From positions 2,852,001 to 2,916,000 of the forward strand of contig NZ_CP102277.1 in assembly GCF_025149785.1 (NCBI RefSeq): a stretch of DNA of 64,000 nucleotides, written 5' to 3'. Of this stretch, positions 1 through 64,000 are shown piece by piece. The stretch comes from Coprococcus comes ATCC 27758 (lineage in GTDB: Bacteria; Bacillota; Clostridia; Lachnospirales; Lachnospiraceae). Both the position numbers and the translations under genes were made by a program. How positions within the stretch are numbered: the stretch's first letter is position 1; each line of letters starts with the position of its first letter. Under the pieces are notes generated by a model. It was given only the letters and a program-made list of their open reading frames with translations. It was not told where the DNA came from and did not search any database.

Positions 1-1250
1 TGCATATTGTAATTGATAGACGCCATAATGTCTTCTTTTGTAATATGCTTCGGAATCAGTTCATGAATATTCTTATGAATTGCTTCTTTCAGCTCATCGA
101 TATCTCCGGCTGTCTCTTCCAGGAGTTCAGCAAGTACCGGATAGTATACCAGTTCAGTTACGCCAACTTCTTCCGGATCGATTCCACATACAGCTTTGAG
201 ATCTACCATCATATTAGAAAGTACTTTGATATTACGGTCACTTTCTTCTCTTGCGATCCACACATATGGAACAGCTGCATTCTGGATGGCATCTGCAAGT
301 TCTCTGTCAACGACAGCTCCTGCTTCTGCAATTACTTCACCTGTCATCGGACTTACTACGTCTTCGGCCAGCGTATGTCCTGTGATACGGTTCTTGAGCA
401 TAAGCTTCTTATTAAATTTATAACGTCCAACCTTTGCAAGGTCATAACGTCTCGGGTCAAAGAACATGCTGGTGATCAGACTTTCTGCACTGTCTACAGC
501 AAGCGGTTCACCCGGACGGATCTTCTTATATAATTCGAGAAGACCTTCCTGATAGTTCTCTGAAGTATCCTTTGTGAAACTTGCGAGAATCTTTGGCTCT
601 TCACCAAAAAGATCGATAATCTCAGCATTCGTTCCAATACCAAGTGCACGGATCAGGACTGTGATCGGCACCTTACGGGTTCTGTCCACACGGACATAGA
701 AAACGTCATTGGAGTCCGTCTCATATTCAAGCCATGCACCCCTGTTCGGGATAACGGTGCAAGAGTATAATTCTTTACCAAGTTTATCATGCGCAATTCC
801 ATAATAAATACCAGGTGAACGCACCAGCTGGCTGACAATAACACGTTCCGCACCATTGATTACAAAGGTACCGGTTCTTGTCATAATCGGTAAATCACCC
901 ATAAAGATCTCATGTTCATTGATCTCATCTGTCTCTTTGTTGTGAAGTCTTACCTTCACTTTAAGCGGTGCAGCATAAGTAGCATCGCGTTCTTTACATT
1001 CCTCGATTGTGTACTTGGTTTCATCTGTGCACAATGTAAAGTCGACAAATTCCAGGCTCAGATGTCCGCTGTAATCGGTAATCGGAGAAATATCATCAAA
1101 TACTTCTTTTAATCCTTCATCCAGGAACCATTTGTAAGAGTCGGTCTGAACTTCGATCAAATTAGGCATTTGGAGTACTTCTTTTTGCCGGGAATAGCTC
1201 ATGCGCATACTTTTTCCGTTTGTGATGGGACGAATTCTGTTTTTCTCCAT
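1..1250 (-). CDS. rpoB: RNA polymerase beta subunit, N-terminal part (runs off left edge)
   Basis: The minus strand from the ATG at 1248-1250 encodes about 416 residues beginning MEKNRIRPITNGKSMRMSYS and continuing into PNLIEVQTDSYKWFLDEGLK, the conserved beta-subunit start, then the protrusion and lobe regions (GVFVING-type segment FVINGAERVIVSQL, then SPGIYYG). The rest lies beyond base 1. It is the catalytic beta subunit of RNA polymerase, part of the active site and the rifampicin pocket. An AGGAG-type site lies just before the start. It follows rplL in the same direction but has its own promoter at about 1346-1375. Identity is certain from sequence; only the truncation limits it. Confidence 0.97.
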   Translation of the reverse strand, partial: MEKNRIRPITNGKSMRMSYSRQKEVLQMPNLIEVQTDSYKWFLDEGLKEVFDDISPITDYSGHLSLEFVDFTLCTDETKYTIEECKERDATYAAPLKVKVRLHNKETDEINEHEIFMGDLPIMTRTGTFVINGAERVIVSQLVRSPGIYYGIAHDKLGKELYSCTVIPNRGAWLEYETDSNDVFYVRVDRTRKVPITVLIRALGIGTNAEIIDLFGEEPKILASFTKDTSENYQEGLLELYKKIRPGEPLAVDSAESLITSMFFDPRRYDLAKVGRYKFNKKLMLKNRITGHTLAEDVVSPMTGEVIAEAGAVVDRELADAIQNAAVPYVWIAREESDRNIKVLSNMMVDLKAVCGIDPEEVGVTELVYYPVLAELLEETAGDIDELKEAIHKNIHELIPKHITKEDIMASINYNM

Positions 1251-1345
1251 TTGACGTTTCACTCCTTATATGATAAATTTTCGGGTTATTTCCGCCTTAT
1301 TCAGGGCGCACTTATGGCATACGTTTCCACAATAGCGCATTTTTT

Positions 1346-1375
1346 ACTTTACCACAGGTTTTTCCCGATTGTCAA
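1346..1375 (-). promoter_or_regulatory. rpoB promoter
   Basis: On the minus strand TTGACA (1370-1375) and TAAAGT (1346-1351) are separated by 18 bp. The site lies between the rplL attenuator and rpoB, so rpoB can be transcribed independently of rplJL. Read from sequence; not tested. Confidence 0.65.
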
Positions 1376-1520
1376 GTCTAACTTTTCAAAGAATTGTATT
1401 TTTATTGTATTTTATAATGTAAGTGGCAAAATTTACTTTCGGTCCCTTTGATACCAGATTGCTACGTGCTTTGCACTCTCGCAATCCTCATCATCATTGT
1501 ATGCATACCGCAGAAAAGTA

Positions 1521-1572
1521 CAAAAAATCAAAAGAGCGTATCACTGCAGGAAATCCTGCGCGATACGCTCTT
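1521..1572 (-). terminator. Hairpin between rplL and rpoB (terminator or attenuator)
   Basis: The 11-bp arms AAGAGCGTATC (1532-1542) and its complement (1562-1572) flank a second stem GCAGG/CCTGC. On the minus strand the hairpin is followed by a T-rich run (TTTTGATTTTTTG). A partial terminator here is usual for setting the L7/L12 to RNA polymerase ratio. The rest of the 347-base gap holds only the rpoB promoter. Confidence 0.75.
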
Positions 1573-1597
1573 GTCATTCACAGTGTGATAACCAAAA

Positions 1598-1972
1598 TTA
1601 CTTAAGGTTAACTTCTGCTCCTTCAGCTTCAAGTTTTGTTTTGATTTCTTCAGCTTCAGCTTTAGAAACGCCTTCTTTAACTACCTTCGGTGCTCCGTCA
1701 ACTAATTCTTTAGCTTCTTTAAGTCCAAGTCCTGTGATTTCACGAACAACTTTGATAACTTTAACTTTAGATGCTCCAGCAGAAACAAGTTCTACGTCGA
1801 ACTCATCTTTTTCTTCTGCTGCTGCTCCACCTTCTGCAGCTGCTGCTACTACAACACCTGCTGCTGCGGATACACCAAATTCTTCTTCACATGCTTTAAC
1901 TAAGTCATTTAATTCAAGTACAGATAATTCTTTGATAGCTTCAATAAATTCTGCTGTTGTTAATTTTGCCAT
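1598..1972 (-). CDS. rplL: 50S ribosomal protein L7/L12
   Basis: A 124-residue protein beginning [21 protein letters not shown]-terminal dimerisation domain, an alanine/glycine-rich hinge at about residues 35-55, and a C-terminal domain with the conserved [16 protein letters not shown] segment that recruits elongation factors to the ribosomal stalk. A longer reading starting at 1987 would place its ATG inside the GGAGG site at 1981-1985, so the ATG at 1970-1972 is chosen. It is co-transcribed with rplJ, 81 bases upstream. Confidence 0.97.
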
Positions 1973-2053
1973 TTTATTTTCCTCCATTTGATTTTAATGA
2001 TTGGCTCTTTCGCCTCTTACTGTTCCCACACTCGGATGGGATTCCGGTACAGC

Positions 2054-2578
2054 TTACTCTGCTGCCGGTGCTTCTGCTTCAGCTTCTGCCGGAGCATCGC
2101 CCTGTTCTGCGATCTGATTAAGAACACGAGCAAGGTTTGTAATAGGTGACTGTAAGCTTCCAAGTAATTTGGACAGCAGTACTTCTCTTGACGGAATCTT
2201 AGAAAGTTCCTGAATACCAGCTGCGTCATATACTGAGCCTTCAACTACACCTGCTTTTACTTCAAGAGCTTCTGCTTTCTTAGCGAAATTGCAGATGATT
2301 CTTGCCGGTGCTGTTGCATCTTCTTTAGAAATTGCAATAGCGTTCGGTCCTTCCAGATATTCGTCAAGCTGTGCGAAATCTGTTCCTTCAAAAGCTCTCT
2401 TCATCATTGTGTTCTTGCAAACTTTGTAGATAACACCTGCTTCTCTCAGCTGTTTACGAAGTTCAGTGTCCTGAGCTACTGTAAGTCCACAGTAGTTAAC
2501 GATAACTGCTGACTGAGCATCTGTGAGATCTTCAACGATTGCCTGTACGATAGGTTGTTTTAATTCAACTTTTGCCAC
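2054..2578 (-). CDS. rplJ: 50S ribosomal protein L10
   Basis: A 174-residue protein beginning (GTG) AKVELKQPIVQAIVEDLTDA, with the L10 core YKVCKNTMMKRAFEGTDF and an acidic alanine-rich tail that anchors L7/L12 dimers. The start is a GTG at 2576-2578, seven to nine bases after GGAGGTG; longer in-frame readings run into the structured leader and are rejected. L10 with L7/L12 normally binds its own leader, which is present directly upstream, giving autogenous control. Confidence 0.96.
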   Translation of the reverse strand: MAKVELKQPIVQAIVEDLTDAQSAVIVNYCGLTVAQDTELRKQLREAGVIYKVCKNTMMKRAFEGTDFAQLDEYLEGPNAIAISKEDATAPARIICNFAKKAEALEVKAGVVEGSVYDAAGIQELSKIPSREVLLSKLLGSLQSPITNLARVLNQIAEQGDAPAEAEAEAPAAE

Positions 2579-2785
2579 GAATGGTGCACCTCCTTGTAGT
2601 ATTTTCAACTGCCAGAAAGTCTCGGTCCCAGCGGGGACTTTCATATCACGCAATCATGCGCTAAAAAACCTCCGCGCCAAAGCACAGAGGTTTACAAATT
2701 CAAATCTAATGAATCTTGTCTTCCTCGGTAGGCGTTTTGACCCTTATGCCTTACGGCACCTACTGTCTTCGGCAGTTACTTCGTA
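2579..2785 (-). promoter_or_regulatory. L10 leader (autoregulatory mRNA structure with attenuator)
   Basis: The leader RNA contains the conserved block from about 2710 to 2782 (AGTAGGTGCC, then AACGCCTACCGAGG) typical of Firmicute L10 leaders, followed by a hairpin AACCTC...GAGGTT with a T6 run at 2663-2693, which is a terminator. Known role of the family: binding of L10(L12)4 favours termination and shuts off rplJL when the proteins are in excess. Confidence 0.85.
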
Positions 2786-2814
2786 AATATAGCATATGTT
2801 TACCGGAAAGTCAA
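2786..2814 (-). promoter_or_regulatory. rplJL promoter
   Basis: Minus-strand TTGACT (2809-2814), 17-bp spacer, TATATT (2786-2791), placed immediately before the L10 leader. This shows rplJL does not need transcription through ldh. Confidence 0.75.
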
Positions 2815-2868
2815 GTGTAATTTTTCTTTTTTAATTTTTATTTTTTCAATTTTATCCAGTTTCTTCTA

Positions 2869-3813
2869 TTATAAATCCAGGCCATCCAGAACTTCCTTCA
2901 GTTCTTTTGCAGAAGAAAGCAATTTTTCTTTTTCTTCATCGCTCAGTGGAATCTCAAGAACTTTTTCTGCACCTTTCTGCGAAACTATGGTCGGAACACT
3001 GATACAGAGTCCTTCCAGTCCGTATTCTCCCTCCATCAGACTCGTGACAGGAAGAACCGCATTTTCATTCATAACAATGCTTTCGGCAATTCTCGCAACC
3101 GCCATTGCAACACCATAATAGGTTGCACCCTTTTTCTGGATAATATCGTAAGCACTGTCCCGCACAGTTTTATAAATTCTTTCCATAGATTCCTGATGCT
3201 GATAATGTCCGCGAAGTTCACAGAAATCATTGATTGGTATTCCCGCCACATTTGCCCCGCTCCATACGGCAAGCTCACTGTCTCCATGCTCTCCGATGAT
3301 ATTGGCATGTACGCTCCGGCTCGCAACCTGAAGATGTTCGCTTAACAGATAACGGAATCTCGCAGTATCCAGAACGGTTCCGCTTCCGAATACTCTTTCC
3401 TTCGGATATCCGGAAATCTTAAGTGCCGCATAAGTCAGAATATCCACTGGATTTGCTACAACAAGCAGGATTCCTTCAAATCCGCGTTTTGTGATTTCCG
3501 GAATAATCGATTTGAAAATTGCTACATTTTTGTGTACCAGATCCAGTCTTGTCTCTCCCGGTTTTTGATTTGCTCCAGCTGTAATGATGATTAGTGAACA
3601 ATCACTGATATCATCATAAGATCCCGCATATATTTTCATCGGGTGCGCATATGGTCTACCGTGGCTTATGTCCATTGCCTCCCCTTCTGCCTTTTCTTTA
3701 TTCGCATCGATCAGTACCAGTTCGGAAAAGATCCCTTTCTGAAGTAAGCTGAACGCAGAGGACGCTCCTACAAACCCACATCCGATAATTGCTGCCTTTT
3801 GAATATTAACCAT
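2869..3813 (-). CDS. ldh: L-lactate dehydrogenase (NAD-dependent)
   Basis: A 314-residue protein of the LDH/MDH superfamily: Rossmann loop GCGFVG at 11-16, the specificity loop AGANQKPGETR with Gln83 (Gln102 in standard LDH numbering; malate dehydrogenases have Arg there), Arg89, the Asp149/Arg152 pair in DTARFR and catalytic His176 in GEHGDSE. These predict pyruvate to lactate with NADH in the cytoplasm. It starts with ATG after AAAGGAGG. It lies between rplA and rplJ, breaking the usual ribosomal gene string, but the rplA terminator upstream and the rplJ promoter downstream make it a separate unit. Length is normal for the family. Confidence 0.92.
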   Translation of the reverse strand: MVNIQKAAIIGCGFVGASSAFSLLQKGIFSELVLIDANKEKAEGEAMDISHGRPYAHPMKIYAGSYDDISDCSLIIITAGANQKPGETRLDLVHKNVAIFKSIIPEITKRGFEGILLVVANPVDILTYAALKISGYPKERVFGSGTVLDTARFRYLLSEHLQVASRSVHANIIGEHGDSELAVWSGANVAGIPINDFCELRGHYQHQESMERIYKTVRDSAYDIIQKKGATYYGVAMAVARIAESIVMNENAVLPVTSLMEGEYGLEGLCISVPTIVSQKGAEKVLEIPLSDEEKEKLLSSAKELKEVLDGLDL

Positions 3814-3859
3814 GACAAAGTGCCTCCTTTTAATTGCTTGATATTTTTTTCACAGGCAT

Positions 3860-3888
3860 AGGTTATCATTATTTTCCCCGATTTTCAA
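3860..3888 (-). promoter_or_regulatory. Candidate ldh promoter
   Basis: Minus-strand TTGAAA (3883-3888), 17-bp spacer, TAACCT (3860-3865). The -10 is weak, so this is tentative, but a promoter is needed here because a terminator closes the rplKA transcript at 3965-3999. Confidence 0.4.
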
Positions 3889-3960
3889 TGTTTTCATGCA
3901 TTGTTCGTCAAAAAATGCACAATGTATACAGAATACTGTTTGTTAGATTTCATGTTGCAC

Positions 3961-3999
3961 AAAAAGACACCGTAACGGATCACTCCGCATACGGTGTCT
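3961..3999 (-). terminator. Terminator after rplA
   Basis: Arms AGACACCGTA (3965-3974) and its complement (3990-3999) with an inner CGGA/TCCG pairing; on the minus strand it is followed by T5. It ends the transcript that carries rplK and rplA. Confidence 0.85.
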
Positions 4000-4026
4000 C
4001 TATTATTTACATTTATTCAATACTGA

Positions 4027-4719
4027 TTAAGCAAGCTTCATTGGGTTGATTTTTACACCAGGTCCCATTGTAGAAGTAAGTGTCACACTCTTAAGATACT
4101 GACCCTTTACTGCTGCCGGTTTAGCTTTGTTAATCGCATCGATAAGCGTCTGGAAGTTGTCAGCAAGCTGTTCTTCAGTGAAAGAAGCTTTTCCTACCGG
4201 TACATGGATGATATTTGTCTTGTCCAATCTGTACTCAATCTTACCAGCTTTGATTTCGTTGATAGCTTTTGTAACGTCCATTGTTACTGTACCAGCCTTC
4301 GGGTTTGGCATTAAACCTTTTGGTCCAAGTACACGTCCGAGACGTCCAACAACACCCATCATATCCGGTGTAGCTACAACTACATCGAATTCGAACCAGT
4401 TTTCATTCTGGATCTTCGGAATGAGTTCATCTCCACCTACGTAATCTGCTCCGGCAGCTTTAGCTTCTTCAGCTTTAGCGTCCTTAGCAAATACAAGGAT
4501 ACGAACCTTTTTACCAGTTCCGTGTGGAAGAACTACAGCGCCACGGATCTGCTGATCTGCATGACGTCCGTCACATCCTGTTCTGATATGAGCTTCGATT
4601 GTTTCATCAAATTTAGCTGTCGCGCTCTTCTTAACAAGTGCGATCGCTTCATCTCTATCATAGAGAGTTGCTCTGTCGATTAACTTTGCAGCTTCTACGT
4701 ATTTCTTTCCTCTTTTCAT
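4027..4719 (-). CDS. rplA: 50S ribosomal protein L1
   Basis: A 230-residue protein beginning [20 protein letters not shown], with the L1 signature region [22 protein letters not shown] and the [20 protein letters not shown] segment. It binds 23S rRNA at the L1 stalk that moves deacylated tRNA at the E site; in many bacteria it also represses its own operon by binding mRNA. Start ATG follows AGGAGG by about eight bases. It is 84 bases downstream of rplK. Standard family length. Confidence 0.97.
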
Positions 4720-4740
4720 TCTAAATACCTCCTAGTGGTG

Positions 4741-4763
4741 ATTACGGGAATTCCCTCCCACGT
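4741..4763 (-). promoter_or_regulatory. Conserved leader hairpin before rplA
   Basis: Minus strand ACGTGGGAGGGAATTCCCG forms a small GGGA/TCCC hairpin just before the rplA ribosome binding site. A near-copy lies at the same place before rplK (5257-5278). Candidate site for ribosomal protein feedback; inference. Confidence 0.45.
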
Positions 4764-4803
4764 ATTTTTTCAGTTTCCTTACATTCTGCTTATGCAGTCT
4801 GAA

Positions 4804-5232
4804 TTAGTCCTCTACTACAGTTACACCCATGCTGCGGCATGTTCCTTCGATCATGCTCATAGCTGTTTCTACGGATGCAGCGTTCAGGTCTGGCATCTTA
4901 AGTTCTGCGATTTCCTTTACCTGAGCTTTTGTAATCTTAGCAACTTTTGTCTTGTTCGGAACACCTGAACCAGATTTAAGGTTGCAGGCTTTCTTAATAA
5001 GAACTGCTGCCGGAGGAGTCTTTGTAACGAAGCTGAAACTTCTGTCACTGTAAACTGTAATTACTACAGGAATGATCAGATCTCCCTGATCAGCTGTCTT
5101 TGCGTTGAACTGTTTTGTAAATTCAACGATATTTACACCGTGCTGTCCAAGAGCAGGACCAACCGGTGGAGCCGGAGTAGCCTTTCCAGCTGGAATCTGT
5201 AATTTGATATAACCTGAAACTTTTTTTGCCAT
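4804..5232 (-). CDS. rplK: 50S ribosomal protein L11
   Basis: A 142-residue protein beginning [20 protein letters not shown], then [21 protein letters not shown] and a C-terminal RNA-binding domain ending in MGVTVVED. It forms the GTPase-associated centre with 23S rRNA and is the site of thiostrepton action and of RelA sensing in relatives. ATG follows AGGAGG. It stands between nusG and rplA in the conserved order. Confidence 0.97.
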
Positions 5233-5256
5233 TTTAAAGTACCTCCTTGTGGTATT

Positions 5257-5278
5257 TGCGGGGATTTCCCTCCCACGT
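5257..5278 (-). promoter_or_regulatory. Conserved leader hairpin before rplK
   Basis: Minus strand ACGTGGGAGGGAAATCCCC, nearly identical to the block upstream of rplA at 4741-4763, again ending about 20 bases before the start codon. Probably a shared regulatory mRNA element; function inferred. Confidence 0.45.
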
Positions 5279-5302
5279 GTTCATTATGCACTACGCATAA
5301 AG

Positions 5303-5818
5303 TTACATTTTTTTGACTTCTGCGAAACTGATTTCTACCGGCGTTTCGCGGCCGAATAAATCAACATTGATCGTCAGGCTCTGCTTAGCCATATTGATAG
5401 TCTGAATCATGCCGACTGTTCCTTCCCAGGCTCCGCCTGTTACTGTCACAGTATCTCCTTCTTCAAAATCTACCACGATGTCTTCTTTCTGGATACCAAG
5501 TGGTGCCATCTCTTCATCTGTAAGCGGAACCGGTTTGGATCCAGGACCTACAAATCCTGTAACACCTCTTGTGTTTCGTACCACATACCAGGTATCATCG
5601 TTCATGATCATGTGGATCAGAACATATCCCGGAAACATCTTTTTCTGAGACGCTTTCTGTACGCCGTTCTTCAATTCGACAACTTCCTGCATCGGAACAC
5701 GGACCTCAAGGATCTCATCTTCCAGATGACGGTTCTCGATCGTTTTGTCAATGTTGGCTTTTACCTTGTTTTCATACCCTGAATAGGTATGCACAACATA
5801 CCATTTTGCTTCTGCCAT
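5303..5818 (-). CDS. nusG: Transcription termination/antitermination factor NusG
   Basis: A 171-residue protein: NGN domain (about 1-110) beginning MAEAKWYVVHTYSGYENKVK with KMFPGYVLI and FVGPGSKPVPL, and a C-terminal KOW domain (about 118-171) with GDTVTVTGGAWEGTVG. It binds the RNA polymerase clamp and links it to Rho or the ribosome. It lies 36 bases after secE in the expected order. ATG with a GAAAGGTGAG-type site. Confidence 0.97.
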   Translation of the reverse strand: MAEAKWYVVHTYSGYENKVKANIDKTIENRHLEDEILEVRVPMQEVVELKNGVQKASQKKMFPGYVLIHMIMNDDTWYVVRNTRGVTGFVGPGSKPVPLTDEEMAPLGIQKEDIVVDFEEGDTVTVTGGAWEGTVGMIQTINMAKQSLTINVDLFGRETPVEISFAEVKKM

Positions 5819-5854
5819 AAACTCACCTTTCCTGCATTACCATTTATCAGTATC

Positions 5855-6067
5855 TTATCTAACTAATAAATCTACCCCGAATTTTACCAGGATATCACAG
5901 ATCGTGATAATCGCTCCTAAGATAACGGAAACAACTACGACCGCAGCTGTCTGTTTGGTAAGTGTGGTTTTGTCTGGCCAGATAATCTTATTAAACTCAG
6001 CTTTCAGACCTTTGAAGAAAGGAGTTTTCTTCTCTTTTGTCTTCGCTTTGTCTTTAGATTCGCCCAT
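5855..6067 (-). CDS. secE: Preprotein translocase subunit SecE
   Basis: A 70-residue protein MGESKDKAKTKEKKTPFFKG..., with a basic N-terminal amphipathic stretch (AEFNKIIWPDKTTLTKQT, the conserved SecE core) and a single membrane helix (about 41-66). It clamps the SecY channel. The ATG at 6065-6067 sits eight bases after GGGAAG; an in-frame GTG at 6074-6076 is a possible but less likely start. Located between rpmG and nusG as in other Firmicutes. Confidence 0.94.
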   Translation of the reverse strand: MGESKDKAKTKEKKTPFFKGLKAEFNKIIWPDKTTLTKQTAAVVVVSVILGAIITICDILVKFGVDLLVR

Positions 6068-6089
6068 AACATTCACTTCCCTTCAACGA

Positions 6090-6239
6090 CTATTTCGTCT
6101 CTTTGTGTAATGTGTGTGATTTGCAGAATCTACAGTATTTCTTTGTTTCCATGCGTTCCGGATGAGACTTCTTATCCTTTGTCATGTTGTAGTTACGATG
6201 CTTGCATTCTGTACATTCCAGTGTAATTCTTGTACGCAC
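6090..6239 (-). CDS. rpmG: 50S ribosomal protein L33
   Basis: A 49-residue protein starting at a GTG (6237-6239) after [26 protein letters not shown]..., ending in SHTLHKETK. It carries two Cys pairs (CTEC and CRFC) of the zinc-binding type of L33, so it is the C-plus paralogue rather than the zinc-free form. First gene of the rpmG-secE-nusG unit, 23 bases before secE. The ORF is short and uses GTG, so automated calls could miss it. Confidence 0.93.
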
Positions 6240-6376
6240 AACTTCCACCTCGCTTTTTATGTTCTAATTTTTAGTTGCATGACAGCTTGCGAGGCTGTCG
6301 TGAAAGCTTCACGCCTGAAACTTTCTTTGTTAAAAATAGGCATAAAAAAAAGACCTATACTTCCATTCGCTAGGTT

Positions 6377-6405
6377 AGTGTACCATACCGAAAGTATAAA
6401 GTCAA
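6377..6405 (-). promoter_or_regulatory. Promoter of rpmG-secE-nusG
   Basis: Minus-strand TTGACT (6400-6405), 17-bp spacer, TACACT (6377-6382) with TGG directly before. A strong match; it gives a leader of about 130 bases before rpmG in which no tRNA gene was seen. Confidence 0.8.
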
Positions 6406-6498
6406 GAAATTAAATAATTTTTTACGAAAGCCTTCGGACTGTCCAGGTGCATCCGGAATCTGCTCTCATCCAGGCATATTCCCGGCACACAGGCTAAA

Positions 6499-6531
6499 AT
6501 TTCAGCCGCAGAATGAAATCCGCGGCTGAAA
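6499..6531 (-). terminator. Terminator after thrE-like gene
   Basis: Arms TTCAGCCGC (6501-6509) and its complement (6522-6530), with a T-rich tail on the minus strand; nine bases beyond the stop of the 6540-7790 gene. The stem is followed by T5 on the plus strand too. Confidence 0.75.
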
Positions 6532-6539
6532 CTTTTTAT

Positions 6540-7790
6540 TTATCTGTCACTTTTTCCAATGTGATATTCTACCTTCATACCACGCATGATAGTTCTTGAT
6601 GCAATATCTACAAAGTTAAATCCAAATGCAATTGCAACGCAGGTCGCAAAAAGTGTGATCGTCTGTTCCAGGAGCATATGCATATTCCCGCTTACGCATG
6701 CGTACATTACATAGTACAGATTCGGTCCAGGAATCAGAGGGAATACAGACGCTGTCAGGAAAATTGTTGATGGTGCTTTATTTATCCGCGACATAATAAA
6801 TGCATAGAATGCAACGAATGTCGCCGCAATTGTAGTTGCAAGGAAGTTACTTGGACGCGCCTCATAAACAAGTGCATAAATCAGCCATGTAAAAAATGCT
6901 CCGATTCCACAGTAAACCACCTGCATGCCCCGGATCTTAAACCACAGTGCAAATCCCACGCAGGCTGCGGTACAGGAAATCAGCTGTACGATCAGATTCG
7001 GGGTAAGGATAAATCCTTCCGCCTCTACACCGCCAAAAAGAATCATCGGTATCGCCGTACCAAATGCGATTCCGGAAGCACCAAGCATGGAATTCATGAT
7101 ATTGATTGATCCGGAGATAAAGTCTTTCTGAAGCAGATCACGGATTCCGTTCGTCGTACTCAGTCCACTGATCAGGAGCATGACAATTCCGATCATGATC
7201 CGCTCCTCATGATCCGCAAATCCAAATTTAACAGATAACAGAATGATCATCTCTGCAATAAACGATAAGATCAGGTTATATGCCAGCAGGTTCTTCTCAC
7301 GTTCAGCCAGCCAGTTCCCTGCTGCAACGATCACAATTGATACGATCACCGCAATGATCGCATCCCTTATATCACATCCAAAGAATACCGCGAATCCGGT
7401 ACCACCTAAAATACCGGCCGCATAATGGGTGTACCACTTCTGTTCCGGTCTTCCCATCACCTCTTCAAACTGTCTTCTCATTTCTTTTGCATCCGGCTTT
7501 TCTTTACAGACTTTACGGCACAGATTATTCAGATAATCCAGCTTGTCAAAGTCACATTCCCCTATTTCTACCAGTCGGATCTGTGTAATAATCTGCCCTT
7601 CCGGTGTCTCTGCCGTAATCTGGATATTGCTTGGTATAACAAAAATATCATACTTTACAAATCCATAACTTCTGCAAATACGGTACAGACTATCCTGCAG
7701 ACGGAAGTTCTCCGCTCCACATCTAATCATAGCTTCCCCAATGTCCAGGATCCCCTGTACAATTCTCTCGTAATCGTATTTCACATTCAT
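6540..7790 (-). CDS. Threonine/serine exporter, ThrE family (two-domain)
   Basis: A 416-residue membrane protein. The N-terminal soluble part (about 1-125, GEAMIRCGAENFRLQDSLYRI, then VIPSNIQITAETPEGQ) is the DUF1212/ThrE domain, followed by about ten hydrophobic helices made of the ThrE and ThrE_2 (DUF3815) halves, ending RTIMRGMKVEYHIGKSDR. Family members export threonine and serine using the proton gradient. In many Firmicutes the two halves are separate genes; here they are joined. ATG after AAAAGGAAA; own promoter at 7876-7903 and own terminator, so it is a single-gene unit. Substrate assigned by family only. Confidence 0.8.
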   Translation of the reverse strand: MNVKYDYERIVQGILDIGEAMIRCGAENFRLQDSLYRICRSYGFVKYDIFVIPSNIQITAETPEGQIITQIRLVEIGECDFDKLDYLNNLCRKVCKEKPDAKEMRRQFEEVMGRPEQKWYTHYAAGILGGTGFAVFFGCDIRDAIIAVIVSIVIVAAGNWLAEREKNLLAYNLILSFIAEMIILLSVKFGFADHEERIMIGIVMLLISGLSTTNGIRDLLQKDFISGSINIMNSMLGASGIAFGTAIPMILFGGVEAEGFILTPNLIVQLISCTAACVGFALWFKIRGMQVVYCGIGAFFTWLIYALVYEARPSNFLATTIAATFVAFYAFIMSRINKAPSTIFLTASVFPLIPGPNLYYVMYACVSGNMHMLLEQTITLFATCVAIAFGFNFVDIASRTIMRGMKVEYHIGKSDR

Positions 7791-7875
7791 TTTCCTTTTC
7801 CCAAAACCTCTCTCTTTTGTTCTTCTTACAAAGCCAGTTGTTCCGCCCTCCCGAACACTTCAGCCATACGAAGTA

Positions 7876-7903
7876 ATGATATCATGATGTATCAAAAAGT
7901 CAA
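7876..7903 (-). promoter_or_regulatory. Promoter of thrE-like gene
   Basis: Minus-strand TTGACT (7898-7903), 16-bp spacer, TATCAT (7876-7881). The -10 sits in the 10-bp palindrome ATGATATCAT. Confidence 0.55.
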
Positions 7904-7931
7904 CTAAATTCGGAGAATTTCTTCTAATATG

Positions 7932-8840
7932 TTATTTTTCTCCAGCCTTTTTCAGTCCTTCTTCTTCCCGGAATGCTCCTGGTGTCATCCCATACATTTT
8001 CTTAAATATTCTTACAAAATAACTTGTATTATCTATTCCCACATCTGCGGCAACCCGAATAACCGTATCATTCGTCTTACACAATAATTCTTTTGCCCTC
8101 TCCAGCCTGTAATCGATCAAATATTTCACCGGAGTCGTCCCTATTCCACGCTTAAAGCATCGAAGGGCTTCACTTTTACTAATGTTCGCTTCCGCTGCCA
8201 GCCTTTCCAAAGAAATTCGTTCTTTATAATGGTTTTCTATAAACTGCATCATCTCTCTGAGCCGCGACTGTAAAAGGAGATTCTTATTCCGGGACTCTCT
8301 CTGTACAATATCCGGAACTTCTTCAAACAATTCATCCCATAATCTGCTGATCTTGTTCTGTATAATCAGTTCTTTTCTAAGCATTTCCTTTCCGGCATCT
8401 TTGTATATCTCATCCAGCAGACTTAATATACCACTATTTTTTTCTTTTTCCAAAATCACATATTCTTTACCATATGTAATTACAGGACTAACATATTTTT
8501 GATAAATTGCACTTTCCCGCGCAGCAAGCAGCTCTGGAGCGTGCAGGATATTTGGCATAAGCGCACCACCCGGTGTTTCAAAGCGGTGGATCACTCTGCT
8601 GTTTATAAAAATCCCCTCCCCCGCTTCAAGGATAATCTTTTCATTTCCAATCCTGCAGATTACTTTTCCAGATTCAACCCATGCCCATTCAATCTCATTA
8701 TGCCAGTGCCATTCAACATAACCCTGACCAATTTCATCGATATCATCCAGATAATATTCAAAAGGAAACTCCGGCGTTCCGTGTTCACGTATTTCCCTCA
8801 GTGTTTCATCTGTTATTATCTCTGTTATTTGCATTTTCAT
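7932..8840 (-). CDS. AraC family transcriptional regulator with N-terminal cupin
   Basis: A 302-residue protein. The first ~150 residues form a cupin-like sensor (EWHWHNEIEWAWVESGKVIC, GEGIFINSRVIHRF); the last ~100 residues are the two-helix-turn-helix AraC domain (ISLERLAAEANISKSEALRC, TVIRVAADVGIDNTSYFVRI, FKKMYGMTPGAFR). It probably controls the divergent MFS gene, whose start is 107 bases away, in response to a small metabolite. The ATG at 8838-8840 is preferred; an ATG six bases further in is also possible. The inducer cannot be read from sequence. Confidence 0.88.
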   Translation of the reverse strand: MKMQITEIITDETLREIREHGTPEFPFEYYLDDIDEIGQGYVEWHWHNEIEWAWVESGKVICRIGNEKIILEAGEGIFINSRVIHRFETPGGALMPNILHAPELLAARESAIYQKYVSPVITYGKEYVILEKEKNSGILSLLDEIYKDAGKEMLRKELIIQNKISRLWDELFEEVPDIVQRESRNKNLLLQSRLREMMQFIENHYKERISLERLAAEANISKSEALRCFKRGIGTTPVKYLIDYRLERAKELLCKTNDTVIRVAADVGIDNTSYFVRIFKKMYGMTPGAFREEEGLKKAGEK

Positions 8841-8863
8841 TATACCTTTTGTGTTTTGAAGAT

Positions 8864-8893
8864 ATTGTACTATATTTTTGCGATATTCGTCAA
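8864..8893 (-). promoter_or_regulatory. Promoter of araC-type gene
   Basis: Minus-strand TTGACG (8888-8893), 18-bp spacer, TACAAT (8864-8869). It overlaps the upstream region of the divergent MFS gene, so one regulator could control both. Confidence 0.6.
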
Positions 8894-8947
8894 GACATCC
8901 ACCCCTCCAATATGATATAGTGCTATTTTGAAAGGAGCTTTTAAGAA

Positions 8948-10129
8948 ATGAAAAAAAACACAAATTGTATGCAGACCATCTACGCTTGTTTTATTGGTTA
9001 CATCGTTCAGGCTATCGTAAATAATTTTGTTCCTCTTCTTTTTGTCACTTTCCAAAATAATTACCATATTTCACTAGAACGAATTACCTTTTTGATCACA
9101 CTCAACTTTATCATTCAGCTGTTTGTCGATCTTCTATCCGCATTCTTCATCGACAGGATCGGATACCGCATTTCAATTTTAATTGCGCATATCCTTTCTG
9201 CGGCAGGACTGATATTACTCACCGTTCTTCCGGAAGTTTTTTCCTCCCCTTATACCGGACTTGTAATCGCAGTTATCATTTATGCGATCGGCGGTGGACT
9301 TCTCGAAGTACTGGTAAGCCCGATCATTGAAGCCTGCCCTACTGATAACAAAGAAAAAGCAATGAGTCTCCTGCATTCCTTTTACTGTTGGGGGCATGTG
9401 GGCGTTGTTCTGTTATCAACCGCATTTTTCTGGTTTTTCGGAATATCGCACTGGAAAATCCTCGCACTTATGTGGGCTGTCATCCCAATATTTAACACTT
9501 TCCTCTTCAGAAGTGCACCAATCTACTCCCTTCACGAAGAAGGTGAACAGGGACTTTCTCTCAGAGAATTGTGCACATCTAAAATCTTCTGGATGTTAAT
9601 GCTTATGATGACCTGTGCCGGTGCCAGCGAACAGGCAGTCAGCCAATGGGCATCCACTTTTGCCGAGACAAGCCTGCACATTTCCAAAACACTCGGCGAT
9701 CTTGCCGGTCCTCTTACCTTTGCAGCCTGTATGGGGGCTTCCCGGCTGCTTTACGGAAAATACGGAGACAGGATCCGGCTGGATCTGTTCATGAGAGGAA
9801 GCTGCATTCTTTGCATCCTTTCCTATTTATGTATTTCCATCCTTCCATTTCCTGCGCTGAACCTTTTTGGATGTGCGCTTTGCGGATTCTCCGTTGGAAT
9901 TATGTGGCCGGGACTTTTCAGCACCGCATCCGTCTCTATTCCACGTGGCGGCACAACAATGTTTGCCCTCCTTGCACTTGCCGGAGATCTGGGATGTTCC
10001 GGTGGTCCGACGCTTGCAGGTCTGGTATCTTCCTACGCCGGCGGTAGTCTGAAAACCGGGATTTTCGCAGCTATTATTTTTCCGGCCGTCCTGCTCCTTG
10101 GTCTGATAAAATCAAAAAAATCTGAATAA
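8948..10129 (+). CDS. MFS transporter (sugar/fucose permease-like)
   Basis: A 393-residue protein with about twelve membrane helices. The first half has VDLLSAFFIDRIGYRISI, the MFS helix 2-3 loop, and the second half has GASRLLYGKYGDRIRLDLFM. Overall it resembles the fucose permease/FGHS group of the major facilitator superfamily. ATG is placed after AAAGGAG. It is divergent from the AraC regulator, which suggests regulated uptake or efflux of a metabolite sensed by that cupin. The substrate is unknown. The next gene is convergent. Confidence 0.8.
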   Translation: MKKNTNCMQTIYACFIGYIVQAIVNNFVPLLFVTFQNNYHISLERITFLITLNFIIQLFVDLLSAFFIDRIGYRISILIAHILSAAGLILLTVLPEVFSSPYTGLVIAVIIYAIGGGLLEVLVSPIIEACPTDNKEKAMSLLHSFYCWGHVGVVLLSTAFFWFFGISHWKILALMWAVIPIFNTFLFRSAPIYSLHEEGEQGLSLRELCTSKIFWMLMLMMTCAGASEQAVSQWASTFAETSLHISKTLGDLAGPLTFAACMGASRLLYGKYGDRIRLDLFMRGSCILCILSYLCISILPFPALNLFGCALCGFSVGIMWPGLFSTASVSIPRGGTTMFALLALAGDLGCSGGPTLAGLVSSYAGGSLKTGIFAAIIFPAVLLLGLIKSKKSE

Positions 10130-10130
10130 A

Positions 10131-10160
10131 AAGATGAGCACCTTTTACAGCACTCATCTT
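10131..10160 (-). terminator. Terminator after arsC-like gene
   Basis: Arms AAGATGAG (10131-10138) and its complement (10153-10160), followed on the minus strand by T5. It lies between convergent genes and may also stop the MFS transcript. Confidence 0.75.
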
Positions 10161-10165
10161 CCCCA

Positions 10166-10519
10166 CTACTTCAACAATTTTTCTTCCCATTCTTTTTCTT
10201 TAAACCCGGTCAGTACAAATCTGTCCCCAACTACAAACGGTCTTTTCACCAACATACCATCTGTCGCCAGCAGCTTTATCTGCTCATCTTCCGTCATCGT
10301 CGGAAGCTTGTCTTTCAGCTGCATCTGCTTATAAAGCATCCCACTTGTATTAAAAAACTTTTTCAGCGGGACCCCACTCATCGCATGCCATTCCTTCAGC
10401 TCTTCATAGGTTGGATTTTCCTCCACGATTGCCCGTTCCTCAAATGCAATCCCATGCGCCTCCAGCCATTTCAGCGCCTTCTGACAGGTGCTGCATTTTC
10501 TGTATACCAATACTTTCAT
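10166..10519 (-). CDS. ArsC/Spx-family thioredoxin-fold protein
   Basis: A 117-residue protein MKVLVYRKCSTCQKALKWLE with a CxxC redox pair (Cys9, Cys12) and the late KRP motif (MLVKRPFVVGDRFVLTGF) of the arsenate-reductase/Spx family, most like the YusI group. It may be a glutaredoxin-type reductase or an RNA polymerase-binding regulator; sequence does not decide. Its ATG directly follows the TAG of the upstream DUF3841 gene (TAGATG), so translation is coupled. Third gene of a three-gene unit with two DUF3841 genes; no arsenic resistance genes are nearby. Confidence 0.82.
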   Translation of the reverse strand: MKVLVYRKCSTCQKALKWLEAHGIAFEERAIVEENPTYEELKEWHAMSGVPLKKFFNTSGMLYKQMQLKDKLPTMTEDEQIKLLATDGMLVKRPFVVGDRFVLTGFKEKEWEEKLLK

Positions 10520-11092
10520 CTATCTGATCCACTCCTTTTTTATTCTCCAAAGTCCTGCTTGTACATCCCTTACAAGCTCTGTATTTCCATGTACCAATTC
10601 TTCATGATACCGTGTCAGACGTTGCCAGCTTTTCAGGATCTGCTGCTTCTGTAACGGATAAAAATTACTCAACACCGCATCCATCTCTCTGATCCCATAC
10701 ATCTCCAGCTGCTCCTGGAACTGCTTCTCATCTTTTTCATCTTCCCCAATATATTTGAGACAGAGAATCTTATTCCAGTCATACATATCAAAAAGCAGAA
10801 CTTCATCCAATGGTACTTCCAGTGTCAGGAAGTTGCCGCCCATCGACTGATCCACATTATAGGCTTCACGGAATGCCCAGTACGGATACTCCGCACCATC
10901 CGGTTTCTTCACATATTTCTCCATCTCACGCACAAACCAGGAATAGGCTGTTGTGAAAATCTTTGCACTTTCCTGATATTTTTTCCGCACATACGCCTCT
11001 TTGGAATAGCACACGCCATTCCGCTCAATTGCTTCGATTACCGGGTCTGCCTGTGATGCATATAAGGTTATTGTATTACATTTTTCACCCAT
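10520..11092 (-). CDS. DUF3841 protein (second copy)
   Basis: A 190-residue protein from the ATG at 11090-11092 (MGEKCNTITLYASQADPVIE). It shares with its neighbour the layout YxW(F/L)V, (Y/F)PxWxxxR, LxLEVP/ELEI, Y(D/T)WNKILCLKYI and a final SWxRL...W.(I/V)+.EW segment, which marks the DUF3841 family. Function is unknown; such proteins sit alone or in small operons in clostridia. The start overlaps the 3' end of the first copy by 25 bases in another frame, and its stop abuts the arsC-like gene. A tandem duplication followed by divergence is the simplest explanation. Confidence 0.75.
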   Translation of the reverse strand: MGEKCNTITLYASQADPVIEAIERNGVCYSKEAYVRKKYQESAKIFTTAYSWFVREMEKYVKKPDGAEYPYWAFREAYNVDQSMGGNFLTLEVPLDEVLLFDMYDWNKILCLKYIGEDEKDEKQFQEQLEMYGIREMDAVLSNFYPLQKQQILKSWQRLTRYHEELVHGNTELVRDVQAGLWRIKKEWIR

Positions 11093-11625
11093 TCTCTTCG
11101 CACCTCCCAGATGTTTCCATAACATCCATCACTTCCGATCTGGATGTCATCATCAAAAAGCCTCTTCCAGCTCTCCCGGATTTCCCGTTTGATCTCCGGA
11201 TAGAACTGCGACATATACGCCTGCGTGTCGCTGACTCCATAGGCTTCCAGAAGCTCTTTGTGCCGCTTTTCATCCGCCTTGTCTGCCGGAATATAGGAAT
11301 AGTTGAGGATCATTCCCCATTTTGTGAAATTCACTCTGGTAATCAGAGATTCTTCGATCTCCAGTTCCAAGATCACTCTTCCTTTTTCCGGAAGCATCGT
11401 TGCATCCTGCCTGAAGGATACCCATACCGGAAATTCCACATCCGCCGGTTTGTTCCCGTAGTCCGGTCCGTTCTTGACCAACCATTCATAAGTATCCAGA
11501 ACCAGCTCCGAATGTTCTTTGAGATCCTTTATGATATACTCTCGCTTTACCGTATATCGTCCGGTCTCCTGAAGAACTTTCCAGACATTTTCATGCTGCT
11601 TTGACCACACTGTAATCTTTGCCAT
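11068..11625 (-). CDS. DUF3841 protein (first copy)
   Basis: A 185-residue cytoplasmic protein MAKITVWSKQHENVWKVLQE with the DUF3841 pattern (TYEWLVKNGPDYG, FPVWVSFRQDATMLPEKGRV, TRVNFTKWGMILNYSYIP, RESWKRLFDDD, REWVKN). ATG follows GAGGTGATGGA. No catalytic motif is recognisable and no signal peptide is present. It heads a tightly packed operon with its paralogue and an ArsC/Spx-like protein. Related proteins are annotated only as DUF3841; I do not assign a function. Confidence 0.75.
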   Translation of the reverse strand: MAKITVWSKQHENVWKVLQETGRYTVKREYIIKDLKEHSELVLDTYEWLVKNGPDYGNKPADVEFPVWVSFRQDATMLPEKGRVILELEIEESLITRVNFTKWGMILNYSYIPADKADEKRHKELLEAYGVSDTQAYMSQFYPEIKREIRESWKRLFDDDIQIGSDGCYGNIWEVRREWVKNVIQ

Positions 11626-11746
11626 TCCATCACCTCACTAATGGTAAAATATAAGTACTCCAAAGATAACTAACCGGCATCACCATACTTACATTTACTA
11701 TAACACCGATCGGCATCTTTTGTCCTCTTTTCCCTTTATTCTCTCA

Positions 11747-12424
11747 TTACTTCGTATCAAATCTGGTCACTGCCATGTGGATCAGATATGGAATAAGGAT
11801 TACCGGAATCGCCAGATACGCCAGCACACTATACGCCTTCTGGATCAGTGTCAGAAGCCCGAACTGTGCGATTCCAAAATCTACAACACAGCAGATAAAT
11901 GCTGCCACAATTTCCTTTGTACCGATTTTTCTTTTCTCATCCGTTCCTATCTCTTTTTTCATCTTATCAAGACCACTACAGATTCTCTTGACCATTGCAG
12001 CCACCATATTAACTGCCGTAGATACCGCTCCTAGAATGATCAAAACAGAAATCAGCGGCATCATAAATCCTTTTCCAACACCGCACTGCACCTGCGATGA
12101 TATTCGGAATATACACGATCAGAAGACCTGCGATAATGCAGACAAACAGGACAGAAGCCACCCTACGCACCAGGTCTGTTCCAAATACTGCCACAACGAA
12201 GATAAATATGCCGATAATCAACGTACACAGCAGATACGGAAGTCCGGTCAGGGTACTTAAGGTCGCTCCGCCTGTCGCAAATGCAACTGCAGGAGCCACG
12301 CACATCACACAAATTAACTGTAGATCTGCGCACCCGAGGCAAATCCACCTCCGAAATGTGTTGTAAACCAGACAAACGCTACCCCAAGAATCATAGAGGA
12401 AGTTGCGGATTTCTTATTCTTCAT
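11747..12424 (-). pseudogene. YkvI-type membrane transporter, decayed
   Basis: The start (12424) encodes MKNKKSATSSMILGVAFVWF then GGGFASGAQIYS and a stop, the N-terminus of YkvI/BCCT-like permeases. Further pieces follow in other frames: TGLPYLLCTLIIGIFIFVVA, VRRVASVLFVCIIAGLLIVY, IPNIIAG, then after a one-base shift near 12085 a run from MQCGVGKGFMMPLISV to YLIHMAVTRFDTK. The remains span about 225 codons against roughly 350 in intact members, so an internal deletion plus at least one frameshift have destroyed the gene. The start overlaps the upstream dehydrogenase by 11 bases, so it was once its co-translated partner. Confidence 0.8.
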
Positions 12425-13526
12425 GGCTCTGATCCTTTCTGACTCTTTCTTTCAGTTTCTGCATTGCATCTTCCAGCATTTCCCGGGTTACCTTATATGG
12501 GTAATGTGCTACATCCGATATTTTCGGAATATGTCCCATACTTTCTTTCCATTCATCCTCTGTAATCTCAATTTCTTTCAAGGACACCGGAAGACCTATC
12601 TCGCGATTCAGCTTATATATTTTCTCAAATTCTTCTTCCTGTCCATCTACAAGAAGTGCCAGAAGCACACCAAATCCAACTACTTCCCCGTGCAGATGCC
12701 GCTGCTCGATCACCGGATACTTCGTCAGAGCATAAAAAATTGCATGTGCAAGTCCACTGTTATAATCCGGTGTGAAATCTTTTGTAAGGAAAATGGATGC
12801 AATTCCGGTTGTCACAACGATCGCCAGAACCACCTGCTCTACATCGTATGTACACAGTCCCTTTTTATGGTCTGCAAATGCCTTCGGTCCATATTCCAGA
12901 AGCGGATTCCTGCACATCAGACTGACTGCTACACCAAGTGAGGTAAAATGTTCCAGTCTTTCATCCCTTGATGAGATTGTTGCTTCATAGTATTTTGCAT
13001 AGGTATCACCAATTCCTGCCCACATATACTGACTCGGTGCTTTTGCTATGATTTCTGTATCGATAAATGCATGCATGACCGGACGCACGAAGAAATTCGG
13101 TTTCAGAAATGTACCATCCTCGTTATACATGATCGACACCGATGTACATGCCGAACAGTTGGATGCAATTGTCGGGAAGCTGAACACCGGCTTATCATCT
13201 GTGATACACAGACATTTTACCGTATCCAGTGCTTTGCCCCCTCCTACTCCAAATACCATATCTGCTTTCTGATAAACCGACATCCGGCGAAGCTTTTCTA
13301 CCGTCTGATAGGTACAGTCTTTCCCATAAAGTTCTTTTCCAATAATCTCCAGATTCGTCTGGTCGACCGCCACTTTGATCTTATCAAAAGCCGCATCAAG
13401 TGCCCTTTTTCCACCAATCACAAGTACCGTTTTTCCATAAGATTCACAGACCGGTCCGATTTTATCGTAAATTGCATCTCCGATGGAATAATTCGGGAGA
13501 TGCACCTCGTAATTTTCTAATTTCAT
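12414..13526 (-). CDS. Iron-containing alcohol dehydrogenase / GldA-like
   Basis: A 370-residue protein of the dehydroquinate synthase-like fold: NAD-binding VFGVGGGKALDTVKCLC, and metal-binding positions seen as Asp in GIGDTYAKYYEAT, His in GLAHAIFYALTKYP and His in RHLHGEVVGFGV, close to glycerol dehydrogenase and related uncharacterised members. It should oxidise or reduce a small polyol or aldehyde with NAD(H). Its downstream partner, a membrane permease, is a pseudogene, so the original uptake-plus-oxidation pair is broken. Substrate is not determined. Confidence 0.8.
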   Translation of the reverse strand: MKLENYEVHLPNYSIGDAIYDKIGPVCESYGKTVLVIGGKRALDAAFDKIKVAVDQTNLEIIGKELYGKDCTYQTVEKLRRMSVYQKADMVFGVGGGKALDTVKCLCITDDKPVFSFPTIASNCSACTSVSIMYNEDGTFLKPNFFVRPVMHAFIDTEIIAKAPSQYMWAGIGDTYAKYYEATISSRDERLEHFTSLGVAVSLMCRNPLLEYGPKAFADHKKGLCTYDVEQVVLAIVVTTGIASIFLTKDFTPDYNSGLAHAIFYALTKYPVIEQRHLHGEVVGFGVLLALLVDGQEEEFEKIYKLNREIGLPVSLKEIEITEDEWKESMGHIPKISDVAHYPYKVTREMLEDAMQKLKERVRKDQSHEE

Positions 13527-13631
13527 AGTCTTTCTCTTTTCCTGGTTCTATGTCTTTTTCCTAAAAAACAATCATTCAGCCGGAAATCCTGACAGAATAT
13601 CCTGGTAGCTTCTCTTGCATATTTTCGTATC

Positions 13632-13668
13632 CAAAAAGCCGGTCCGAATCCTAAAATTCGCACCGACT
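13632..13668 (-). terminator. Terminator after pgi
   Basis: Minus-strand stem AGTCGGT.CGAAT...ATTCG..CCGGCT followed by T5, 24 bases past the pgi stop. Confidence 0.75.
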
Positions 13669-13691
13669 CTGGTCTCTTTCATTAATTCTGA

Positions 13692-15272
13692 TTAGATATC
13701 TAAAAGATCACTGTATACTTTCAGTGCTCCGTCTGTCTCATGGGCAAGTACACGTTTGGCAAGTACTTTCCCAAGCTGAACACCTTCCTGGTCGAAGCTG
13801 TTCACATTCCATACAAATCCCTGGAACATAACCTTATTCTCAAAATGTGCAAGAAGTGCACCGAGTGTCTCTGGTGTCAGTTCTTTACCGATGATAATAC
13901 TTGACGGACGTCCACCTTCAAAATTCTTGTTGCGGTTCTCGTCTGATTTACCGCATGCAAATGCTACGATCTGTGCAGCTACGTTTGCGCAGAGCTTCTG
14001 CTGGCTTGTGCTGTCCTGGATCACAACATCGGTTCCGATCTGGCTGTTCTTGAAGCCGATGAACTGGAGCGGTATGATGTTGGTTCCCTGGTGGAGAAGC
14101 TGATAGAAGGAATGCTGTCCGTTTGTTCCTGGTTCTCCGAAGATCACCGGACCTGTCGGGTAATCTACCGGCTCGCCAAAGCGGTTAACTGATTTACCAT
14201 TGGATTCCATATCCAGCTGCTGCAGATGTGCCGGGAAACGGCTCAGTGCCTGTGAATATGGGAGAACGGCTGTTGCCGGATATCCAAGTACATTACGCTC
14301 GTATACACCGATCATCGCATCCAGCATTGCCGGGTTCTTCAATAAATCTTCATTCTTGGAAACTTCATCTACCTTTGCTGCTCCTGCAAGGAACTGTGCA
14401 AATACTTCCGGTCCGAATGCCAACGAAAGTACGGCACCGCCGACTGCTGAAGTAGATGAGTAACGTCCTCCGATATAATCATCCATGAAGAATGCTGCAA
14501 GATAATCATCGCTCTTTGCAAGTGGTGATGTCTCGCTTGTAACAGCGATCATATGCTTGGAAGCATCCAGACCTGCATTTTTCAGGGCATCTTTTACAAA
14601 TGACTCATTGGTAAGAGTCTCAAGAGTTGTTCCTGACTTTGATACCAGAACAAAAATAGAATGTGCTACATCAATTGAATTCAGTACTGCTGCTGCATCA
14701 TCCGGGTCAACATTGCTGATGAATTTGGCTTCCATCTTGAATGTGCCGTTCTTCTTAGCCCAGTTTTCAAGTGCAAGATACATTGCGCGAGGACCAAGGT
14801 CACTTCCACCGATACCGATCTGTACGACTGTTGTGAATTTCTCACCTGCTGCATTTGTGATCTCGCCGGCATGTACTTTATTGGCAAAATCTGCGATCCT
14901 CTGCTGCTGCTTAACATAGAATTCTCGCTTGTCTACTCCGTCAGCTTCTACTTTATCTCCAAGCTGTCCACGGGTGAGCTGATGAAGAACCAGTCTCTTT
15001 TCTCCTGTGTTGATCACTTCTCCATTGTAGAGTGCTGCGTACTTTTCTGTCAGCTGCGCTTCTTTTGCAAGCTTTGCAAGTGCTGCAAGTACTTTATCAT
15101 CTACTGCTTTTGCAGCGTAATTGTAAGTAAGATCCTCTGTCATCGGAACGCTGTAATCCTTAACACGTTCTGCTCCGTTCTCACCGGACATCACTTCTGC
15201 AAGATTGACACGTTCTACTTCCGAAAGTTCTTTAAATGATGTAAGTGTATCCAAATTGTTCCAATTAATCAT
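13692..15272 (-). CDS. pgi: Glucose-6-phosphate isomerase
   Basis: A 526-residue enzyme of the long bacterial/eukaryotic PGI type. It has VVQIGIGGSDLGPRAMYLAL, SKSGTTLETLTNESFVKDAL, GGRYSSTSAVGG, GEPGTNGQHSFYQLLHQGT and the family signature NVNSFDQEGVQLGKVLA. It interconverts glucose-6-phosphate and fructose-6-phosphate in the cytoplasm. ATG after AAGGAGG. Transcription starts from a promoter that overlaps the 3' end of the MMPL gene, and a terminator follows, so it is monocistronic. Confidence 0.96.
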   Translation of the reverse strand: MINWNNLDTLTSFKELSEVERVNLAEVMSGENGAERVKDYSVPMTEDLTYNYAAKAVDDKVLAALAKLAKEAQLTEKYAALYNGEVINTGEKRLVLHQLTRGQLGDKVEADGVDKREFYVKQQQRIADFANKVHAGEITNAAGEKFTTVVQIGIGGSDLGPRAMYLALENWAKKNGTFKMEAKFISNVDPDDAAAVLNSIDVAHSIFVLVSKSGTTLETLTNESFVKDALKNAGLDASKHMIAVTSETSPLAKSDDYLAAFFMDDYIGGRYSSTSAVGGAVLSLAFGPEVFAQFLAGAAKVDEVSKNEDLLKNPAMLDAMIGVYERNVLGYPATAVLPYSQALSRFPAHLQQLDMESNGKSVNRFGEPVDYPTGPVIFGEPGTNGQHSFYQLLHQGTNIIPLQFIGFKNSQIGTDVVIQDSTSQQKLCANVAAQIVAFACGKSDENRNKNFEGGRPSSIIIGKELTPETLGALLAHFENKVMFQGFVWNVNSFDQEGVQLGKVLAKRVLAHETDGALKVYSDLLDI

Positions 15273-15377
15273 AGTGGATTCCTCCTTATTCCTTTTATGA
15301 TAGCAGGATTGTATCAGCCCTTTTGATACGCACGAATCTTTTTCTCCGTTCCTTGTATCATATAATAATCCAAGGAA

Positions 15378-15406
15378 ATTATACTATGATGTGGTTATGA
15401 TTTCAA
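15378..15406 (-). promoter_or_regulatory. pgi promoter
   Basis: Minus-strand TTGAAA (15401-15406), 17-bp spacer, TATAAT (15378-15383). The -35 lies inside the last codons of the MMPL gene (stop at 15395). Confidence 0.75.
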
Positions 15407-17473
15407 GCCTGTAGGTCGGAAACCTTTGCTCGTCTTTACAATAATCTTGTCAAATACCATGAATAAGGACGGAAGGATCAGCACAACAACCACCATACTG
15501 ATCAGTGCACCTCTCGCCATCAGGATACACAGTGAACTGATCATATCGATATTGGAATAAAGTCCGACACCGATCGTTGCAGCAAAGAAGCTGAGTGCAC
15601 TGACGATGATCGACTGCGCAGAAAACTTATGCGCTGTTGTGATCGCGTCAAATTTGCCTGCGCCGCGGCTTCTCTCTCTCTGATATCTGGTGGTCATCAG
15701 AATCGCATAATCCACAGTCGCGCCAAGCTGGATCGTACCGATTACGATTGATGCCACAAACGGCAGCTTTGTTCCAGTGTAAAACGGAATACCCATATTC
15801 ACAAAGATCGCAAATTCGATCACACCGACCAGGATCACCGGAATAGTAACTGATTTGAACAGAAGCAGAATAATCACAAATACAATTCCAATAGACACTG
15901 CGCTTACGCGTTTAAAGTCTGTATCTGTAATGTTGATCAAATCTTTTGTCAATGGTCCTTCTCCTACCAGCATTGCACCCTTATCATATTTATCCATGAT
16001 CTTATCAATCTGCTCAATCTGTTTGTTTACTTTATCCGTTGCTACTTTGTAAGTAGAATTTACCATCAGCAGCTGGTACTTGTCATTTTTCAGCATACCG
16101 GTGACAGATTCCGGGAGCATATCTGCCGGAACACCTGAGCCGACCAGGTTATCCAGTCCAAGTACCCATTTAACACCATCTACTTTTTCAATCTCCTGTG
16201 ACATCTTCTTGACATCAGAACCTGCAACCGAGCTGTCCACCAGGATCATATGTGTGGTGTTCATATTGTAATCTTCTTTTAATTTCGTGTTCGCAATGAC
16301 ACTCGGAAGATCCTTTGGCAGCGATTCGTCCAGATTGTAGTAAACACCTGTGTGATTGTTTCCGTAAATCGCCGGAAACAGAAGGATCACAAATGCTACT
16401 ACATAAATCACGTAACGCTTTGTCACCTTATCTGAAATCCTTCTAATATCCGGAAGCAGCGGTTTGTGTTTCGTCTTCTCGATCAGCTTGTCACAGCACA
16501 GAATCATGGACGGAAGAACGGTTACACAGACCAGAACTCCGAAGATAACTCCTTTTGCCATAACGATACCGATATCTTTTCCAAGCGTAAAGCTCATAAA
16601 GCAGAGTGCGATAAATCCGGCAACCGTCGTAACTGAACTTCCGATTACGGATGAAAAGGTCTGGGAAATCGCGTGTGCCATCGCCCGCTCTTTATCTCCG
16701 TTATAGCGCACCTGCTGCTCCTGATAACTGTGCATCAGGAAAATAGAATAGTCCATAGTGACACCGAGCTGAAGTACCGCTGCCAGTGCCTTCGTGATAT
16801 AAGAAATCTCTCCAAAAAATACATTCGTTCCAAGATTATATACGATTGCGATTCCGATACTCAAAAGGAACAATACCGGAACAAAAATTGATTCCATCGT
16901 AATTGCCAGAACCAGTGCAGAAAGTGCGACTGCGATCAGTACATAAAGTGGTGTCTCCTTTTCGGCAAGCTCTTTGGTGTCCTCTACAATCGCAGACATT
17001 CCACTTAAGAAGCACTGCTCTCCGGTGATCTTACGGATCTCGGTAATTGCCTTCATGGTTTCATCGGATGAAGTTCCATCTTTGAAAAATACCGCCATCA
17101 TTGTTCCGTCTTCTGTGTTGTACTCATCATACAGCTTTGACGGAAGCACACTCTGTGGAACCGAAATATCAGCCAGTGAATCATACCAGAGTACATTCTC
17201 TACTCCGTCTACCTTCTCTACCTTTTCTTTCAGCTTCACAATCTCTTTATCTTCCATGCCGTCTACCATCAGCATCGAAAATGCCCCAATCCCAAAATCA
17301 TTCGTCATGATCTCTTGTCCCTGCATTGTCTCAATGTCTTCCGGAAGATAAGTCAGTACATCATAGTTGATCCTGGTGTTCACATACCCCCACACAGCCG
17401 GAATCAAAAGGATAATACTGAGTATCAGTATCGGTACTCTGAATTTAACAATCTTTTTGCCAACCTTTACCAT
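15395..17473 (-). CDS. MMPL-family RND exporter (YdfJ-like)
   Basis: A 692-residue inner-membrane protein with two repeats, each one helix plus an external domain and five more helices. Conserved RND features: LQLGVTMDYSIFLMHSYQEQ in the first half and IQLGATVDYAILMTTRYQRE in the second, which carry the proton-relay Asp of MMPL proteins. Such proteins export lipids or small hydrophobic compounds. No lipid biosynthesis gene is adjacent. Its promoter lies in a perfect 19-bp inverted repeat (17551-17596), which predicts tight control by a TetR-type repressor encoded elsewhere. Confidence 0.88.
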   Translation of the reverse strand: MVKVGKKIVKFRVPILILSIILLIPAVWGYVNTRINYDVLTYLPEDIETMQGQEIMTNDFGIGAFSMLMVDGMEDKEIVKLKEKVEKVDGVENVLWYDSLADISVPQSVLPSKLYDEYNTEDGTMMAVFFKDGTSSDETMKAITEIRKITGEQCFLSGMSAIVEDTKELAEKETPLYVLIAVALSALVLAITMESIFVPVLFLLSIGIAIVYNLGTNVFFGEISYITKALAAVLQLGVTMDYSIFLMHSYQEQQVRYNGDKERAMAHAISQTFSSVIGSSVTTVAGFIALCFMSFTLGKDIGIVMAKGVIFGVLVCVTVLPSMILCCDKLIEKTKHKPLLPDIRRISDKVTKRYVIYVVAFVILLFPAIYGNNHTGVYYNLDESLPKDLPSVIANTKLKEDYNMNTTHMILVDSSVAGSDVKKMSQEIEKVDGVKWVLGLDNLVGSGVPADMLPESVTGMLKNDKYQLLMVNSTYKVATDKVNKQIEQIDKIMDKYDKGAMLVGEGPLTKDLINITDTDFKRVSAVSIGIVFVIILLLFKSVTIPVILVGVIEFAIFVNMGIPFYTGTKLPFVASIVIGTIQLGATVDYAILMTTRYQRERSRGAGKFDAITTAHKFSAQSIIVSALSFFAATIGVGLYSNIDMISSLCILMARGALISMVVVVLILPSLFMVFDKIIVKTSKGFRPTGLKS

Positions 17474-17540
17474 ACTTTATTCCTCTTTTCTTTTTATTCT
17501 TTCTCTCTTAATGACTGCCGGTCATTTATTTTACAAAACC

Positions 17541-17596
17541 AATATACAACAAAACTGACCATAAGTCAATTTGTTTATTGACTTATGGTCAGTTTT
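17541..17596 (-). promoter_or_regulatory. MMPL promoter with double TetR-type operator
   Basis: Minus-strand TTGACT (17564-17569), 17 bp, TATATT (17541-17546). Around it is a perfect inverted repeat, arm AAAACTGACCATAAGTCAA at 17551-17569 and its complement at 17578-17596, loop 8 bases. Each arm itself holds a palindromic TGAC-N5-GTCA core, so two dimer sites cover the spacer and the -35. The mirror arm also gives TTGACT plus ATAATA in the plus direction. Confidence 0.7.
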
Positions 17597-17653
17597 TTTA
17601 ATAATATTGTTTAGACTGATAACCTTATGCGTAATCCTGCTCCATAATATAAC

Positions 17654-17687
17654 AACGGGCAGACTCTGTTCCCCGAATCTGCCCGTT
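17654..17687 (-). terminator. Terminator after codB-like gene
   Basis: Arms AACGGGCAGA (17654-17663) and its complement (17678-17687), followed on the minus strand by TTGTTATATT. The T-run is imperfect, so strength is uncertain. Confidence 0.6.
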
Positions 17688-17703
17688 CATTTACGCTATT
17701 CAT

Positions 17704-18975
17704 TTATGCATTTTCTGCCGCTTCTTCACGATTTTTGCAAACCACCTGTCCAGCCACATAGCAGACCGCTGCAACTGCCATACCATTGATCGAAGCAATT
17801 CCCCATGACACAAGATTTGCTACCACTGCACCTGCAATCACACCGATCACGGCAAACCAGTTCACAGTTTTGATTTCTACTTTATCACTGTCGTACTCCT
17901 TCTTATTTATAAAGTACGAGAGCACCAGGATAATCCCTACCGGCGGAAGGGTACAGTTCAGTACGTTCAGCCAGTTACAGAAATTGTAATACAGCCATAC
18001 AGAAAGAAGTGTTCCGATAATACCTGAAATCAGAACCATCGGTTTCTTCTTCTGCCGGAAAATATTTGCCAGTCCAAGACCTGCTGAATACAGCGCATTG
18101 TCGTTGGTGGTCCAGATATTGAGTCCCAGAACCAGAATCGCCATATAGAACAGATTCAGACGGATCATAACCTCAAAGATATCATTTCCGCCAACGAAAA
18201 TATAGGCAATCGCCCCAAAAAAGAACATCAGCGAATTCCCGATAAAGAATGCTACAACCGTTGCAATTGTACCTGATTTGGCATCCTTTGCAAATCTTGC
18301 AAAGTTCGGAGTTGCCGTTCCGCCTGATACAAAGGAACCGACTACCATACCCGCTCCACCGATCACGGTCACAGATCCACTGGATACTGCAAACTGGTCA
18401 ACGATCGTTCCATTTCCCTGACGAACTGCCATCACCATTGCTACCGTTCCAAGAATCGCAACGAGCGGAACTGCAATATAGCTTACCACCGTAAGGGAAT
18501 CAATTCCGAAATATGCAGAAGCGGTCATACAGCCTCCTGCAACCAATACCAGAGCCCACATCGCAGCCTTACTTCCACCGAGAAGTTCTCCTGATACCGG
18601 GATTGCAAACATCGCAACACCCACACCGAACCATCCGATCTGAGTGAAGCTGATCATTGCAGAAGAAAGATAAGATCCTTTTTCTCCAAACGCTCTTTTT
18701 GCCAGAAGATCCATGCTAAGTCCGGTCTTTGCACCTACATATCCCAGAAGTCCTGTATACACACCAAGGATCGCTCCTCCAAGGAGAAGGGACTTGATAA
18801 ATCCCCAGAAATCAAGTCCTGCTGCCATCTGCTGCCCAACCCACATACTTGCCGAGAAAAATGTAAATCCCAGCATGATCATAAACATGGTCAGGAAACC
18901 TTTTCTGCCCTCTTTCGGAACTGCCTGGTCCGCATAGTCAATATCAACAGTTGTATCTTTCGTTTTTTTGCTCAT
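17704..18975 (-). CDS. Cytosine permease-like transporter (NCS1 family)
   Basis: A 423-residue protein with about twelve helices: GFLTMFMIMLGFTFFSASMW, KTGLSMDLLAKRAFGEKGSY, ISFTQIGWFGVGVAMFAIPV, and FVSGGTATPNFARFAKDAKS. These match CodB and related NCS1 nucleobase carriers. It is 44 bases downstream of a phosphoribosyltransferase-like gene, which suggests a nucleobase uptake-and-salvage pair, but no cytosine deaminase is present, so cytosine is not proven as substrate. Confidence 0.85.
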   Translation of the reverse strand: MSKKTKDTTVDIDYADQAVPKEGRKGFLTMFMIMLGFTFFSASMWVGQQMAAGLDFWGFIKSLLLGGAILGVYTGLLGYVGAKTGLSMDLLAKRAFGEKGSYLSSAMISFTQIGWFGVGVAMFAIPVSGELLGGSKAAMWALVLVAGGCMTASAYFGIDSLTVVSYIAVPLVAILGTVAMVMAVRQGNGTIVDQFAVSSGSVTVIGGAGMVVGSFVSGGTATPNFARFAKDAKSGTIATVVAFFIGNSLMFFFGAIAYIFVGGNDIFEVMIRLNLFYMAILVLGLNIWTTNDNALYSAGLGLANIFRQKKKPMVLISGIIGTLLSVWLYYNFCNWLNVLNCTLPPVGIILVLSYFINKKEYDSDKVEIKTVNWFAVIGVIAGAVVANLVSWGIASINGMAVAAVCYVAGQVVCKNREEAAENA

Positions 18976-19019
18976 TTTTTACCTCATTCCATTCTCTGTG
19001 ATCAACAAGTTCATTCTTT

Positions 19020-20108
19020 TTATAGCATATATTTCTTCAAAGAATCGGTAAATTCGGTAATTCTCTGATCTGCCAGTTCTTTTAATGTAATATTTTTCAT
19101 ACTCTCGATATATCCCTGTTCCTGACGGTACAGCCACTTGGTGTCTGCCGGACGGATCTTCTCATAGTGGTTCTTCTCGATCCAGTCCTCATAACTGATC
19201 GGTGTCGGGTATCCAATCTTTTCATCAAGCAGTTCTTTAAAATCGATCTTATCTGCTCTCTCTTTGATTCCTTCCCAGAATTCCAGAACTTCCTCTACAT
19301 GCTCATGAATCTCATAGCGTCTTGCCCCGCCATCGTAGATGATACATTTTTCAAAAAGCGGACTGCACATGGAAAGTGTCTCTCTTCTGAACTCCGGCGC
19401 GATGATTCCGTCCTTCCAGTAGAAGTCCACATCCGGAAGGTTGATTCCTGACACACCTTTATCCTGATAAGTACTGAAAATTCCTTCATAATACACGGTA
19501 ATGAACCCTTCAAATTCCGGCCAGAACTCACGGATCTCTCTGGTAAGATTCTCAAGAATCTCAATTCCCTTTGTCCCACCAATTGTGAAAATGATAATAT
19601 TACGAAGCTTTGCTCCGTTCTTCCTGTAAAAATCTGTCACATAGCGCAGGCAGTGAATCAGAGTCTCCCCACTTGCAATGATATCTCCGATCATCAGTGT
19701 GCTGTCCGGAACCATGGTAAGCTTACTATATTTGATTTCAAGCCCTGCAATCTCTTCATCCGCAAATACACGTTCACTGGATAAGAAACTGATATCGTGT
19801 ACACGGATGTGCTCTCTGTAGCAGCTTTCCTCCAACGGATAGTTCAACGCTCCTCTCAAGATAGAAAGAATATTTGCAGTTGTCACTTTCTTTTGTTCTT
19901 TAAAATAATAGAGCATCTGAGATGTAGAAGGAATCAAGCAGTCATATACCTCATATCCGACGATCTCCGGTGTATTCAGAAGCTTTCTTGTCTCTGCTTC
20001 CGATACAACATAATATTCATTTACATAGTTCCCGCCGGCCAGTTTATAACAGGCTACACCCTGTTCATTAAATTCCGGCACCAGCTTAACCTGATTCCAA
20101 TTTTTCAT
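19020..20108 (-). CDS. Phosphoribosyltransferase-fold protein, function unknown
   Basis: A 362-residue protein. Residues about 75-160 resemble a type I phosphoribosyltransferase: NILSILRGALNYPLEESC (pyrophosphate-loop position) and DSTLMIGDIIASGETLIHCL (the PRPP loop, normally DDxxxTGxT, with Asp142 conserved and Ser146-Gly-Glu-Thr in place of TGGT). The C-terminal 150 residues (YPTPISYEDWIEKNHYEKIR) match nothing I can name. ATG at 20106-20108 follows AAGGGG; an upstream in-frame GTG at 20138 lies in the dyad region and is rejected. With the codB-like gene it may salvage an imported base. Function is inference. Confidence 0.65.
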   Translation of the reverse strand: MKNWNQVKLVPEFNEQGVACYKLAGGNYVNEYYVVSEAETRKLLNTPEIVGYEVYDCLIPSTSQMLYYFKEQKKVTTANILSILRGALNYPLEESCYREHIRVHDISFLSSERVFADEEIAGLEIKYSKLTMVPDSTLMIGDIIASGETLIHCLRYVTDFYRKNGAKLRNIIIFTIGGTKGIEILENLTREIREFWPEFEGFITVYYEGIFSTYQDKGVSGINLPDVDFYWKDGIIAPEFRRETLSMCSPLFEKCIIYDGGARRYEIHEHVEEVLEFWEGIKERADKIDFKELLDEKIGYPTPISYEDWIEKNHYEKIRPADTKWLYRQEQGYIESMKNITLKELADQRITEFTDSLKKYML

Positions 20109-20134
20109 CTGTGATTTTCCCCTTTTCTGTAAGT

Positions 20135-20194
20135 CCACTTTTCATAACAATAAACATTCTACAAAATGTTATGCTGAAAGTGGGGGAATGTCAA
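20135..20194 (-). promoter_or_regulatory. Promoter and dyad upstream of the PRT-like gene
   Basis: Minus-strand TTGACA (20189-20194), 17 bp, TAACAT (20166-20171). It overlaps a long interrupted dyad: CCACTTT (20135-20141) with AAAGTGG (20177-20183) and CATAACA (20143-20149) with TGTTATG (20167-20173), plus an inner AACATT/AATGTT pair. The dyad covers the -10 and start site and is a likely operator or 5' hairpin. The 20195-20415 stretch is AT-rich and shows nothing else. Confidence 0.6.
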
Positions 20195-20415
20195 GTGGAA
20201 ATTTGAAAAGTCGCCAACATTTTCATTTCATATAGAAATCTCCGCGATTTTATATGCTTTCCATATATTTGTAACATTTTTCCACCTTTATCTATACCTG
20301 TTTGCCACATTTTTCTTTGTTTTTCAAATAGTATTTGTAACATTTTTCTTATAAATATAAAATTTCAAACCAGACTACATATTTACAACGACGTATAAAT
20401 CTTCTCTTTTGCATA

Positions 20416-20455
20416 AAAGGAGAACGATATCTCATAAAAAATACCGTTCCCCTTT
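20416..20455 (-). terminator. Terminator of the nucleoside operon
   Basis: Imperfect 15-bp arms AAAGGAGAACGATAT (20416-20430) and ATACCGTTCCCCTTT (20441-20455), seven bases after the gntR stop. The loop carries T6 on the minus strand and the tail is only weakly T-rich. Confidence 0.55.
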
Positions 20456-20462
20456 GCTTTTC

Positions 20463-21200
20463 TTATCTCACCTGATCAATATAGAATTTAAATTTATCTG
20501 TTCGATAATAGCATTTGAAATTCTCGATCGGAATTTCTCTTCCATTCACAATGCCATATGTAATACAACGAAACAGAATAATCGGTGTTCCTTCCTCGAT
20601 GTCCAAATACTCGGCAATTTCATCCTGTGCCCCGATCGCCTCAATCGTTCTTCTTGCCTTTGTTATCTTAACACCATAAACTTCTGTTATGATCTGATAA
20701 AGGGATTCCTTTTTCAAATCATACTTTGATAAACCCGGAAAAATCTTTTCCGGCAGAAAAGTCAGCGTATAGTTTAGCGGCTCTTTATCTGCATATAAGA
20801 TTCTTCCTATCATATAAACATTATCACTGGTTGTAATCTCAAGTGCTTTTGCTCTCTTTACATTCGCATCAACCAGCTCTGAAACAACAACTTTTTTACT
20901 TGGTGTCAGTCCCAGCTTTAATACATCTTCCGTACAACTCGTAATTGAAAAAAGATTGTTACTTCCTTCATCCGTCTTTACATAGGTTCCTTTTCCCTGG
21001 ACTTTGTACAAATATCCTTCTGTGACCAATTCATCAATCGCTTTCCGGATCGTAATTCTGCTGACCTGATAAGTCTCCATCAATTCTCTTTCGCTCGGAA
21101 TCGGCTCCTTTGAATCGTAAACTTCATTATCAATATTCTCTACGATTGCCTTCTTCACAAGATAATATTTAGGTAACTTTTCGTCGAACATCTCCTTCAC
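20463..21200 (-). CDS. GntR/HutC-family repressor with UTRA domain
   Basis: A 245-residue protein: winged helix at about 10-75 (SKEPIPSERELMETYQVSRI, ITIRKAIDELVTEGYLYKVQ, GKGTYVKT) and a UTRA effector domain (about 90-245; NVYMIGRILYADKEPLNYTL). It is the last gene of the nucleoside operon, 38 bases after the TrpA-like gene, so it most likely senses a pathway metabolite and represses the promoter before the BMP gene, where a 16-bp dyad lies at 30988-31003. Start is GTG at 21200 or ATG at 21191; both have plausible ribosome sites. Confidence 0.88.
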   Translation of the reverse strand: MKEMFDEKLPKYYLVKKAIVENIDNEVYDSKEPIPSERELMETYQVSRITIRKAIDELVTEGYLYKVQGKGTYVKTDEGSNNLFSITSCTEDVLKLGLTPSKKVVVSELVDANVKRAKALEITTSDNVYMIGRILYADKEPLNYTLTFLPEKIFPGLSKYDLKKESLYQIITEVYGVKITKARRTIEAIGAQDEIAEYLDIEEGTPIILFRCITYGIVNGREIPIENFKCYYRTDKFKFYIDQVR

Positions 21201-21238
21201 CCCATCTCACCTTTTTTGATCACAGAATATTCCAAGTG

Positions 21239-21958
21239 TTAACACATAGCTTTAAATTCCCTGATCTTTTCTTTCATTGCAGGAATATTTTCATGAAGTT
21301 TTAGAATTGTACTGCCAACGAACGCTGCATCCCCGCCTGCCTCTCTTACTAGTCTTACATCTTCTGGTGCATGAACGCCTACCCCACAATAAATAGGTCT
21401 TTCAATTCCACAGCTTCTTAAATACTCTACACAATCTTTTAATGTAGGATATTCCTCATTTTTTTGCTGTGTATCATACGGCTTCGCCTGTAAATATACA
21501 AATCCATTTGATTGTTTTGCCATTTCCACTTCTTCTTTCGGTAAATGGAACTGTACATAACAAGATACCTGAAGCCCCGCTGCAATTATCTTATTTTTAA
21601 TAATATCATCTTTTAAGCCAACAAGCAAAATATCTTTTAAATTATTTGTCAGGCAGAACTCAATAAATCTGTCTACACCAATCTCTTCAACTGTATTTTC
21701 ATATGCCAGAACCAGAATCTTCACATCTGGAAGTCTCTTCTGAATGGCAACAATTGAATCCATATATTTTTCATAATCATCGCAAGCCTCCAGTGCTTTT
21801 TTCATTCTTCCTGCAATATAATCACTCTCCAGGTATGGATTTCTGGATGGAAAATCCACTTCCATCATTCTGCATCCTGCATCTGCATATTCTACTGCCA
21901 TATTATAACTTGCTTCAATTGTAGGATATCCATTTGATAAATAACAAATAATCTCCAT
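21239..21958 (-). CDS. TrpA-like TIM-barrel lyase
   Basis: A 239-residue protein related to tryptophan synthase alpha: MEIICYLSNGYPTIEASYNM, then AGCRMMEVDFPSRNPYLESD, and the C-terminal phosphate site YCGVGVHAPEDVRLV plus GGDAAFVGSTILK. The position of catalytic Glu49 is kept (Glu33) but the Asp60 position aligns with Glu44. No other trp gene is present; it sits in a nucleoside catabolic operon three bases after the iron alcohol dehydrogenase. By analogy it may carry out a retro-aldol cleavage of a sugar phosphate derivative. Not a tryptophan gene in my view; substrate unknown. Confidence 0.7.
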   Translation of the reverse strand: MEIICYLSNGYPTIEASYNMAVEYADAGCRMMEVDFPSRNPYLESDYIAGRMKKALEACDDYEKYMDSIVAIQKRLPDVKILVLAYENTVEEIGVDRFIEFCLTNNLKDILLVGLKDDIIKNKIIAAGLQVSCYVQFHLPKEEVEMAKQSNGFVYLQAKPYDTQQKNEEYPTLKDCVEYLRSCGIERPIYCGVGVHAPEDVRLVREAGGDAAFVGSTILKLHENIPAMKEKIREFKAMC

Positions 21959-21960
21959 TT

Positions 21961-23109
21961 TTATTCTCCTCTGTACACCTTGATAAATAATTCTTTAAAT
22001 TCGTCAATTTCCGGAATAACCGGATTTGTTTTTGTGCATCCATCAGCTTTTGCAAGCGGAGCCATCTCATCCAGTTTTTCCATATATTTTTCTTCATCCG
22101 GAATGATCTCTTTAAAGCATTTTGGAATATTTAACTTTTCATTTAACGCTTCTACTGCTTCATGAAGATTTTCTGCTCCGATTCTCTTTGCAAATTTTGC
22201 ATAAACTTCTTTCGCAGTTTCATTCTGCTCATTATATCTGATGATGTACGGCAAAATAATGGCGTCTGCCAGACCATGTGATACATGGAAAATACCACCG
22301 ATTGTATGCGCCATAGAATGTACAATTCCAAGCGATACATTGGTAAATGCAATTCCAGCTACCATAGATGCCTGTACCATAGTCTCTCTTGCTTTTATAT
22401 CATTGCCATTCTCATATGCAGTCGGTAAAGTTTCCATAATATCCTGGGCTGCCTGGCTTGCAAGAATATCTGACAGATAATTTGCACGGTTTGAAGCAAG
22501 TGCTTCCAGTGCATGGGTAAGCGCATCCATTCCTGTCTCTGCGGTAATCTTAGCCGGCATAGACATTGTTACTTCCGGATCACAGATTGCGATATCCGGC
22601 ATCATTTCCATATTTCCAACACCATGCTTTAATCCTTTTTCATTATCTGAAATTACGATAGAACGTGAAACTTCACTCGCTGTTCCACTTGTTGAAGGAA
22701 TACAACACATTCTTGCTTTACCTCGTAATTTCGGAAATTCATTCGGTGGAAGAATATCTTCCATCTGAGTCAGTTCCGGATGTTCATAAAAGATCCACAT
22801 TGCTTTTGCAGCATCCATTGCTGATCCACCGCCAAGTCCGACAATCAGATCTGGTTCAAATTCCAGCATTTCATTTCTTCCTCTGAGTACAGTTTCAAAA
22901 GACGGATCTGGTTCTACGCCTCTGATAACCATTGTTTCAGCACCGGTTTCTTTAAAATATCCTTCTACCTTTGCCAGCATTCCACTCTTTTCCATGCTAT
23001 GTCCGCCAATAACAATACTGACTTTTTTTGCTTTAATTGTCTTAATATATGCAAGACTTCCTTCTCCAAACATCAATTCTGATCCTGCAAGTTTCATTGG
23101 TCGCATCAT
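21961..23109 (-). CDS. Iron-containing alcohol dehydrogenase (type III)
   Basis: A 382-residue protein with the NAD motif LIVGLGGGSAMDAAKAMW, CIPSTSGTASEVSRSIVIS, and metal ligands in GMDALTHALEAL, HSMAHTIGGIFH and VSHGLADAI, all typical of class III Fe/Zn alcohol dehydrogenases. It should interconvert an aldehyde and an alcohol with NAD(P)H. Within this operon a likely job is to dispose of the aldehyde released by an aldolase step. It lies between the btpA-like and trpA-like genes with short gaps. Only distantly similar to the dehydrogenase at 12414-13526. Confidence 0.88.
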   Translation of the reverse strand: MMRPMKLAGSELMFGEGSLAYIKTIKAKKVSIVIGGHSMEKSGMLAKVEGYFKETGAETMVIRGVEPDPSFETVLRGRNEMLEFEPDLIVGLGGGSAMDAAKAMWIFYEHPELTQMEDILPPNEFPKLRGKARMCCIPSTSGTASEVSRSIVISDNEKGLKHGVGNMEMMPDIAICDPEVTMSMPAKITAETGMDALTHALEALASNRANYLSDILASQAAQDIMETLPTAYENGNDIKARETMVQASMVAGIAFTNVSLGIVHSMAHTIGGIFHVSHGLADAIILPYIIRYNEQNETAKEVYAKFAKRIGAENLHEAVEALNEKLNIPKCFKEIIPDEEKYMEKLDEMAPLAKADGCTKTNPVIPEIDEFKELFIKVYRGE

Positions 23110-23129
23110 TTTTATCTTCCTGCCTTTCT

Positions 23130-23918
23130 CTATTTCAATCCATCTAATACTTTCTTAACCAGTTCATAAGAGATTGGATTTGTTAAAATTCCTCCCTCTT
23201 TCAAGCTGGAACCGATAATCGCACCATCTGCTGTCTGAAGCTGATCATGAATATTTTCTGCATTTACACCACTTCCTGCAAACACCGGAAGATTTACAAC
23301 ATTTTTCACTCTCTTAATCAGATCCAGTGGTGTCTCTTCTCCAACCTGTGTACCTGTAACAATAATTCCGTCTGCTCCGTTTGATGCAGCATCTTTTGCT
23401 GACTGCTCAATCGTAATATGTTCTCTTAACATATGCGCATGTTTTACCTGCACATCGGCAAGAATTTTAACATTTTCCTGTCCCATCATCTTGCGATATT
23501 CCATACATTTCTTTGCACATGGCTGAATAATTCCATCTGTAAACAATACTGTATCCACAAATACTGGAACTCTGATAAAGGATGCTCCTACCATTGCAGC
23601 AATCGCAATATCTGCTTCACAGTCATTAAACGCTGCGTCAAGTCCTACTGGAATCTGAACTGCCTGTTTCACAGCATATGCTGCAGCTGTAAGTGCCGCT
23701 ACCTGTGCTTTATTTAAAAAAGCGGAAAAAGGTGTATCCCCCATATTTTCTACAATAACAGCATCTACCCCTGCTTTTTCAAGCGTAACTGCATCCTGAA
23801 CTGCACGATCAATAATTCGCTGATAATCTCCATCAAATCCTGCTGTCGTCGGAAGAGGAAGACAATGCACCATTCCGATTACTGTCTGTGAATTTAAGGT
23901 AAGTATTTCTTTACTCAT
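23130..23918 (-). CDS. BtpA/SgcQ family TIM-barrel protein
   Basis: A 262-residue protein with the BtpA/SgcQ pattern: GMVHCLPLPTTAGFDGDYQR, GVDAVIVENMGDTPF, PVGLDAAFNDCEADIAIAAM, GASFIRVPVFVDTVL, ILADVQVKHAHML, GADGIIVTGTQVGEETPLDL, and PVFAGSGVNAENI. The family was first linked to photosystem I assembly (BtpA) and to a sugar/nucleoside-type operon (SgcQ); chemistry is not settled. The ATG at 23916-23918 is chosen because the upstream ATG touches its own ribosome site. It overlaps the phosphorylase gene by eight bases. Confidence 0.8.
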   Translation of the reverse strand: MSKEILTLNSQTVIGMVHCLPLPTTAGFDGDYQRIIDRAVQDAVTLEKAGVDAVIVENMGDTPFSAFLNKAQVAALTAAAYAVKQAVQIPVGLDAAFNDCEADIAIAAMVGASFIRVPVFVDTVLFTDGIIQPCAKKCMEYRKMMGQENVKILADVQVKHAHMLREHITIEQSAKDAASNGADGIIVTGTQVGEETPLDLIKRVKNVVNLPVFAGSGVNAENIHDQLQTADGAIIGSSLKEGGILTNPISYELVKKVLDGLK

Positions 23919-24678
23919 TTTTACCATCCTCTCTTTTTATATGATAATTATAAATTCCTTCCAATGCTGTTCTGCAAAGCAGATCCTCTGCATCCACCCG
24001 ATCCTGTCCTTTTAAAGTTTCCTTCAAATTTTCAAGCACTGTAACAACTGTTAAAATACAGGTCTTAACTCCCATCAAACGTCCCAGCGTCAAAATACAG
24101 GAGGATTCCATGTCAATTCCTGTTACTCCAAGTTTCTTAACCTCTTCAAATGTCTTTGACATATCCCGTCCACATTCCAGAGAAAACTTGGAATCATGCA
24201 TGCAACTGTAGAAACCATCCATCGTACAGTTCAATCCATTCAGATAACGTTTTCCCATCTGCTGAACTGTTTCATTCATCACATTAACAAGCTCAACATC
24301 TGCGACTGCAGGATAACTCAAATCTACATAACTCTGACTGGTTCCTTCTCGCCTCATTGCGGCAATCGGAATCATAAAATGTCCCAGCATATCATCCTGC
24401 ATAGACATTACTGTCCCCATTCTTACAGCGACCTGCATTCCAGACTCATACATCTCTTCCATCGCAATCGCTGCGGACGGTGCCCCGATTCCCGTCGACG
24501 TTACTGTAATCTCTACTCCTTTATAGGTTCCTGTATATGTATTGAACTCTCTCATGAATGCAACTTTTTTGGGGTTATCCAAATACTTTTTTACAACTTC
24601 TACTCTCCATGGATCTCCCGAAAAAAGTACATATTTCGCAACCGTTTCTTCGCTTGCTCCCATATATAATGTACTCAT
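23911..24678 (-). CDS. Nucleoside phosphorylase (PNP/UDP family)
   Basis: A 255-residue protein of the PNP_UDP_1 family: VLFSGDPWRVEVVKKYLDNP (phosphate site), EITVTSTGIGAPSAAIAMEE, AVRMGTVMSMQ, and GVTGIDMESSCILTLGRLMG, whose Met-Glu binds the ribose. It splits a nucleoside with phosphate to base and (deoxy)ribose-1-phosphate in the cytosol. The usual RxGT is kept as RMGT. Most like uridine phosphorylases, though base choice cannot be fixed by eye. ATG at 24678 stands eight bases after AAAGGGG; another ATG at 24684 is too close. Key enzyme for reading the operon as nucleoside catabolism. Confidence 0.85.
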   Translation of the reverse strand: MSTLYMGASEETVAKYVLFSGDPWRVEVVKKYLDNPKKVAFMREFNTYTGTYKGVEITVTSTGIGAPSAAIAMEEMYESGMQVAVRMGTVMSMQDDMLGHFMIPIAAMRREGTSQSYVDLSYPAVADVELVNVMNETVQQMGKRYLNGLNCTMDGFYSCMHDSKFSLECGRDMSKTFEEVKKLGVTGIDMESSCILTLGRLMGVKTCILTVVTVLENLKETLKGQDRVDAEDLLCRTALEGIYNYHIKREDGKNE

Positions 24679-24692
24679 CTGCATTTCCCCTT

Positions 24693-25631
24693 TCAGCGTA
24701 ATGTTTCAAATTTCTGTAATAATTCCTGTTCTGTTGGCGCATTTGTACAGCACCCTTCTGCCTGTAAAACAAAGTAAGATAATACACTTCCAAGCCTACA
24801 GCAGTCTGCCGGAGAATATCCATGTAAATATCCATAAACAAATCCTGCCATGTAAGCATCTCCCGATCCAGTTGCATCTACTACCTGTTCCACTTGACAA
24901 ATTCCAATCTCTTCTTTCCGTATTTTTCCGTCTTCCCGCACATAACAAATGCTTCCGTCTTTTCCCAGAGTTGTCACAATAATATCTGCTTTTCCAATTT
25001 TAAACAGCTCTGTAATCGTATTTAGTCCGAAAAGCTTTTCAATAATTTCACATTCTACTTCATTTGTGAAAATGATTTTGCTTTCTGTTAACAACTGTTT
25101 CAAAAATGGTTCTGGAAATGCATCAAAATCATCTTTCATTCCAAAAACTACCGGTACATGATGCTTTTTACATTTTGCAAAAAACTCTTCATTGTCTGGT
25201 CTTGATGCAACGGTTATCACTCCCAGCTTTGCCGTTTCAAACAAGCTGTCTTTCATTTTCTGTGCATATCTTCCATCCATTGCTCCAGGATAAAATATGG
25301 TAATATGATCGTTATTATTATCCTGTAACAAATAACATACACTGGTTGCTTCCTCTGCTATTTGTGTAATCCCATCCTGTGGTACATTTCCTTCTTCCAG
25401 AAACTTTTTAAAACCATTACTTTCATAATCTCCGCCTACTCTTAAAACTGGCATTGCCTTCATTCCAAGCCGGCAAAGTGCATAGGCAATATTTACAGAA
25501 CAGCCTCCGTAAAAAATTTTTGAATTGGATTTATTTGTAACCAGTGATGTAAATCCCACTTTGGCAGGTGTTGCTATTTTTATAATGTGATCCATACTTA
25601 CATAGCCGCTTGTCAGAACATCTACTTTCAT
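24693..25631 (-). CDS. PfkB-family carbohydrate/nucleoside kinase
   Basis: A 312-residue ribokinase-fold protein: N-terminal DVLTSGYVSMDHIIKI, substrate region KIFYGGCSVNIAYALCRLGM, and the anion-hole/catalytic motif VDATGSGDAYMAGFVYGYLH with the general-base Asp. It phosphorylates a sugar or nucleoside using ATP. In this operon the substrate may be the imported nucleoside or the released sugar. It lies 12 bases after the isochorismatase-like gene and 14 before the phosphorylase. Confidence 0.85.
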   Translation of the reverse strand: MKVDVLTSGYVSMDHIIKIATPAKVGFTSLVTNKSNSKIFYGGCSVNIAYALCRLGMKAMPVLRVGGDYESNGFKKFLEEGNVPQDGITQIAEEATSVCYLLQDNNNDHITIFYPGAMDGRYAQKMKDSLFETAKLGVITVASRPDNEEFFAKCKKHHVPVVFGMKDDFDAFPEPFLKQLLTESKIIFTNEVECEIIEKLFGLNTITELFKIGKADIIVTTLGKDGSICYVREDGKIRKEEIGICQVEQVVDATGSGDAYMAGFVYGYLHGYSPADCCRLGSVLSYFVLQAEGCCTNAPTEQELLQKFETLR

Positions 25632-25643
25632 TATCCGTGCCTC

Positions 25644-26210
25644 CTACAACTGTCCCTCTTCCAGCATCTTGCTGAATGTATTCATATCGATGACTTTTCC
25701 CAGATACTTATCAATATCTGTCAGATGAACTTCATTAACTGTTTCTGAATTCGTTGCCACACATTCCCGGATAACATATGGGTTGTAATTCAGATAAAAT
25801 GCATCTGTCACCGTTGCCCGAATGCAGCAGTTTGTTTTCGTTCCAACAACGACTACATTTTCCACTTCATTTTCCCGCAATACCAGATCCAGGTCTGTGC
25901 CGAAGAATCCACTGTACCTTCTCTTTCGGATGACATAATCTTTCTTTTCATCAACTTCCAACATTGGATCAATTTCAATTCCAAAAGTCCCTTCTATACA
26001 ATTTGGTCTCATGGACTGTGCTTTTTTATCTACTTTATCTTTTCTGTTACAGTGCTGTAAAAAAACAATCAGCAGTTCATGTTTCCGGCTTTCATCCAGA
26101 ACCTTTTTAATCCGTGGAAGAATCTTTTGATTCTCAGGATAAAATACCAGACCTTCCGGATCCGTAAAATCGCGAACCATGTCCACAATAATCAATGCTG
26201 TCTTTGCCAT
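25644..26210 (-). CDS. Isochorismatase-family cysteine hydrolase
   Basis: A 188-residue protein with the catalytic triad in place: Asp10 (LIIVDMVRDF), Lys96 (VIRKRRYSGF) and Cys129 (GTKTNCCIRATVTDAF). The metal-binding DxH...H set of nicotinamidases is absent, so it is more like carbamoylsarcosine amidase or ureidoacrylate amidohydrolase relatives, which split amide or carbamoyl groups. In this operon it might act on the base or a base fragment; this is inference. It follows the permease gene by 11 bases. Confidence 0.82.
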   Translation of the reverse strand: MAKTALIIVDMVRDFTDPEGLVFYPENQKILPRIKKVLDESRKHELLIVFLQHCNRKDKVDKKAQSMRPNCIEGTFGIEIDPMLEVDEKKDYVIRKRRYSGFFGTDLDLVLRENEVENVVVVGTKTNCCIRATVTDAFYLNYNPYVIRECVATNSETVNEVHLTDIDKYLGKVIDMNTFSKMLEEGQL

Positions 26211-26221
26211 TTTCCTCCCCC

Positions 26222-27136
26222 TTAGTCGAACTTGTATCCTCTTACCTTAACATCCTTAAATTTCATAAATGAAACAACTGCAAGCACCGCTACCATAATG
26301 ATATATGGAATTGTATCGAACATTCCTGCTGCCGGTCCTGCATATACACTTAAATTGACTGCAAGTGATCTTGCAACACCGAATAAGATTGCATAGAGTG
26401 AAGACTGTACCGGTTTCCCCTGTCCACAATAAATTGCTGCAATTGCAATAAAGCCTCGTCCTGCTGTCATATCACTTGTAAACATTGCCATTCTCTCCAT
26501 TGATAAATTGATTCCGGCTAATGCACAGCAAAATGCTCCAATCAGAACAGCAATATATTTGTATTTCTGTGTTTTCAGTCCAAGACTGATCGCTGAATCT
26601 TCATTTTCACCAACAACTCTGACATAGATTCCAAATTTTGTTTTGTACATCAGAATAGCTGCTGCCGCAATTCCAATAAATGCCAGATATGTAATAACCG
26701 GATGACCACTTACGATTCCACCAATCAGCGGAATACTCTTGATGCCCGGTATATTGATCTTAAAATCTGCAACTCCTACATCTTGAAGACTGATATTAGC
26801 AAGCTCCATAACTTTCAGTACAAATTTTGCAATCGCTGGAACAATCAAGTTAATTCCAAGACCGATAACAATAACATTACCATTACAAGTAATTCCTAAA
26901 AATGAAAATACAAGTCCCCACAATAAAGTCGTTACGATTGCGGCAATCACTGCCAGAGCCACACTTCCTGTCAGATACTCGACTAACACTGAAATAAATG
27001 CTCCATTCAGCATCATTCCTTCCAGTGCGATATTCAATACATTTGCTTTATATGCAAATATTCCACCGATCACGCATAGAATAATAGGAGCACTATGGTA
27101 TACTGTGTCATACAAAATACTATTTAATAATTCCAT
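26222..27136 (-). CDS. Nucleoside ABC transporter permease (NupQ-like)
   Basis: A 304-residue BPD_transp_2 permease with eight or nine helices: GGIFAYKANVLNIALEGMML, GLGINLIVPAIAKFVLK, and GRGFIAIAAIYCGQGKPVQS. It is the second membrane subunit of the BMP-type nucleoside importer (compare B. subtilis NupQ/YufQ). Its ATG shares a base with the stop of the neighbouring permease gene (27136). Confidence 0.88.
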   Translation of the reverse strand: MELLNSILYDTVYHSAPIILCVIGGIFAYKANVLNIALEGMMLNGAFISVLVEYLTGSVALAVIAAIVTTLLWGLVFSFLGITCNGNVIVIGLGINLIVPAIAKFVLKVMELANISLQDVGVADFKINIPGIKSIPLIGGIVSGHPVITYLAFIGIAAAAILMYKTKFGIYVRVVGENEDSAISLGLKTQKYKYIAVLIGAFCCALAGINLSMERMAMFTSDMTAGRGFIAIAAIYCGQGKPVQSSLYAILFGVARSLAVNLSVYAGPAAGMFDTIPYIIMVAVLAVVSFMKFKDVKVRGYKFD

Positions 27137-28200
27137 TATGCATCCTCCTTTTTCGCCTTTTTAAAACGACTAAATACGCTTGTTTTATCACCAATAAACT
27201 TAACTGCCAGGAACAGAATGATCATTCCCTGAATAATTGCAACGATTTCTTTCGGAACTGCAGTATACATATTGATGCTGTCACTACCGGTTTTTAATGC
27301 AGCATAAAAGATTGCCGCGATCAAAATTCCAATTGGCGAATGTCCACCGAGCAGAGCAATCAGCATACCATCCCATCCAAGACCAGGGTTTGCAGAAAAT
27401 GTCAGTGTATATTTAAACTGATCACTTAACATCCATCCTGCTCCAGCCACACCGGAAAGTGCACCACTTATCAACATCATAATAATGATTTTCTTTCCGA
27501 CATTCATACCTGTTGCTTCTGCAAATTCCGGATTTTTTCCAATAGCTGTAATTTCATATCCCAGTTTTGATTTCTTCATAACAAAATACATAATTACCAG
27601 AATAATCATTGCAATCACAAAAAACATGGTCATTCTTGATGCTCCAAATCTTTTGAACATCACATTCTCTTTAATCGTAGGTGTAGCCACATAACCTGCA
27701 CTCTTATCTTTGAATACACCAGTTGTTAAAAATTCCAGAGTCTTTGAAACTGCATAGTTTAACATCAAAGTCACAACCATCTCATTTACATTACATTTCG
27801 CTTTTAAAATTGCCGGAATCAGCGCAAATAACATTCCACAGACAATTGCAACTAAAAAGCAGATCAGTTTGCTTATAAATGGATTGGAAATATTAAGATA
27901 TGCTCCAGTGATTCCTGCAAAGAATCCTCCTAAAAGCATCTGGCCTTCCACACCCATGTTATACAGATTTGCTTTGAATGTAATTGCAATTGCAAGCCCT
28001 GTCAGAATGAGAGGTGATGCATAATGCAATGTATTCATAAATCCTTTCTCTGTTAAAAGTGATTTTCTGATCAGTACCCCGTATGTTTCCAGCGGACTTT
28101 CCCCGATCGCCGCAATAATAATTGCTCCAAATGCAAATGCAAGAATTACCGGAAGTACAGAATTGACGATTCCTTTTATAATACTATCTTTCTTTTTCAT
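27136..28200 (-). CDS. Nucleoside ABC transporter permease (NupP-like)
   Basis: A 354-residue BPD_transp_2 permease: HYASPLILTGLAIAITFKAN, NMGVEGQMLLGGFFAGITGA, and GAGWMLSDQFKYTLTFSANP then GLGWDGMLIALLGGHSPIGI, typical of NupP/YufP. The ATG at 28198-28200 follows AAAGGAGG; it overlaps the ATPase gene by 17 bases, showing translational coupling. Forms the membrane channel with the 26222-27136 subunit. Confidence 0.88.
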   Translation of the reverse strand: MKKKDSIIKGIVNSVLPVILAFAFGAIIIAAIGESPLETYGVLIRKSLLTEKGFMNTLHYASPLILTGLAIAITFKANLYNMGVEGQMLLGGFFAGITGAYLNISNPFISKLICFLVAIVCGMLFALIPAILKAKCNVNEMVVTLMLNYAVSKTLEFLTTGVFKDKSAGYVATPTIKENVMFKRFGASRMTMFFVIAMIILVIMYFVMKKSKLGYEITAIGKNPEFAEATGMNVGKKIIIMMLISGALSGVAGAGWMLSDQFKYTLTFSANPGLGWDGMLIALLGGHSPIGILIAAIFYAALKTGSDSINMYTAVPKEIVAIIQGMIILFLAVKFIGDKTSVFSRFKKAKKEDA

Positions 28201-29743
28201 GATCCTGTTCCTCCTTTCCAATTCCAGCCATCAAAAGTCCCATGGCAGCCATAGACACTTCTTTCGGTGATACTTCACCTGAAATCTTACCTTTATACAT
28301 AACAATTACCCGATCAGATAAACTCATAATTTCTGAAAGCTCACTTGAAATCAGGATAACAGTATTTCCTGCATCCCTGAATTTCAGAATCTGTTTATGT
28401 ATGAATTCAATAGATCCGATATCAACGCCTCGCGTTGGCTGGCAGGCAATCAGAAGTTTGGGATTTGCAGAAAGCTCTCTTGCAATGATAACTTTCTGTG
28501 CATTTCCTCCTGACAAATTGCCTATATTGCCATTCACATCACCAAGACGGATATCAAATTCTTTAATATATTTATCTCTTTTGGCATTGATTATTTTCTT
28601 ATTAAAAAGTCCGCGTTTACAAACATCTTTTTCTCCGTGATATCCTGCTATACAGTTATCGGAAACCGTCATTTCCCGACACAATCCCTGTGCATATCTG
28701 TCCTCAGGAATAATTCCAATTCCTGCTTTTCTTAATTTTTCCGGCCACCAGTTTGTAATATCTTTACCGTCAAAAAATACTGTTCCTCTCGTCGATTCCA
28801 TCAAACCAGTCATAAGCTTTACAAGCTCTGACTGTCCGTTTCCTTCAACACCGGCTATTCCAAGGATCTCACCTTTATGCACTTCAAATGACATATCTGA
28901 TACAACTTCTTTTCCATAGTCATTCACCGTCGTAAGATTTTCTGCTTTGTACATAATCTCTGATTCAACTTGTTGTTTTCGTGCATTATTTACAGTAAGA
29001 ACAACATCTCTTCCGACCATCATCTGTGCCAGTTCTCGTTCACTTGTGTCCTTCTTTAATACATTTCCAACAACTTTTCCCTGTTTTATTACAGTAATAC
29101 TGTCTGCCAGTTCCATTACTTCCCTTAATTTGTGTGTAATAACAATGATTGTTTTTCCTTGCTCTTTTAGATTTTTGAGCGTTGCAATCAATTCATCAAC
29201 TTCCTGTGGTGTAAGTACGGCTGTCGGCTCATCCAGAATCAATATGTCTACATTTCTGTATAACATCTTCAGAATTTCTACTCTCTGACGTCCACCGACA
29301 GATATATCTTCAATCTTATCTGTTGCATTTAATTCCAGATGATTTTCCTGAATCAGTTTCTCAACTCTTTTAATTTCCTCTTTCTGATCGATAAACGGAG
29401 TTTTCATTCCGCCTTTTTTCTGTGTAATTTCCGCACCCAACAGTATATTTTCATATACGGTAAGAGACGGCACCAGCTTAAAATGCTGGTGCACCATCCC
29501 TATCCCGTTTGCAATCGCATCAACCGGGCTGTTCAGTGTAACTTCTTTCCCCCGGATCAGGATTTTTCCGCTTGTTGGCTGCAGCAATCCGTAGAGCATA
29601 TTCATCATTGTAGATTTTCCTGCACCGTTTTCACCTACAATACATTTAATCTCCTGTTCTTTTACATCCAGATTAATATGATCATTTGCGACAAAATCGT
29701 TAAACTTTTTGGTCAGATCAACCGTCTGTATCATGCTGTTCAT
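28184..29743 (-). CDS. Nucleoside ABC transporter ATPase, two nucleotide-binding domains (NupO-like)
   Basis: A 519-residue protein with two ATPase halves. The first has Walker A GENGAGKST (37-45), signature ISVGGRQRVEILKMLY and Walker B LILDEPTAVLTPQEV. The second has a degenerate Walker A region (GVEGNGQSELVKLMTGLMES), signature LSGGNAQKVIIARELSANPK and ACQPTRGVD in place of a full Walker B, the usual pattern in YufO/NupO proteins. It powers the BMP importer. Confidence 0.92.
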   Translation of the reverse strand: MNSMIQTVDLTKKFNDFVANDHINLDVKEQEIKCIVGENGAGKSTMMNMLYGLLQPTSGKILIRGKEVTLNSPVDAIANGIGMVHQHFKLVPSLTVYENILLGAEITQKKGGMKTPFIDQKEEIKRVEKLIQENHLELNATDKIEDISVGGRQRVEILKMLYRNVDILILDEPTAVLTPQEVDELIATLKNLKEQGKTIIVITHKLREVMELADSITVIKQGKVVGNVLKKDTSERELAQMMVGRDVVLTVNNARKQQVESEIMYKAENLTTVNDYGKEVVSDMSFEVHKGEILGIAGVEGNGQSELVKLMTGLMESTRGTVFFDGKDITNWWPEKLRKAGIGIIPEDRYAQGLCREMTVSDNCIAGYHGEKDVCKRGLFNKKIINAKRDKYIKEFDIRLGDVNGNIGNLSGGNAQKVIIARELSANPKLLIACQPTRGVDIGSIEFIHKQILKFRDAGNTVILISSELSEIMSLSDRVIVMYKGKISGEVSPKEVSMAAMGLLMAGIGKEEQDHEKER

Positions 29744-29770
29744 ATTGCTGCTTCCTTTCTGTCAAAACAA

Positions 29771-30964
29771 CTATTTTACTGTAACATTCGGGCATTTAGA
29801 AGCATCGAATTCTTCTCCACTCTGCGCATCCGTTACTACAATTGTTCCATCTGAAATCTTGTCTTCTACATCTTTGATTTCAGTTTTGATTTCTTCCCAT
29901 TTGTCTTTTCCGCTATCCTGTATATGTTTGCTGATTTCTGAAAGATCTGTAATAGAAGCTGCGCCTGATGCTAATGAATATGTCTGTGCACGATCCATCT
30001 TATCAATCTTTCCATTTACTGCTTCTTTTACAATGTCATATACAGGTACTTCTGTATTTTTAATAACACTTGTCAGAACATATCCTGGCTGCTGATCATC
30101 TTTGTTAGCATCTACCTGAATTGCAAGCTTTCCTTCTTCTTTTGCCTTTGATGCAACACCATCACCTACAGAACCAGCTACTGAGAATACAATATTTGCT
30201 CCCTGATTATAATATGTTCCTGCTACTGTACTTCCTGTTGCAGAATCAGCAAATCCTGCATCATATTTTGCATAGTAATCATAATTTACACCCAGCTTTT
30301 CAGCTTCATAGTTGATACCTTCGATATATCCATAAGAGAATACCGTGATACCATTTGAATTAGTTCCTCCGATAAATCCTACGGATCGTCCGCCATTATC
30401 TGCAGGTGTGAAATTATAACCATCTGTACCAAATAAAGTTTCTGCATTTTCATTTACCAATGTAGTAAGTGCACCTGCTACGAAAGATGCCTGATGTACG
30501 TCAAACAGAACACTGATTACATTATCATGAATTGTATTTCCGTCTTCATCCTGATTCGGATTATCATTTACACATACAAATGTTGTATCTGGATACATTT
30601 CTGCAATTGGTTGCGCTCCACCGGTTCCCTGGATCAAAGCTTCAAAGTCATATTCCAGATTGAAAATTACATTGTATCCATCATCAGCTAATGATTCCAG
30701 TGCCTGTGGTACACCTGTTGTCGGCTCAACAACCTTATATTCAATACCAAATTCGTCAGCAGCTTTTTTTGCGCCTTCTACTGCGGATTGATTATATCCA
30801 TTATCATTCTGTCCAGCAGCTGAACATATAATTGCGACCTTTACATCGCTTCCTGCTTTTTTTTCTGCTTTTTTCTCAGATTTTCCTCCGCATGCTGTCA
30901 GACTTCCTACTACCATCGTCATTGCAAGTATACATCCCAATGCCTGTACTACTCTTTTTTTCAT
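29771..30964 (-). CDS. BMP family nucleoside-binding lipoprotein
   Basis: A 397-residue protein with a lipoprotein signal (MKKRVVQALGCILAMTMVVG, lipobox LTAC, Cys25) and a BMP/PnrA domain: VAIICSAAGQNDNGYNQSAV, MYPDTTFVCVND, NVISVLFDVHQASFVAGALT, GFIGGTNSNGITVFSYGYIE. The family binds purine or pyrimidine nucleosides outside the membrane and hands them to the Nup-type ABC importer encoded directly downstream. First gene of the operon; ATG follows AAAGGAGG. Confidence 0.92.
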   Translation of the reverse strand: MKKRVVQALGCILAMTMVVGSLTACGGKSEKKAEKKAGSDVKVAIICSAAGQNDNGYNQSAVEGAKKAADEFGIEYKVVEPTTGVPQALESLADDGYNVIFNLEYDFEALIQGTGGAQPIAEMYPDTTFVCVNDNPNQDEDGNTIHDNVISVLFDVHQASFVAGALTTLVNENAETLFGTDGYNFTPADNGGRSVGFIGGTNSNGITVFSYGYIEGINYEAEKLGVNYDYYAKYDAGFADSATGSTVAGTYYNQGANIVFSVAGSVGDGVASKAKEEGKLAIQVDANKDDQQPGYVLTSVIKNTEVPVYDIVKEAVNGKIDKMDRAQTYSLASGAASITDLSEISKHIQDSGKDKWEEIKTEIKDVEDKISDGTIVVTDAQSGEEFDASKCPNVTVK

Positions 30965-30987
30965 TTTTCTTCCTCCTTTGTTATGAT

Positions 30988-31048
30988 GTCATGTCGTCAT
31001 GACCAGTTCCTTTTCCTATAATATACAACCTGGTTTTTAAAATGTAAA
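30988..31048 (-). promoter_or_regulatory. Promoter and candidate GntR operator of the nucleoside operon
   Basis: Minus-strand TTTACA (31043-31048), 17 bp, TATATT (31020-31025). About 10-25 bases into the transcript lies the dyad GTCATGTCGTCATGAC (30988-31003), well placed for repression by the operon's own GntR protein. The rest of the gap up to 31220 is AT-rich and shows no gene. Confidence 0.65.
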
Positions 31049-31220
31049 TACAATTATTTATTTTTGTCATATTTAGCAATTTAACACTGTATTTTTTGTA
31101 TGTTTTTAACAATTTCATTCTTTTTTATCACTTTTCCTTTTAAATTATCTATGTAACATTTTCCTTAGTTTTTATTTATATCCATATAATTCTTTCCTAA
31201 AACCAACTATTTTTAGGTAT

Positions 31221-31257
31221 AAAAAAAGAACATCCCCATCCCCAGGAACATTCTTTC
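31221..31257 (-). terminator. Terminator after AEC carrier gene
   Basis: On the minus strand AGAATGTTCC pairs with GGGGATGTTCT (with G-U pairs), followed by T7. It lies 36 bases beyond the gene's stop. Confidence 0.6.
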
Positions 31258-31292
31258 TCATCTCTACTACTATATATTTATGCTTAATTCCT

Positions 31293-32225
31293 TTACATCA
31301 CCATCTGGAACACCAGTACCATCAAAGGCATCGTCACAATCGCTCCAAGTGTAGTCAGCACACTGATCGTACTGGCATATCTGGAATCATTGTCATATAC
31401 CTGGCACATCTGTGTAACAGTTGAAGCAACCGGCGAAATTACCGCCATAAATACGATCAAAAGGATTTCTTCTCCTTCTTTATTCCATCCCACAAGACCA
31501 CTTACCTTCAGGATAAGCAACGCAATAAGCGGAATCACGATCAGTCGCATAAACGAAATGAAATATGCTTTCTTATTCGTCAATACTTTCTTTAAATCCA
31601 TTCCACCGATCAGCATCCCAATTACAAACATACTTGCCGGTCCAATCATTGCTCCGACTGAACTAAGTGTTCCTGTAATGATTTCCGGCAGACGTATTTT
31701 TGCAAAAAACAAAGTAATCGCAATGATAATCGTAATGATATTGATATTAAAGAATATTTTCTTCAGATTAAATCCTTTTTCATGACTAAGTACTTTTTTA
31801 CAGTGTGTCCAGAAAAAGATAGTCTGAAGTCCCATAAATACACACGCATAAAATACCCATTTATCTCCAAGCATAAATGCAACAAGTGGTACGATCAGAT
31901 TTCCAGAATTGGAATAGTAAATGGACATCGTTTCCACTTCATTCAGATGAAGAACCTTTCCAATCAGGTTGACGATTGGAAGTAATATAAAAAGAAGCAA
32001 TAACGATGCAATGCAAGCCAGCTCCAGTCCACTTACTTTTTCCGGCGTATAGTCTACCTGAAATGCATTCAGAATCACACATGGTACAATCAAATAGAGC
32101 ACCAATGTTGACAGTACTTTACTGTCTTCATCTTTCAACAATCCCATTTTGACTACCGCATATCCCATAAAGATCATAATAAACAATTTTGCAATCTGTT
32201 CCATCAGAAGTATACTCAGTTCCAT
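31293..32225 (-). CDS. AEC-family auxin efflux carrier-like transporter
   Basis: A 310-residue protein with ten helices in two halves: MELSILLMEQIAKLFIMIFM, MGYAVVKMGLLKDEDSKVLS, LVLYLIVPCVILNAFQ, YYSNSGNLIVPLVAFMLG, PASMFVIGMLIGGMDLKKVL, and AVISPVASTVTQMCQVYDND. AEC carriers move organic acids or amino acid-like anions (malate, malonate and others). ATG at 32223-32225 is the family start; a longer reading from a TTG runs into the leader hairpin. Own promoter and structured leader. Confidence 0.82.
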   Translation of the reverse strand: MELSILLMEQIAKLFIMIFMGYAVVKMGLLKDEDSKVLSTLVLYLIVPCVILNAFQVDYTPEKVSGLELACIASLLLLFILLPIVNLIGKVLHLNEVETMSIYYSNSGNLIVPLVAFMLGDKWVFYACVFMGLQTIFFWTHCKKVLSHEKGFNLKKIFFNINIITIIIAITLFFAKIRLPEIITGTLSSVGAMIGPASMFVIGMLIGGMDLKKVLTNKKAYFISFMRLIVIPLIALLILKVSGLVGWNKEGEEILLIVFMAVISPVASTVTQMCQVYDNDSRYASTISVLTTLGAIVTMPLMVLVFQMVM

Positions 32226-32305
32226 TTTTGCCCTCTTTTCCTTTTCGTTAAAATCTAAAAGCATAGCTACGTTACACTCGCTACGCCACTGTCCAACTTC
32301 CAATT

Positions 32306-32340
32306 TTAAAAGAAGCGGATTGCCAGACGCAACCCGCTTC
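32306..32340 (-). promoter_or_regulatory. Leader hairpin with T-tail before AEC gene
   Basis: GAAGCGG (32312-32318) pairs with CCGCTTC (32334-32340), with inner TTGC/GCAA, and on the minus strand is followed by TTTTAAAATT. It lies between the AEC promoter (32403-32431) and the gene, so it can act as an attenuator or as the terminator of the upstream Hcp-like gene. Confidence 0.6.
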
Positions 32341-32402
32341 CTATTATTTCATTTCTTTTCTATCGGTTTATTTCTCGTCTGTCAGATTTTTCCATCTTTT
32401 AA

Positions 32403-32431
32403 ACAATACCAAATCCCCTGTTCTCTGTCAA
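32403..32431 (-). promoter_or_regulatory. Promoter of AEC carrier gene
   Basis: Minus-strand TTGACA (32426-32431), 17 bp, TATTGT (32403-32408). Strong match; the transcript would have a leader of about 170 bases containing two hairpins. Confidence 0.7.
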
Positions 32432-32460
32432 GAAATCTCATTTTTTAGACTTTTCTCTTG

Positions 32461-32994
32461 CTACACCTGTCCCAGAAGCTCTCTGCACTTCTGGTTCATC
32501 TCACCCAGTTCCTGCACAACCGGTAACAGATCCTCTTTACTCATTCCATAACTGATCATGCAGAGTGCCTTGTAGAAAAATTCGTTCACTTCTGCATCCA
32601 TTTTCCCCATAACGACCGCCGGGTAAATAATGGCTGCCATCTCCCGGATTCCGAAAAGGATTGCAGTCTCCACGCCGCGCACATCTGTTTCGTGTTTCCA
32701 GATATTGCTCACATCATATTCGGAGATATTGCCACACGGTGCTGCACAGACTGCGCAATCCGGTGCGACGGTATTTTTTTCTTCTCTTACTTTTTCGATC
32801 ATCGCTTTTAAAGCTGCTGCCCCGGTGTTGCTGTTCGTAATCGTATGCACAAGACCTTCGATGATAATCTCATCTGTGTTTTCTGTCTTTGGATTGTTAC
32901 CACAGGATCTGGCAAGACCGATCAGCGCACCGGTCAGTTCATCCTGGAGTGCTAAAATCTCCTGTCCCTGCGAAATCGTCGCTGTATTACTCAT
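32461..32994 (-). CDS. Short Cys-rich protein resembling the Hcp (hydroxylamine reductase) helical domain
   Basis: A 177-residue protein MSNTATISQGQEILALQDEL with LTGALIGLARSCGN, DEIIIEGLVHTITNSNTGAA, a CAVCAAPCG cysteine cluster and a helical C-terminus (ETAILFGIREMAAIIYPAVV). The layout recalls the N-terminal helical domain of hybrid-cluster proteins, but the full protein (about 550 residues) and its hybrid cluster ligands are missing. It may bind a metal or small Fe-S cluster. ATG at 32994 follows GAGG. An independent small protein family is more likely than a truncation, because the reading is clean; function not assigned. Confidence 0.55.
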   Translation of the reverse strand: MSNTATISQGQEILALQDELTGALIGLARSCGNNPKTENTDEIIIEGLVHTITNSNTGAAALKAMIEKVREEKNTVAPDCAVCAAPCGNISEYDVSNIWKHETDVRGVETAILFGIREMAAIIYPAVVMGKMDAEVNEFFYKALCMISYGMSKEDLLPVVQELGEMNQKCRELLGQV

Positions 32995-33024
32995 ATTTTC
33001 ATTCCTCATACCGTTACTGAAAAC

Positions 33025-33178
33025 TTATAAAAAGTTACAAACTTCTATGTTTCATTCCTACTTCAACGAGTATGCTTTTGATGATATAAATATCTATCTA
33101 CTCACAAGTTCTTGTACTCTCCATAGGCGTAAATTCCGGACTAACGTATCCGTACATATTTGCATTAACGTTTCAGTG
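33025..33178 (-). ncRNA. Candidate TnpB guide RNA (omega RNA) and element right end
   Basis: TnpB RNAs extend from the 3' end of the gene into the right end of the element. Here the 150 bases after the stop contain small hairpins on the minus strand (CGGA/TCCG around 33137-33152; ACAAG/CTTGT at 33104-33115). Location and structure fit the known family; the guide would be the host sequence just past the right border. No direct proof in sequence. Confidence 0.4.
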
Positions 33179-34342
33179 TCAGCTTGCAAATCGTTCTCCA
33201 TAACCCTTAAGATTTATTGATGCCTGGAAATCTCTGTCAATTATATTCCCACACTCACATCTATATTCCCTGTCAGATAATTTCAAATCTTTTTTGATAT
33301 TTCCACAACAGCTGCAAAGCTTTGATGATGGATAAAACCGATCAGCCACAATAAGCTGAATCCCTTTATCACTGCATTTGTATTCAAGCTGTTTTCTAAA
33401 CCAAAAAAATCCTTGTTCCTGAACTGCTTTGGATAAATGTCTATTTTTCATCATTCCGCTGACATTCAGATCTTCAATACAGATAAATCTTGGTTTTCGA
33501 TTTACGATCTCAGATATGGTCTGATTCAAATAGTTTTTACGGATGTTTGTTAATCTGTGATTTCGTTTTAATAAAAGTTTTTCCTTTTTGATTACATTAT
33601 TGGTTTTGCAGTAACTTTCCCCTTTCTTATTCTTCTCGTAAGAACGAGAGATACTACGCTGTAATCTGCGTTTCTGTTTTTCTAGTTTCTTTACTTTCTG
33701 ACTCTTATTAATGTTCTTATATTTAACAGCATCAGAGCAGACAGCCAAATCTTTGATTCCTAAGTCTATACCAACTCCATCATCATTAAGTGTTTCCTTG
33801 CAATCAGGAAATTCCACACATACACTGATCCACCAGTTCAATCCGTCAAAGGATATTCTCGGATTCATATATTTAACATCTGTTGGAATACGTCCATGTT
33901 CTGCAAGTCTTACCCAATTCATTTTCTGCTTATTTGCTTTCCTGCTGGAAGAAAAGCCTTCAAACTTAACGTGGGTATTACTGAATTGTATCTTAACATT
34001 GTCCTGATAGAACTTCGGCATTGATCTCTTTTTAGACTTGAATCTTGGGAATTTTTGCAAACCCTTGAAAAAGTTCTTATACGCAGTACAGGCATCTTTG
34101 ATTGCCTGTTTGGTTACATTATTTGAAATATTCAGCAGCCATGCGTATTCATCAGAATGTCTGAGCTTTGTAAATTCTTTTCTGAGTTCTGAATCTGAAA
34201 TGAATTTGCCACCTTTTTCATAATTTTCTTTTTCCCTGGCCAAAGCCCAGTTATAAGCAAATCTTGAAGCACCTGCGTACTGAAACATCTTAGTTTTCTG
34301 TACGTTGTTTGGTATCAGCATTACTTTTATGGCTTTTACCAT
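33179..34342 (-). CDS. tnpB: RNA-guided nuclease TnpB of IS607 type
   Basis: A 387-residue protein. RuvC residues are all present: Asp193 (GIDLGIKDLAVC), Glu290 (RFICIEDLNVSGMM) and the DRD at 369-371 (GNIIDRDFQASINL). A zinc finger is formed by CSCC (343-346) and CEC (362-364). The N-terminal HTH (SRFAYNWALAREKENYEKG) is normal. TnpB cuts DNA next to a short transposon-adjacent motif using an omega RNA, which helps keep the element after excision. Full length and apparently active. It overlaps tnpA by 53 bases. Confidence 0.9.
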   Translation of the reverse strand: MVKAIKVMLIPNNVQKTKMFQYAGASRFAYNWALAREKENYEKGGKFISDSELRKEFTKLRHSDEYAWLLNISNNVTKQAIKDACTAYKNFFKGLQKFPRFKSKKRSMPKFYQDNVKIQFSNTHVKFEGFSSSRKANKQKMNWVRLAEHGRIPTDVKYMNPRISFDGLNWWISVCVEFPDCKETLNDDGVGIDLGIKDLAVCSDAVKYKNINKSQKVKKLEKQKRRLQRSISRSYEKNKKGESYCKTNNVIKKEKLLLKRNHRLTNIRKNYLNQTISEIVNRKPRFICIEDLNVSGMMKNRHLSKAVQEQGFFWFRKQLEYKCSDKGIQLIVADRFYPSSKLCSCCGNIKKDLKLSDREYRCECGNIIDRDFQASINLKGYGERFAS

Positions 34343-34949
34343 CTGTTTCCTCCTGTATCAATTCCCGGATAAGTTTCTTAGCTTTGTTCGCTCGTTTTCC
34401 TTGTAATTTGCAGCTGAATACTGTGATTATTTGAACCAGATCTTCAACAAGTTCCTGCTGTTCAGATTTTTCAGTATTATCAATAATCTCAATCTCACAA
34501 TTATAAAGTGAAGCGATATATTCTATCAACTCAAAACCAAATCGCAATAGCCTGTCTTTATATAAAACAACAACCTTTTCAACTTGATTTTGAGAGATTC
34601 GTCTAATCAATTCCTGAAGTCCTTTTTTCTTATAATTAATCCCAGAACCGATATCGCTTATTATCTCAAACGGCTGTCCTTTTGCCAAAAGATATGTCTT
34701 AACATTATCAATCTGTCGTTCCAAATCATCTTTTTGTTTATGGCTGGAAACGCGACAATATCCAATTGTAATGCGATTTTTAGGCTTTCCATTTATTACC
34801 TGGTTGAGTTGCTCATCAGAATAATATCTATAGCCACTTACTGTAGTATGATGCGGATGAAGTTTTCCATTTGCATCCCAATTTCGTAATGTCTGAGCAG
34901 ATACGCCTATAATTTTTGAAAATTCGTGTATAGAATAATATTTACTCAA
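34290..34949 (-). CDS. tnpA: IS607-type serine recombinase with MerR-like HTH
   Basis: A 219-residue protein: MerR-type HTH (YSIHEFSKIIGVSAQTLRNW) at 5-50 and a serine recombinase domain with catalytic Ser68 (IGYCRVSSHKQKDDLERQ), YKDRLLRFGFELIE and a C-terminal coiled region. It moves the element by recombination at GG-type core sites without making target duplications (family knowledge). A TTG start at 34947-34949 is chosen because it lies seven bases after AAAGGAG; the longer reading would start inside that site. Confidence 0.88.
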   Translation of the reverse strand: MSKYYSIHEFSKIIGVSAQTLRNWDANGKLHPHHTTVSGYRYYSDEQLNQVINGKPKNRITIGYCRVSSHKQKDDLERQIDNVKTYLLAKGQPFEIISDIGSGINYKKKGLQELIRRISQNQVEKVVVLYKDRLLRFGFELIEYIASLYNCEIEIIDNTEKSEQQELVEDLVQIITVFSCKLQGKRANKAKKLIRELIQEETDGKSHKSNADTKQRTEN

Positions 34950-34971
34950 AGTATCAACTCCTTTCAATAAT

Positions 34972-35000
34972 ATTCTAGTCTAATATCTTATAAAACTCAA
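34972..35000 (-). promoter_or_regulatory. tnpA promoter
   Basis: Minus-strand TTGAGT (34995-35000), 17 bp, TAGAAT (34972-34977), directly before the recombinase gene. It may lie in the element's left end. Confidence 0.55.
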
Positions 35001-35192
35001 TATCTACTTATATGATTTTATAATTTATCTTTAACTGTTAATGACCTTCTTTTTTTGTATGGATAAGTATACGGTTTCTGGATTTTCATTTCTGTTGTAA
35101 TAACAACATTATTCCGATTTATCTGTTCCAATCAGGACTTTCTTTCCACAAAACGTGAAACCATAATGCCGGACCTTTTATTTGGGATACCA

Positions 35193-35603
35193 TCAAATAA
35201 TAATCCCATTCAGATGATCGCACTCATGCTGAATAATCTGCGCCGTCCATCCGCTGTATTTCTGTCTCTGCCGTTTAAAATTGATATCTTCATATTCTAC
35301 TTTGATTTCCTGATAGCGCACACATTTTCTTACACCATCCAGAGACAGGCATCCTTCTTCTGTCTCATACTTTCCGTTTCTCTTTACAATCTTCGGATTG
35401 AACATCGCAACATTCATAAATCCCATATTGACTGCAATGATCGCTTTATTTACCCCGATCATATTTGCTGCCATTCCCACACAGCCATCTTCGTGCGCTT
35501 TTAATGTATCCAGTAAATCAATTGCAACTGGAAAATCTCCTTTCGTTGCTTTCTCTGCCTTCTGGCGCAGAAAAAAGAGATCTCTCATAATTGGTTTTAC
35601 CAT
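35193..35603 (-). CDS. Peptide deformylase-like protein (short form)
   Basis: A 136-residue protein with the three deformylase motifs: GCVGMAANMIG (motif 1), EGCLS (motif 2) and QHECDHLNG (motif 3, HExxH type). Metal ligands Cys and two His are kept. Motif 1 normally reads GxGLAAxQ; here Met replaces the Gln that stabilises the reaction intermediate, so true deformylase activity is doubtful. It is shorter than housekeeping Def (about 150-190 residues). The leader has a 45-bp palindrome. Could be a specialised or regulatory paralogue. Confidence 0.78.
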   Translation of the reverse strand: MVKPIMRDLFFLRQKAEKATKGDFPVAIDLLDTLKAHEDGCVGMAANMIGVNKAIIAVNMGFMNVAMFNPKIVKRNGKYETEEGCLSLDGVRKCVRYQEIKVEYEDINFKRQRQKYSGWTAQIIQHECDHLNGIII

Positions 35604-35623
35604 TTTATCTTTCCCCTTTCCGT

Positions 35624-35668
35624 AGTACTAGTTACTGTTCACAGTATCTGTGACCAGCAACTAGTACT
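35624..35668. repeat. 45-bp palindrome in the def-like leader
   Basis: AGTACTAGTT.CTG.TCACAG-TAT and its mirror: 19 of 21 positions per arm pair around a TAT centre at 35645-35647. It lies just after a TATACT -10 (35673-35678, minus strand), so the def-like mRNA would begin with this hairpin. No T-run on either side, so not a terminator. It may be an operator (AACTAGT halves recall MarR-type sites) or a stabilising 5' stem. Confidence 0.6.
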
Positions 35669-35700
35669 TTCCAGTATACACGATTTTTCCCATTTTTAGG

Positions 35701-35729
35701 TTGGAAAAATTGGAAAATACACATATAAT
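35701..35729 (+). promoter_or_regulatory. Promoter of the DUF1653 gene
   Basis: TTGGAA (35701-35706), 17 bp, TATAAT (35724-35729), 39 bases before the ATG. Confidence 0.65.
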
Positions 35730-35767
35730 TAGATTAGTTTTCAAATACAAACAGGAGTGTATTATCT

Positions 35768-36328
35768 ATGAATAAAATCAAAATCATAAAAAAGAACGAT
35801 GAATATTCTTCCGAATATCAGATCGGAGATACTTTTAAAATCGAGGGCACCTGGTATGGTGGTGTTCATATCATCGGCAAGACCGGCGCACCGGTTTCTC
35901 TTGATAAAGATGAGTATATTTATCTGGATGCAGATCCGGAAAATAAAATAGATTCTTCGTCTGTAATTTCCCACCCGGAATCGTCTGCCTCAACACAAAC
36001 CAGTACGATTATCCCAGAAGCACAGTCTGCTCTTACGCTTTCTGCCGACACCAGAAAAAATGACACAGAACCTCTCCGTGAAATCCATGTCGGAGATATT
36101 GTGCGCCATTTCAAAAGAGAATGGGTATCAGAAGAGAGCACCAAATACCTCTACAAGGTACTGGCTTTTGCTGAACATACCGAAACAGGCGAAAAGCTGG
36201 TTGTATACCAGGCCATGTATGCACCATTCAAAATCTGTGCAAGACCATATGATATGTTTATGAGCGAAGTCGATCACCAGAAATATCCAGGTGTCAGACA
36301 GCACTGGCGTTTTGAAGTAAATGAATAA
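35768..36328 (+). CDS. DUF1653 protein with N-terminal extension
   Basis: A 186-residue cytoplasmic protein. Residues 1-60 (MNKIKIIKKNDEYSSEYQIG, IEGTWYGGVHIIGKTGAPVS) form a small beta-rich part, 65-100 is a Ser/Thr-rich linker, and 105-186 is DUF1653: HVGDIVRHFKREW, YKVLAFAEHTETGEKLVVYQ, FKICARPYDMFMSEVDHQKY. DUF1653 is widespread but its role is unknown. Own promoter; single gene. The N-terminal part has no match I can name. Confidence 0.72.
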   Translation: MNKIKIIKKNDEYSSEYQIGDTFKIEGTWYGGVHIIGKTGAPVSLDKDEYIYLDADPENKIDSSSVISHPESSASTQTSTIIPEAQSALTLSADTRKNDTEPLREIHVGDIVRHFKREWVSEESTKYLYKVLAFAEHTETGEKLVVYQAMYAPFKICARPYDMFMSEVDHQKYPGVRQHWRFEVNE

Positions 36329-36343
36329 ATCATGATTAAATAA

Positions 36344-36399
36344 AAATGGAGAATCTCTCCCAGTCCCCGGCTGATACCGGAACGGATGATTCTCCATTT
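36344..36399 (-). terminator. Hairpin between DUF1653 gene and DapA remnant
   Basis: Arms AAATGGAGAATC (36344-36355) and its complement (36388-36399). On the minus strand it is followed by TTTTTATTT; it may serve both convergent transcripts. Confidence 0.7.
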
Positions 36400-36426
36400 C
36401 AGAATGTCTGCTTTGTTTGTTTCTTC

Positions 36427-37256
36427 TTATTTCAGGTTCTGATACTCCTCAATCACCTTATCCATCAAGCTTTCTGCTTTTTTATACACTTCTTCATCCA
36501 TCTGATTGTATGGGAAAATTGCACGATCCAAAACTTCTACTCCTCTATGTTGCATTAGTTTTTTGAACAAGAGCGAGAAATTTGAATCCATGTCATAGAG
36601 TGGCATCAGTTCATTTGTATGATTTGGTTCTGACACGGAGTCCTTTAAACCTTTAATATTAGTATTATTTTCTACCAGTTTTTTCAAGGTTTCCGGAGCG
36701 ATGGAATGTCCACTTCTTGCCGGGAAATTATAGATATAAAGATTTCCTTTTATTGACTTTGCAAGCGTATCATAATATACAAAAATCTTTTCCTGATCCA
36801 GTGCATAATAACATGGTCCGATAACCATTGCTCCTTCATAGCCCATTTCATTCACTTCATTTGACAACGCCACAGTATCTTCAAAATTAAGGCTTCCGGT
36901 TCCAGCATAAAGCTTTGTGCGCCCTGCAGTATAATCTGCATAGAATTTGAAGAAATCATGTTTCTCCTGTTTCGTAAGTCCTGTAAATTCACCGGACGAT
37001 CCCAACACAAGAATTCCATCAACGCCTCCTTCAATCAGGAAATCAATTACCTTTTTATTCCCTTCATAATCCGGTTTTTCTTTTTCATCAAAAACTGTAA
37101 CAACTGGTGTACCGGTTGCAATAATGTCACCAGCCTCCAGAGTAATTCCTTTGGACAATTCTGCAATCAGCCACTGTCCATGTCTGGTCTGCAGATCTCT
37201 TGAAGAAAGATCATTAAATATGGAATATCCAAATACATATTCTTCTGCTCTTCCAT
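36427..37256 (-). pseudogene. Chimeric remnant: FAH-family hydrolase fused in frame to a DapA-family aldolase
   Basis: One open reading from about 37256 encodes YVFGYSIFNDLSSRDLQTRH then SKGITLEAGDIIATGTP, which are two separated blocks of a fumarylacetoacetate hydrolase, then without a break VVTVFDEKEKPDYEGNKKVI, the start of a DapA/KDG aldolase barrel (GGVDGILVLGSSGEFTGL, YIYNFPARSGHSIAPETLKK, IKGLKDS with the Schiff-base Lys). The DapA part lost about 50 residues near its C-terminus. A 243-residue protein could still be translated from an internal ATG at 37158, but both domains are incomplete. Such pairs usually degrade 2-keto-3-deoxy acids. Confidence 0.75.
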
Positions 37257-37308
37257 TCTATGTACCGATCCATCTGTGCTGCTTTTTGCGGATCACCATT
37301 TACCACTG

Positions 37309-37464
37309 GATTACAATAATACGCCAATCGCAGCTTTAAGTGTATCCATGCCAACTTTCCGTATTTCTGGGGAAAAAGAAAAAGAAGTTGTTCAGATTTT
37401 ATGGGAAGCCAAACACCGAATTGAAGCCCACTTTCAAGTGTATGGTGTTAATTTTGGAAATTAA
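37309..37464 (+). pseudogene. 3' remnant of an IclR-family regulator
   Basis: The plus strand encodes DYNNTPIAALSVSMPTFRIS then GEKEKEVVQILWEAKHRIEA and a stop at 37462-37464, the C-terminal end of an IclR effector domain. No HTH or upstream part remains. Together with the FAH/DapA remnant it is the scar of a regulated sugar-acid catabolic locus. Confidence 0.65.
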
Positions 37465-37507
37465 AAAAACCTGGCAGAAAGCAAAATTCACTTTCTGCCA
37501 GGTTTTT
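37465..37507. terminator. Bidirectional terminator
   Basis: Perfect 17-bp arms (37465-37481 and 37491-37507) centred on CCTGGCAGAAAG, with A/T runs at the foot on both strands. It closes the alanine symporter transcript (minus) and the IclR remnant (plus). Confidence 0.9.
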
Positions 37508-37514
37508 CATTTTT

Positions 37515-38912
37515 CTATACGCCTTTCCCTTCCCCTGCAAAATATTCTTTTACAAGTTTTACCACAACTCCTGATAACAGGAATACTGCAATTAAGTTCG
37601 GGATTGCCATCAGTCCGTTAAATGTCTCTGCAATATTCCACATCAGTCCAAGATCCATCGTTGCTCCGACGATCGCAACCAGTGAATACAGCACCATAAA
37701 CGGTTTGTTGATCTTCGTTCCAAATAAAAATTCAATACATCTGGTTCCATAAAGTCCCCATCCGATAATCGTTGAAAATGCAAAGCAGCACATTGCAACC
37801 GCGGTAAAGATCGATACCCAGCTCCCATATGTAGAAGTAAATCCAAGAATCGTAAGCTCCGCACCTGCTGCCTCCCCGTAACCAATCGGAACTCCGCTGC
37901 ACAGGATTACCAGTGCGGTCAGTGTACAGATTACGATCGTATCTATAAATACCTCAAAGATTCCGAAGAATCCCTGTTTCACCGGTTTTTTTGTATCTGC
38001 ACATGCATGTGCAATCGATCCGGTACCAAGACCTGCCTCATTAGAGAAAATTCCTCTGGACACACCTTTTTTCATACTGATAAAGAAGCTTCCGACTGCC
38101 CCTCCGGTAACAGATGCCGGTGTAAATGCACCTTCAAAAATTGAAACAAATACATGTGGTATATTTTTTAAATTCAACAGAACCACTCCGGCAGCTAACA
38201 GAACATAGATAACCGCCATGAACGGTACAAGCTTTTCCGTTACCTGTCCGATTCTCTTGATTCCACCGAGAAGGATCAGTGCAATCAACACCGCAAGCAC
38301 AATTCCGATCACAAGATTGACCGTCTTTGCTGCATCCACTCCAATCACCCCGTAATTGAATAATGCGGAATCAATTGCTGTCGTAATCGTATTGACCTGT
38401 GTCGCATTTCCAGTTCCAAATACTGTCAGCACACCGAATGCAGCAAACAAATATGCAAGCCAGTGCCAGTTTTTATTCAGACCATTCTTAATATAATACA
38501 TTGGCCCACCGACCAGATCCCCTTCTGCATTCTTTTCACGGAAATGTACGGCAAGTGTTACTTCTGAAAATTTAGTACACATTCCAAGAAGTGCGGAGAT
38601 CCACATCCAGAAGACTGCTCCCGGTCCGCCGATTGCGATTGCTCCTGCAACTCCTGCAATATTCCCGGTTCCAACCGTCGCCGCAAGCGCGGTACAGACC
38701 GCCTGAAATGGTGTCATTGCACCATCTGTGGCATCTTTTTTCCGAAGCATGCGCCCAATCGTCACCTTCATAGCGTATGGAAATTTTCTGATCTGGATAA
38801 ATCCGGTTCTGACACTGAGCAGAAGTCCTACTCCGATGATACAGATCATTGCCGGCACACCCCAGATAAAATTATTGACTACATTATTGACCGACTCAAT
38901 TGTAGATAACAT
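37515..38912 (-). CDS. Sodium:alanine symporter family protein (AGCS)
   Basis: A 465-residue protein with about eleven helices and the AGCS signature GTGNIAGVAGAIAIGGPGAV, FWMWISALLGMCTKFSEVTL, GGPMYYIKNGL, RGIFSNEAGLGTGSIAHACA. It takes up alanine or glycine with sodium. ATG follows GGAGGGGAATAAGGG. It has its own promoter and terminator. Confidence 0.92.
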   Translation of the reverse strand: MLSTIESVNNVVNNFIWGVPAMICIIGVGLLLSVRTGFIQIRKFPYAMKVTIGRMLRKKDATDGAMTPFQAVCTALAATVGTGNIAGVAGAIAIGGPGAVFWMWISALLGMCTKFSEVTLAVHFREKNAEGDLVGGPMYYIKNGLNKNWHWLAYLFAAFGVLTVFGTGNATQVNTITTAIDSALFNYGVIGVDAAKTVNLVIGIVLAVLIALILLGGIKRIGQVTEKLVPFMAVIYVLLAAGVVLLNLKNIPHVFVSIFEGAFTPASVTGGAVGSFFISMKKGVSRGIFSNEAGLGTGSIAHACADTKKPVKQGFFGIFEVFIDTIVICTLTALVILCSGVPIGYGEAAGAELTILGFTSTYGSWVSIFTAVAMCCFAFSTIIGWGLYGTRCIEFLFGTKINKPFMVLYSLVAIVGATMDLGLMWNIAETFNGLMAIPNLIAVFLLSGVVVKLVKEYFAGEGKGV

Positions 38913-38996
38913 CCCTTATTCCCCTCCAGGATTGAAAGATTTTCCTCTTCATCTTTCATTTTCTTATTTTTGGTATATAAAATGAATATTTCATTT

Positions 38997-39025
38997 ATTA
39001 TACACAATTCGTTAGGGAAATACAA
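38997..39025 (-). promoter_or_regulatory. Promoter of the alanine symporter gene
   Basis: Minus-strand TTGTAT (39020-39025), 17 bp, TATAAT (38997-39002). Confidence 0.65.
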
Positions 39026-39056
39026 CTGCTTTTTCATGGCGGACGTTTCTTCTTTT

Positions 39057-39765
39057 TTATGCCTCGTAACGTATTTCTTCTTTTATTTTATCCCGAATTT
39101 CCACAAGAACTTCCATTAAAAGCGGATTGAACGCTCCGCACTCTCCGTTTAGGATCATCTTCATCGCCTGCTCATGTGAATACGCATCTTTATATACACG
39201 CTTGCCAACCAGTGCATCATAAACATCTGCCACAGATACAACCTATGCCGCAATTAGAATCTGTTCTCCGGTCAGACCATCCGGATACCCTTTACCATCA
39301 TAACGTTCATGATGCCATCTGCAGATCTGGTACGCGACCTTGATCATCTTCTCATCCTTATAATGCTCCAGTTTATCCAGCATAGAAGCACCAATCAGCG
39401 TATGCTCTTTCATAGTCTCAAATTCTTCTTTAGTCACCATCCAGGCAACGGATCAGCTCGATCACATATGGCTTCTCATCCACTTCTATATAACGTGCGA
39501 TCACTTGATAAATTCTGCCATTTACAATCTCCAGCTTTCCTTTTTCTTCTTTCGTGGTCGCTGCACGCATCACTACACAGTTATCACAGGGTGTTTCCCG
39601 TTTCCAATAATGATAGCAGCTCTGCCCCTCGTTGATTTTTCTCCATTCTTCATCAATATCTGATATATTTCCAATTGGGAAAAGACGGATCTCCTGAAAG
39701 ATCTTCCGAAAATATTGGATTTCTTCTTCTAATTGTCCTTTTGTCATTCGTTCTTCCGCATTCAT
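39057..39765 (-). pseudogene. PAS/HD-GYP signalling protein, decayed
   Basis: Starts MNAEERMTKGQLEEEIQYFR with a PAS-like region (CYHYWKRETPCDNCVVMRAA, GRIYQVIARYIEVDEKPYVI) and stops after RCLDGD. In the next frame an HD-GYP domain follows without its first part: VTKEEFETMKEHTLIGASML, ICRWHHERYDGKGYPDGLTG, EQILIAA, then TAG, then VVSVADVYDALVGKRVYKDA. The TAG replaces the CAG (Gln) usual in AAQVVSVAD. So deletion, frameshift and a nonsense change are all present. Intact relatives hydrolyse cyclic di-GMP. Confidence 0.82.
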
Positions 39766-39910
39766 GTCTTTTCCTCCAGACTTCTACTACGCAGTTTCCT
39801 GTTATTTCCATTTCTAATTATTTTACAATAGTTACAAAAAAATAAAAAGAATTATCCCGATATATTTAAAAAAATTTTTGTGAAGCATAGGCTACATCTG
39901 CATTACTGTG

Positions 39911-39951
39911 AAAAAAAGACCACCAAAACCTGTTTCCGGGAATTGGTGATC
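39911..39951 (-). terminator. Terminator after the S15 peptidase gene
   Basis: GATCACCAA pairs with TTGGTGGTC on the minus strand (39951-39943 with 39926-39918), followed by T7. The rest of 39766-39989 shows nothing else. Confidence 0.75.
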
Positions 39952-39989
39952 CTTCATGAAATACTTATATAACTATCCTTTTATGTAAT

Positions 39990-42113
39990 TTATTTTCTCG
40001 TCATCACGCGATTTTCTACCGCTTCAGTCATCGGAACTTCCGCTGTCACTGATGCATTCTCGATTTCCACAGAATAGGTCTTGTGGATCAGACAGTTGAT
40101 CGGATCTTCTGTCGTGATGACCAGTGCCAGACTATGTCCAGGCTCTACCGTATATCTTGTCGCATTCAGATAAATATGGTAATCATGGTATTCACCCTTT
40201 TTCAGTTCGATACTGTTCTGTGCTGTCTCCGGTTCATATCCTGCTTCCGGATTGCACAGATCTGCAAATGCCCGTGTGATCACACGGTATTTCTTATGTA
40301 CAGTAGCAAACTCCGCTTCATTCCATGCCGGAACCTCTCCTCCGCTGATAATTCCGCCTTCTTTTACCACATTGACCGGAATTGTATTTCTCTGCGGATC
40401 TACAGACTGAATGCTGTCAAATTCTTCATCGCACACGTCACAAAGAAGAAGAGTAAGCTTCACATCATCCATACGTCCTGACATTTCATGCATTCCAAGC
40501 TTCATCGTCAGAGTATCTGCATCATTACTGTTTACCGGATTGAAATCTGCTTCTGCATCTCCATCTTTTAACGCTGCTCTTAATCTTACGCAGGTTGTTC
40601 CCTGTAATGTCACTGCCTCTTTAAATGGATCCGTCACATAACGCTGTGCCATATTGCTTGATCTCACACCCATCACATCATCGAAGTTCTCTGCACTGAC
40701 ACCCGCTGTTTCCCAGTCTGTATCGATTACAGTTGTTCCCTGTTCTTCGCATGTAAGATTCATCTTATATGCTGTCTCCCAGGAATCTGCTGTCTCCCAT
40801 TTTCTCTGGTCATAGTTCATCTGCACCAGGATTGCCGGTCTGTTCTCTGCACCATTTTCAACTCCGTATAAATAATGAGAAATCCATTCATTGATAATAT
40901 CATCATAGAATTTACCATCCACAAGGATTCCATATCGCTTCGGCATCGTTGGTGTGATATGTGCACCCTGATGAAGGATTGCTTTTACATTCTTTCCTGC
41001 CTTCTGGAAAGATTTGTACATCATCTCATACTGCTTGGTAGACACGTTCTCGTCATTCAGTCCCTGTACGATGAGTGCACTGCATTTGATCCGATCTGCA
41101 TGAAGACGATAATTTCCCATACCCCAGAATTCCGGATTATAGTCAAATCCACCCTTGATCTGCTGAAGGCTCATCTCATGATGGAATGCTGCCATATCCT
41201 CCCGCTGCTTCTCGGTTAATGTCTCATCATTGTAACGGCTGGAACAAAAATAGGCAAGGAAGCTGTTCAGCATTTCTTTCGGCCAGTACCGCTGTGCGCC
41301 CTGCATGTTCTGCTGGCTGTACCAGTCCGCGATTCCTGCGATCGGTACGATTGTCTCCAGTCCTTCTACTCCTGTTGTTGCCACTGCAAACGGCATGGTT
41401 CCGGCGTAAGATCTTCCTGTCATGGCAACCTTTCCGTTGGACCAGTCTGCCTTTGTCTCAACCGTTCCTTCGCGGTCTGCATATCCGATACGGTCTCCAT
41501 GCAGCCATTCTACAATTGCTTTGAAAGCGTCTCTTTCATAGTCTGAACCAACATAATTGAATCCGTCAGATCCTTTTGAACCAAATCCCGCACTTAAAAC
41601 AACTGCAAATCCACGTACAAGATAATAATCAAAGGTGTCGATATTTTCAAAAACCATACTGTTATTATTTCCTTTATCCGGATAATACCAGTCTGCCGGA
41701 TCTGCTTTTAAAGAAAGATCCATTGCACTGATACATCCCTGCGGAACATGCGCATCTACTTTTTTGTCAAGATCTGCAAAATTAACCGGATGATATTCTT
41801 TTTCTGCCACTTCTTTCATATGCGGATATCCATCTTCCTGGACTCCCGCCGCATATGGACGTGCCTCATATAAAGTTGCAGCCTTATAATTCCCCTCTAC
41901 TGCACTTCTTGGTACCTGGACAACAGCTTTCACAAGATCTCTTTTTCCATCTCCGTCCACATCGTAATCCGTTTCCACATAAACACAATATCTTACGATA
42001 CTGGATGTTGCCGGATCATACTTTTCTCCTGTCTTTCCATCTGTAAGTGGAAATACCGGCTGTGCAAGTCCGTTCTCAAATACTGGTACTTTGCTGTAAT
42101 TCTTTTCGTTCAT
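39990..42113 (-). CDS. S15-family X-Pro dipeptidyl-peptidase / CocE-NonD hydrolase
   Basis: A 707-residue enzyme. The alpha/beta hydrolase core (about 40-420) has the nucleophile motif MTGRSYAGTM (Ser235), Asp in LIVQGLNDENVS and His in LHQGAHITPT. The C-terminal jelly-roll PepX_C domain (about 480-700) has VTDPFKEAVTLQGTTCVRLR and KGEYHDYHIYLNATRYTVEP. It removes Xaa-Pro dipeptides or hydrolyses esters; there is no signal peptide, so it acts in the cytoplasm. ATG at 42113 lies nine bases after GGGAGG; the longer reading lacks a site. Confidence 0.88.
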   Translation of the reverse strand: MNEKNYSKVPVFENGLAQPVFPLTDGKTGEKYDPATSSIVRYCVYVETDYDVDGDGKRDLVKAVVQVPRSAVEGNYKAATLYEARPYAAGVQEDGYPHMKEVAEKEYHPVNFADLDKKVDAHVPQGCISAMDLSLKADPADWYYPDKGNNNSMVFENIDTFDYYLVRGFAVVLSAGFGSKGSDGFNYVGSDYERDAFKAIVEWLHGDRIGYADREGTVETKADWSNGKVAMTGRSYAGTMPFAVATTGVEGLETIVPIAGIADWYSQQNMQGAQRYWPKEMLNSFLAYFCSSRYNDETLTEKQREDMAAFHHEMSLQQIKGGFDYNPEFWGMGNYRLHADRIKCSALIVQGLNDENVSTKQYEMMYKSFQKAGKNVKAILHQGAHITPTMPKRYGILVDGKFYDDIINEWISHYLYGVENGAENRPAILVQMNYDQRKWETADSWETAYKMNLTCEEQGTTVIDTDWETAGVSAENFDDVMGVRSSNMAQRYVTDPFKEAVTLQGTTCVRLRAALKDGDAEADFNPVNSNDADTLTMKLGMHEMSGRMDDVKLTLLLCDVCDEEFDSIQSVDPQRNTIPVNVVKEGGIISGGEVPAWNEAEFATVHKKYRVITRAFADLCNPEAGYEPETAQNSIELKKGEYHDYHIYLNATRYTVEPGHSLALVITTEDPINCLIHKTYSVEIENASVTAEVPMTEAVENRVMTRK

Positions 42114-42201
42114 GGTAAACCTCCCAAACATTAAATAAATACTCGGATCTAATCACATATTATTTCCCCAATATTATTGTGATTTCATTTCTCCATTTCC
42201 T

Positions 42202-42230
42202 ATTATAACGAGATACAAGAAGAACTTCAA
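42202..42230 (-). promoter_or_regulatory. Promoter of the S15 peptidase gene
   Basis: Minus-strand TTGAAG (42225-42230), 17 bp, TATAAT (42202-42207). The divergent EEP gene lies 142 bases away; no clear promoter of its own was seen. Confidence 0.65.
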
Positions 42231-42371
42231 TGAGATATTTCGCTTTATTTTATAGTTTACTATACCTGTTTTCTTTTCTCAATTCTATAGAAATAATCTT
42301 TTAGACATGCTATAGTAAACTTATATTTTACATAGATTTATCTGAAATTTAACAAACAAAAAGGGGATATT

Positions 42372-43472
42372 ATGAAAAAGAACATAAAAAAGATATTAAA
42401 AGTTCTCGGAATCTTCCTGCTTATCATTCTGGTTGCGCTGATTGCATATCTGATCTATCTCTTTGCAAGCTATCACCGCATTCCGGATAATCAGGCTTTG
42501 AAGATCGAGAAAACTTCCGATGGAACAGCCGCAGCTGACACACTGACAACCGAGAAAGAATATTCCGCTCTGACCTACAATGTTGGTTTCGGAGCCTACA
42601 CGCCGGACTTCAGCTTCTTTATGGACGGCGGAAAATCTTCCTGGGCAAAAAGTAAGGAGAGTGTCGAATCTGATATTCAGGGTGCCGGAGAACTGGTTGC
42701 TTCCAAAGATCCGGATTTCGCACTGATCCAGGAAGTTGATCTGAACTCTACACGAAGCTACCATGTAGATGAATATTCAATTTTAAAGGATACGATTCCA
42801 AGTTACAATACGGTATTTGCACAGAATTACGATTCCGCATTCCTTTTTTATCCATTCACACAGCCGCATGGTCGCAGCCGTTCCGGACTTGCTCTTTTCT
42901 CCAAATATCCGGTTACGGATTCTCTGAGAAGAAGCTTTCCGATATCGACAAGCTTCAGCAAGTTCTTTGACCTTGACCGCTGTTACAGCATTTCCAAAGT
43001 TCCTGTAGATAACGGGAAGGAACTGGTTATCTTCCTGCTGCACATGTCTGCTTACGGCAACAGTGATGCGATTCGCGAAGCACAGATCCGTATGCTGAGT
43101 GCAGATATGGAAAAGGAATACGAAGCCGGTAATTATGTACTTTGCGGTGGTGATTTCAACCATGACCTTAAGGCATCCGAAAAAAATGCAGAAAATTGTG
43201 AGTCCTGGGCTTATCCATTCCCACGCGAAGAGCTTCCGGAACACTTTTCATTCTGCCTAGACAATCTTTCTGACAGTGAAAAGGATGCTCTCTGGGACAG
43301 TGCACGGAATGCAGATATGGAATATGTACCTGGTGTGACCCACACGGTAACGCTGGACGGATTTATTACTTCCGATAATATTGAATACACAGAATATGAA
43401 AATGTAAATACCGGATATAGCTACTCGGATCATGATCCGGTGTATATGAAATTCAAATTATTAGATGAATAA
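42372..43472 (+). CDS. Membrane-anchored endonuclease/exonuclease/phosphatase family protein
   Basis: A 366-residue protein: short basic N-terminus, one membrane helix (about 9-31, ILKVLGIFLLIILVALIAYL), then an external EEP domain with LTYNVGFGAYTPDF, PDFALIQEVDLNSTRSY, LLHMSAYGNSDAIREAQIRM, NYVLCGGDFNHD and the closing YSYSDHDPVYMKF. The metal-binding Asn, Glu, Asp-x-Asn and Asp-His positions are present, so it is probably an active phosphodiesterase or phosphatase on the cell surface. Substrate unknown. ATG follows AAAGGGG. Confidence 0.82.
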   Translation: MKKNIKKILKVLGIFLLIILVALIAYLIYLFASYHRIPDNQALKIEKTSDGTAAADTLTTEKEYSALTYNVGFGAYTPDFSFFMDGGKSSWAKSKESVESDIQGAGELVASKDPDFALIQEVDLNSTRSYHVDEYSILKDTIPSYNTVFAQNYDSAFLFYPFTQPHGRSRSGLALFSKYPVTDSLRRSFPISTSFSKFFDLDRCYSISKVPVDNGKELVIFLLHMSAYGNSDAIREAQIRMLSADMEKEYEAGNYVLCGGDFNHDLKASEKNAENCESWAYPFPREELPEHFSFCLDNLSDSEKDALWDSARNADMEYVPGVTHTVTLDGFITSDNIEYTEYENVNTGYSYSDHDPVYMKFKLLDE

Positions 43473-43480
43473 TATGTAAA

Positions 43481-43510
43481 AAGGCAGCTAATCTTTTCAG
43501 ACCAGCTGCC
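43481..43510 (-). terminator. Terminator after the dicarboxylate symporter gene
   Basis: GGCAGCT (43483-43489) pairs with AGCTGCC (43504-43510); T5 follows on the minus strand. Convergent genes share it. Confidence 0.8.
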
Positions 43511-43536
43511 TATGTTTTCGTCTATTTTCTTTCGTC

Positions 43537-44757
43537 CTACTCCAGATCAATCTTCTCCTGCAATACCACACAGCCTGCCATATCACCAATAACATTTACA
43601 CAGGTTGCTCCCATATCGCAAAGCGTATTGATACTGATATAAACGCCCATAACACCTGCCGGAAGTCCTGCCATCGTAGCAAGTGCCGCAAAGGATGCGA
43701 TCGCACCTCCCGGGATTCCCGGTGTACCGACTGACAGAAGCACATTTGCCAGAAGGATAATTATCATCATCGATACACTGACATTGACACCACATGCATT
43801 TGCAAAGAACATGATCATGAATGACATAACGATTGAAACGGCATCCATATTGACCGTTGCTCCAAGCGGAATTGCAATACTGGAAATCTGGTTGGAAACA
43901 CCAAGTTCATTCTCCACACAACTCTTACTGATCGGAATGGTTGCCGAGCTTGAACAGGTTCCGAATGCATTCAGTGCTGCCGGCATGATCGCGCGGAAAA
44001 ACTTGAACGGACTTGTCTTTCCAAGAAATTTTACTGCACCGCCGTACACAATAAATGCAAATCCATAAAATGCAACATACAGAATGATCAGCTGTGTTGC
44101 CAGTGATACGATCGTACTCGTTCCATTTGCTTCTACAACCGGAACAATGGTACAAAATACACCGATCGGTGTAAAATACATAACAGTACTGATTACCTTC
44201 AGACACACCTCGTTACAGGAATCAATCACCTTTAATAATGGCTCTCCCTTTTCTCCGATCGCAATCAGAGTAAATCCGACAATCAGTGCAAACATCAGAA
44301 CCTGAAGCATATTCCCCTCTGCAAATGCAGCAACCGGGTTGGACGGGATCAGTTCTTTTACCGTATCCAGAATACTGTTCATCTTTGTTGCCTGAATATC
44401 GGATGTCGCCATCTCAAAGCTGACACCTTTTCCAAGGTGGATCAGTCTCGGAATCACCAGTCCTACAAAGCTTGCAATTACAGTTGTTGCAAGAAAGAAC
44501 AGCATGGCCGCACCGGTGATCTTTCCTGTTGTTTTTGCACTTCCGATGCCTGTAATTCCCATGACGATCGAACAGAACACCATCGGGAAGATCATCATAT
44601 TCAGCGCATTCATATAAATGCTTCCCAGCACACTTGTTGTTGTGAGAATAATTTCAAATCTTCCTGCCAGGAAAAGTCCTGTCAGGATTCCAAGTATCAA
44701 TCCTGTAAATATCGCACCGGTGATATGTTTCCGGTACCATTGATAAAAATTCTTCAT
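43537..44757 (-). CDS. Dicarboxylate/amino acid:cation symporter (DAACS)
   Basis: A 406-residue protein with eight helices and two re-entrant loops. Motifs: NAFGTCSSSATIPISKSCVE (serine-rich loop), GATVNMDAVSIVMSFMIMFF, GTPGIPGGAIASFAALATMA, GVYISINTLCDMGATCVNVI. It takes up glutamate, aspartate, serine or C4-dicarboxylates with sodium or protons. The ATG at 44757 follows AAGGAG by seven bases; the longer reading adds 16 residues with no site. Single-gene unit with its own promoter. Confidence 0.9.
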   Translation of the reverse strand: MKNFYQWYRKHITGAIFTGLILGILTGLFLAGRFEIILTTTSVLGSIYMNALNMMIFPMVFCSIVMGITGIGSAKTTGKITGAAMLFFLATTVIASFVGLVIPRLIHLGKGVSFEMATSDIQATKMNSILDTVKELIPSNPVAAFAEGNMLQVLMFALIVGFTLIAIGEKGEPLLKVIDSCNEVCLKVISTVMYFTPIGVFCTIVPVVEANGTSTIVSLATQLIILYVAFYGFAFIVYGGAVKFLGKTSPFKFFRAIMPAALNAFGTCSSSATIPISKSCVENELGVSNQISSIAIPLGATVNMDAVSIVMSFMIMFFANACGVNVSVSMMIIILLANVLLSVGTPGIPGGAIASFAALATMAGLPAGVMGVYISINTLCDMGATCVNVIGDMAGCVVLQEKIDLE

Positions 44758-44818
44758 CTGTACTCTCCTTACCTTTTCTTGCACAAATCTCTCAAATCCG
44801 TACATTTTTAACCAGATA

Positions 44819-44847
44819 AGTGTATAATAAATTTTTTCTCACGTCAA
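44819..44847 (-). promoter_or_regulatory. Promoter of the dicarboxylate symporter gene
   Basis: Minus-strand TTGACG (44842-44847), 17 bp, TACACT (44819-44824). Confidence 0.65.
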
Positions 44848-44911
44848 CAATTGATAATTTTAAAACTTTACTACTGTAAATCCGGATTTCGTCACCTGCT
44901 TTTCACTCTTT

Positions 44912-46015
44912 CTATATTTTCCGCACTGAATTTCCATCTCTAATCTTTACAGGAAACCGGTACGAATAATTTTTCTGCTGCCATTCCGGATCCTCCATCA
45001 TCCGCAGAAGATGTTTTGCTGTGATACGTCCAAGCTGATACTTTGGATGCACCGCTGTCACCAGCTGGATACTGGTACTCGAATCCTGAAGCTCTGCATC
45101 ATCAAAAGATACCAGTGAAATGTCCTCCGGCACATGCAGTCCTCTCTCTTCCAGGAACTCCATGTAATAATCCGCCACCTCATCATTGTAGACCATCATC
45201 GCCGTACAATCCTTCGTCCGTCTGTACATCCTAAGCAGTCCCTTTTTGCTCAGTTTCTCCTCCATATCCTTCGTCGAATACCAACGAATACAGTCATCAT
45301 CAAATTTCACGCCGTAATCTGACAGGCACTGAACAAATCCTTTGTACCGCTCAATCCCCTGCCTGTCATCATACTTGAAGATTCCGCCAATCCTTCGGTG
45401 CCCGTTCTCGATCAGAATCCTGGTCAACTCGTAAGCTGATCTGGAATCCGACATTTCTACACTGTCAAATGGCATATTTTCATAATGATTGTGGATAAAC
45501 AGTGTCGGAATATTTCTTCTTTTGATTTCTTTATAAAGACGAATGTTTGGATTTGGAAATGCCGATCTCGATCCTTCAATGATCAGACCACTGACGTTTC
45601 CTTTGAGCAGACCTTCCAGATAAATCGCCTCATCATTCAGGCGGTTCTTCGTTACCGCAACCTCAATTCCATATCCTTTTTCTGTCAGCGAAGCTTCAAT
45701 CCCGTCGTATACCCGCGGAAACAGATAATCAGAATAATAGCTCAAAAGAAGACCTATTTGTGGTCTTTCTCCATTTACTCCACTGCTGTCATAAGAAACA
45801 TAGGTTCCGCTTCCCCTCACACGGGTAATCAGACCTTCTTCCTCCAGTTGCCGCAATGCAGTCCTTACCGTCTGCCTGGAATATCCAAACTTCTTCTGAA
45901 GGCTTGCCTCTGACGGAAATTTATCCATATTTTTAATCACACCACTGGTGATCAGTGTGTGTGCCCAATTATATAATTTTTGGTATTTAAGTCCTTCCTG
46001 TTCTGTCTTATGCAT
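44912..46015 (-). CDS. AraR-like repressor (GntR HTH with LacI-type sensor domain)
   Basis: A 367-residue protein. The first ~75 residues are a GntR winged helix (DKFPSEASLQKKFGYSRQTV, RTALRQLEEEGLITRVRGSG), then a periplasmic-binding-protein-like sensor (PQIGLLLSYYSDYLFPRVYD, GLIIEGSRS, NENGHRRIG-type block ILIENGHRRIGGIF, and DISLVSFDDAEL). This is the AraR architecture, a sugar-responsive repressor. It closes the sugar ABC operon, so it likely senses the transported sugar. ATG at 46015 has a GGAG site; a longer reading has none. Confidence 0.87.
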   Translation of the reverse strand: MHKTEQEGLKYQKLYNWAHTLITSGVIKNMDKFPSEASLQKKFGYSRQTVRTALRQLEEEGLITRVRGSGTYVSYDSSGVNGERPQIGLLLSYYSDYLFPRVYDGIEASLTEKGYGIEVAVTKNRLNDEAIYLEGLLKGNVSGLIIEGSRSAFPNPNIRLYKEIKRRNIPTLFIHNHYENMPFDSVEMSDSRSAYELTRILIENGHRRIGGIFKYDDRQGIERYKGFVQCLSDYGVKFDDDCIRWYSTKDMEEKLSKKGLLRMYRRTKDCTAMMVYNDEVADYYMEFLEERGLHVPEDISLVSFDDAELQDSSTSIQLVTAVHPKYQLGRITAKHLLRMMEDPEWQQKNYSYRFPVKIRDGNSVRKI

Positions 46016-46113
46016 AAACTCTCCATTTCTGCCACATAGACCAAAAATCAGGATCCGCAATCTTATTTGGACTGCAAATCCTGACTTTCGATCTGTATAC
46101 ATCCGGAAAATTC

Positions 46114-46129
46114 TTCTCGTAAACGAGAA
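46114..46129 (-). terminator. Small hairpin between sugar permease and AraR-like gene
   Basis: TTCTCG/CGAGAA with a TAAA loop, followed on the minus strand by GAATTTTCC. Weak; may reduce but not abolish read-through into the regulator. Confidence 0.35.
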
Positions 46130-46155
46130 CTGTCAGTTCCCCACTATGTAAATTA

Positions 46156-47127
46156 TTATTTGATTACCTGGATAGATTCTCTGTCTGCGAATACTGCCAC
46201 GAAGATCAGGAATACAACACCCTGAATGAGCTGCATCATCTGTGTTGTGAATCCCATCATTGTCAGTCCACTGTTCAGTACGATGTACAGTAAAGATCCA
46301 ACAACAATATTTTCAAAACGAACCTTTGCGCCACCGGAAATCGGCATACCACCTAATACCAGCGCGATCAGAATCTGTGTTTCCAGCTGGTTACCACCTG
46401 AAGATGTAACCGATCCGACTTTGATTACATTGATAAATGCTGCAAATCCTGTAATTGCACCTGCAAGTACATAGATGAGGAATTTCATCTTATCTGTACG
46501 GATACCAGAGAACATTGCTGCTTTTTCACCGGCTCCGATTGCTTTCAGATAAGTTCCGAACTTTGTATAACGGAATGCAATGAATCCAATAATCAAAATA
46601 ACTACCGTACATGCAATCTTAAGTCCTGTACTGTCATAGTTGATCAGTTTTGCAGAACCCGCAACAGGTGCATTTGTTGTAAAGTATTTGATAAATCCAC
46701 GGAATAAGAACATGGTACAAATTGTAACAATGAAGGATTTAATCTTACGGAATACATAGAAGTAACCATTCAGAGCTCCAATTGCCGCACCAGATGCAAT
46801 GCCACCGATAATTGCGAGTGGAATGCTTTTCTGTGAAAGAATACATACAACGATGGATGAAATACCGAGGATAGATCCCTGAGAGAAATCCAGACCTCCC
46901 ATTGTCATAATGAAGAAAACACCCATAGCTGCAATCATAGTTACATATACCTGTGAAAGTACCAGTGACATATTTCCCATCATACGGAAATCTGTCAGGA
47001 CATTGAATAACAGGAAAATAACAACCAATCCTACGATTGGCAGGAGCGAACGAATTAAGGCCATTTTAGATGCCTTTTTCAGCTGCTGCTCTTTATCATT
47101 TGTTTTTGCACTTACTTGACTTCCCAT
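46156..47127 (-). CDS. Sugar ABC transporter permease (second)
   Basis: A 323-residue BPD_transp_2 (RbsC/XylH type) permease: GVFFIMTMGGLDFSQGSILG, CTMFLFRGFIKYFTTN, FRYTKFGTYLKAIGAGEKAA and LGGMPISGGAKVRFENIVVG. It forms the channel with the 48657-49607 permease. Eleven bases separate it from the ATPase gene. Sugar identity unknown. Confidence 0.87.
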   Translation of the reverse strand: MGSQVSAKTNDKEQQLKKASKMALIRSLLPIVGLVVIFLLFNVLTDFRMMGNMSLVLSQVYVTMIAAMGVFFIMTMGGLDFSQGSILGISSIVVCILSQKSIPLAIIGGIASGAAIGALNGYFYVFRKIKSFIVTICTMFLFRGFIKYFTTNAPVAGSAKLINYDSTGLKIACTVVILIIGFIAFRYTKFGTYLKAIGAGEKAAMFSGIRTDKMKFLIYVLAGAITGFAAFINVIKVGSVTSSGGNQLETQILIALVLGGMPISGGAKVRFENIVVGSLLYIVLNSGLTMMGFTTQMMQLIQGVVFLIFVAVFADRESIQVIK

Positions 47128-47137
47128 AGCTGCCTCC

Positions 47138-48637
47138 TTATACCATCATAGAAATAAGACCGTTTTCATCAAGGTTCTTATCTCTATCCAGCTGACCACT
47201 GATTTTTCCATCTTTCATAATTACGATACGGTCGCACATACCGATCAGCTCCATCAGCTCTTCCGAAATCATGATAATGGATTTTCCATTCTTTCTCATC
47301 TGATTCATTAACTGGTAAATATCCTGTTTAACTTTGATATCAATACCACGTGTCGGGCTGTCCAGTACAACAATGTCAGAATCTTTTCCGATCCATCTTG
47401 CAAGAACGACTTTCTGTTTGTTACCACCTGAAAGATTTGATACAAACTGGTTTACATCTACCATCTTTACAGACATCTGTTTTGCATATTTGTCTGCAAA
47501 TTCTTTACGCTTCTTATCACTTAAAAGATGTGACTTTCCTGCCAGTTCATCCAGTGATGGGAGGCAGATATTGTCTCCGATACTCTGATTCAGAACAACA
47601 GATTCATTATCACGGTCTTTTGATGTGTACGCAATGCTGTGTTTGATCGCAGTCGGAATATCATTAATCTGTGTTCCATCTGCCAGTGTTACGCTACCTG
47701 TACGGTCATAAGATGCACCGAAAATAGCTTTTCCGATTTCATGCATACCAGATTCTGAAAGTCCACCGAATCCAAGGATTTCACCTTTATGAAGATCAAA
47801 TGTTACATCTTCGATCAATCCAGGAACAGTAACATTCTTTACTGATAATACAACTTCGTCAGATACTTTTTCACCATAATCTGCACGATAATAATCACCT
47901 GTTACTTCACGTCCTACCATCAGCTTCTTCAGATCATCTTCTGTTACATCTTTACTCTTAACGGTATCGATGTAAACACCATCTCGAAGAATTGTGATTG
48001 TATCAGACTTGTCAAGAATTTCCGGAAGGTCATGAGAAATGAAAATAACTGTATTTCCACTCTTTTTGATTCTTTCCATATGTTTGTAAAGCTCTTCACG
48101 TCCTTCCTGTGAAAGAGCAGTTGTTGTCTCATCAATAACAACAATCTTCGGATCAAAGTATGTAGCCTTTACAATCTCAACCAGCTTACGGTCTTCAAAA
48201 TTGTAATGATCGATCATATCAGCTGCTTTGATTCTGTCAAAACCATATTTCTTTAAAAGCTCTGTTGCTTTCTTGTTCATAGCATTTGTATTTTTAATTC
48301 CAAAATGTACGAACTGATCCTCATGTCCAAGGAAAATATTCTCTGCAACTGTAAGCCCTGACAGAGTTCCAAGTTCCTGTACGATGATAGATACACCTTC
48401 ATTATTTGCTTCTACCTGATTCTTCGGATGGATTTCTTTTCCGTCCAGAATGAACTGTCCGCTTCCAATGCTGTAGATACCGGTCAGCATGTTGGTCAGA
48501 GTTGATTTACCAGAACCATTTTCTCCGATCAGTGCATGAACCTCTCCTTTATTTACATTGAAGGATACATTCTGAACTGCTTTTGTAATACCGAAGTTTT
48601 TACAAAGATTTTTTACCTGTAATCTTACTTCACTCAT
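47138..48637 (-). CDS. Sugar ABC transporter ATPase (two nucleotide-binding domains)
   Basis: A 499-residue RbsA/MglA-type ATPase. First half: Walker A GENGSGKST (38-46), YNFEDRKLVEIVKATYFDPK as signature region and VVIDETTTALSQEG. Second half: signature LSGGNKQKVVLARWIGKDSD and VVLDSPTRGIDIKVKQ, where Ser stands in place of the catalytic Glu of Walker B. Such asymmetry is common in these double ATPases, leaving the first site as the likely hydrolytic one. It energises uptake by the two permeases. Confidence 0.9.
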   Translation of the reverse strand: MSEVRLQVKNLCKNFGITKAVQNVSFNVNKGEVHALIGENGSGKSTLTNMLTGIYSIGSGQFILDGKEIHPKNQVEANNEGVSIIVQELGTLSGLTVAENIFLGHEDQFVHFGIKNTNAMNKKATELLKKYGFDRIKAADMIDHYNFEDRKLVEIVKATYFDPKIVVIDETTTALSQEGREELYKHMERIKKSGNTVIFISHDLPEILDKSDTITILRDGVYIDTVKSKDVTEDDLKKLMVGREVTGDYYRADYGEKVSDEVVLSVKNVTVPGLIEDVTFDLHKGEILGFGGLSESGMHEIGKAIFGASYDRTGSVTLADGTQINDIPTAIKHSIAYTSKDRDNESVVLNQSIGDNICLPSLDELAGKSHLLSDKKRKEFADKYAKQMSVKMVDVNQFVSNLSGGNKQKVVLARWIGKDSDIVVLDSPTRGIDIKVKQDIYQLMNQMRKNGKSIIMISEELMELIGMCDRIVIMKDGKISGQLDRDKNLDENGLISMMV

Positions 48638-48656
48638 TGCTGTCTTCCTCCCTTCA

Positions 48657-49607
48657 TTACTTGACGATTTCGCCCTTAGTAGCCTTTGTTGTCACAGTAA
48701 TGATAATAAGCAGTGCAAGTCCTGTGATAACATCCTGAATTGCAGTCGGTGCTCCGAGAGCAATGAAACCGAAGAAAATGATGTTGATTACGAACTCACC
48801 GATGATGATTGCCGGAAGCGGCATTCCGTATTTCTTAAATGCAAGGCCGAAGAAACATCCCATGGTCGGAACGAAGTTTCGGCTCATAGATGCCATTCCG
48901 GTAACAGCTACCATAGATGAACCATAGCTGATTGTCAGGATTGCCATAACCCCAAGGAACGCACCACTTAAGATAAATGCAAGTACTTTATATTTATTTA
49001 CGTTAATACCCATATTCTTTGCAACGAATTCATCACTTCCGATTGCATAGGTATAAGTTCCGATTTTAGTATAGTTTAAGAATATGTAAGCTACTACACA
49101 AGCCACTAATGCAAGAATAATATCCCATGGCATCTGACCAAATGCACGAATATTTGCCGGAAGCGTCTGCTCAACACCGCCTGCAATATAGTTTGCGATT
49201 GACTCATAAATAAGAGCCAGACCGGTTGTTACGATCATTGATGGAATACGAAGCTTTACATAGAAGATACCGTTCAGTATTCCAACGATTGCGCCTGTAA
49301 GAACGCATCCAATAATAAGTCCCAAATAGCCCATGTTGAATCTGGTTGCAAATACACATCCAACAATTGCGGAAAGCATGATGTTTGCACCAATTGAGAA
49401 ATCGAACATTCCCATTACCATTACAAAATAAAAACCAACTGCACCTACGGTAGCAATCAGGCTCGCCTGAAAGTAATTGAGCATATTGGAAAAGGAACCG
49501 AAGTTATGTGGTGTCAAGATTTTAAAGATCAGCCAGGAAAGTACGACCAGACCGATTAAGATCAGATATCCCATCACTTTCCCTGAAAGTTTTTTACTAG
49601 TGCCCAT
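48657..49607 (-). CDS. Sugar ABC transporter permease (first)
   Basis: A 316-residue BPD_transp_2 permease: GAVGFYFVMVMGMFDFSIGA, NGIFYVKLRIPSMIVTTGLA, YTKIGTYTYAIGSDEFVAKN, and GSSMVAVTGMASMSRNFVP. Divergent from the second permease, so the channel is probably a heterodimer, unlike ribose systems that use one permease. It follows the binding protein by 102 bases. Confidence 0.87.
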   Translation of the reverse strand: MGTSKKLSGKVMGYLILIGLVVLSWLIFKILTPHNFGSFSNMLNYFQASLIATVGAVGFYFVMVMGMFDFSIGANIMLSAIVGCVFATRFNMGYLGLIIGCVLTGAIVGILNGIFYVKLRIPSMIVTTGLALIYESIANYIAGGVEQTLPANIRAFGQMPWDIILALVACVVAYIFLNYTKIGTYTYAIGSDEFVAKNMGINVNKYKVLAFILSGAFLGVMAILTISYGSSMVAVTGMASMSRNFVPTMGCFFGLAFKKYGMPLPAIIIGEFVINIIFFGFIALGAPTAIQDVITGLALLIIITVTTKATKGEIVK

Positions 49608-49709
49608 ATTATCTACCTCTTCATAATTGTCATTTCTGATTTAGAAAAGGTGGCATCGCCTTTGCGACGTCACCCTTTCTGAGTTAATAGTCGTTACTAT
49701 TTGTCTATC

Positions 49710-50870
49710 CTAGTTACCTGCACGTGATGCTGCATCTTCAATAGATAACTTAGCAGCTGTTGCCTTTAAGTCTTCCATGCTGAGTTTAGACATATCAACC
49801 AGTTCTTCATCTGTGTATGGAAGCTGGTCTACGAAATATTTCTCATATGCTTTGTAGTCATCTGGTGATGATACATACAGATATGGGAATGGAACATCTT
49901 CGAATTTGCCACCGAAGTCTTTGTAGTTTCCTTTGATTGCATTGTAAACCATCATGAAGGAAATCAGCGGGTCACAGTAATGTCCGCCAGATTCACCAGC
50001 CATAGATCCATTTTCAAGTCTTTCTCCAAGGTCTGGGAGGAAGTCTGTAGAAACGATATCAATATCACTTGTCTTGCCTGCACGTTCAACTGCTGCGATT
50101 GCTCCCTGAAGTGGATCTCCACCACCACCAGCTGGGATCAGTGCATCAAGATCTGGATCTGCTGCCATTAAAGCTTCTGCTGCTTTTGATCCACCTTCTG
50201 AAGTTGTACCTGCATACTGTGGTTCAGAAAGAGTTGCCTTATCGTTCGGGTTTTCTTTATTCCATTTTTCAACGCCTGCTTTGTAACCTTCCCATCTTCC
50301 AAGCCATGTAGCATCTCCCTGCTCCCAGCCAATAAGACCGATGTTACGATCTCCTTTTTCAAGAAGGATGTTTACAAGTTCTTCACCGTTTGCCGGTTCA
50401 TCTTCATGTACAGCTCCGATGTAGTAATCAGAATCTTTAGCTACCTGATAAATATCTGCGCTGTTCTCTTCACTGATCACACGGAAGAACTGTGCAAGAT
50501 AAACTTTGTTGTCATTACATGTCTTGATAGCAGATGTCATTTCTGTATCAGATGAGTTACAGATGATGATTCCCTGGCATCCTGCTGCTGCAAGCTGTTC
50601 TACAGATGCTGTAACTTTTTCAGAAACATGTCCCTGGTCAACATACTGTACTTCGACATCAAGAGCTTTTGCTGCTTCATCAAGGATCTTCTTACACTGT
50701 GATCCAAGTACGTCTGTTGAAGACCAAATAGAAACACCAATTTTGATCTTGCCTGATTTTGAAGCACTCTTGTCAGAAGATCCACTTCCACTACCACCAC
50801 ATGCTGCAAGTCCGACTACCATTGTAGCTGCCATTGTAGCTGCTGTTACTTTTTTGAAAACTTTTTTCAT
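49710..50870 (-). CDS. Sugar-binding lipoprotein of ABC transporter
   Basis: A 386-residue protein with a lipoprotein signal (MKKVFKKVTAATMAATMVVG, lipobox LAAC, Cys24) and a RbsB/XylF-type binding domain: KIKIGVSIWSSTDVLGSQCK, GCQGIIICNSSDTEM, DRNIGLIGWEQGDATWLGRW, PDLDALIPAGGGGDPLQGAI, SDIDIVSTDFLPDLGERLEN. It catches the sugar outside the membrane for the downstream importer. First gene of the operon, with a strong promoter and repeats upstream. The sugar cannot be told from sequence. Confidence 0.87.
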   Translation of the reverse strand: MKKVFKKVTAATMAATMVVGLAACGGSGSGSSDKSASKSGKIKIGVSIWSSTDVLGSQCKKILDEAAKALDVEVQYVDQGHVSEKVTASVEQLAAAGCQGIIICNSSDTEMTSAIKTCNDNKVYLAQFFRVISEENSADIYQVAKDSDYYIGAVHEDEPANGEELVNILLEKGDRNIGLIGWEQGDATWLGRWEGYKAGVEKWNKENPNDKATLSEPQYAGTTSEGGSKAAEALMAADPDLDALIPAGGGGDPLQGAIAAVERAGKTSDIDIVSTDFLPDLGERLENGSMAGESGGHYCDPLISFMMVYNAIKGNYKDFGGKFEDVPFPYLYVSSPDDYKAYEKYFVDQLPYTDEELVDMSKLSMEDLKATAAKLSIEDAASRAGN

Positions 50871-50905
50871 ATCTTCTCCTCCATCTCCGTTTTCTTGATG
50901 ATTTG

Positions 50906-50971
50906 ATTATATTATTTGAGTCTGTGCTTTTCAAGAAAATACAAGAAAGTTTTTGTTCAAAGTTGTATTTT
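50906..50971 (-). promoter_or_regulatory. Promoter and inverted TTGTATTTT repeats of the sugar ABC operon
   Basis: Minus-strand TTGAAA (50929-50934), 17 bp, TATAAT (50906-50911). Directly upstream, AAAATACAA (50936-50944) and TTGTATTTT (50963-50971) form a perfect 9-bp inverted repeat, with a third TGTATTTT just beyond. A further dyad TTGTAT-N9-ATACAA lies at 51127-51147. These are candidate AraR-like repressor sites. The rest of 50975-51260 is AT-rich with no gene seen. Confidence 0.55.
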
Positions 50972-51266
50972 AAACGTGTATTTTATCCACCAAAAATGTA
51001 ATGTTTTTATTCATTTTGTGCATTATGTCCTTATAGTGATCGTTTTTTTTCAGTGAAAACTAGATTTTTGTGCGTTATGTGTAAAATTTTCATGAACTGA
51101 CAATACAACTTTCATTTTCTCTATACTTGTATTGTAAATGTATACAAATCACATGATTACATACCTTTTTTTCTTTTTTGATATTATACATACACAGCCT
51201 TAATCCTTCCTTAAAAATTTATAGATTTTATGCATTATGCACAGCTTATTTCTTTTTATTATCCAC

Positions 51267-51317
51267 TTGACATAAGTCCGAATTCAGACTACAATATATC
51301 GAGTACGATTTCAGACT
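51267..51317 (+). promoter_or_regulatory. Promoter and operator of the marR-MATE operon
   Basis: TTGACA (51267-51272), 17 bp, TACAAT (51290-51295). The spacer holds the 16-bp imperfect palindrome AGTCCGAATTCAGACT (51275-51290), and its half TTCAGACT returns at 51310-51317. This is well placed for autorepression by the MarR protein. Confidence 0.65.
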
Positions 51318-51367
51318 TACTATCATCTGATTTCGAAATCTACATAATTATTTAAATGAGGTGAACC

Positions 51368-51829
51368 ATGAGCACGGATTCTACTGTACTTATCAGCAAA
51401 TATTTAAAAGAATACAATCACATATATAAAGAAGCAAATGAAATTTACCACGAAGCTGCCCGCAGACTGCATCTGTCAGACAGCGCTTTTGAGATTTTCT
51501 ATACAATTTTTGAAATGGGCGATAACTGCCTGCAGCGTGATATCTGCAAAGCTTCCTGCATGCCAAAGCAGACGGTTAATTCATCTATACGAAAACTGCA
51601 GACCGACGGTTATCTTACCCTCTCACCCGGAAAAGGACGAAGTATGCATATCCATCTTACAGCTTCCGGCAAGAAGCTTATTCAGGAAAAACTGCTTCCT
51701 CTCATCCAGATTGAAAATGATACTTTAGCTTCTTTCAGTCCCGAAGAATGTGAACAGCTTCTGCGCCTGAATGCCAAATATAATCAGACCTTACGTTCTA
51801 GGCTTTCTAACCTTGAGGAGGATCTATAA
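51368..51829 (+). CDS. MarR-family transcriptional regulator
   Basis: A 153-residue winged-helix protein: LSDSAFEIFYTIFEMGDNCL, QRDICKASCMPKQTVNSSIR (recognition helix), KLQTDGYLTLSPGKGRSMHI (wing), then LTASGKKLIQEKLLPLIQIE and a dimerisation helix. It probably represses itself and the MATE gene two bases downstream, like the MepR-MepA pair. ATG follows GAGGTGAACC. Ligand unknown; exporter substrates often serve as inducers. Confidence 0.9.
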   Translation: MSTDSTVLISKYLKEYNHIYKEANEIYHEAARRLHLSDSAFEIFYTIFEMGDNCLQRDICKASCMPKQTVNSSIRKLQTDGYLTLSPGKGRSMHIHLTASGKKLIQEKLLPLIQIENDTLASFSPEECEQLLRLNAKYNQTLRSRLSNLEEDL

Positions 51830-51831
51830 CT

Positions 51832-53163
51832 ATGAAAATTCAATTATCCGAACACTTTACTTATAAAAAACTTCTACAATTTGTGTTTCCTTCTATTATA
51901 ATGATGATCTTCACATCCATTTACAGTGTGGTTGACGGACTTTTTGTCTCCAACTTTGTTGGAAAAAGCGCTTTTGCAGCGGTTAATCTGATCATGCCTT
52001 TCCTGATGGGCATCAGCGCTCTCGGCTTCATGATCGGAACCGGCGGTAGTGCCATTGTTGCAAAGACGCTTGGTGAAGGAAAGATCGAAAATGCCAATGA
52101 GTATTTTTCCATGCTCGTCTATATCACTGCTATCGGAGGAATCATTATCGCAATCCTGAGTATGTTCCTTGTAAAACCGGTTGCCATTTTATTCGGTGCA
52201 AGCGGTACTCTTCTTGACAACTGCATTTTATATGGACGCATTCTTTGCATTTCGCTGCCTGCTTTTATGCTGCAGAATGTATTTCAGAGCTTTTTTGTAA
52301 CTGCCGAAAAGCCACATCTGGGACTTCGCGTGATCGTGATCGCCGGTGTGACCAATATGGTTCTCGACTTTTTATTTGTAGCTGTATTCCACCTCGGACT
52401 TCCAGGTGCAGGCTTTGCAACTGTATGCGGAGAGTTTATCGGAGGGCTTTTCCCGTTATTCTACTTTGGACGGAAAAATTCCAGCTTATTAAAGCTTGGA
52501 AAAACACATTTTCATGGCAGAATCTTATTAAAGACCTGTACCAATGGCTCGTCCGAGCTTATGACCAATCTTTCCAGCTCTGTTGTAAATGCTCTTTATA
52601 ATATGCAGCTCATGAAATTTGCCGGTGAAGACGGCGTTGCAGCTTACGGAACGATCATGTATGTCAATTTTATCTTTGTTTCGATCTTCTTTGGTTATGC
52701 GATTGGAAGTGCCCCGATCGTCAGCTATCACTACGGTGCCAACAATCAGGATGAACTAAAGAATCTTTTCCACAAGAGTATCCGGCTGATTGGAACCTGG
52801 GCTGTTTCCTTATTTATCATCGCGCAGCTCATCGCAACACCACTCGCCACATTGTTTGTCGGTTATGACCAGGCGCTTTTTGAACTGACACGCAGTGGCT
52901 TCCGTCTGTACAGCTTTGCGTTCCTGATCAACGGGTTCAATATTTATGGTTCTGCATTTTTTACCGCATTGAACAACGGTCTGCTCTCTGCGCTGATCTC
53001 GTTTCTCAGAACACTGGTTTTCCAGATGGCAGTGGTTCTGCTACTTCCACTGCTTCTCGGGATCAACGGAGTCTGGTGCTCGGTTGCAATTGCTGAACTT
53101 TTAACTTTATGCGTTACCGGAACTTTTATCGTCCTGAAACGTAATATTTATCATTATTTATGA
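51832..53163 (+). CDS. MATE family efflux transporter (MepA-like)
   Basis: A 443-residue protein with twelve helices in two homologous halves: FPSIIMMIFTSIYSVVDGLF, AFAAVNLIMPFLMGISALGF, GTGGSAIVAKTLGEGKIENA, then GSAPIVSYHYGANNQDELKN in the second half. The N-terminal SVVDGLFVSNFVG block is typical of MepA-type MATE pumps, which extrude cationic drugs using sodium or protons. SD AGGAGG; a terminator follows at 53202-53220. Confidence 0.9.
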   Translation: MKIQLSEHFTYKKLLQFVFPSIIMMIFTSIYSVVDGLFVSNFVGKSAFAAVNLIMPFLMGISALGFMIGTGGSAIVAKTLGEGKIENANEYFSMLVYITAIGGIIIAILSMFLVKPVAILFGASGTLLDNCILYGRILCISLPAFMLQNVFQSFFVTAEKPHLGLRVIVIAGVTNMVLDFLFVAVFHLGLPGAGFATVCGEFIGGLFPLFYFGRKNSSLLKLGKTHFHGRILLKTCTNGSSELMTNLSSSVVNALYNMQLMKFAGEDGVAAYGTIMYVNFIFVSIFFGYAIGSAPIVSYHYGANNQDELKNLFHKSIRLIGTWAVSLFIIAQLIATPLATLFVGYDQALFELTRSGFRLYSFAFLINGFNIYGSAFFTALNNGLLSALISFLRTLVFQMAVVLLLPLLLGINGVWCSVAIAELLTLCVTGTFIVLKRNIYHYL

Positions 53164-53201
53164 ACTACTCGGCAACTAAGTTACCAGAGCATCTGAATTT
53201 T

Positions 53202-53221
53202 GGCGGGATACCGCCTTTTTT
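53202..53221 (+). terminator. Terminator after MATE gene
   Basis: GGCGG-GATA-CCGCC hairpin followed by T6, 39 bases after the stop. Confidence 0.88.
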
Positions 53222-53249
53222 CAGGGTGCCGTTGCTAGAATCAAACTTT

Positions 53250-53346
53250 TTGAACCAAAAAAAATATTTGTTATTGAACCAAATCATTCGAAGTGCTATA
53301 ATCAATTTAAGTTTTGAACTTCACTGTTTTATTTTTAAATTGAACT
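53250..53346 (+). promoter_or_regulatory. Promoter and TTGAAC repeats upstream of the XRE-aminotransferase gene
   Basis: TTGAAC (53274-53279), 17 bp, TATAAT (53297-53302). The motif TTGAAC(C/T) occurs four times in the same direction, starting at 53250, 53274, 53314 and 53340, one of them being the -35. Candidate binding sites of the XRE domain of the protein itself. Confidence 0.6.
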
Positions 53347-53372
53347 TTTTTAGTTTGAAAGGAGATTTTCAA

Positions 53373-54971
53373 ATGACAACTTTCTCAGATAGACTTAAAG
53401 AGGCGATGTATGCACAGAACCTGAAACAGATTGATCTGGTTCATATCGCCGCAGAAAATAATGTAAAATTAGGTAAAAGCCATGTAAGCCAGTACGTGAG
53501 CGGAAAAACTGTTCCGAGAAATGATATCCTCCATTTTCTGGCAGATACACTTCACGTAGATGCCGATTGGCTGCTCGGTGACAGTCAGGAAAACTTTACT
53601 GCTCGGGAAAACAACTCCGTTGCCCCAAAAGCTCCGTCTACCACTAAGACTTCTGGTTCTGTCGGAACTTCAAACTCTTCAAAAAGGGGAACTACACCGA
53701 TGAAAAAGGCAATAACCGACAAAAATGATAACGATAATGCAGGAAGTTCTGCCATGCATATATTCAAAAAATCATCAAAACTCGATAATGTATTATACGA
53801 TGTCCGTGGACCGGTTGTTGAAGAAGCTGCCCGTATGGAAGAACGCGGTACTCACGTACTGAAGCTCAATATCGGTAATCCGGCTCCGTTCGGCTTCCGT
53901 ACACCGGATGAAGTTATCTATGATATGAGTCAGCAGCTTTCTGACTGCGAAGGATATTCTCCATCCCAGGGACTTTTCTCTGCACGTAAAGCAATCATGC
54001 AGTATTCCCAGATCAAAAAGCTGCCAAATGTCACGATCAGTGACATTTATACCGGAAATGGTGTCAGCGAACTGATCAACCTGTGCATGTCAGCTCTTCT
54101 TGACAACGGAGATGAAATCCTGATTCCGTCACCAGACTATCCTCTGTGGACCGCCTGTGCCACACTTGCCGGCGGAAAGGCTGTTCACTATATCTGCGAT
54201 GAACAGTCTGACTGGTATCCGGACATCGAAGATATGCGCCGTAAGATCACAGACCGTACCAAAGCTCTTGTAATCATCAATCCGAACAACCCGACCGGAG
54301 CACTTTATCCGAAAGAGGTGCTGCAGAAGATTGTTGATCTCGCAAGGGAACATCACCTGATCATTTTCTCAGATGAAATTTATGACCGCCTTGTTATGGA
54401 CGGAAAAGAACATATTTCCATTGCTTCACTGGCACCGGATCTGTTCTGCGTCACCTTCAGCGGTCTTTCCAAATCCCATATGATCGCCGGATTCCGTATT
54501 GGCTGGATGGTTCTCAGCGGAAATAAAGCAATCGCAAAAGATTATATCGAAGGAATCAAGATGCTTTCCAATATGCGTCTCTGCTCCAATGTTCCGGCAC
54601 AGTCTGTCGTTCAGACCGCTCTCTGGGGCAATCAGAGCGTCAACGACTACCTCGTTCCGGGCGGACGTATTTACGAACAGCGCGAATATATTTACAAGGC
54701 ACTGACTGACATTCCGGGAATCACTGCCGTCAAACCGCAGGCTGCATTTTATATGTTCCCGAAGATCGATGTAAAGAAGTTCAACATTGTAAATGATGAA
54801 AAATTTGCACTGGATCTGCTGCAGGATAAGAAGATCCTGATCGTACAGGGAAGTGGATTTAACTGGAAACAGCCGGATCATTTCCGGGTAGTATATCTGC
54901 CACGAATTGAAGTTCTGAAAGAAGCTGTGGGAAAAATTTCTGATTTCCTGAGTTATTATAGACAGGGGTAG
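53373..54971 (+). CDS. XRE-type HTH fused to a class I/II aminotransferase
   Basis: A 532-residue protein from the ATG at 53373 (site GAAAGGAG). Residues 1-70 are a Cro/C1 helix-turn-helix (FSDRLKEAMYAQNLKQIDLV, KSHVSQYVSGKTVPRNDILH, DADWLLGD). A Ser/Thr/Lys-rich linker (about 75-127) leads to a full PLP enzyme (128-532): LDNVLYDVRGPVVEEAARME, IINPNNPTGALYPKE, IFSDEIYDRLVMDG and the lysine motif FSGLSKSHMIAGFRIGWM (Lys367). The enzyme part resembles AlaA/AlaT alanine aminotransferases. It is not a MocR (GntR) protein but has similar logic. A longer upstream in-frame reading passes through the terminator and promoter and is rejected. Confidence 0.85.
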   Translation: MTTFSDRLKEAMYAQNLKQIDLVHIAAENNVKLGKSHVSQYVSGKTVPRNDILHFLADTLHVDADWLLGDSQENFTARENNSVAPKAPSTTKTSGSVGTSNSSKRGTTPMKKAITDKNDNDNAGSSAMHIFKKSSKLDNVLYDVRGPVVEEAARMEERGTHVLKLNIGNPAPFGFRTPDEVIYDMSQQLSDCEGYSPSQGLFSARKAIMQYSQIKKLPNVTISDIYTGNGVSELINLCMSALLDNGDEILIPSPDYPLWTACATLAGGKAVHYICDEQSDWYPDIEDMRRKITDRTKALVIINPNNPTGALYPKEVLQKIVDLAREHHLIIFSDEIYDRLVMDGKEHISIASLAPDLFCVTFSGLSKSHMIAGFRIGWMVLSGNKAIAKDYIEGIKMLSNMRLCSNVPAQSVVQTALWGNQSVNDYLVPGGRIYEQREYIYKALTDIPGITAVKPQAAFYMFPKIDVKKFNIVNDEKFALDLLQDKKILIVQGSGFNWKQPDHFRVVYLPRIEVLKEAVGKISDFLSYYRQG

Positions 54972-54984
54972 AATGATAAGCACC

Positions 54985-55136
54985 GCCGGAAAAGAAAAAT
55001 AGGGTACGGGTTCCGTTGCACTGGGCATTCCGATGAGCTCCCGAAACCGTCAATTGTGTCAGCAATGGCTTCCACAATTGACTGGATCTCATCTCCATAG
55101 TGCAAAGTCACCCGTACCCTATTTTTCTTTTCCGGC
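54985..55136. repeat. 152-bp nested inverted repeat (MITE-like or large hairpin)
   Basis: Perfect 27-bp terminal arms (54985-55011 and 55110-55136; begins GCCGGAAAAGAAAAATAGGG) enclose, in order, TTGCACT/AGTGCAA (55016-55022, 55099-55105), GATGAG/CTCATC (55032-55037, 55088-55093) and GTCAATTGTG/CACAATTGAC (55049-55058, 55073-55082). The whole unit folds as one rod. No target duplication is obvious. It lies between convergent genes and may also stop transcription. Confidence 0.75.
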
Positions 55137-55231
55137 TCCTTCTGCAATTTTACTGCATCTATAAATATTAACAGAAATAGAATCTTTTGACCCTGGTATC
55201 ATCTCATTTACATTTTCATATTTTAATTTTC

Positions 55232-56716
55232 TTATGAAAGCAATGCTCTCACTGCTTCTCCGTCAAACACAACTTCTTTTACATGATTTACCTCGATCTG
55301 GTACAGTGCATTTGCCGCAATATGTTCGGCTGCCTGCTCCAGATCACGGATTCCTGATGTATTGGAATAAAGTTCAATTATCACATCAAGACCTTCATCT
55401 GTCACCGTACACTCGTCCTGACGAAGGCTCATTCTCTTCAGGATCTTCGGAAGTGCAAATCTGGAGAAGATGATCTTCTTCTCTTCCGGTGTATAATCCG
55501 GGATATCGATAACTGCAAAACGGGACATGATCGGTGCACTGATCTGATCTTTTTCATTGGCAGTTGCAATCGGATATACGCCAACTGTCGGAACATTACA
55601 CTCAATATAGTTATCCGTAAATCCAAGGTTATCAAGGAGTGTCAAAAGTACATCCGCCGGATTCCCATTTCCTTTTCCGGATGCTGCTTTGTCCAGCTCA
55701 TTGATGATGAATACCAGGTTGGATTCTCCTGCTGCCGCAAATGCTTCCATAATAATTCCCGGTTTCGCATTGGCGTATACACGGGAACTTCCTGTAAGCT
55801 GTTCCGGATCGTTAATGGAACTCATATCCAGAGTTGTCCACGGAAGCTTCAGGATACGTGCAATTGCATAAGCGATCTGCGATTTACCGGTTCCGGCCGG
55901 TCCTATCAGAAGGATTCCATACGCCGGAAGAGTGTGCGTTCTGTTGATCTGGATAATCGTCTCTATGATTCTCTGTTTGACACGTTCCATTCCGTAAAGC
56001 TCTTCATCCAGGATTCTTCTTGCCTCATCCGGATCAATGGATTCAAAATAATTGCTCTTCCACTGAATATTCATCATGATTGAAAGAGCTCTCTGCGCAT
56101 GTCTTCTTTCTTCCGGTGACACTTCGTGTGATCTTGCAACAGCAAGGTTTCTTCTTGCCCATAGACGGATATTGTCCGGAAGGGTTCTTCCTGCACAGTT
56201 CATAAAATCGGTGATACTCTGCAGACTTGTCAGCTTCATGCTGTCGCCGTCCTCTTCCATTTCCTCATCCACTGCTTCTTCTGTCGGCGCACTGCTTGCG
56301 AAAAGACGCTCGATCATGAACTGCAGGAAACCATCTTCAGCTGAAAGCTTGGTTGCCCCACCGAATGCGATCTCCCGGATCTTGTATACTGCATAGCCGT
56401 CTGCACGGTTTTCACCGGAAAGACGGACATTGATGTGATTCTCGCCCAGCCATTTGATCAGGCTTACAAATCTCGCATCGATCTGGAGAATGTCCGCACT
56501 TACAGTTCCATCTTCCTCGTCAAATTCAAAGGATGTCTTTTTAATCGGGTTGGTGAAAATACCACAGGAATGATGCTTCCATTTCCGGTTGCTGTTATCC
56601 AGAACCAGCATCGGTTTCTCCGCTGTCGCTTCTGTCTCATTCGAGCGGAATGTTGTATAAGTACATTCCTGGGCCTTTTTTTCATCTGGTGTGTGTTTAA
56701 AATCAAAAACTGGCAT
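55232..56716 (-). CDS. Lon-like AAA+ ATPase without protease domain
   Basis: A 494-residue protein. Residues 1-200 are an acidic, poorly conserved region; 225-490 form a Lon-type AAA+ module: LDEELYGMERVKQRIIETII, Walker A LLIGPAGTGKSQIAYAIARI (GPAGTGKS 272-279), FIINELDKAASGKGNGNPAD (Walker B), IATANE sensor 1 and PIMSRFAVIDIP with the Arg finger. Walker B reads INE instead of the usual LDE, so the Mg-binding Asp is Asn339. The Ser-Lys protease domain of Lon is absent and the gene ends cleanly. A remodelling or scaffold role is possible; partners unknown. Confidence 0.75.
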   Translation of the reverse strand: MPVFDFKHTPDEKKAQECTYTTFRSNETEATAEKPMLVLDNSNRKWKHHSCGIFTNPIKKTSFEFDEEDGTVSADILQIDARFVSLIKWLGENHINVRLSGENRADGYAVYKIREIAFGGATKLSAEDGFLQFMIERLFASSAPTEEAVDEEMEEDGDSMKLTSLQSITDFMNCAGRTLPDNIRLWARRNLAVARSHEVSPEERRHAQRALSIMMNIQWKSNYFESIDPDEARRILDEELYGMERVKQRIIETIIQINRTHTLPAYGILLIGPAGTGKSQIAYAIARILKLPWTTLDMSSINDPEQLTGSSRVYANAKPGIIMEAFAAAGESNLVFIINELDKAASGKGNGNPADVLLTLLDNLGFTDNYIECNVPTVGVYPIATANEKDQISAPIMSRFAVIDIPDYTPEEKKIIFSRFALPKILKRMSLRQDECTVTDEGLDVIIELYSNTSGIRDLEQAAEHIAANALYQIEVNHVKEVVFDGEAVRALLS

Positions 56717-56850
56717 GATTTTTACTCCTTTTTCCTTTTATATTCGCTCTTTTCAAATTGTATATTCTTGCACATTTTATGAATAGTCTGTACCTATCTT
56801 AACACACTTGTTGCATATCTGAAAGTCAAAACCATTTCTTCATAGTATTT

Positions 56851-56970
56851 TTATTCATTTAGATTTTTATTTTCCTTCTGCTCCAGTCCTGCAAAAAACA
56901 GCTCATAAAAATCATCTTCTCCTTCCAGTTTCGGTGAATTTTCCCCACCTCCATTGGTGCTCCGCTTCAT
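56851..56970 (-). CDS. Possible small acidic protein after sbcC
   Basis: A 39-codon reading beginning MKRSTNGGGENSPKLEGEDD and ending KENKNLNE, 29 bases after the sbcC stop, with a composition like real coding sequence (DDFYELFFAGLEQ). The ribosome binding site is weak, so it may not be translated. The rest of 56717-56999 shows nothing. Confidence 0.3.
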   Translation of the reverse strand: MKRSTNGGGENSPKLEGEDDFYELFFAGLEQKENKNLNE

Positions 56971-56999
56971 CTCAGCATGAAATTCTTCTCCGGTACAGA

Positions 57000-59792
57000 T
57001 CAGTCAATCTTAAGTTCCACTCTGCTTCCGCCTGCTTTTTCCTTTGTCACCACAATCTGTTTCTCAATCCTTGCTTTTAATTCCTGTACATGGGAAATGA
57101 TTCCCACCAGACGGTTGCCTTCCGTAAGACCATTCAGTGCTTTCATCGCCTGTTCCAGTGACTCTTCATCCAGTGAACCAAATCCTTCATCGACAAACAT
57201 AGTATCCAGCTGGATTCCGCCTGCCGATGCCTGGATCTCATCAGAAAGTCCGAGTGCCAGCGAAAGAGAAGCTTTAAAGGATTCCCCGCCGGAAAGCGTC
57301 TTCACACTTCGCTCAGAACCATTGTAGTGATCGATTACGTTCAGTTCCAGACCACTCTGACTCTTCCGGTCATCCGTATCAGTCTGGCGTTTCAGCTCAT
57401 ATTGTCCTCCACTCATCACCATAAACCGCGTATTTGCACGGGCAATGATCCGGTCAAAATAATTGGTCTGGATGTAGGTCTCAAACTTGATCTTTTCTTT
57501 GGATCCGCCTTTGATCTTTCCATTTACCGTATCGGAAATTTCACGCACCTGTGTCCAGTTCCGCTCAAGCTCAAGAAGTTTCGCACTCTGCTTGTCAATC
57601 GCATTCCTGATTTTCAGATTGTTCTCATAACGGATCCTGATCTCTTCCATCTGTTTTTGAAGCTCTTTTTTCGCACCTGATACTTCCTGTCGTGCCTGCC
57701 CAAGCTCTTCCATATCGGTTTCTTTATTACCTGCAATCTGCTTCTCCAGCGTTTTCTTCTTCGTCTTTGCCGCTTCTACCGACTGACTGCAGTCCTGGAA
57801 TGCCTTCTGGGCAACATTCAGATCCTTATCGATCTCTTTTTTCTGCTTATCCAGCTCTTTGATCTTCTGTTCTGCTTCTGCTTTCTCCGGAAATTCCAGT
57901 TTGCCACGCACCTTCACAGCCTGCTCTTCTGCATTTGCTTTATCTCTCTCAGACACAAGGAGCTGATCCCTTCGCTCCTGTTCTTCCTCCTGAAGCTTTT
58001 TCTGCATCTGCTCCAGTTCCGGGATCTCAGCTTCCAGCTTCTGCTTTTCTGCCACTGCTTCTTTAGCTACTTCCAGCTTTTTCTCTAATTCCTTTTCTGA
58101 CTTTTCGAGGGCATCCATCTGTTGACCGATCAACGCCAGCGATTTTTCAATCTCTTCTTCCTGTATGCTGCTGTCAAAGCTTTTCACACTCTTTTGGATT
58201 TCTTCTTCCAGCGCTTTTAACTGGACCAGCTTTTCATTTGCCTTAAAGCTTGCATCATTCGTCTTTTTCTCCACATCAGCAGTCTCTTTCCGGTATTTTT
58301 CAAGCTCTTCTTTTTCCGGTGCACCCTCCGTCATCTGTGCCGGACATGGATGGTGGACCGATCCGCACACCGGACACGGCTCTCCCGTTTTCAGAACCTT
58401 TGCAAGAATCCCCGCCTGCTCATCCAGAAATGCCCTCTCCATCCAGGCAAGCTGTGTCTTTCGCTCTGTACATTCCTCCTGCATGACAAGGTATGCTTTC
58501 TGCGCCTCTTCCACACTTTTCTTCTGTCTTTGGTATCTTTTATATTGAATAAGAATGTCTTCTGCCGTTTCTTTTCTTACTGAAACCTCTTTTTGTTCTG
58601 CTGTAACTTTCAGAACTTTAATTTCCGCATCCTTCAGCTCTTCCAGTAAATTCCTTTTCTGTTCCAGCTGCGTCTGCATCTGCGCTTTCTTTTCCTGATA
58701 CCGGCTTTCCCGGCCCTTTAATATCTCAATCTGTTTTTCAAGCTCTTTAATCTGCTTCTGAAGTTTTTTCAATTCGTCATACTCTGCAAGCTTTTCCTGC
58801 CTCTTTCCGATCTCTTCTGTTAGCTGTTCTCTTTCCGGCACTTTTCCCTGTTCTTTCTTCAGTGCCATTTCCAGTTCTTCCAGCGTTGGTGTCTTCTCTG
58901 CTATCGTCTGCTCCGCTTTTTCCAGTTCCTTTTTTGCACGGATCACTGCCTCTGCCTTTCCGATTCTCTGGTTCAGCTCTTCCAGATTTTTCTCGATCTT
59001 CGTTAAATTCTTCTTCTTTTCTTTCACCGAATCTGCATCCTGATTTGTCAGAGTTTCCAAAAGTTCCAGAACCTTGTCCGCATGAACCACCGCTTTGCTC
59101 TCACGGATCTTTTTCACATCCGCCGCAAGCACGTCATCCTCATCACAGCTGATATCCTTCATGTACTGCAAAATGCTTTTGCTGACATCCTCATACTGTT
59201 CCTGCAGTCTGCCGCTTGTATTTTTCATTTTCTCCTGAAATGCAAGATACGGTCTGGTATGAAAAATTTCCCGGAAAATTTTGCTCCGCTCCTCAGTTTT
59301 TGAAAACAGAAGCTTCATAAAATCTCCCTGCGCCAGCATTGCAATCTGAGTAAATTGTCCGCGGTCGAGCCCGATCAGTTCTGTCACTGCTTTCGTGACC
59401 TCTTTTGCCTTTGTGACCGGAAGCCTGTCATCCGGAAATTCCAGTACCGCATCCGCTCTTTGCAGCGTCATGCCCTCGCCCCTGTCCTTTGGACGCATGT
59501 ACTCCGGATTTCTCCGGATATGGTAGTTCTGCCCCTGATAGAAGAACTCCAATTCCACAAAAGTCGGCGTCTTCGGATCCGCATATTTACTCCGAAGCAT
59601 CCCCGGCTCTCTTTCATTTCCACTCGCTTCCCCGTAAAGTGCAAATGCGATTGCATCAAAAATTGTGGTCTTTCCGGCACCGGTATCGCCGGTTATCAGA
59701 TAAAGCCCCCGCTCACCAAGTTCATCCAGAATGATCTCTGTCTCTTTTGCATACGGTCCGAATGCAGAAATCGTAAGTTTTATCGGTCTCAT
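57000..59792 (-). CDS. sbcC: SbcC, ATPase subunit of the SbcCD nuclease
   Basis: A 930-residue SMC-like protein: Walker A LITGDTGAGKTTIFDAIAFA (GDTGAGKT 35-42), two long coiled-coil arms, a central zinc hook GEPCPVCGSVHHPCP, and the C-terminal signature KTLSGGESFKASLSLALGLS with Walker B DTMFVDEGFGSLDEESL. With SbcD it cuts hairpins and protein-blocked DNA ends. Its ATG overlaps the sbcD stop by four bases (ATGA). Length fits clostridial SbcC. Confidence 0.95.
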   Translation of the reverse strand: MRPIKLTISAFGPYAKETEIILDELGERGLYLITGDTGAGKTTIFDAIAFALYGEASGNEREPGMLRSKYADPKTPTFVELEFFYQGQNYHIRRNPEYMRPKDRGEGMTLQRADAVLEFPDDRLPVTKAKEVTKAVTELIGLDRGQFTQIAMLAQGDFMKLLFSKTEERSKIFREIFHTRPYLAFQEKMKNTSGRLQEQYEDVSKSILQYMKDISCDEDDVLAADVKKIRESKAVVHADKVLELLETLTNQDADSVKEKKKNLTKIEKNLEELNQRIGKAEAVIRAKKELEKAEQTIAEKTPTLEELEMALKKEQGKVPEREQLTEEIGKRQEKLAEYDELKKLQKQIKELEKQIEILKGRESRYQEKKAQMQTQLEQKRNLLEELKDAEIKVLKVTAEQKEVSVRKETAEDILIQYKRYQRQKKSVEEAQKAYLVMQEECTERKTQLAWMERAFLDEQAGILAKVLKTGEPCPVCGSVHHPCPAQMTEGAPEKEELEKYRKETADVEKKTNDASFKANEKLVQLKALEEEIQKSVKSFDSSIQEEEIEKSLALIGQQMDALEKSEKELEKKLEVAKEAVAEKQKLEAEIPELEQMQKKLQEEEQERRDQLLVSERDKANAEEQAVKVRGKLEFPEKAEAEQKIKELDKQKKEIDKDLNVAQKAFQDCSQSVEAAKTKKKTLEKQIAGNKETDMEELGQARQEVSGAKKELQKQMEEIRIRYENNLKIRNAIDKQSAKLLELERNWTQVREISDTVNGKIKGGSKEKIKFETYIQTNYFDRIIARANTRFMVMSGGQYELKRQTDTDDRKSQSGLELNVIDHYNGSERSVKTLSGGESFKASLSLALGLSDEIQASAGGIQLDTMFVDEGFGSLDEESLEQAMKALNGLTEGNRLVGIISHVQELKARIEKQIVVTKEKAGGSRVELKID

Positions 59793-60925
59793 CTCTCATC
59801 CTCCCATATTTCTTCCATCATTCCTCTGGCAATCTCTTCCTGTTCATCCGTCATGGGCTGGTTGTTCTGAAGCTCATAGAACTCTCTTAAAAGCTCCATC
59901 GGGGATTTCTCCTCTACTTCCGCCGTTCCTCTCACTGTCCCTGCCGCTCTCGTCCGCAGATTGTCATAAGACAGCTTCATGATATTCGGATAAATGCATC
60001 GTAGCTTCCCGATCGCATCCGGGATATCCTCTTCATCAGTCAGCGTAATGTGAAAATAATCGTCCGTGTTCATATCCTTGTAAAAATCCAGCGCAGTCAC
60101 TTCCATATACGTGCCTCTGACTTCCCGCATATCATGTTTCGGCAAAAATGGAATCTGCTGAATATTTATTTTGCCTTTTTCTTCTACATCAACGATGACT
60201 GCTGCTTTTTTGTGATTGGTTTCAGAAAAAGAATATTTGAGCGGCGTCCCCGAATACCGCACTGTCTCTTTCCCGATCTTCTGCGGGCCATGGAGATGTC
60301 CAAGCGCCACATAATCAAATCCGTCAAAGACAGATGCGTCCACATCATCCACACCGCCTACAGACAGTTCTTCTGAATCACATCTTGCCGCACCGGTCAC
60401 GAACTGATGCGCAAGCAGGATATTTCGTTTGTCTGTGTCGATCTCCATATGCTGCACTGCCGCATTTACAGCATCCTGATAGGTGATGATTTCTTCCTCC
60501 GGATACACTCTTTTTACCAAAGACGGCTTCACAAATGGAAGCATGTAAATATTGATCTCACCGTACCGGTCACTTATCGTTACCGGTTCTACATCCGACT
60601 CAAATACCGGTGAAAGATAGATCTGTCTGCTGCTCATCAATCTTGAACCGAAAGCAATTCTTTCTGCAGAATCATGGTTTCCACTGATCAGAAACACCGG
60701 AAGCTCCCTCGCGGCGATCCTTGTCAGGAAATCATCCAGAAGCCTCACCGCCTCTGCGGACGGAATCACCTTGTCGTAAATGTCGCCCGCGATCAGAACC
60801 GCTTCCACCTTCTGCTCATCGATAATGTTCAGTATCTCTTTTAAAATATATGCCTGATCCTCCAGCATGGAAAATTCATTCACACGCTTGCCGAGGTGCA
60901 GGTCTGATAAATGAAGAAATCGCAT
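59789..60925 (-). CDS. sbcD: SbcD, nuclease subunit of SbcCD
   Basis: A 378-residue metallophosphoesterase: MRFLHLSDLHLGKRVNEFSM, VEAVLIAGDIYDKVIPSAEA, LPVFLISGNHDSAERI, and FDYVALGHLHGPQKI, the full set of metal-binding motifs, followed by a capping domain and a SbcC-binding tail. Mn-dependent 3'-5' exonuclease and endonuclease. ATG follows GGAGGAAGAAAACC. Forms an operon with sbcC. Confidence 0.95.
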   Translation of the reverse strand: MRFLHLSDLHLGKRVNEFSMLEDQAYILKEILNIIDEQKVEAVLIAGDIYDKVIPSAEAVRLLDDFLTRIAARELPVFLISGNHDSAERIAFGSRLMSSRQIYLSPVFESDVEPVTISDRYGEINIYMLPFVKPSLVKRVYPEEEIITYQDAVNAAVQHMEIDTDKRNILLAHQFVTGAARCDSEELSVGGVDDVDASVFDGFDYVALGHLHGPQKIGKETVRYSGTPLKYSFSETNHKKAAVIVDVEEKGKINIQQIPFLPKHDMREVRGTYMEVTALDFYKDMNTDDYFHITLTDEEDIPDAIGKLRCIYPNIMKLSYDNLRTRAAGTVRGTAEVEEKSPMELLREFYELQNNQPMTDEQEEIARGMMEEIWEDER

Positions 60926-61013
60926 GGTTTTCTTCCTCCATAAATGCCTGATTAAAGAATAATCTCTTCTATTTTACAGGTATGTTCTTTCGTTGCTTTT
61001 TTGTAATTAATTC

Positions 61014-61206
61014 CTACAAGGTAATATCCAGATAAATCACATCGTAATGATTGAGATATTTTTCAAAAGTTGCATCCTCCGGTATCATCCAACGCTGTCC
61101 TTTTTTTTACTGCACCATATATTTGTCTGCTTTTGCACAGCGCATTTACCTGACGTTTTGAAAGATTCCATTTATCTGCTGCCTGTAGAGATGTTATATA
61201 TTCCAT
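61014..61206 (-). pseudogene. Frameshifted HTH (excisionase-like) protein joined to an AAA-type ATPase fragment
   Basis: MEYITSLQAADKWNLSKRQV then NALCKSRQIYGAVKK matches the small MEYIT-type DNA-binding proteins of Lachnospiraceae. A run of eight A bases (61101-61108, T on plus) shifts the frame; with seven it would read GAVKKGQRWMIPEDA, the usual ending. The next residues TFEKYLNHYDVIYLDITL look like part of the DUF1703-type AAA-ATPase, then TAG. So a frameshift and a deletion fusion have occurred. Confidence 0.65.
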
Positions 61207-61243
61207 TGAATCCATCCTTTCTGACTTAATTTCTGTTATTCCA

Positions 61244-61291
61244 ATTATAACCGGGAAGTGGGAAGTAAGCAACGCTCGCTTCCCACTTCTC
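61244..61291 (-). promoter_or_regulatory. Promoter with hairpin before the HTH pseudogene
   Basis: Minus-strand TTGCTT (61267-61272), 17 bp, TATAAT (61244-61249), overlapped by the inverted repeat GAAGTGGGAAG/CTTCCCACTTC (about 61254-61291). The stem covers -35 and spacer and may be an operator. Confidence 0.5.
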
Positions 61292-61380
61292 TATATGTTG
61301 GATTTATTTTGAAAATATTAAACCGGAAACAGATATTTATGATTCAATTTTTCATTCTGACAAAAAGTTTTAAAAAGGGA

Positions 61381-61414
61381 GATGTAAAAAAACTCAATCG
61401 AGTTTTTTTACATC
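61381..61414. terminator. Bidirectional terminator
   Basis: Perfect 15-bp arms GATGTAAAAAAACTC (61381-61395) and its complement (61400-61414), loop AATC. A/T runs are inside the stem. It follows the Fic remnant. Confidence 0.7.
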
Positions 61415-62068
61415 CCCTTAAATTTATATTTTCCTTTTCCGTGACCGGATACCGGCTCAATAATCTCTGCCTGCGTCAAATTGGCAAGAAGTTTTGAAGC
61501 ACCTGAACTTTTCAGTTCAAGAAGTTCCATAACTGCACTTCTTCCAAATACCTCATCAAAACCAAACTTTTCAAAGAGTCTATGATTATGAACTGTCGTT
61601 TTTACTGAGAAATCACTACTTTTTTCGGAAAGTACACTTTCAATATCCACTTTTTCGTCTTGAATGTCCACTTTTGCATCCCCAAAATCTTTCTCCTGTG
61701 AAAAATCGTATTCAAGTGTAGCTCTCAGTTCTGATGCACTACCATACATAACGGTTGCTCCATCAAGCACCCATTCTTTGTGATGTTGTAATCTCGAATC
61801 TTTCCGGCGTGTTTATAAATTCCCTGAAAGAGTTTGCGATGGATAGCAATATACTCGTTCGGGGAAAATGAAAACGCTGTTTCAGAAAGAATTTCAGCAA
61901 TACGGGAATTTTGCCTTCAATATTCTGAATGGCCGTATCAATCAGATATTTAGATGGTTTGAGTCCGTCCACCGCCTGAAGACCGATTGCCGTACTCCAA
62001 GCATACCCCTTATGAGCTTTATCTGGTTCAGACTCCCTCAAATATTCCTTAAACGGGTCTTTTTCCAT
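61408..62068 (-). pseudogene. VbhA antitoxin / Fic toxin remnant
   Basis: Starts MEKDPFKEYLRESEPDKAHK then GYAWSTAIGLQAVDGLKPSK and YLIDTAIQNIEGK, the VbhA-type antitoxin block. In another frame follow RIAEILSETAFSFSPNEYIA and IHRKLFQGIYKHAGKIRDYN (Fic), then after a shift EWVLDGATVMYGSASELRAT and LEYDFSQEKDF, and finally the C-terminal winged helix (FGRSAVMELLELKSSGASKL). The HxFx(D/E)GNGR catalytic core is missing between SQEKDF and GDAKVDIQ. So the AMPylating toxin is dead. Confidence 0.75.
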
Positions 62069-62141
62069 ATCCACTACCCCGCTTCATAGTCTTATAATTC
62101 ACTCTTTTGCTTTCTATTTTTATTTTTTTATAAGAGATCCT

Positions 62142-62927
62142 TTATTTTTTATCCGGTTCTTCTTCTCTGAGTTCTTTCATCTTTCTGAAATACGAACTCA
62201 TCTCATCTGCCATTCCCGAAAGCCTGTTCAGCAGTCCGGAAAACTCCGTCAGCATCTCATCATCCTTGTAATACGGATACACAATATCATGGTCAATCTC
62301 GCTCCATCCTTCTTCAAAAAGCGTTCTGCCCTGAATTTCCAGATAGTATCCGTGATACTTGATAATATAATGCAGTGAACGGTAATACCCGCCTGTCCGC
62401 ACTTCAATCTGCGTACTGTCATAAATCCTTGTATCCCCGGAACGCTTGTATACTTTTGGACGTTCTGCGATATAGCAGTGCTCCGGATCCTCATCAAAAT
62501 CCCGCAGCCTGTCCTCTATATAATTGTTCGGATCATTTTCAAACATCGAAGTGATGAACTTATGAAAATGGATCCAGTCCTCCCGGTAAAGGAAGAAAAC
62601 CCTGATACCAATCAAATCTGTGATGTATTTGTGGTAATTCGATTTGTTGATATGTTCAAATTTTGCATAATTTTCTTTCCGCTTCCGAATGATCTTTTCC
62701 AGAAGGTGCATTGGATTCTTGGTTCTGTAACGGTATGAATGGATCCCTGCCCGCTCAATATCATAAATATATTCATCTACAAATTCTTTTCCCAGATGAC
62801 GGAACAATTTCGTTTTTGACATATAATCTTCATAGATCTCTGTCAGCTCCTCCCAGGAAATCCGGGCAGCCGTAAGGTCATCCTCTGTCAGATTACAGGT
62901 TTTCAGAAATTCCTCTTTATTGATCAT
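62142..62927 (-). CDS. RelA/SpoT-domain alarmone synthetase-like protein
   Basis: A 261-residue protein MINKEEFLKTCNLTEDDLTA with a RelA_SpoT nucleotidyltransferase domain: YRYRTKNPMHLLEKIIRKRK, YITDLIGIRVFFLYREDWIH, STQIEVRTGGYYRSLHYIIK and EIQGRTLFEEGWSEIDHDIV. The last motif is normally E(V/I)QxRT...AWAExxH; Trp/Ser variation is seen but Glu, Gln, Arg and the final Glu/His remain. No HD hydrolase or TGS/ACT domain, so it is like a small alarmone synthetase. The ATG overlaps the upstream stop by 11 bases, which ties its synthesis to the translation-factor/nuclease gene. Confidence 0.85.
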   Translation of the reverse strand: MINKEEFLKTCNLTEDDLTAARISWEELTEIYEDYMSKTKLFRHLGKEFVDEYIYDIERAGIHSYRYRTKNPMHLLEKIIRKRKENYAKFEHINKSNYHKYITDLIGIRVFFLYREDWIHFHKFITSMFENDPNNYIEDRLRDFDEDPEHCYIAERPKVYKRSGDTRIYDSTQIEVRTGGYYRSLHYIIKYHGYYLEIQGRTLFEEGWSEIDHDIVYPYYKDDEMLTEFSGLLNRLSGMADEMSSYFRKMKELREEEPDKK

Positions 62928-64000
62928 TTGCTCTCTCACCCAATTCTTTCCGGCCCATGCGGACCTCTTCCATATGACCGGCAAGCTCTCTGTCCATATG
63001 ATCGAACAGATAATTTTTCGCACTCTCTTTGTGAAGCTCCCATTCTTCCTGAATCTGCCGGTTCACGATCTTCACCTCTTCCAGGAACTCCCGGGAAGAT
63101 ATGATCGTACCTCCCTGTCCCTGTGTGATCACCTGTTCCACACCATCTGATGTAACTACCGTCACATGATACTTTCTTCCGACTTCATGTACTACCTTTT
63201 CAATGTACATATCCGCCGTCTCAGCTTCTTTTGTATACACAACATGAATGTTATGGTATTTGAAGATTTCCATTGCTTCGCCTTCAACCTTGTAGGCATC
63301 AAATACCAGGATCAGAGGATAGTTCTTGAACCCCTGATAATTGCAAAGCACATCCATCAGTTTATTTCTTGCTGCTTCAATATTCTCTTTTGCCAGTTCT
63401 TTCAGATCCTCCCATGCGAAAATAACATTATAACCATCTACCAGCAAATATTCCTGTACGCCTTCTTCATCTTTCTTTGCTTTTGGCGTTTTCCCTGCAG
63501 TCACAGTCTTTGGAAGACGATCGGCTTTTCTCTCTACCCGTCCGTAAGTCCGGATAAAAATCTCTTCCAGTTCCCTGTCTTCTCTGGCATTACGTGCATA
63601 ATGCCTGCCGCCTCTGGCTGCTGCTTCTGCTGATCCGCTTTTCTCCTTGCGTAAATTTACCGGTACAGTCTCATCCAGACTTTTTTCTGTCTCTCCTGCC
63701 AGCCTTTTCCGCTCTTCCAGGATTTTCGGAAGCTGTGCCTCAATATGCATATGTTCCGGCACTTCCTGCCACGGTACATTATATCCTGCTCCATGAGCAC
63801 AGAATACAGAGCCCGTCGGATTCTCCACATCCCGTTCCGGATCGTAACCAATCGCCTCTACAACCTCGTCCTGGTTATGGCATGGAAAATATCCCTTCAG
63901 CGTACAGAACAGTTTCCCTCTTCCTCTGCTGTATGTGGTTACTTCTCTCTGATAATCCTGCATTTCAGACACCGGTGCACTTCCGGTGACCACAGCCATA
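62917..64000 (-). CDS. TetM/EF-G-like translation factor C-terminus fused to NYN (YacP/Rae1-like) nuclease domain; runs off right edge
   Basis: The visible 360 residues begin inside domain IV/V of a ribosomal-protection-type GTPase (SAPVSEMQDYQREVTTYSRG, RGKLFCTLKGYFPCHNQDEV, VFCAHGAGYNVPWQEVPEHM). After a charged linker (about 95-180) comes an NYN nuclease domain: EYLLVDGYNVIFAWEDLKEL, YPLILVFDAYKVEG, TADMYIEKVVHEVGRKYHVT, VVTSDGVEQVITQGQGG, with the conserved Asp residues of the PIN/NYN fold, like YacP/Rae1. The GTPase part lies beyond base 64000. Rae1 cuts mRNA in the ribosomal A site, and TetM proteins bind the same site, so the fusion would place the nuclease there. Tetracycline protection is not implied. 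Confidence 0.82.
   Translation of the reverse strand, partial: MAVVTGSAPVSEMQDYQREVTTYSRGRGKLFCTLKGYFPCHNQDEVVEAIGYDPERDVENPTGSVFCAHGAGYNVPWQEVPEHMHIEAQLPKILEERKRLAGETEKSLDETVPVNLRKEKSGSAEAAARGGRHYARNAREDRELEEIFIRTYGRVERKADRLPKTVTAGKTPKAKKDEEGVQEYLLVDGYNVIFAWEDLKELAKENIEAARNKLMDVLCNYQGFKNYPLILVFDAYKVEGEAMEIFKYHNIHVVYTKEAETADMYIEKVVHEVGRKYHVTVVTSDGVEQVITQGQGGTIISSREFLEEVKIVNRQIQEEWELHKESAKNYLFDHMDRELAGHMEEVRMGRKELGERANDQ

Follow-up and report, generated by a model that had tools for sequence, protein, structure and literature searches.

A translational GTPase with a C-terminal Rae1-type nuclease domain in Coprococcus comes, next to a sporadically occurring alarmone synthetase-like gene

Translational GTPases of the EF-G kind place domain IV in the ribosomal A site. 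In Bacillus subtilis the gene yacP lies between rlmB and sigH, and its product, Rae1, is reportedly the subject of studies by Leroy (2017), Condon (2018), Gilet (2025) and Deves (2023). The available portions of PMC10100781, PMC6613710 and PMC12320835 describe Rae1 as an A-site endoribonuclease, proposed to enter or act on stalled ribosomes, and the available portion of PMC6613710 describes it as a free-standing protein whose gene is co-transcribed with yacO. According to the available text of PMC4342817 (Atkinson 2015), tetracycline is dislodged by the domain IV loops of Tet proteins. The same text describes ten Clostridiales species whose Tet proteins carry a YacP-like NYN domain, and raises the possibility of RNase-based resistance. 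By description, those proteins have the same architecture as the fusion protein analyzed here, and the fusion as such is already known from that source, which is the only report of it among the literature matches listed for the fusion or for Rae1; none of those listed links the fusion to loss of yacP or to an alarmone synthetase. Relative to the available text of PMC4342817, what is new here is the disappearance of yacP from its operon, how often the fused and free forms occur, their unfused counterparts, the absent Tet loop and failed Tet tests, the accidental nature of a neighboring synthetase gene, and a promoter and leader in front of some of the fusions.

The window is a 64,000-nucleotide stretch (C1:2852001-2916000) of the Coprococcus comes genome, a single contig of 3.37 Mb. 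A single minus-strand frame crosses its edge, with the end of domain V, a linker and the NYN domain inside the window (Table 1). Completed from the host genome, the frame encodes 927 amino acids at window-equivalent 62917-65700 (L002:2917-5700), from an ATG at 65700 to a TAA at 62919-62917. We find Pfam matches to GTP_EFTU (residues 11-231), EF-G_D2 (246-319; 25 bits, slightly below the cut-off of 27), EFG_III, EFG_IV, EFG_C (528-610) and NYN_YacP (752-914). A preliminary description of the window had joined a TetM/EF-G-like C-terminal domain to an NYN/YacP domain in one frame, which the Pfam matches and the 927-residue frame confirm, and had made its reading depend on a GTPase domain upstream, which is present and complete, with its G1-G5 motifs, once the sequence is extended beyond 64000; the feature it marked is real, but its end at 64000 is the window edge and the gene continues to 65700. 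An AlphaFold model of the 99% identical L051 copy, built with 45 sequences (mean pLDDT 82.5, pTM 0.64), has EF-G as its best Foldseek matches and a confident NYN domain, with pLDDT below 50 in linker residues 675-705 and 718-746.

Table 1. Features of the fusion locus, in window coordinates
Feature	Position	Strand	Basis
C-terminal 360 residues of the Tet/EF-G-like GTPase-NYN fusion	62917..64000	-	Pfam, host-genome frame
Part of EFG_C (domain V; Pfam residues 528-610) inside the window	63871..64000	-	Pfam
Predicted flexible linker, residues 675-746	63463..63678	-	AlphaFold model of the L051 copy
NYN_YacP (Rae1-type) nuclease domain	62959..63447	-	177 bits (cut-off 24.6)
11-base overlap of fusion stop and synthetase start	62917..62927	-	Sequence
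RelA/SpoT-fold nucleotidyltransferase, divergent small alarmone synthetase type; neighbor, not counted as part of the system	62142..62927	-	PF04607, model, alignments

The G1 (AHVDAGKTT), G2 (RGIT), G3 (DTPGHVDF), G4 (NKMD) and G5 (GSAL) motifs vary little or not at all among 80 named relatives, the least uniform positions being the G5 serine (67 serines, 12 alanines and one gap) and the G3 valine (71/80). GTP_EFTU with these motifs, followed by EF-G domains II-V, places the protein in the EF2/EF-G superfamily; it resembles EF-G in fold and domains, with one domain IV tip histidine in alignment, but scores 322 bits against the EF-G cut-off of 659 and carries the NYN domain. The available text of PMC4342817 suggests that such a protein protects the ribosome from tetracycline, or another ribosome-directed drug, with an RNase appended, and tet_protect is indeed the top NCBIfam model. 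The score, 445.9 bits, is nevertheless far below the cut-off of 775, which annotated Tet(M), taken as a control, exceeds with 868 bits, and unfused sisters of the GTPase half reach 412 (L151) and 378 bits (Ligilactobacillus salivarius). Domain order is shared with Tet(M), Tet(O) and Tet(W), at 29-30% identity, whereas the C-terminus and the domain IV tip differ: in an alignment with these three Tet sequences the tip reads GRAHLKHTEGGDF in the fusion and GLYYSPVSTPADF in its Tet counterparts, the aligned segments being GRAHLKHTEGGDFRQ and GLYYSPVSTPADFR, respectively. The YSPVS loop common to the three Tet sequences compared is absent from the fusion, which has HLKHTEGG there, and a HT.GGDFR motif is common to the fusion and the unfused sisters (44-45% identity; 50% in Ligilactobacillus salivarius). 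A TetM-like protein of Bacillus toyonensis confers tetracycline resistance in B. subtilis, according to the available text of PMC5209696, and by analogy the fusion might do so too; full-length fusion homologues are also found in two large plasmid-collection records, from Monoglobus and Agathobacter, whereas the gene itself is on the main replicon in the window's genome and in most sampled family genomes. Drug protection is on this evidence an unlikely role, and by sequence the GTPase is a member of a Tet-like clade and no Tet(M/O/W) protein.

The only PDB sequence relatives of the NYN domain are structures of B. subtilis YacP (Rae1), 5mq9 (E 6.6e-24) and 5mq8 (E 8.3e-24), and the acids of DGYN, VFDA, KEAETAD and TSD are conserved at the same positions in both proteins. 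The aspartates expected of an NYN active site, D755, D801, D830 and D852, are invariant among 45 aligned fusions. These acids, together with a match well above the NYN_YacP cut-off, identify the domain as Rae1/YacP, and PF05991 occurs only once in the window's genome, making this its sole NYN_YacP; in contrast to the free-standing B. subtilis enzyme, it is tethered to a translational GTPase. An older proposal for NYN domains, cited in the available text of PMC4342817, would have this domain mature stable RNA (rRNA or tRNA), with the GTPase as a ribosome-assembly factor; the closest characterized relative, Rae1, is described as an A-site mRNA endonuclease, and we regard such a role as highly improbable.

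The reading that we favor, by a modest degree, is that of a translational GTPase with a C-terminally tethered A-site endonuclease that it would bring to stalled ribosomes. The GTPase half would recognize ribosomes with a vacant or blocked A site, with domain IV probing the decoding site; following GTP hydrolysis or release, the NYN domain on its tether would move into the same A site and cut the mRNA, and the ribosome could then be rescued. Because domain IV and the Rae1 domain would compete for the A site, the two actions should be sequential, and the long, flexible linker predicted by the model fits such a hand-over. In support of this reading are the architecture, the intact motifs of both halves, the single NYN_YacP domain, an operon from which yacP is missing, the frequency of the fusion in the family, and the existence of unfused counterparts.

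In the window's genome an RNase III-domain gene (mrnC), rlmB (SpoU) and a sigma-70 factor gene stand in a row without yacP, and only 12 bases separate rlmB from the sigma gene. Elsewhere, 15 of 23 stand-alone loci have rlmB in the 1.5-kb flank of yacP. It is absent from the flanks of all seven fused loci of that set, and it flanks just one (L079) of the 80 named fusion loci. Since the fusion is present in 132/150 family genomes, is the sole NYN_YacP protein here, and accompanies a rlmB-sigma row that lacks yacP, it has probably replaced free Rae1 in Coprococcus comes, and across Lachnospiraceae it seems to be a replacement of the free-standing enzyme.

In the family sample, NYN_YacP is found in 137 of 150 genomes; the open frame around it is at least 500 residues long in 132 of these and 175-184 residues in three, the remaining two being ambiguous (G500, at a contig edge, and G576). 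The order sample has an NYN match in 226/245 genomes and a close GTPase in at least 129/245, which by subtraction divide into 100 fused, 27 unfused (39-52% identity) and two at 34-35% identity (129 - 27 - 2 = 100). These GTPase counts are lower bounds, with five candidates scored per genome; four of the 100 fused genes are broken by contig ends or frame breaks (G076, G094, G108, G214), three of the 27 unfused GTPases are partial (G020, G158, G211), and G216 has a fused-size NYN frame yet no GTPase row in the five-candidate scoring. A stand-alone-sized NYN is also present in all 27 genomes with an unfused GTPase. Among the 19 order genomes lacking an NYN match, only G076 has the GTPase, in a fusion truncated by the contig end. 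Taking 127 genomes as stand-alone (226 - 99), the unfused GTPase occurs in 27/127 stand-alone-YacP genomes and in 0/18 NYN-less ones (Fisher p 0.025, phylogeny ignored); in 43 hand-picked genomes, which overlap the other samples, a GTPase at 39% identity or more accompanies stand-alone YacP in 17 of 30 and is absent from all 13 without NYN. The phylum sample has NYN in 109/199 genomes and the GTPase in 16/199. It is fused in the 13 with at least 55% identity and unfused in two at 45%, whose genomes also have a stand-alone-sized NYN; the last has 33% identity. In this sample the fusion also occurs in other families of the phylum.

A less likely but well alive explanation is that two independent ribosome-associated activities were fused for co-expression, the NYN domain being an ordinary Rae1 that does not depend on the GTPase and the GTPase doing some other job, such as a translocation-like or rescue step. 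The order counts speak against our preferred reading: at least 27/127 stand-alone-YacP genomes have a close GTPase, but in about 100/127 none is seen among the five candidates per genome, and therefore Rae1 need not have a GTPase partner. Unlinked, separate copies of both genes in other genomes and a long linker predicted to be disordered are likewise compatible with co-expression. What such an explanation accounts for less well is that 132 of the 137 family genomes with NYN retain the fusion, that it occurs in further families of the phylum, and that yacP is gone from the operon in the window's genome.

Exceptions to the common arrangement also count against our preferred reading. Within the fusion-dominated family itself, three genomes (L014, L015 and L017, from G157, G082 and G204) have NYN and GTPase as unlinked genes, with the free NYN not adjacent to rlmB, which may reflect a secondary split or an older state retained. 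Three genomes of one genus (G044, G108, G126) have the fusion and a second NYN match, of 177 residues in G108. On a tree of 110 NYN sequences, one change between fused and free suffices (78/16; 80% of bootstraps), so that a single origin of the fusion is weakly supported.

The gene whose start overlaps the fusion stop, as the preliminary description correctly noted, begins with an ATG and scores 47.6 bits against the PF04607 cut-off of 27. Its AlphaFold model (pLDDT 87) has RelP (6ewz and 6fgj) as top Foldseek matches, followed by RelQ and other small alarmone synthetases, and R68, K70, K78, R81, D104, R109, Y182, E197 and Q199 are invariant in alignments of 7 and of 21 sequences. A PF04607 score above cut-off and the ATP/Mg-binding residues place the product in the RelA/SpoT fold, and we infer that it would act as an alarmone synthetase. 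Its fold is that of the small synthetases RelP and RelQ, whereas it scores 19 bits against the YjbM cut-off of 320 and lacks the KDYI..PK segment present in the genome's four other small synthetases. The pyrophosphate-donor residues have the spacing given for the toxSAS FaRel2 in the available text of PMC11782079, but the fold match to FaRel2 is weak (rank 48, E 1.6e-3). PF04607 has seven matches in the window's genome: one long Rel, the four small synthetases, the window gene and a partly matched 338-residue frame.

A look-up for toxSAS-type antitoxins finds a related gene 3' of the synthetase homologue in three of 32 loci (L036:2250-3056, L037:2637-3164 and L038:1508-2011). This family follows divergent synthetase homologues, and two of its members, compared with Pfam, gave no match; it is a possible partner or antitoxin; no counterpart was found in L002, in L051 or in 19 viral loci.

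The preliminary description had combined GTPase, nuclease and synthetase into a single surveillance module, with the synthetase signaling from the same stalled ribosomes. An A-site-type GTPase and nuclease are indeed found in one chain, so that this part stands as anatomy; the alarmone arm does not, since the gene pair, expected to be conserved in relatives, is not. The pair occurs in 2/8 same-genus genomes, the window's own and the near-identical Coprococcus comes L051, and a RelA/SpoT-type gene is found near one of the 80 named fusion loci (75 of which have at least 1 kb of downstream sequence), again that of the near-identical Coprococcus comes. Synthetase relatives are present in 11/245 order genomes, several of them weak or partial, and adjoin the fusion only in the window's own; they are found in 6/61 relatives, and also in 19 viral contigs, one phage record and nine plasmid-collection records (a single-protein scan of the viral contigs gave none, the 19 coming from another search). 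In the other six genus genomes the fusion is followed by GNAT-like genes (twice), a xanthine-dehydrogenase-like gene, an opposite-strand hemerythrin-like gene, sbcD-sbcC, or a rsmH-like gene, names that, sbcD excepted, come from reading the sequences. A same-strand overlap of 11 bases and intact residues for pyrophosphate donation speak for a three-activity module, but these counts, together with six other PF04607 matches in the same genome, rule out the synthetase as a component of a conserved module; as a general module the idea is mostly refuted, and we give it very little credence. The synthetase looks like a recent, sporadic neighbor unrelated to the fusion. The overlap suggests translational coupling in the Coprococcus comes lineage, and the tethered-endonuclease reading treats it as accidental.

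Beyond the synthetase the window has a sbcC-sbcD pair on the same strand (57000-60925), and in G248, of the same genus, sbcD follows the fusion directly with a 4-base overlap. This arrangement suggests, without proof, that the synthetase and fragments at 61408-62074 came in between the fusion and sbcD. The two short minus-strand frames at 61408-62074 match nothing in Pfam or NCBIfam. They look like the beginning of clostridial Fic-type genes and are perhaps a decayed gene between synthetase and sbcD.

No conserved genomic partner of the fusion emerges from clustering of neighbors at 80 loci, which are scattered, the largest group being an ABC transporter, by reading of the sequence, at 16/80 loci. 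A defense role finds no more than a weak ThsB match in PADLOC (residues 744-826, E 0.0066). A mobile origin of the fusion is likewise set aside: a search of viral contigs reaching close relatives only finds no relative of it, and the matches are limited to the two plasmid-collection records and two records named 'Bacteriophage sp.', which match over 80% of the query. One of these two phage records, L158 (MT835563.1), has a homologue of 54% identity over 94% of the query; the record is UNVERIFIED and unannotated and possibly a host contig. No tRNA is found in 12 kb around the fusion locus, and no Rfam match reaches the gathering score.

Upstream of the fusion gene, outside the window, we find a promoter-like TCGAC-N-TATGAT element at window-equivalent 65708-65771 (L002:5708-5771, minus strand), the wider form of which, TCGAC-N-TATRHT, precedes a subset of the fusions. 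The spacer arm GCCCCTTTCTG is complementary to the Shine-Dalgarno region CAGAAAGGGGC, and the promoter/Shine-Dalgarno stretch folds with -43.5 kcal/mol (z -8.6). The TCGAC form is found upstream of 13/80 named fusions, once elsewhere in 1.8 million strand-bases of those loci, and nowhere in the 64-kb window; the ordinary TTGAC form is found upstream of 6/80, with 32 occurrences elsewhere in those loci. Presence within the genus is patchy (L002, L164, L165, L166 and L169, but neither L167 nor the 118 upstream bases of L168), and the element is missing both from another 12 fused loci in the phylum sample (L139-L150) and from 12 unfused genes (L151, L152, L170-L179), so that it marks a subset of fusions.

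Stems of at least seven pairs covering the Shine-Dalgarno region precede 12/80 fusions and 9/298 other genes (p 0.0002); the rules for assigning start codons differed slightly between fusions and controls. Fifteen sequences were selected for their TCGAC element (L055, L061 and L169 also have it but were left out). Of their cells 91.1% pair, the figures for shuffled and slid sequences being a mean of 85.8% (0/500 as high) and 51-65%, respectively; both sides change in 7/13 stem pairs, 11 of 14 double-changed cells coming, by reading, from three similar sequences (L054, L056, L164), and the covariation score is 0.368 vs 0.259. Further pair types, one of five stem measures, are in no excess over shuffles (127/500). 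Since the -10 box sits in the stem loop, RNA started at the TCGAC promoter would lack the 5' arm. Silencing of read-through transcripts is one possible role of the stem; alternatively, the true start may lie further up. A short-loop terminator scan upstream of the fusion finds none, and a hairpin with a T-run lies upstream in 11/80 fusion loci.

These findings carry a caution, that annotation alone should not make these common gut genes tetracycline resistance genes. The available portions of PMC10100781, PMC6613710 and PMC12320835 do not settle how Rae1 enters the A site, and the fusion points to a possible GTPase partner; with a natural fusion apparently replacing free Rae1, and an unfused GTPase in some genomes that have free YacP, the question becomes testable by separating the halves. 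A bolder proposal, which we put forward tentatively from sequence comparisons, is a single-chain, no-go type of mRNA surveillance in Lachnospiraceae, in which the GTPase would sense a blocked A site and hand over to the tethered endonuclease on GTP hydrolysis. If true, the fusion would do in bacteria, within one chain, what GTPase-delivered surveillance factors do in eukaryotes, and an unfused GTPase with free Rae1 would be its two-gene version in other genomes.
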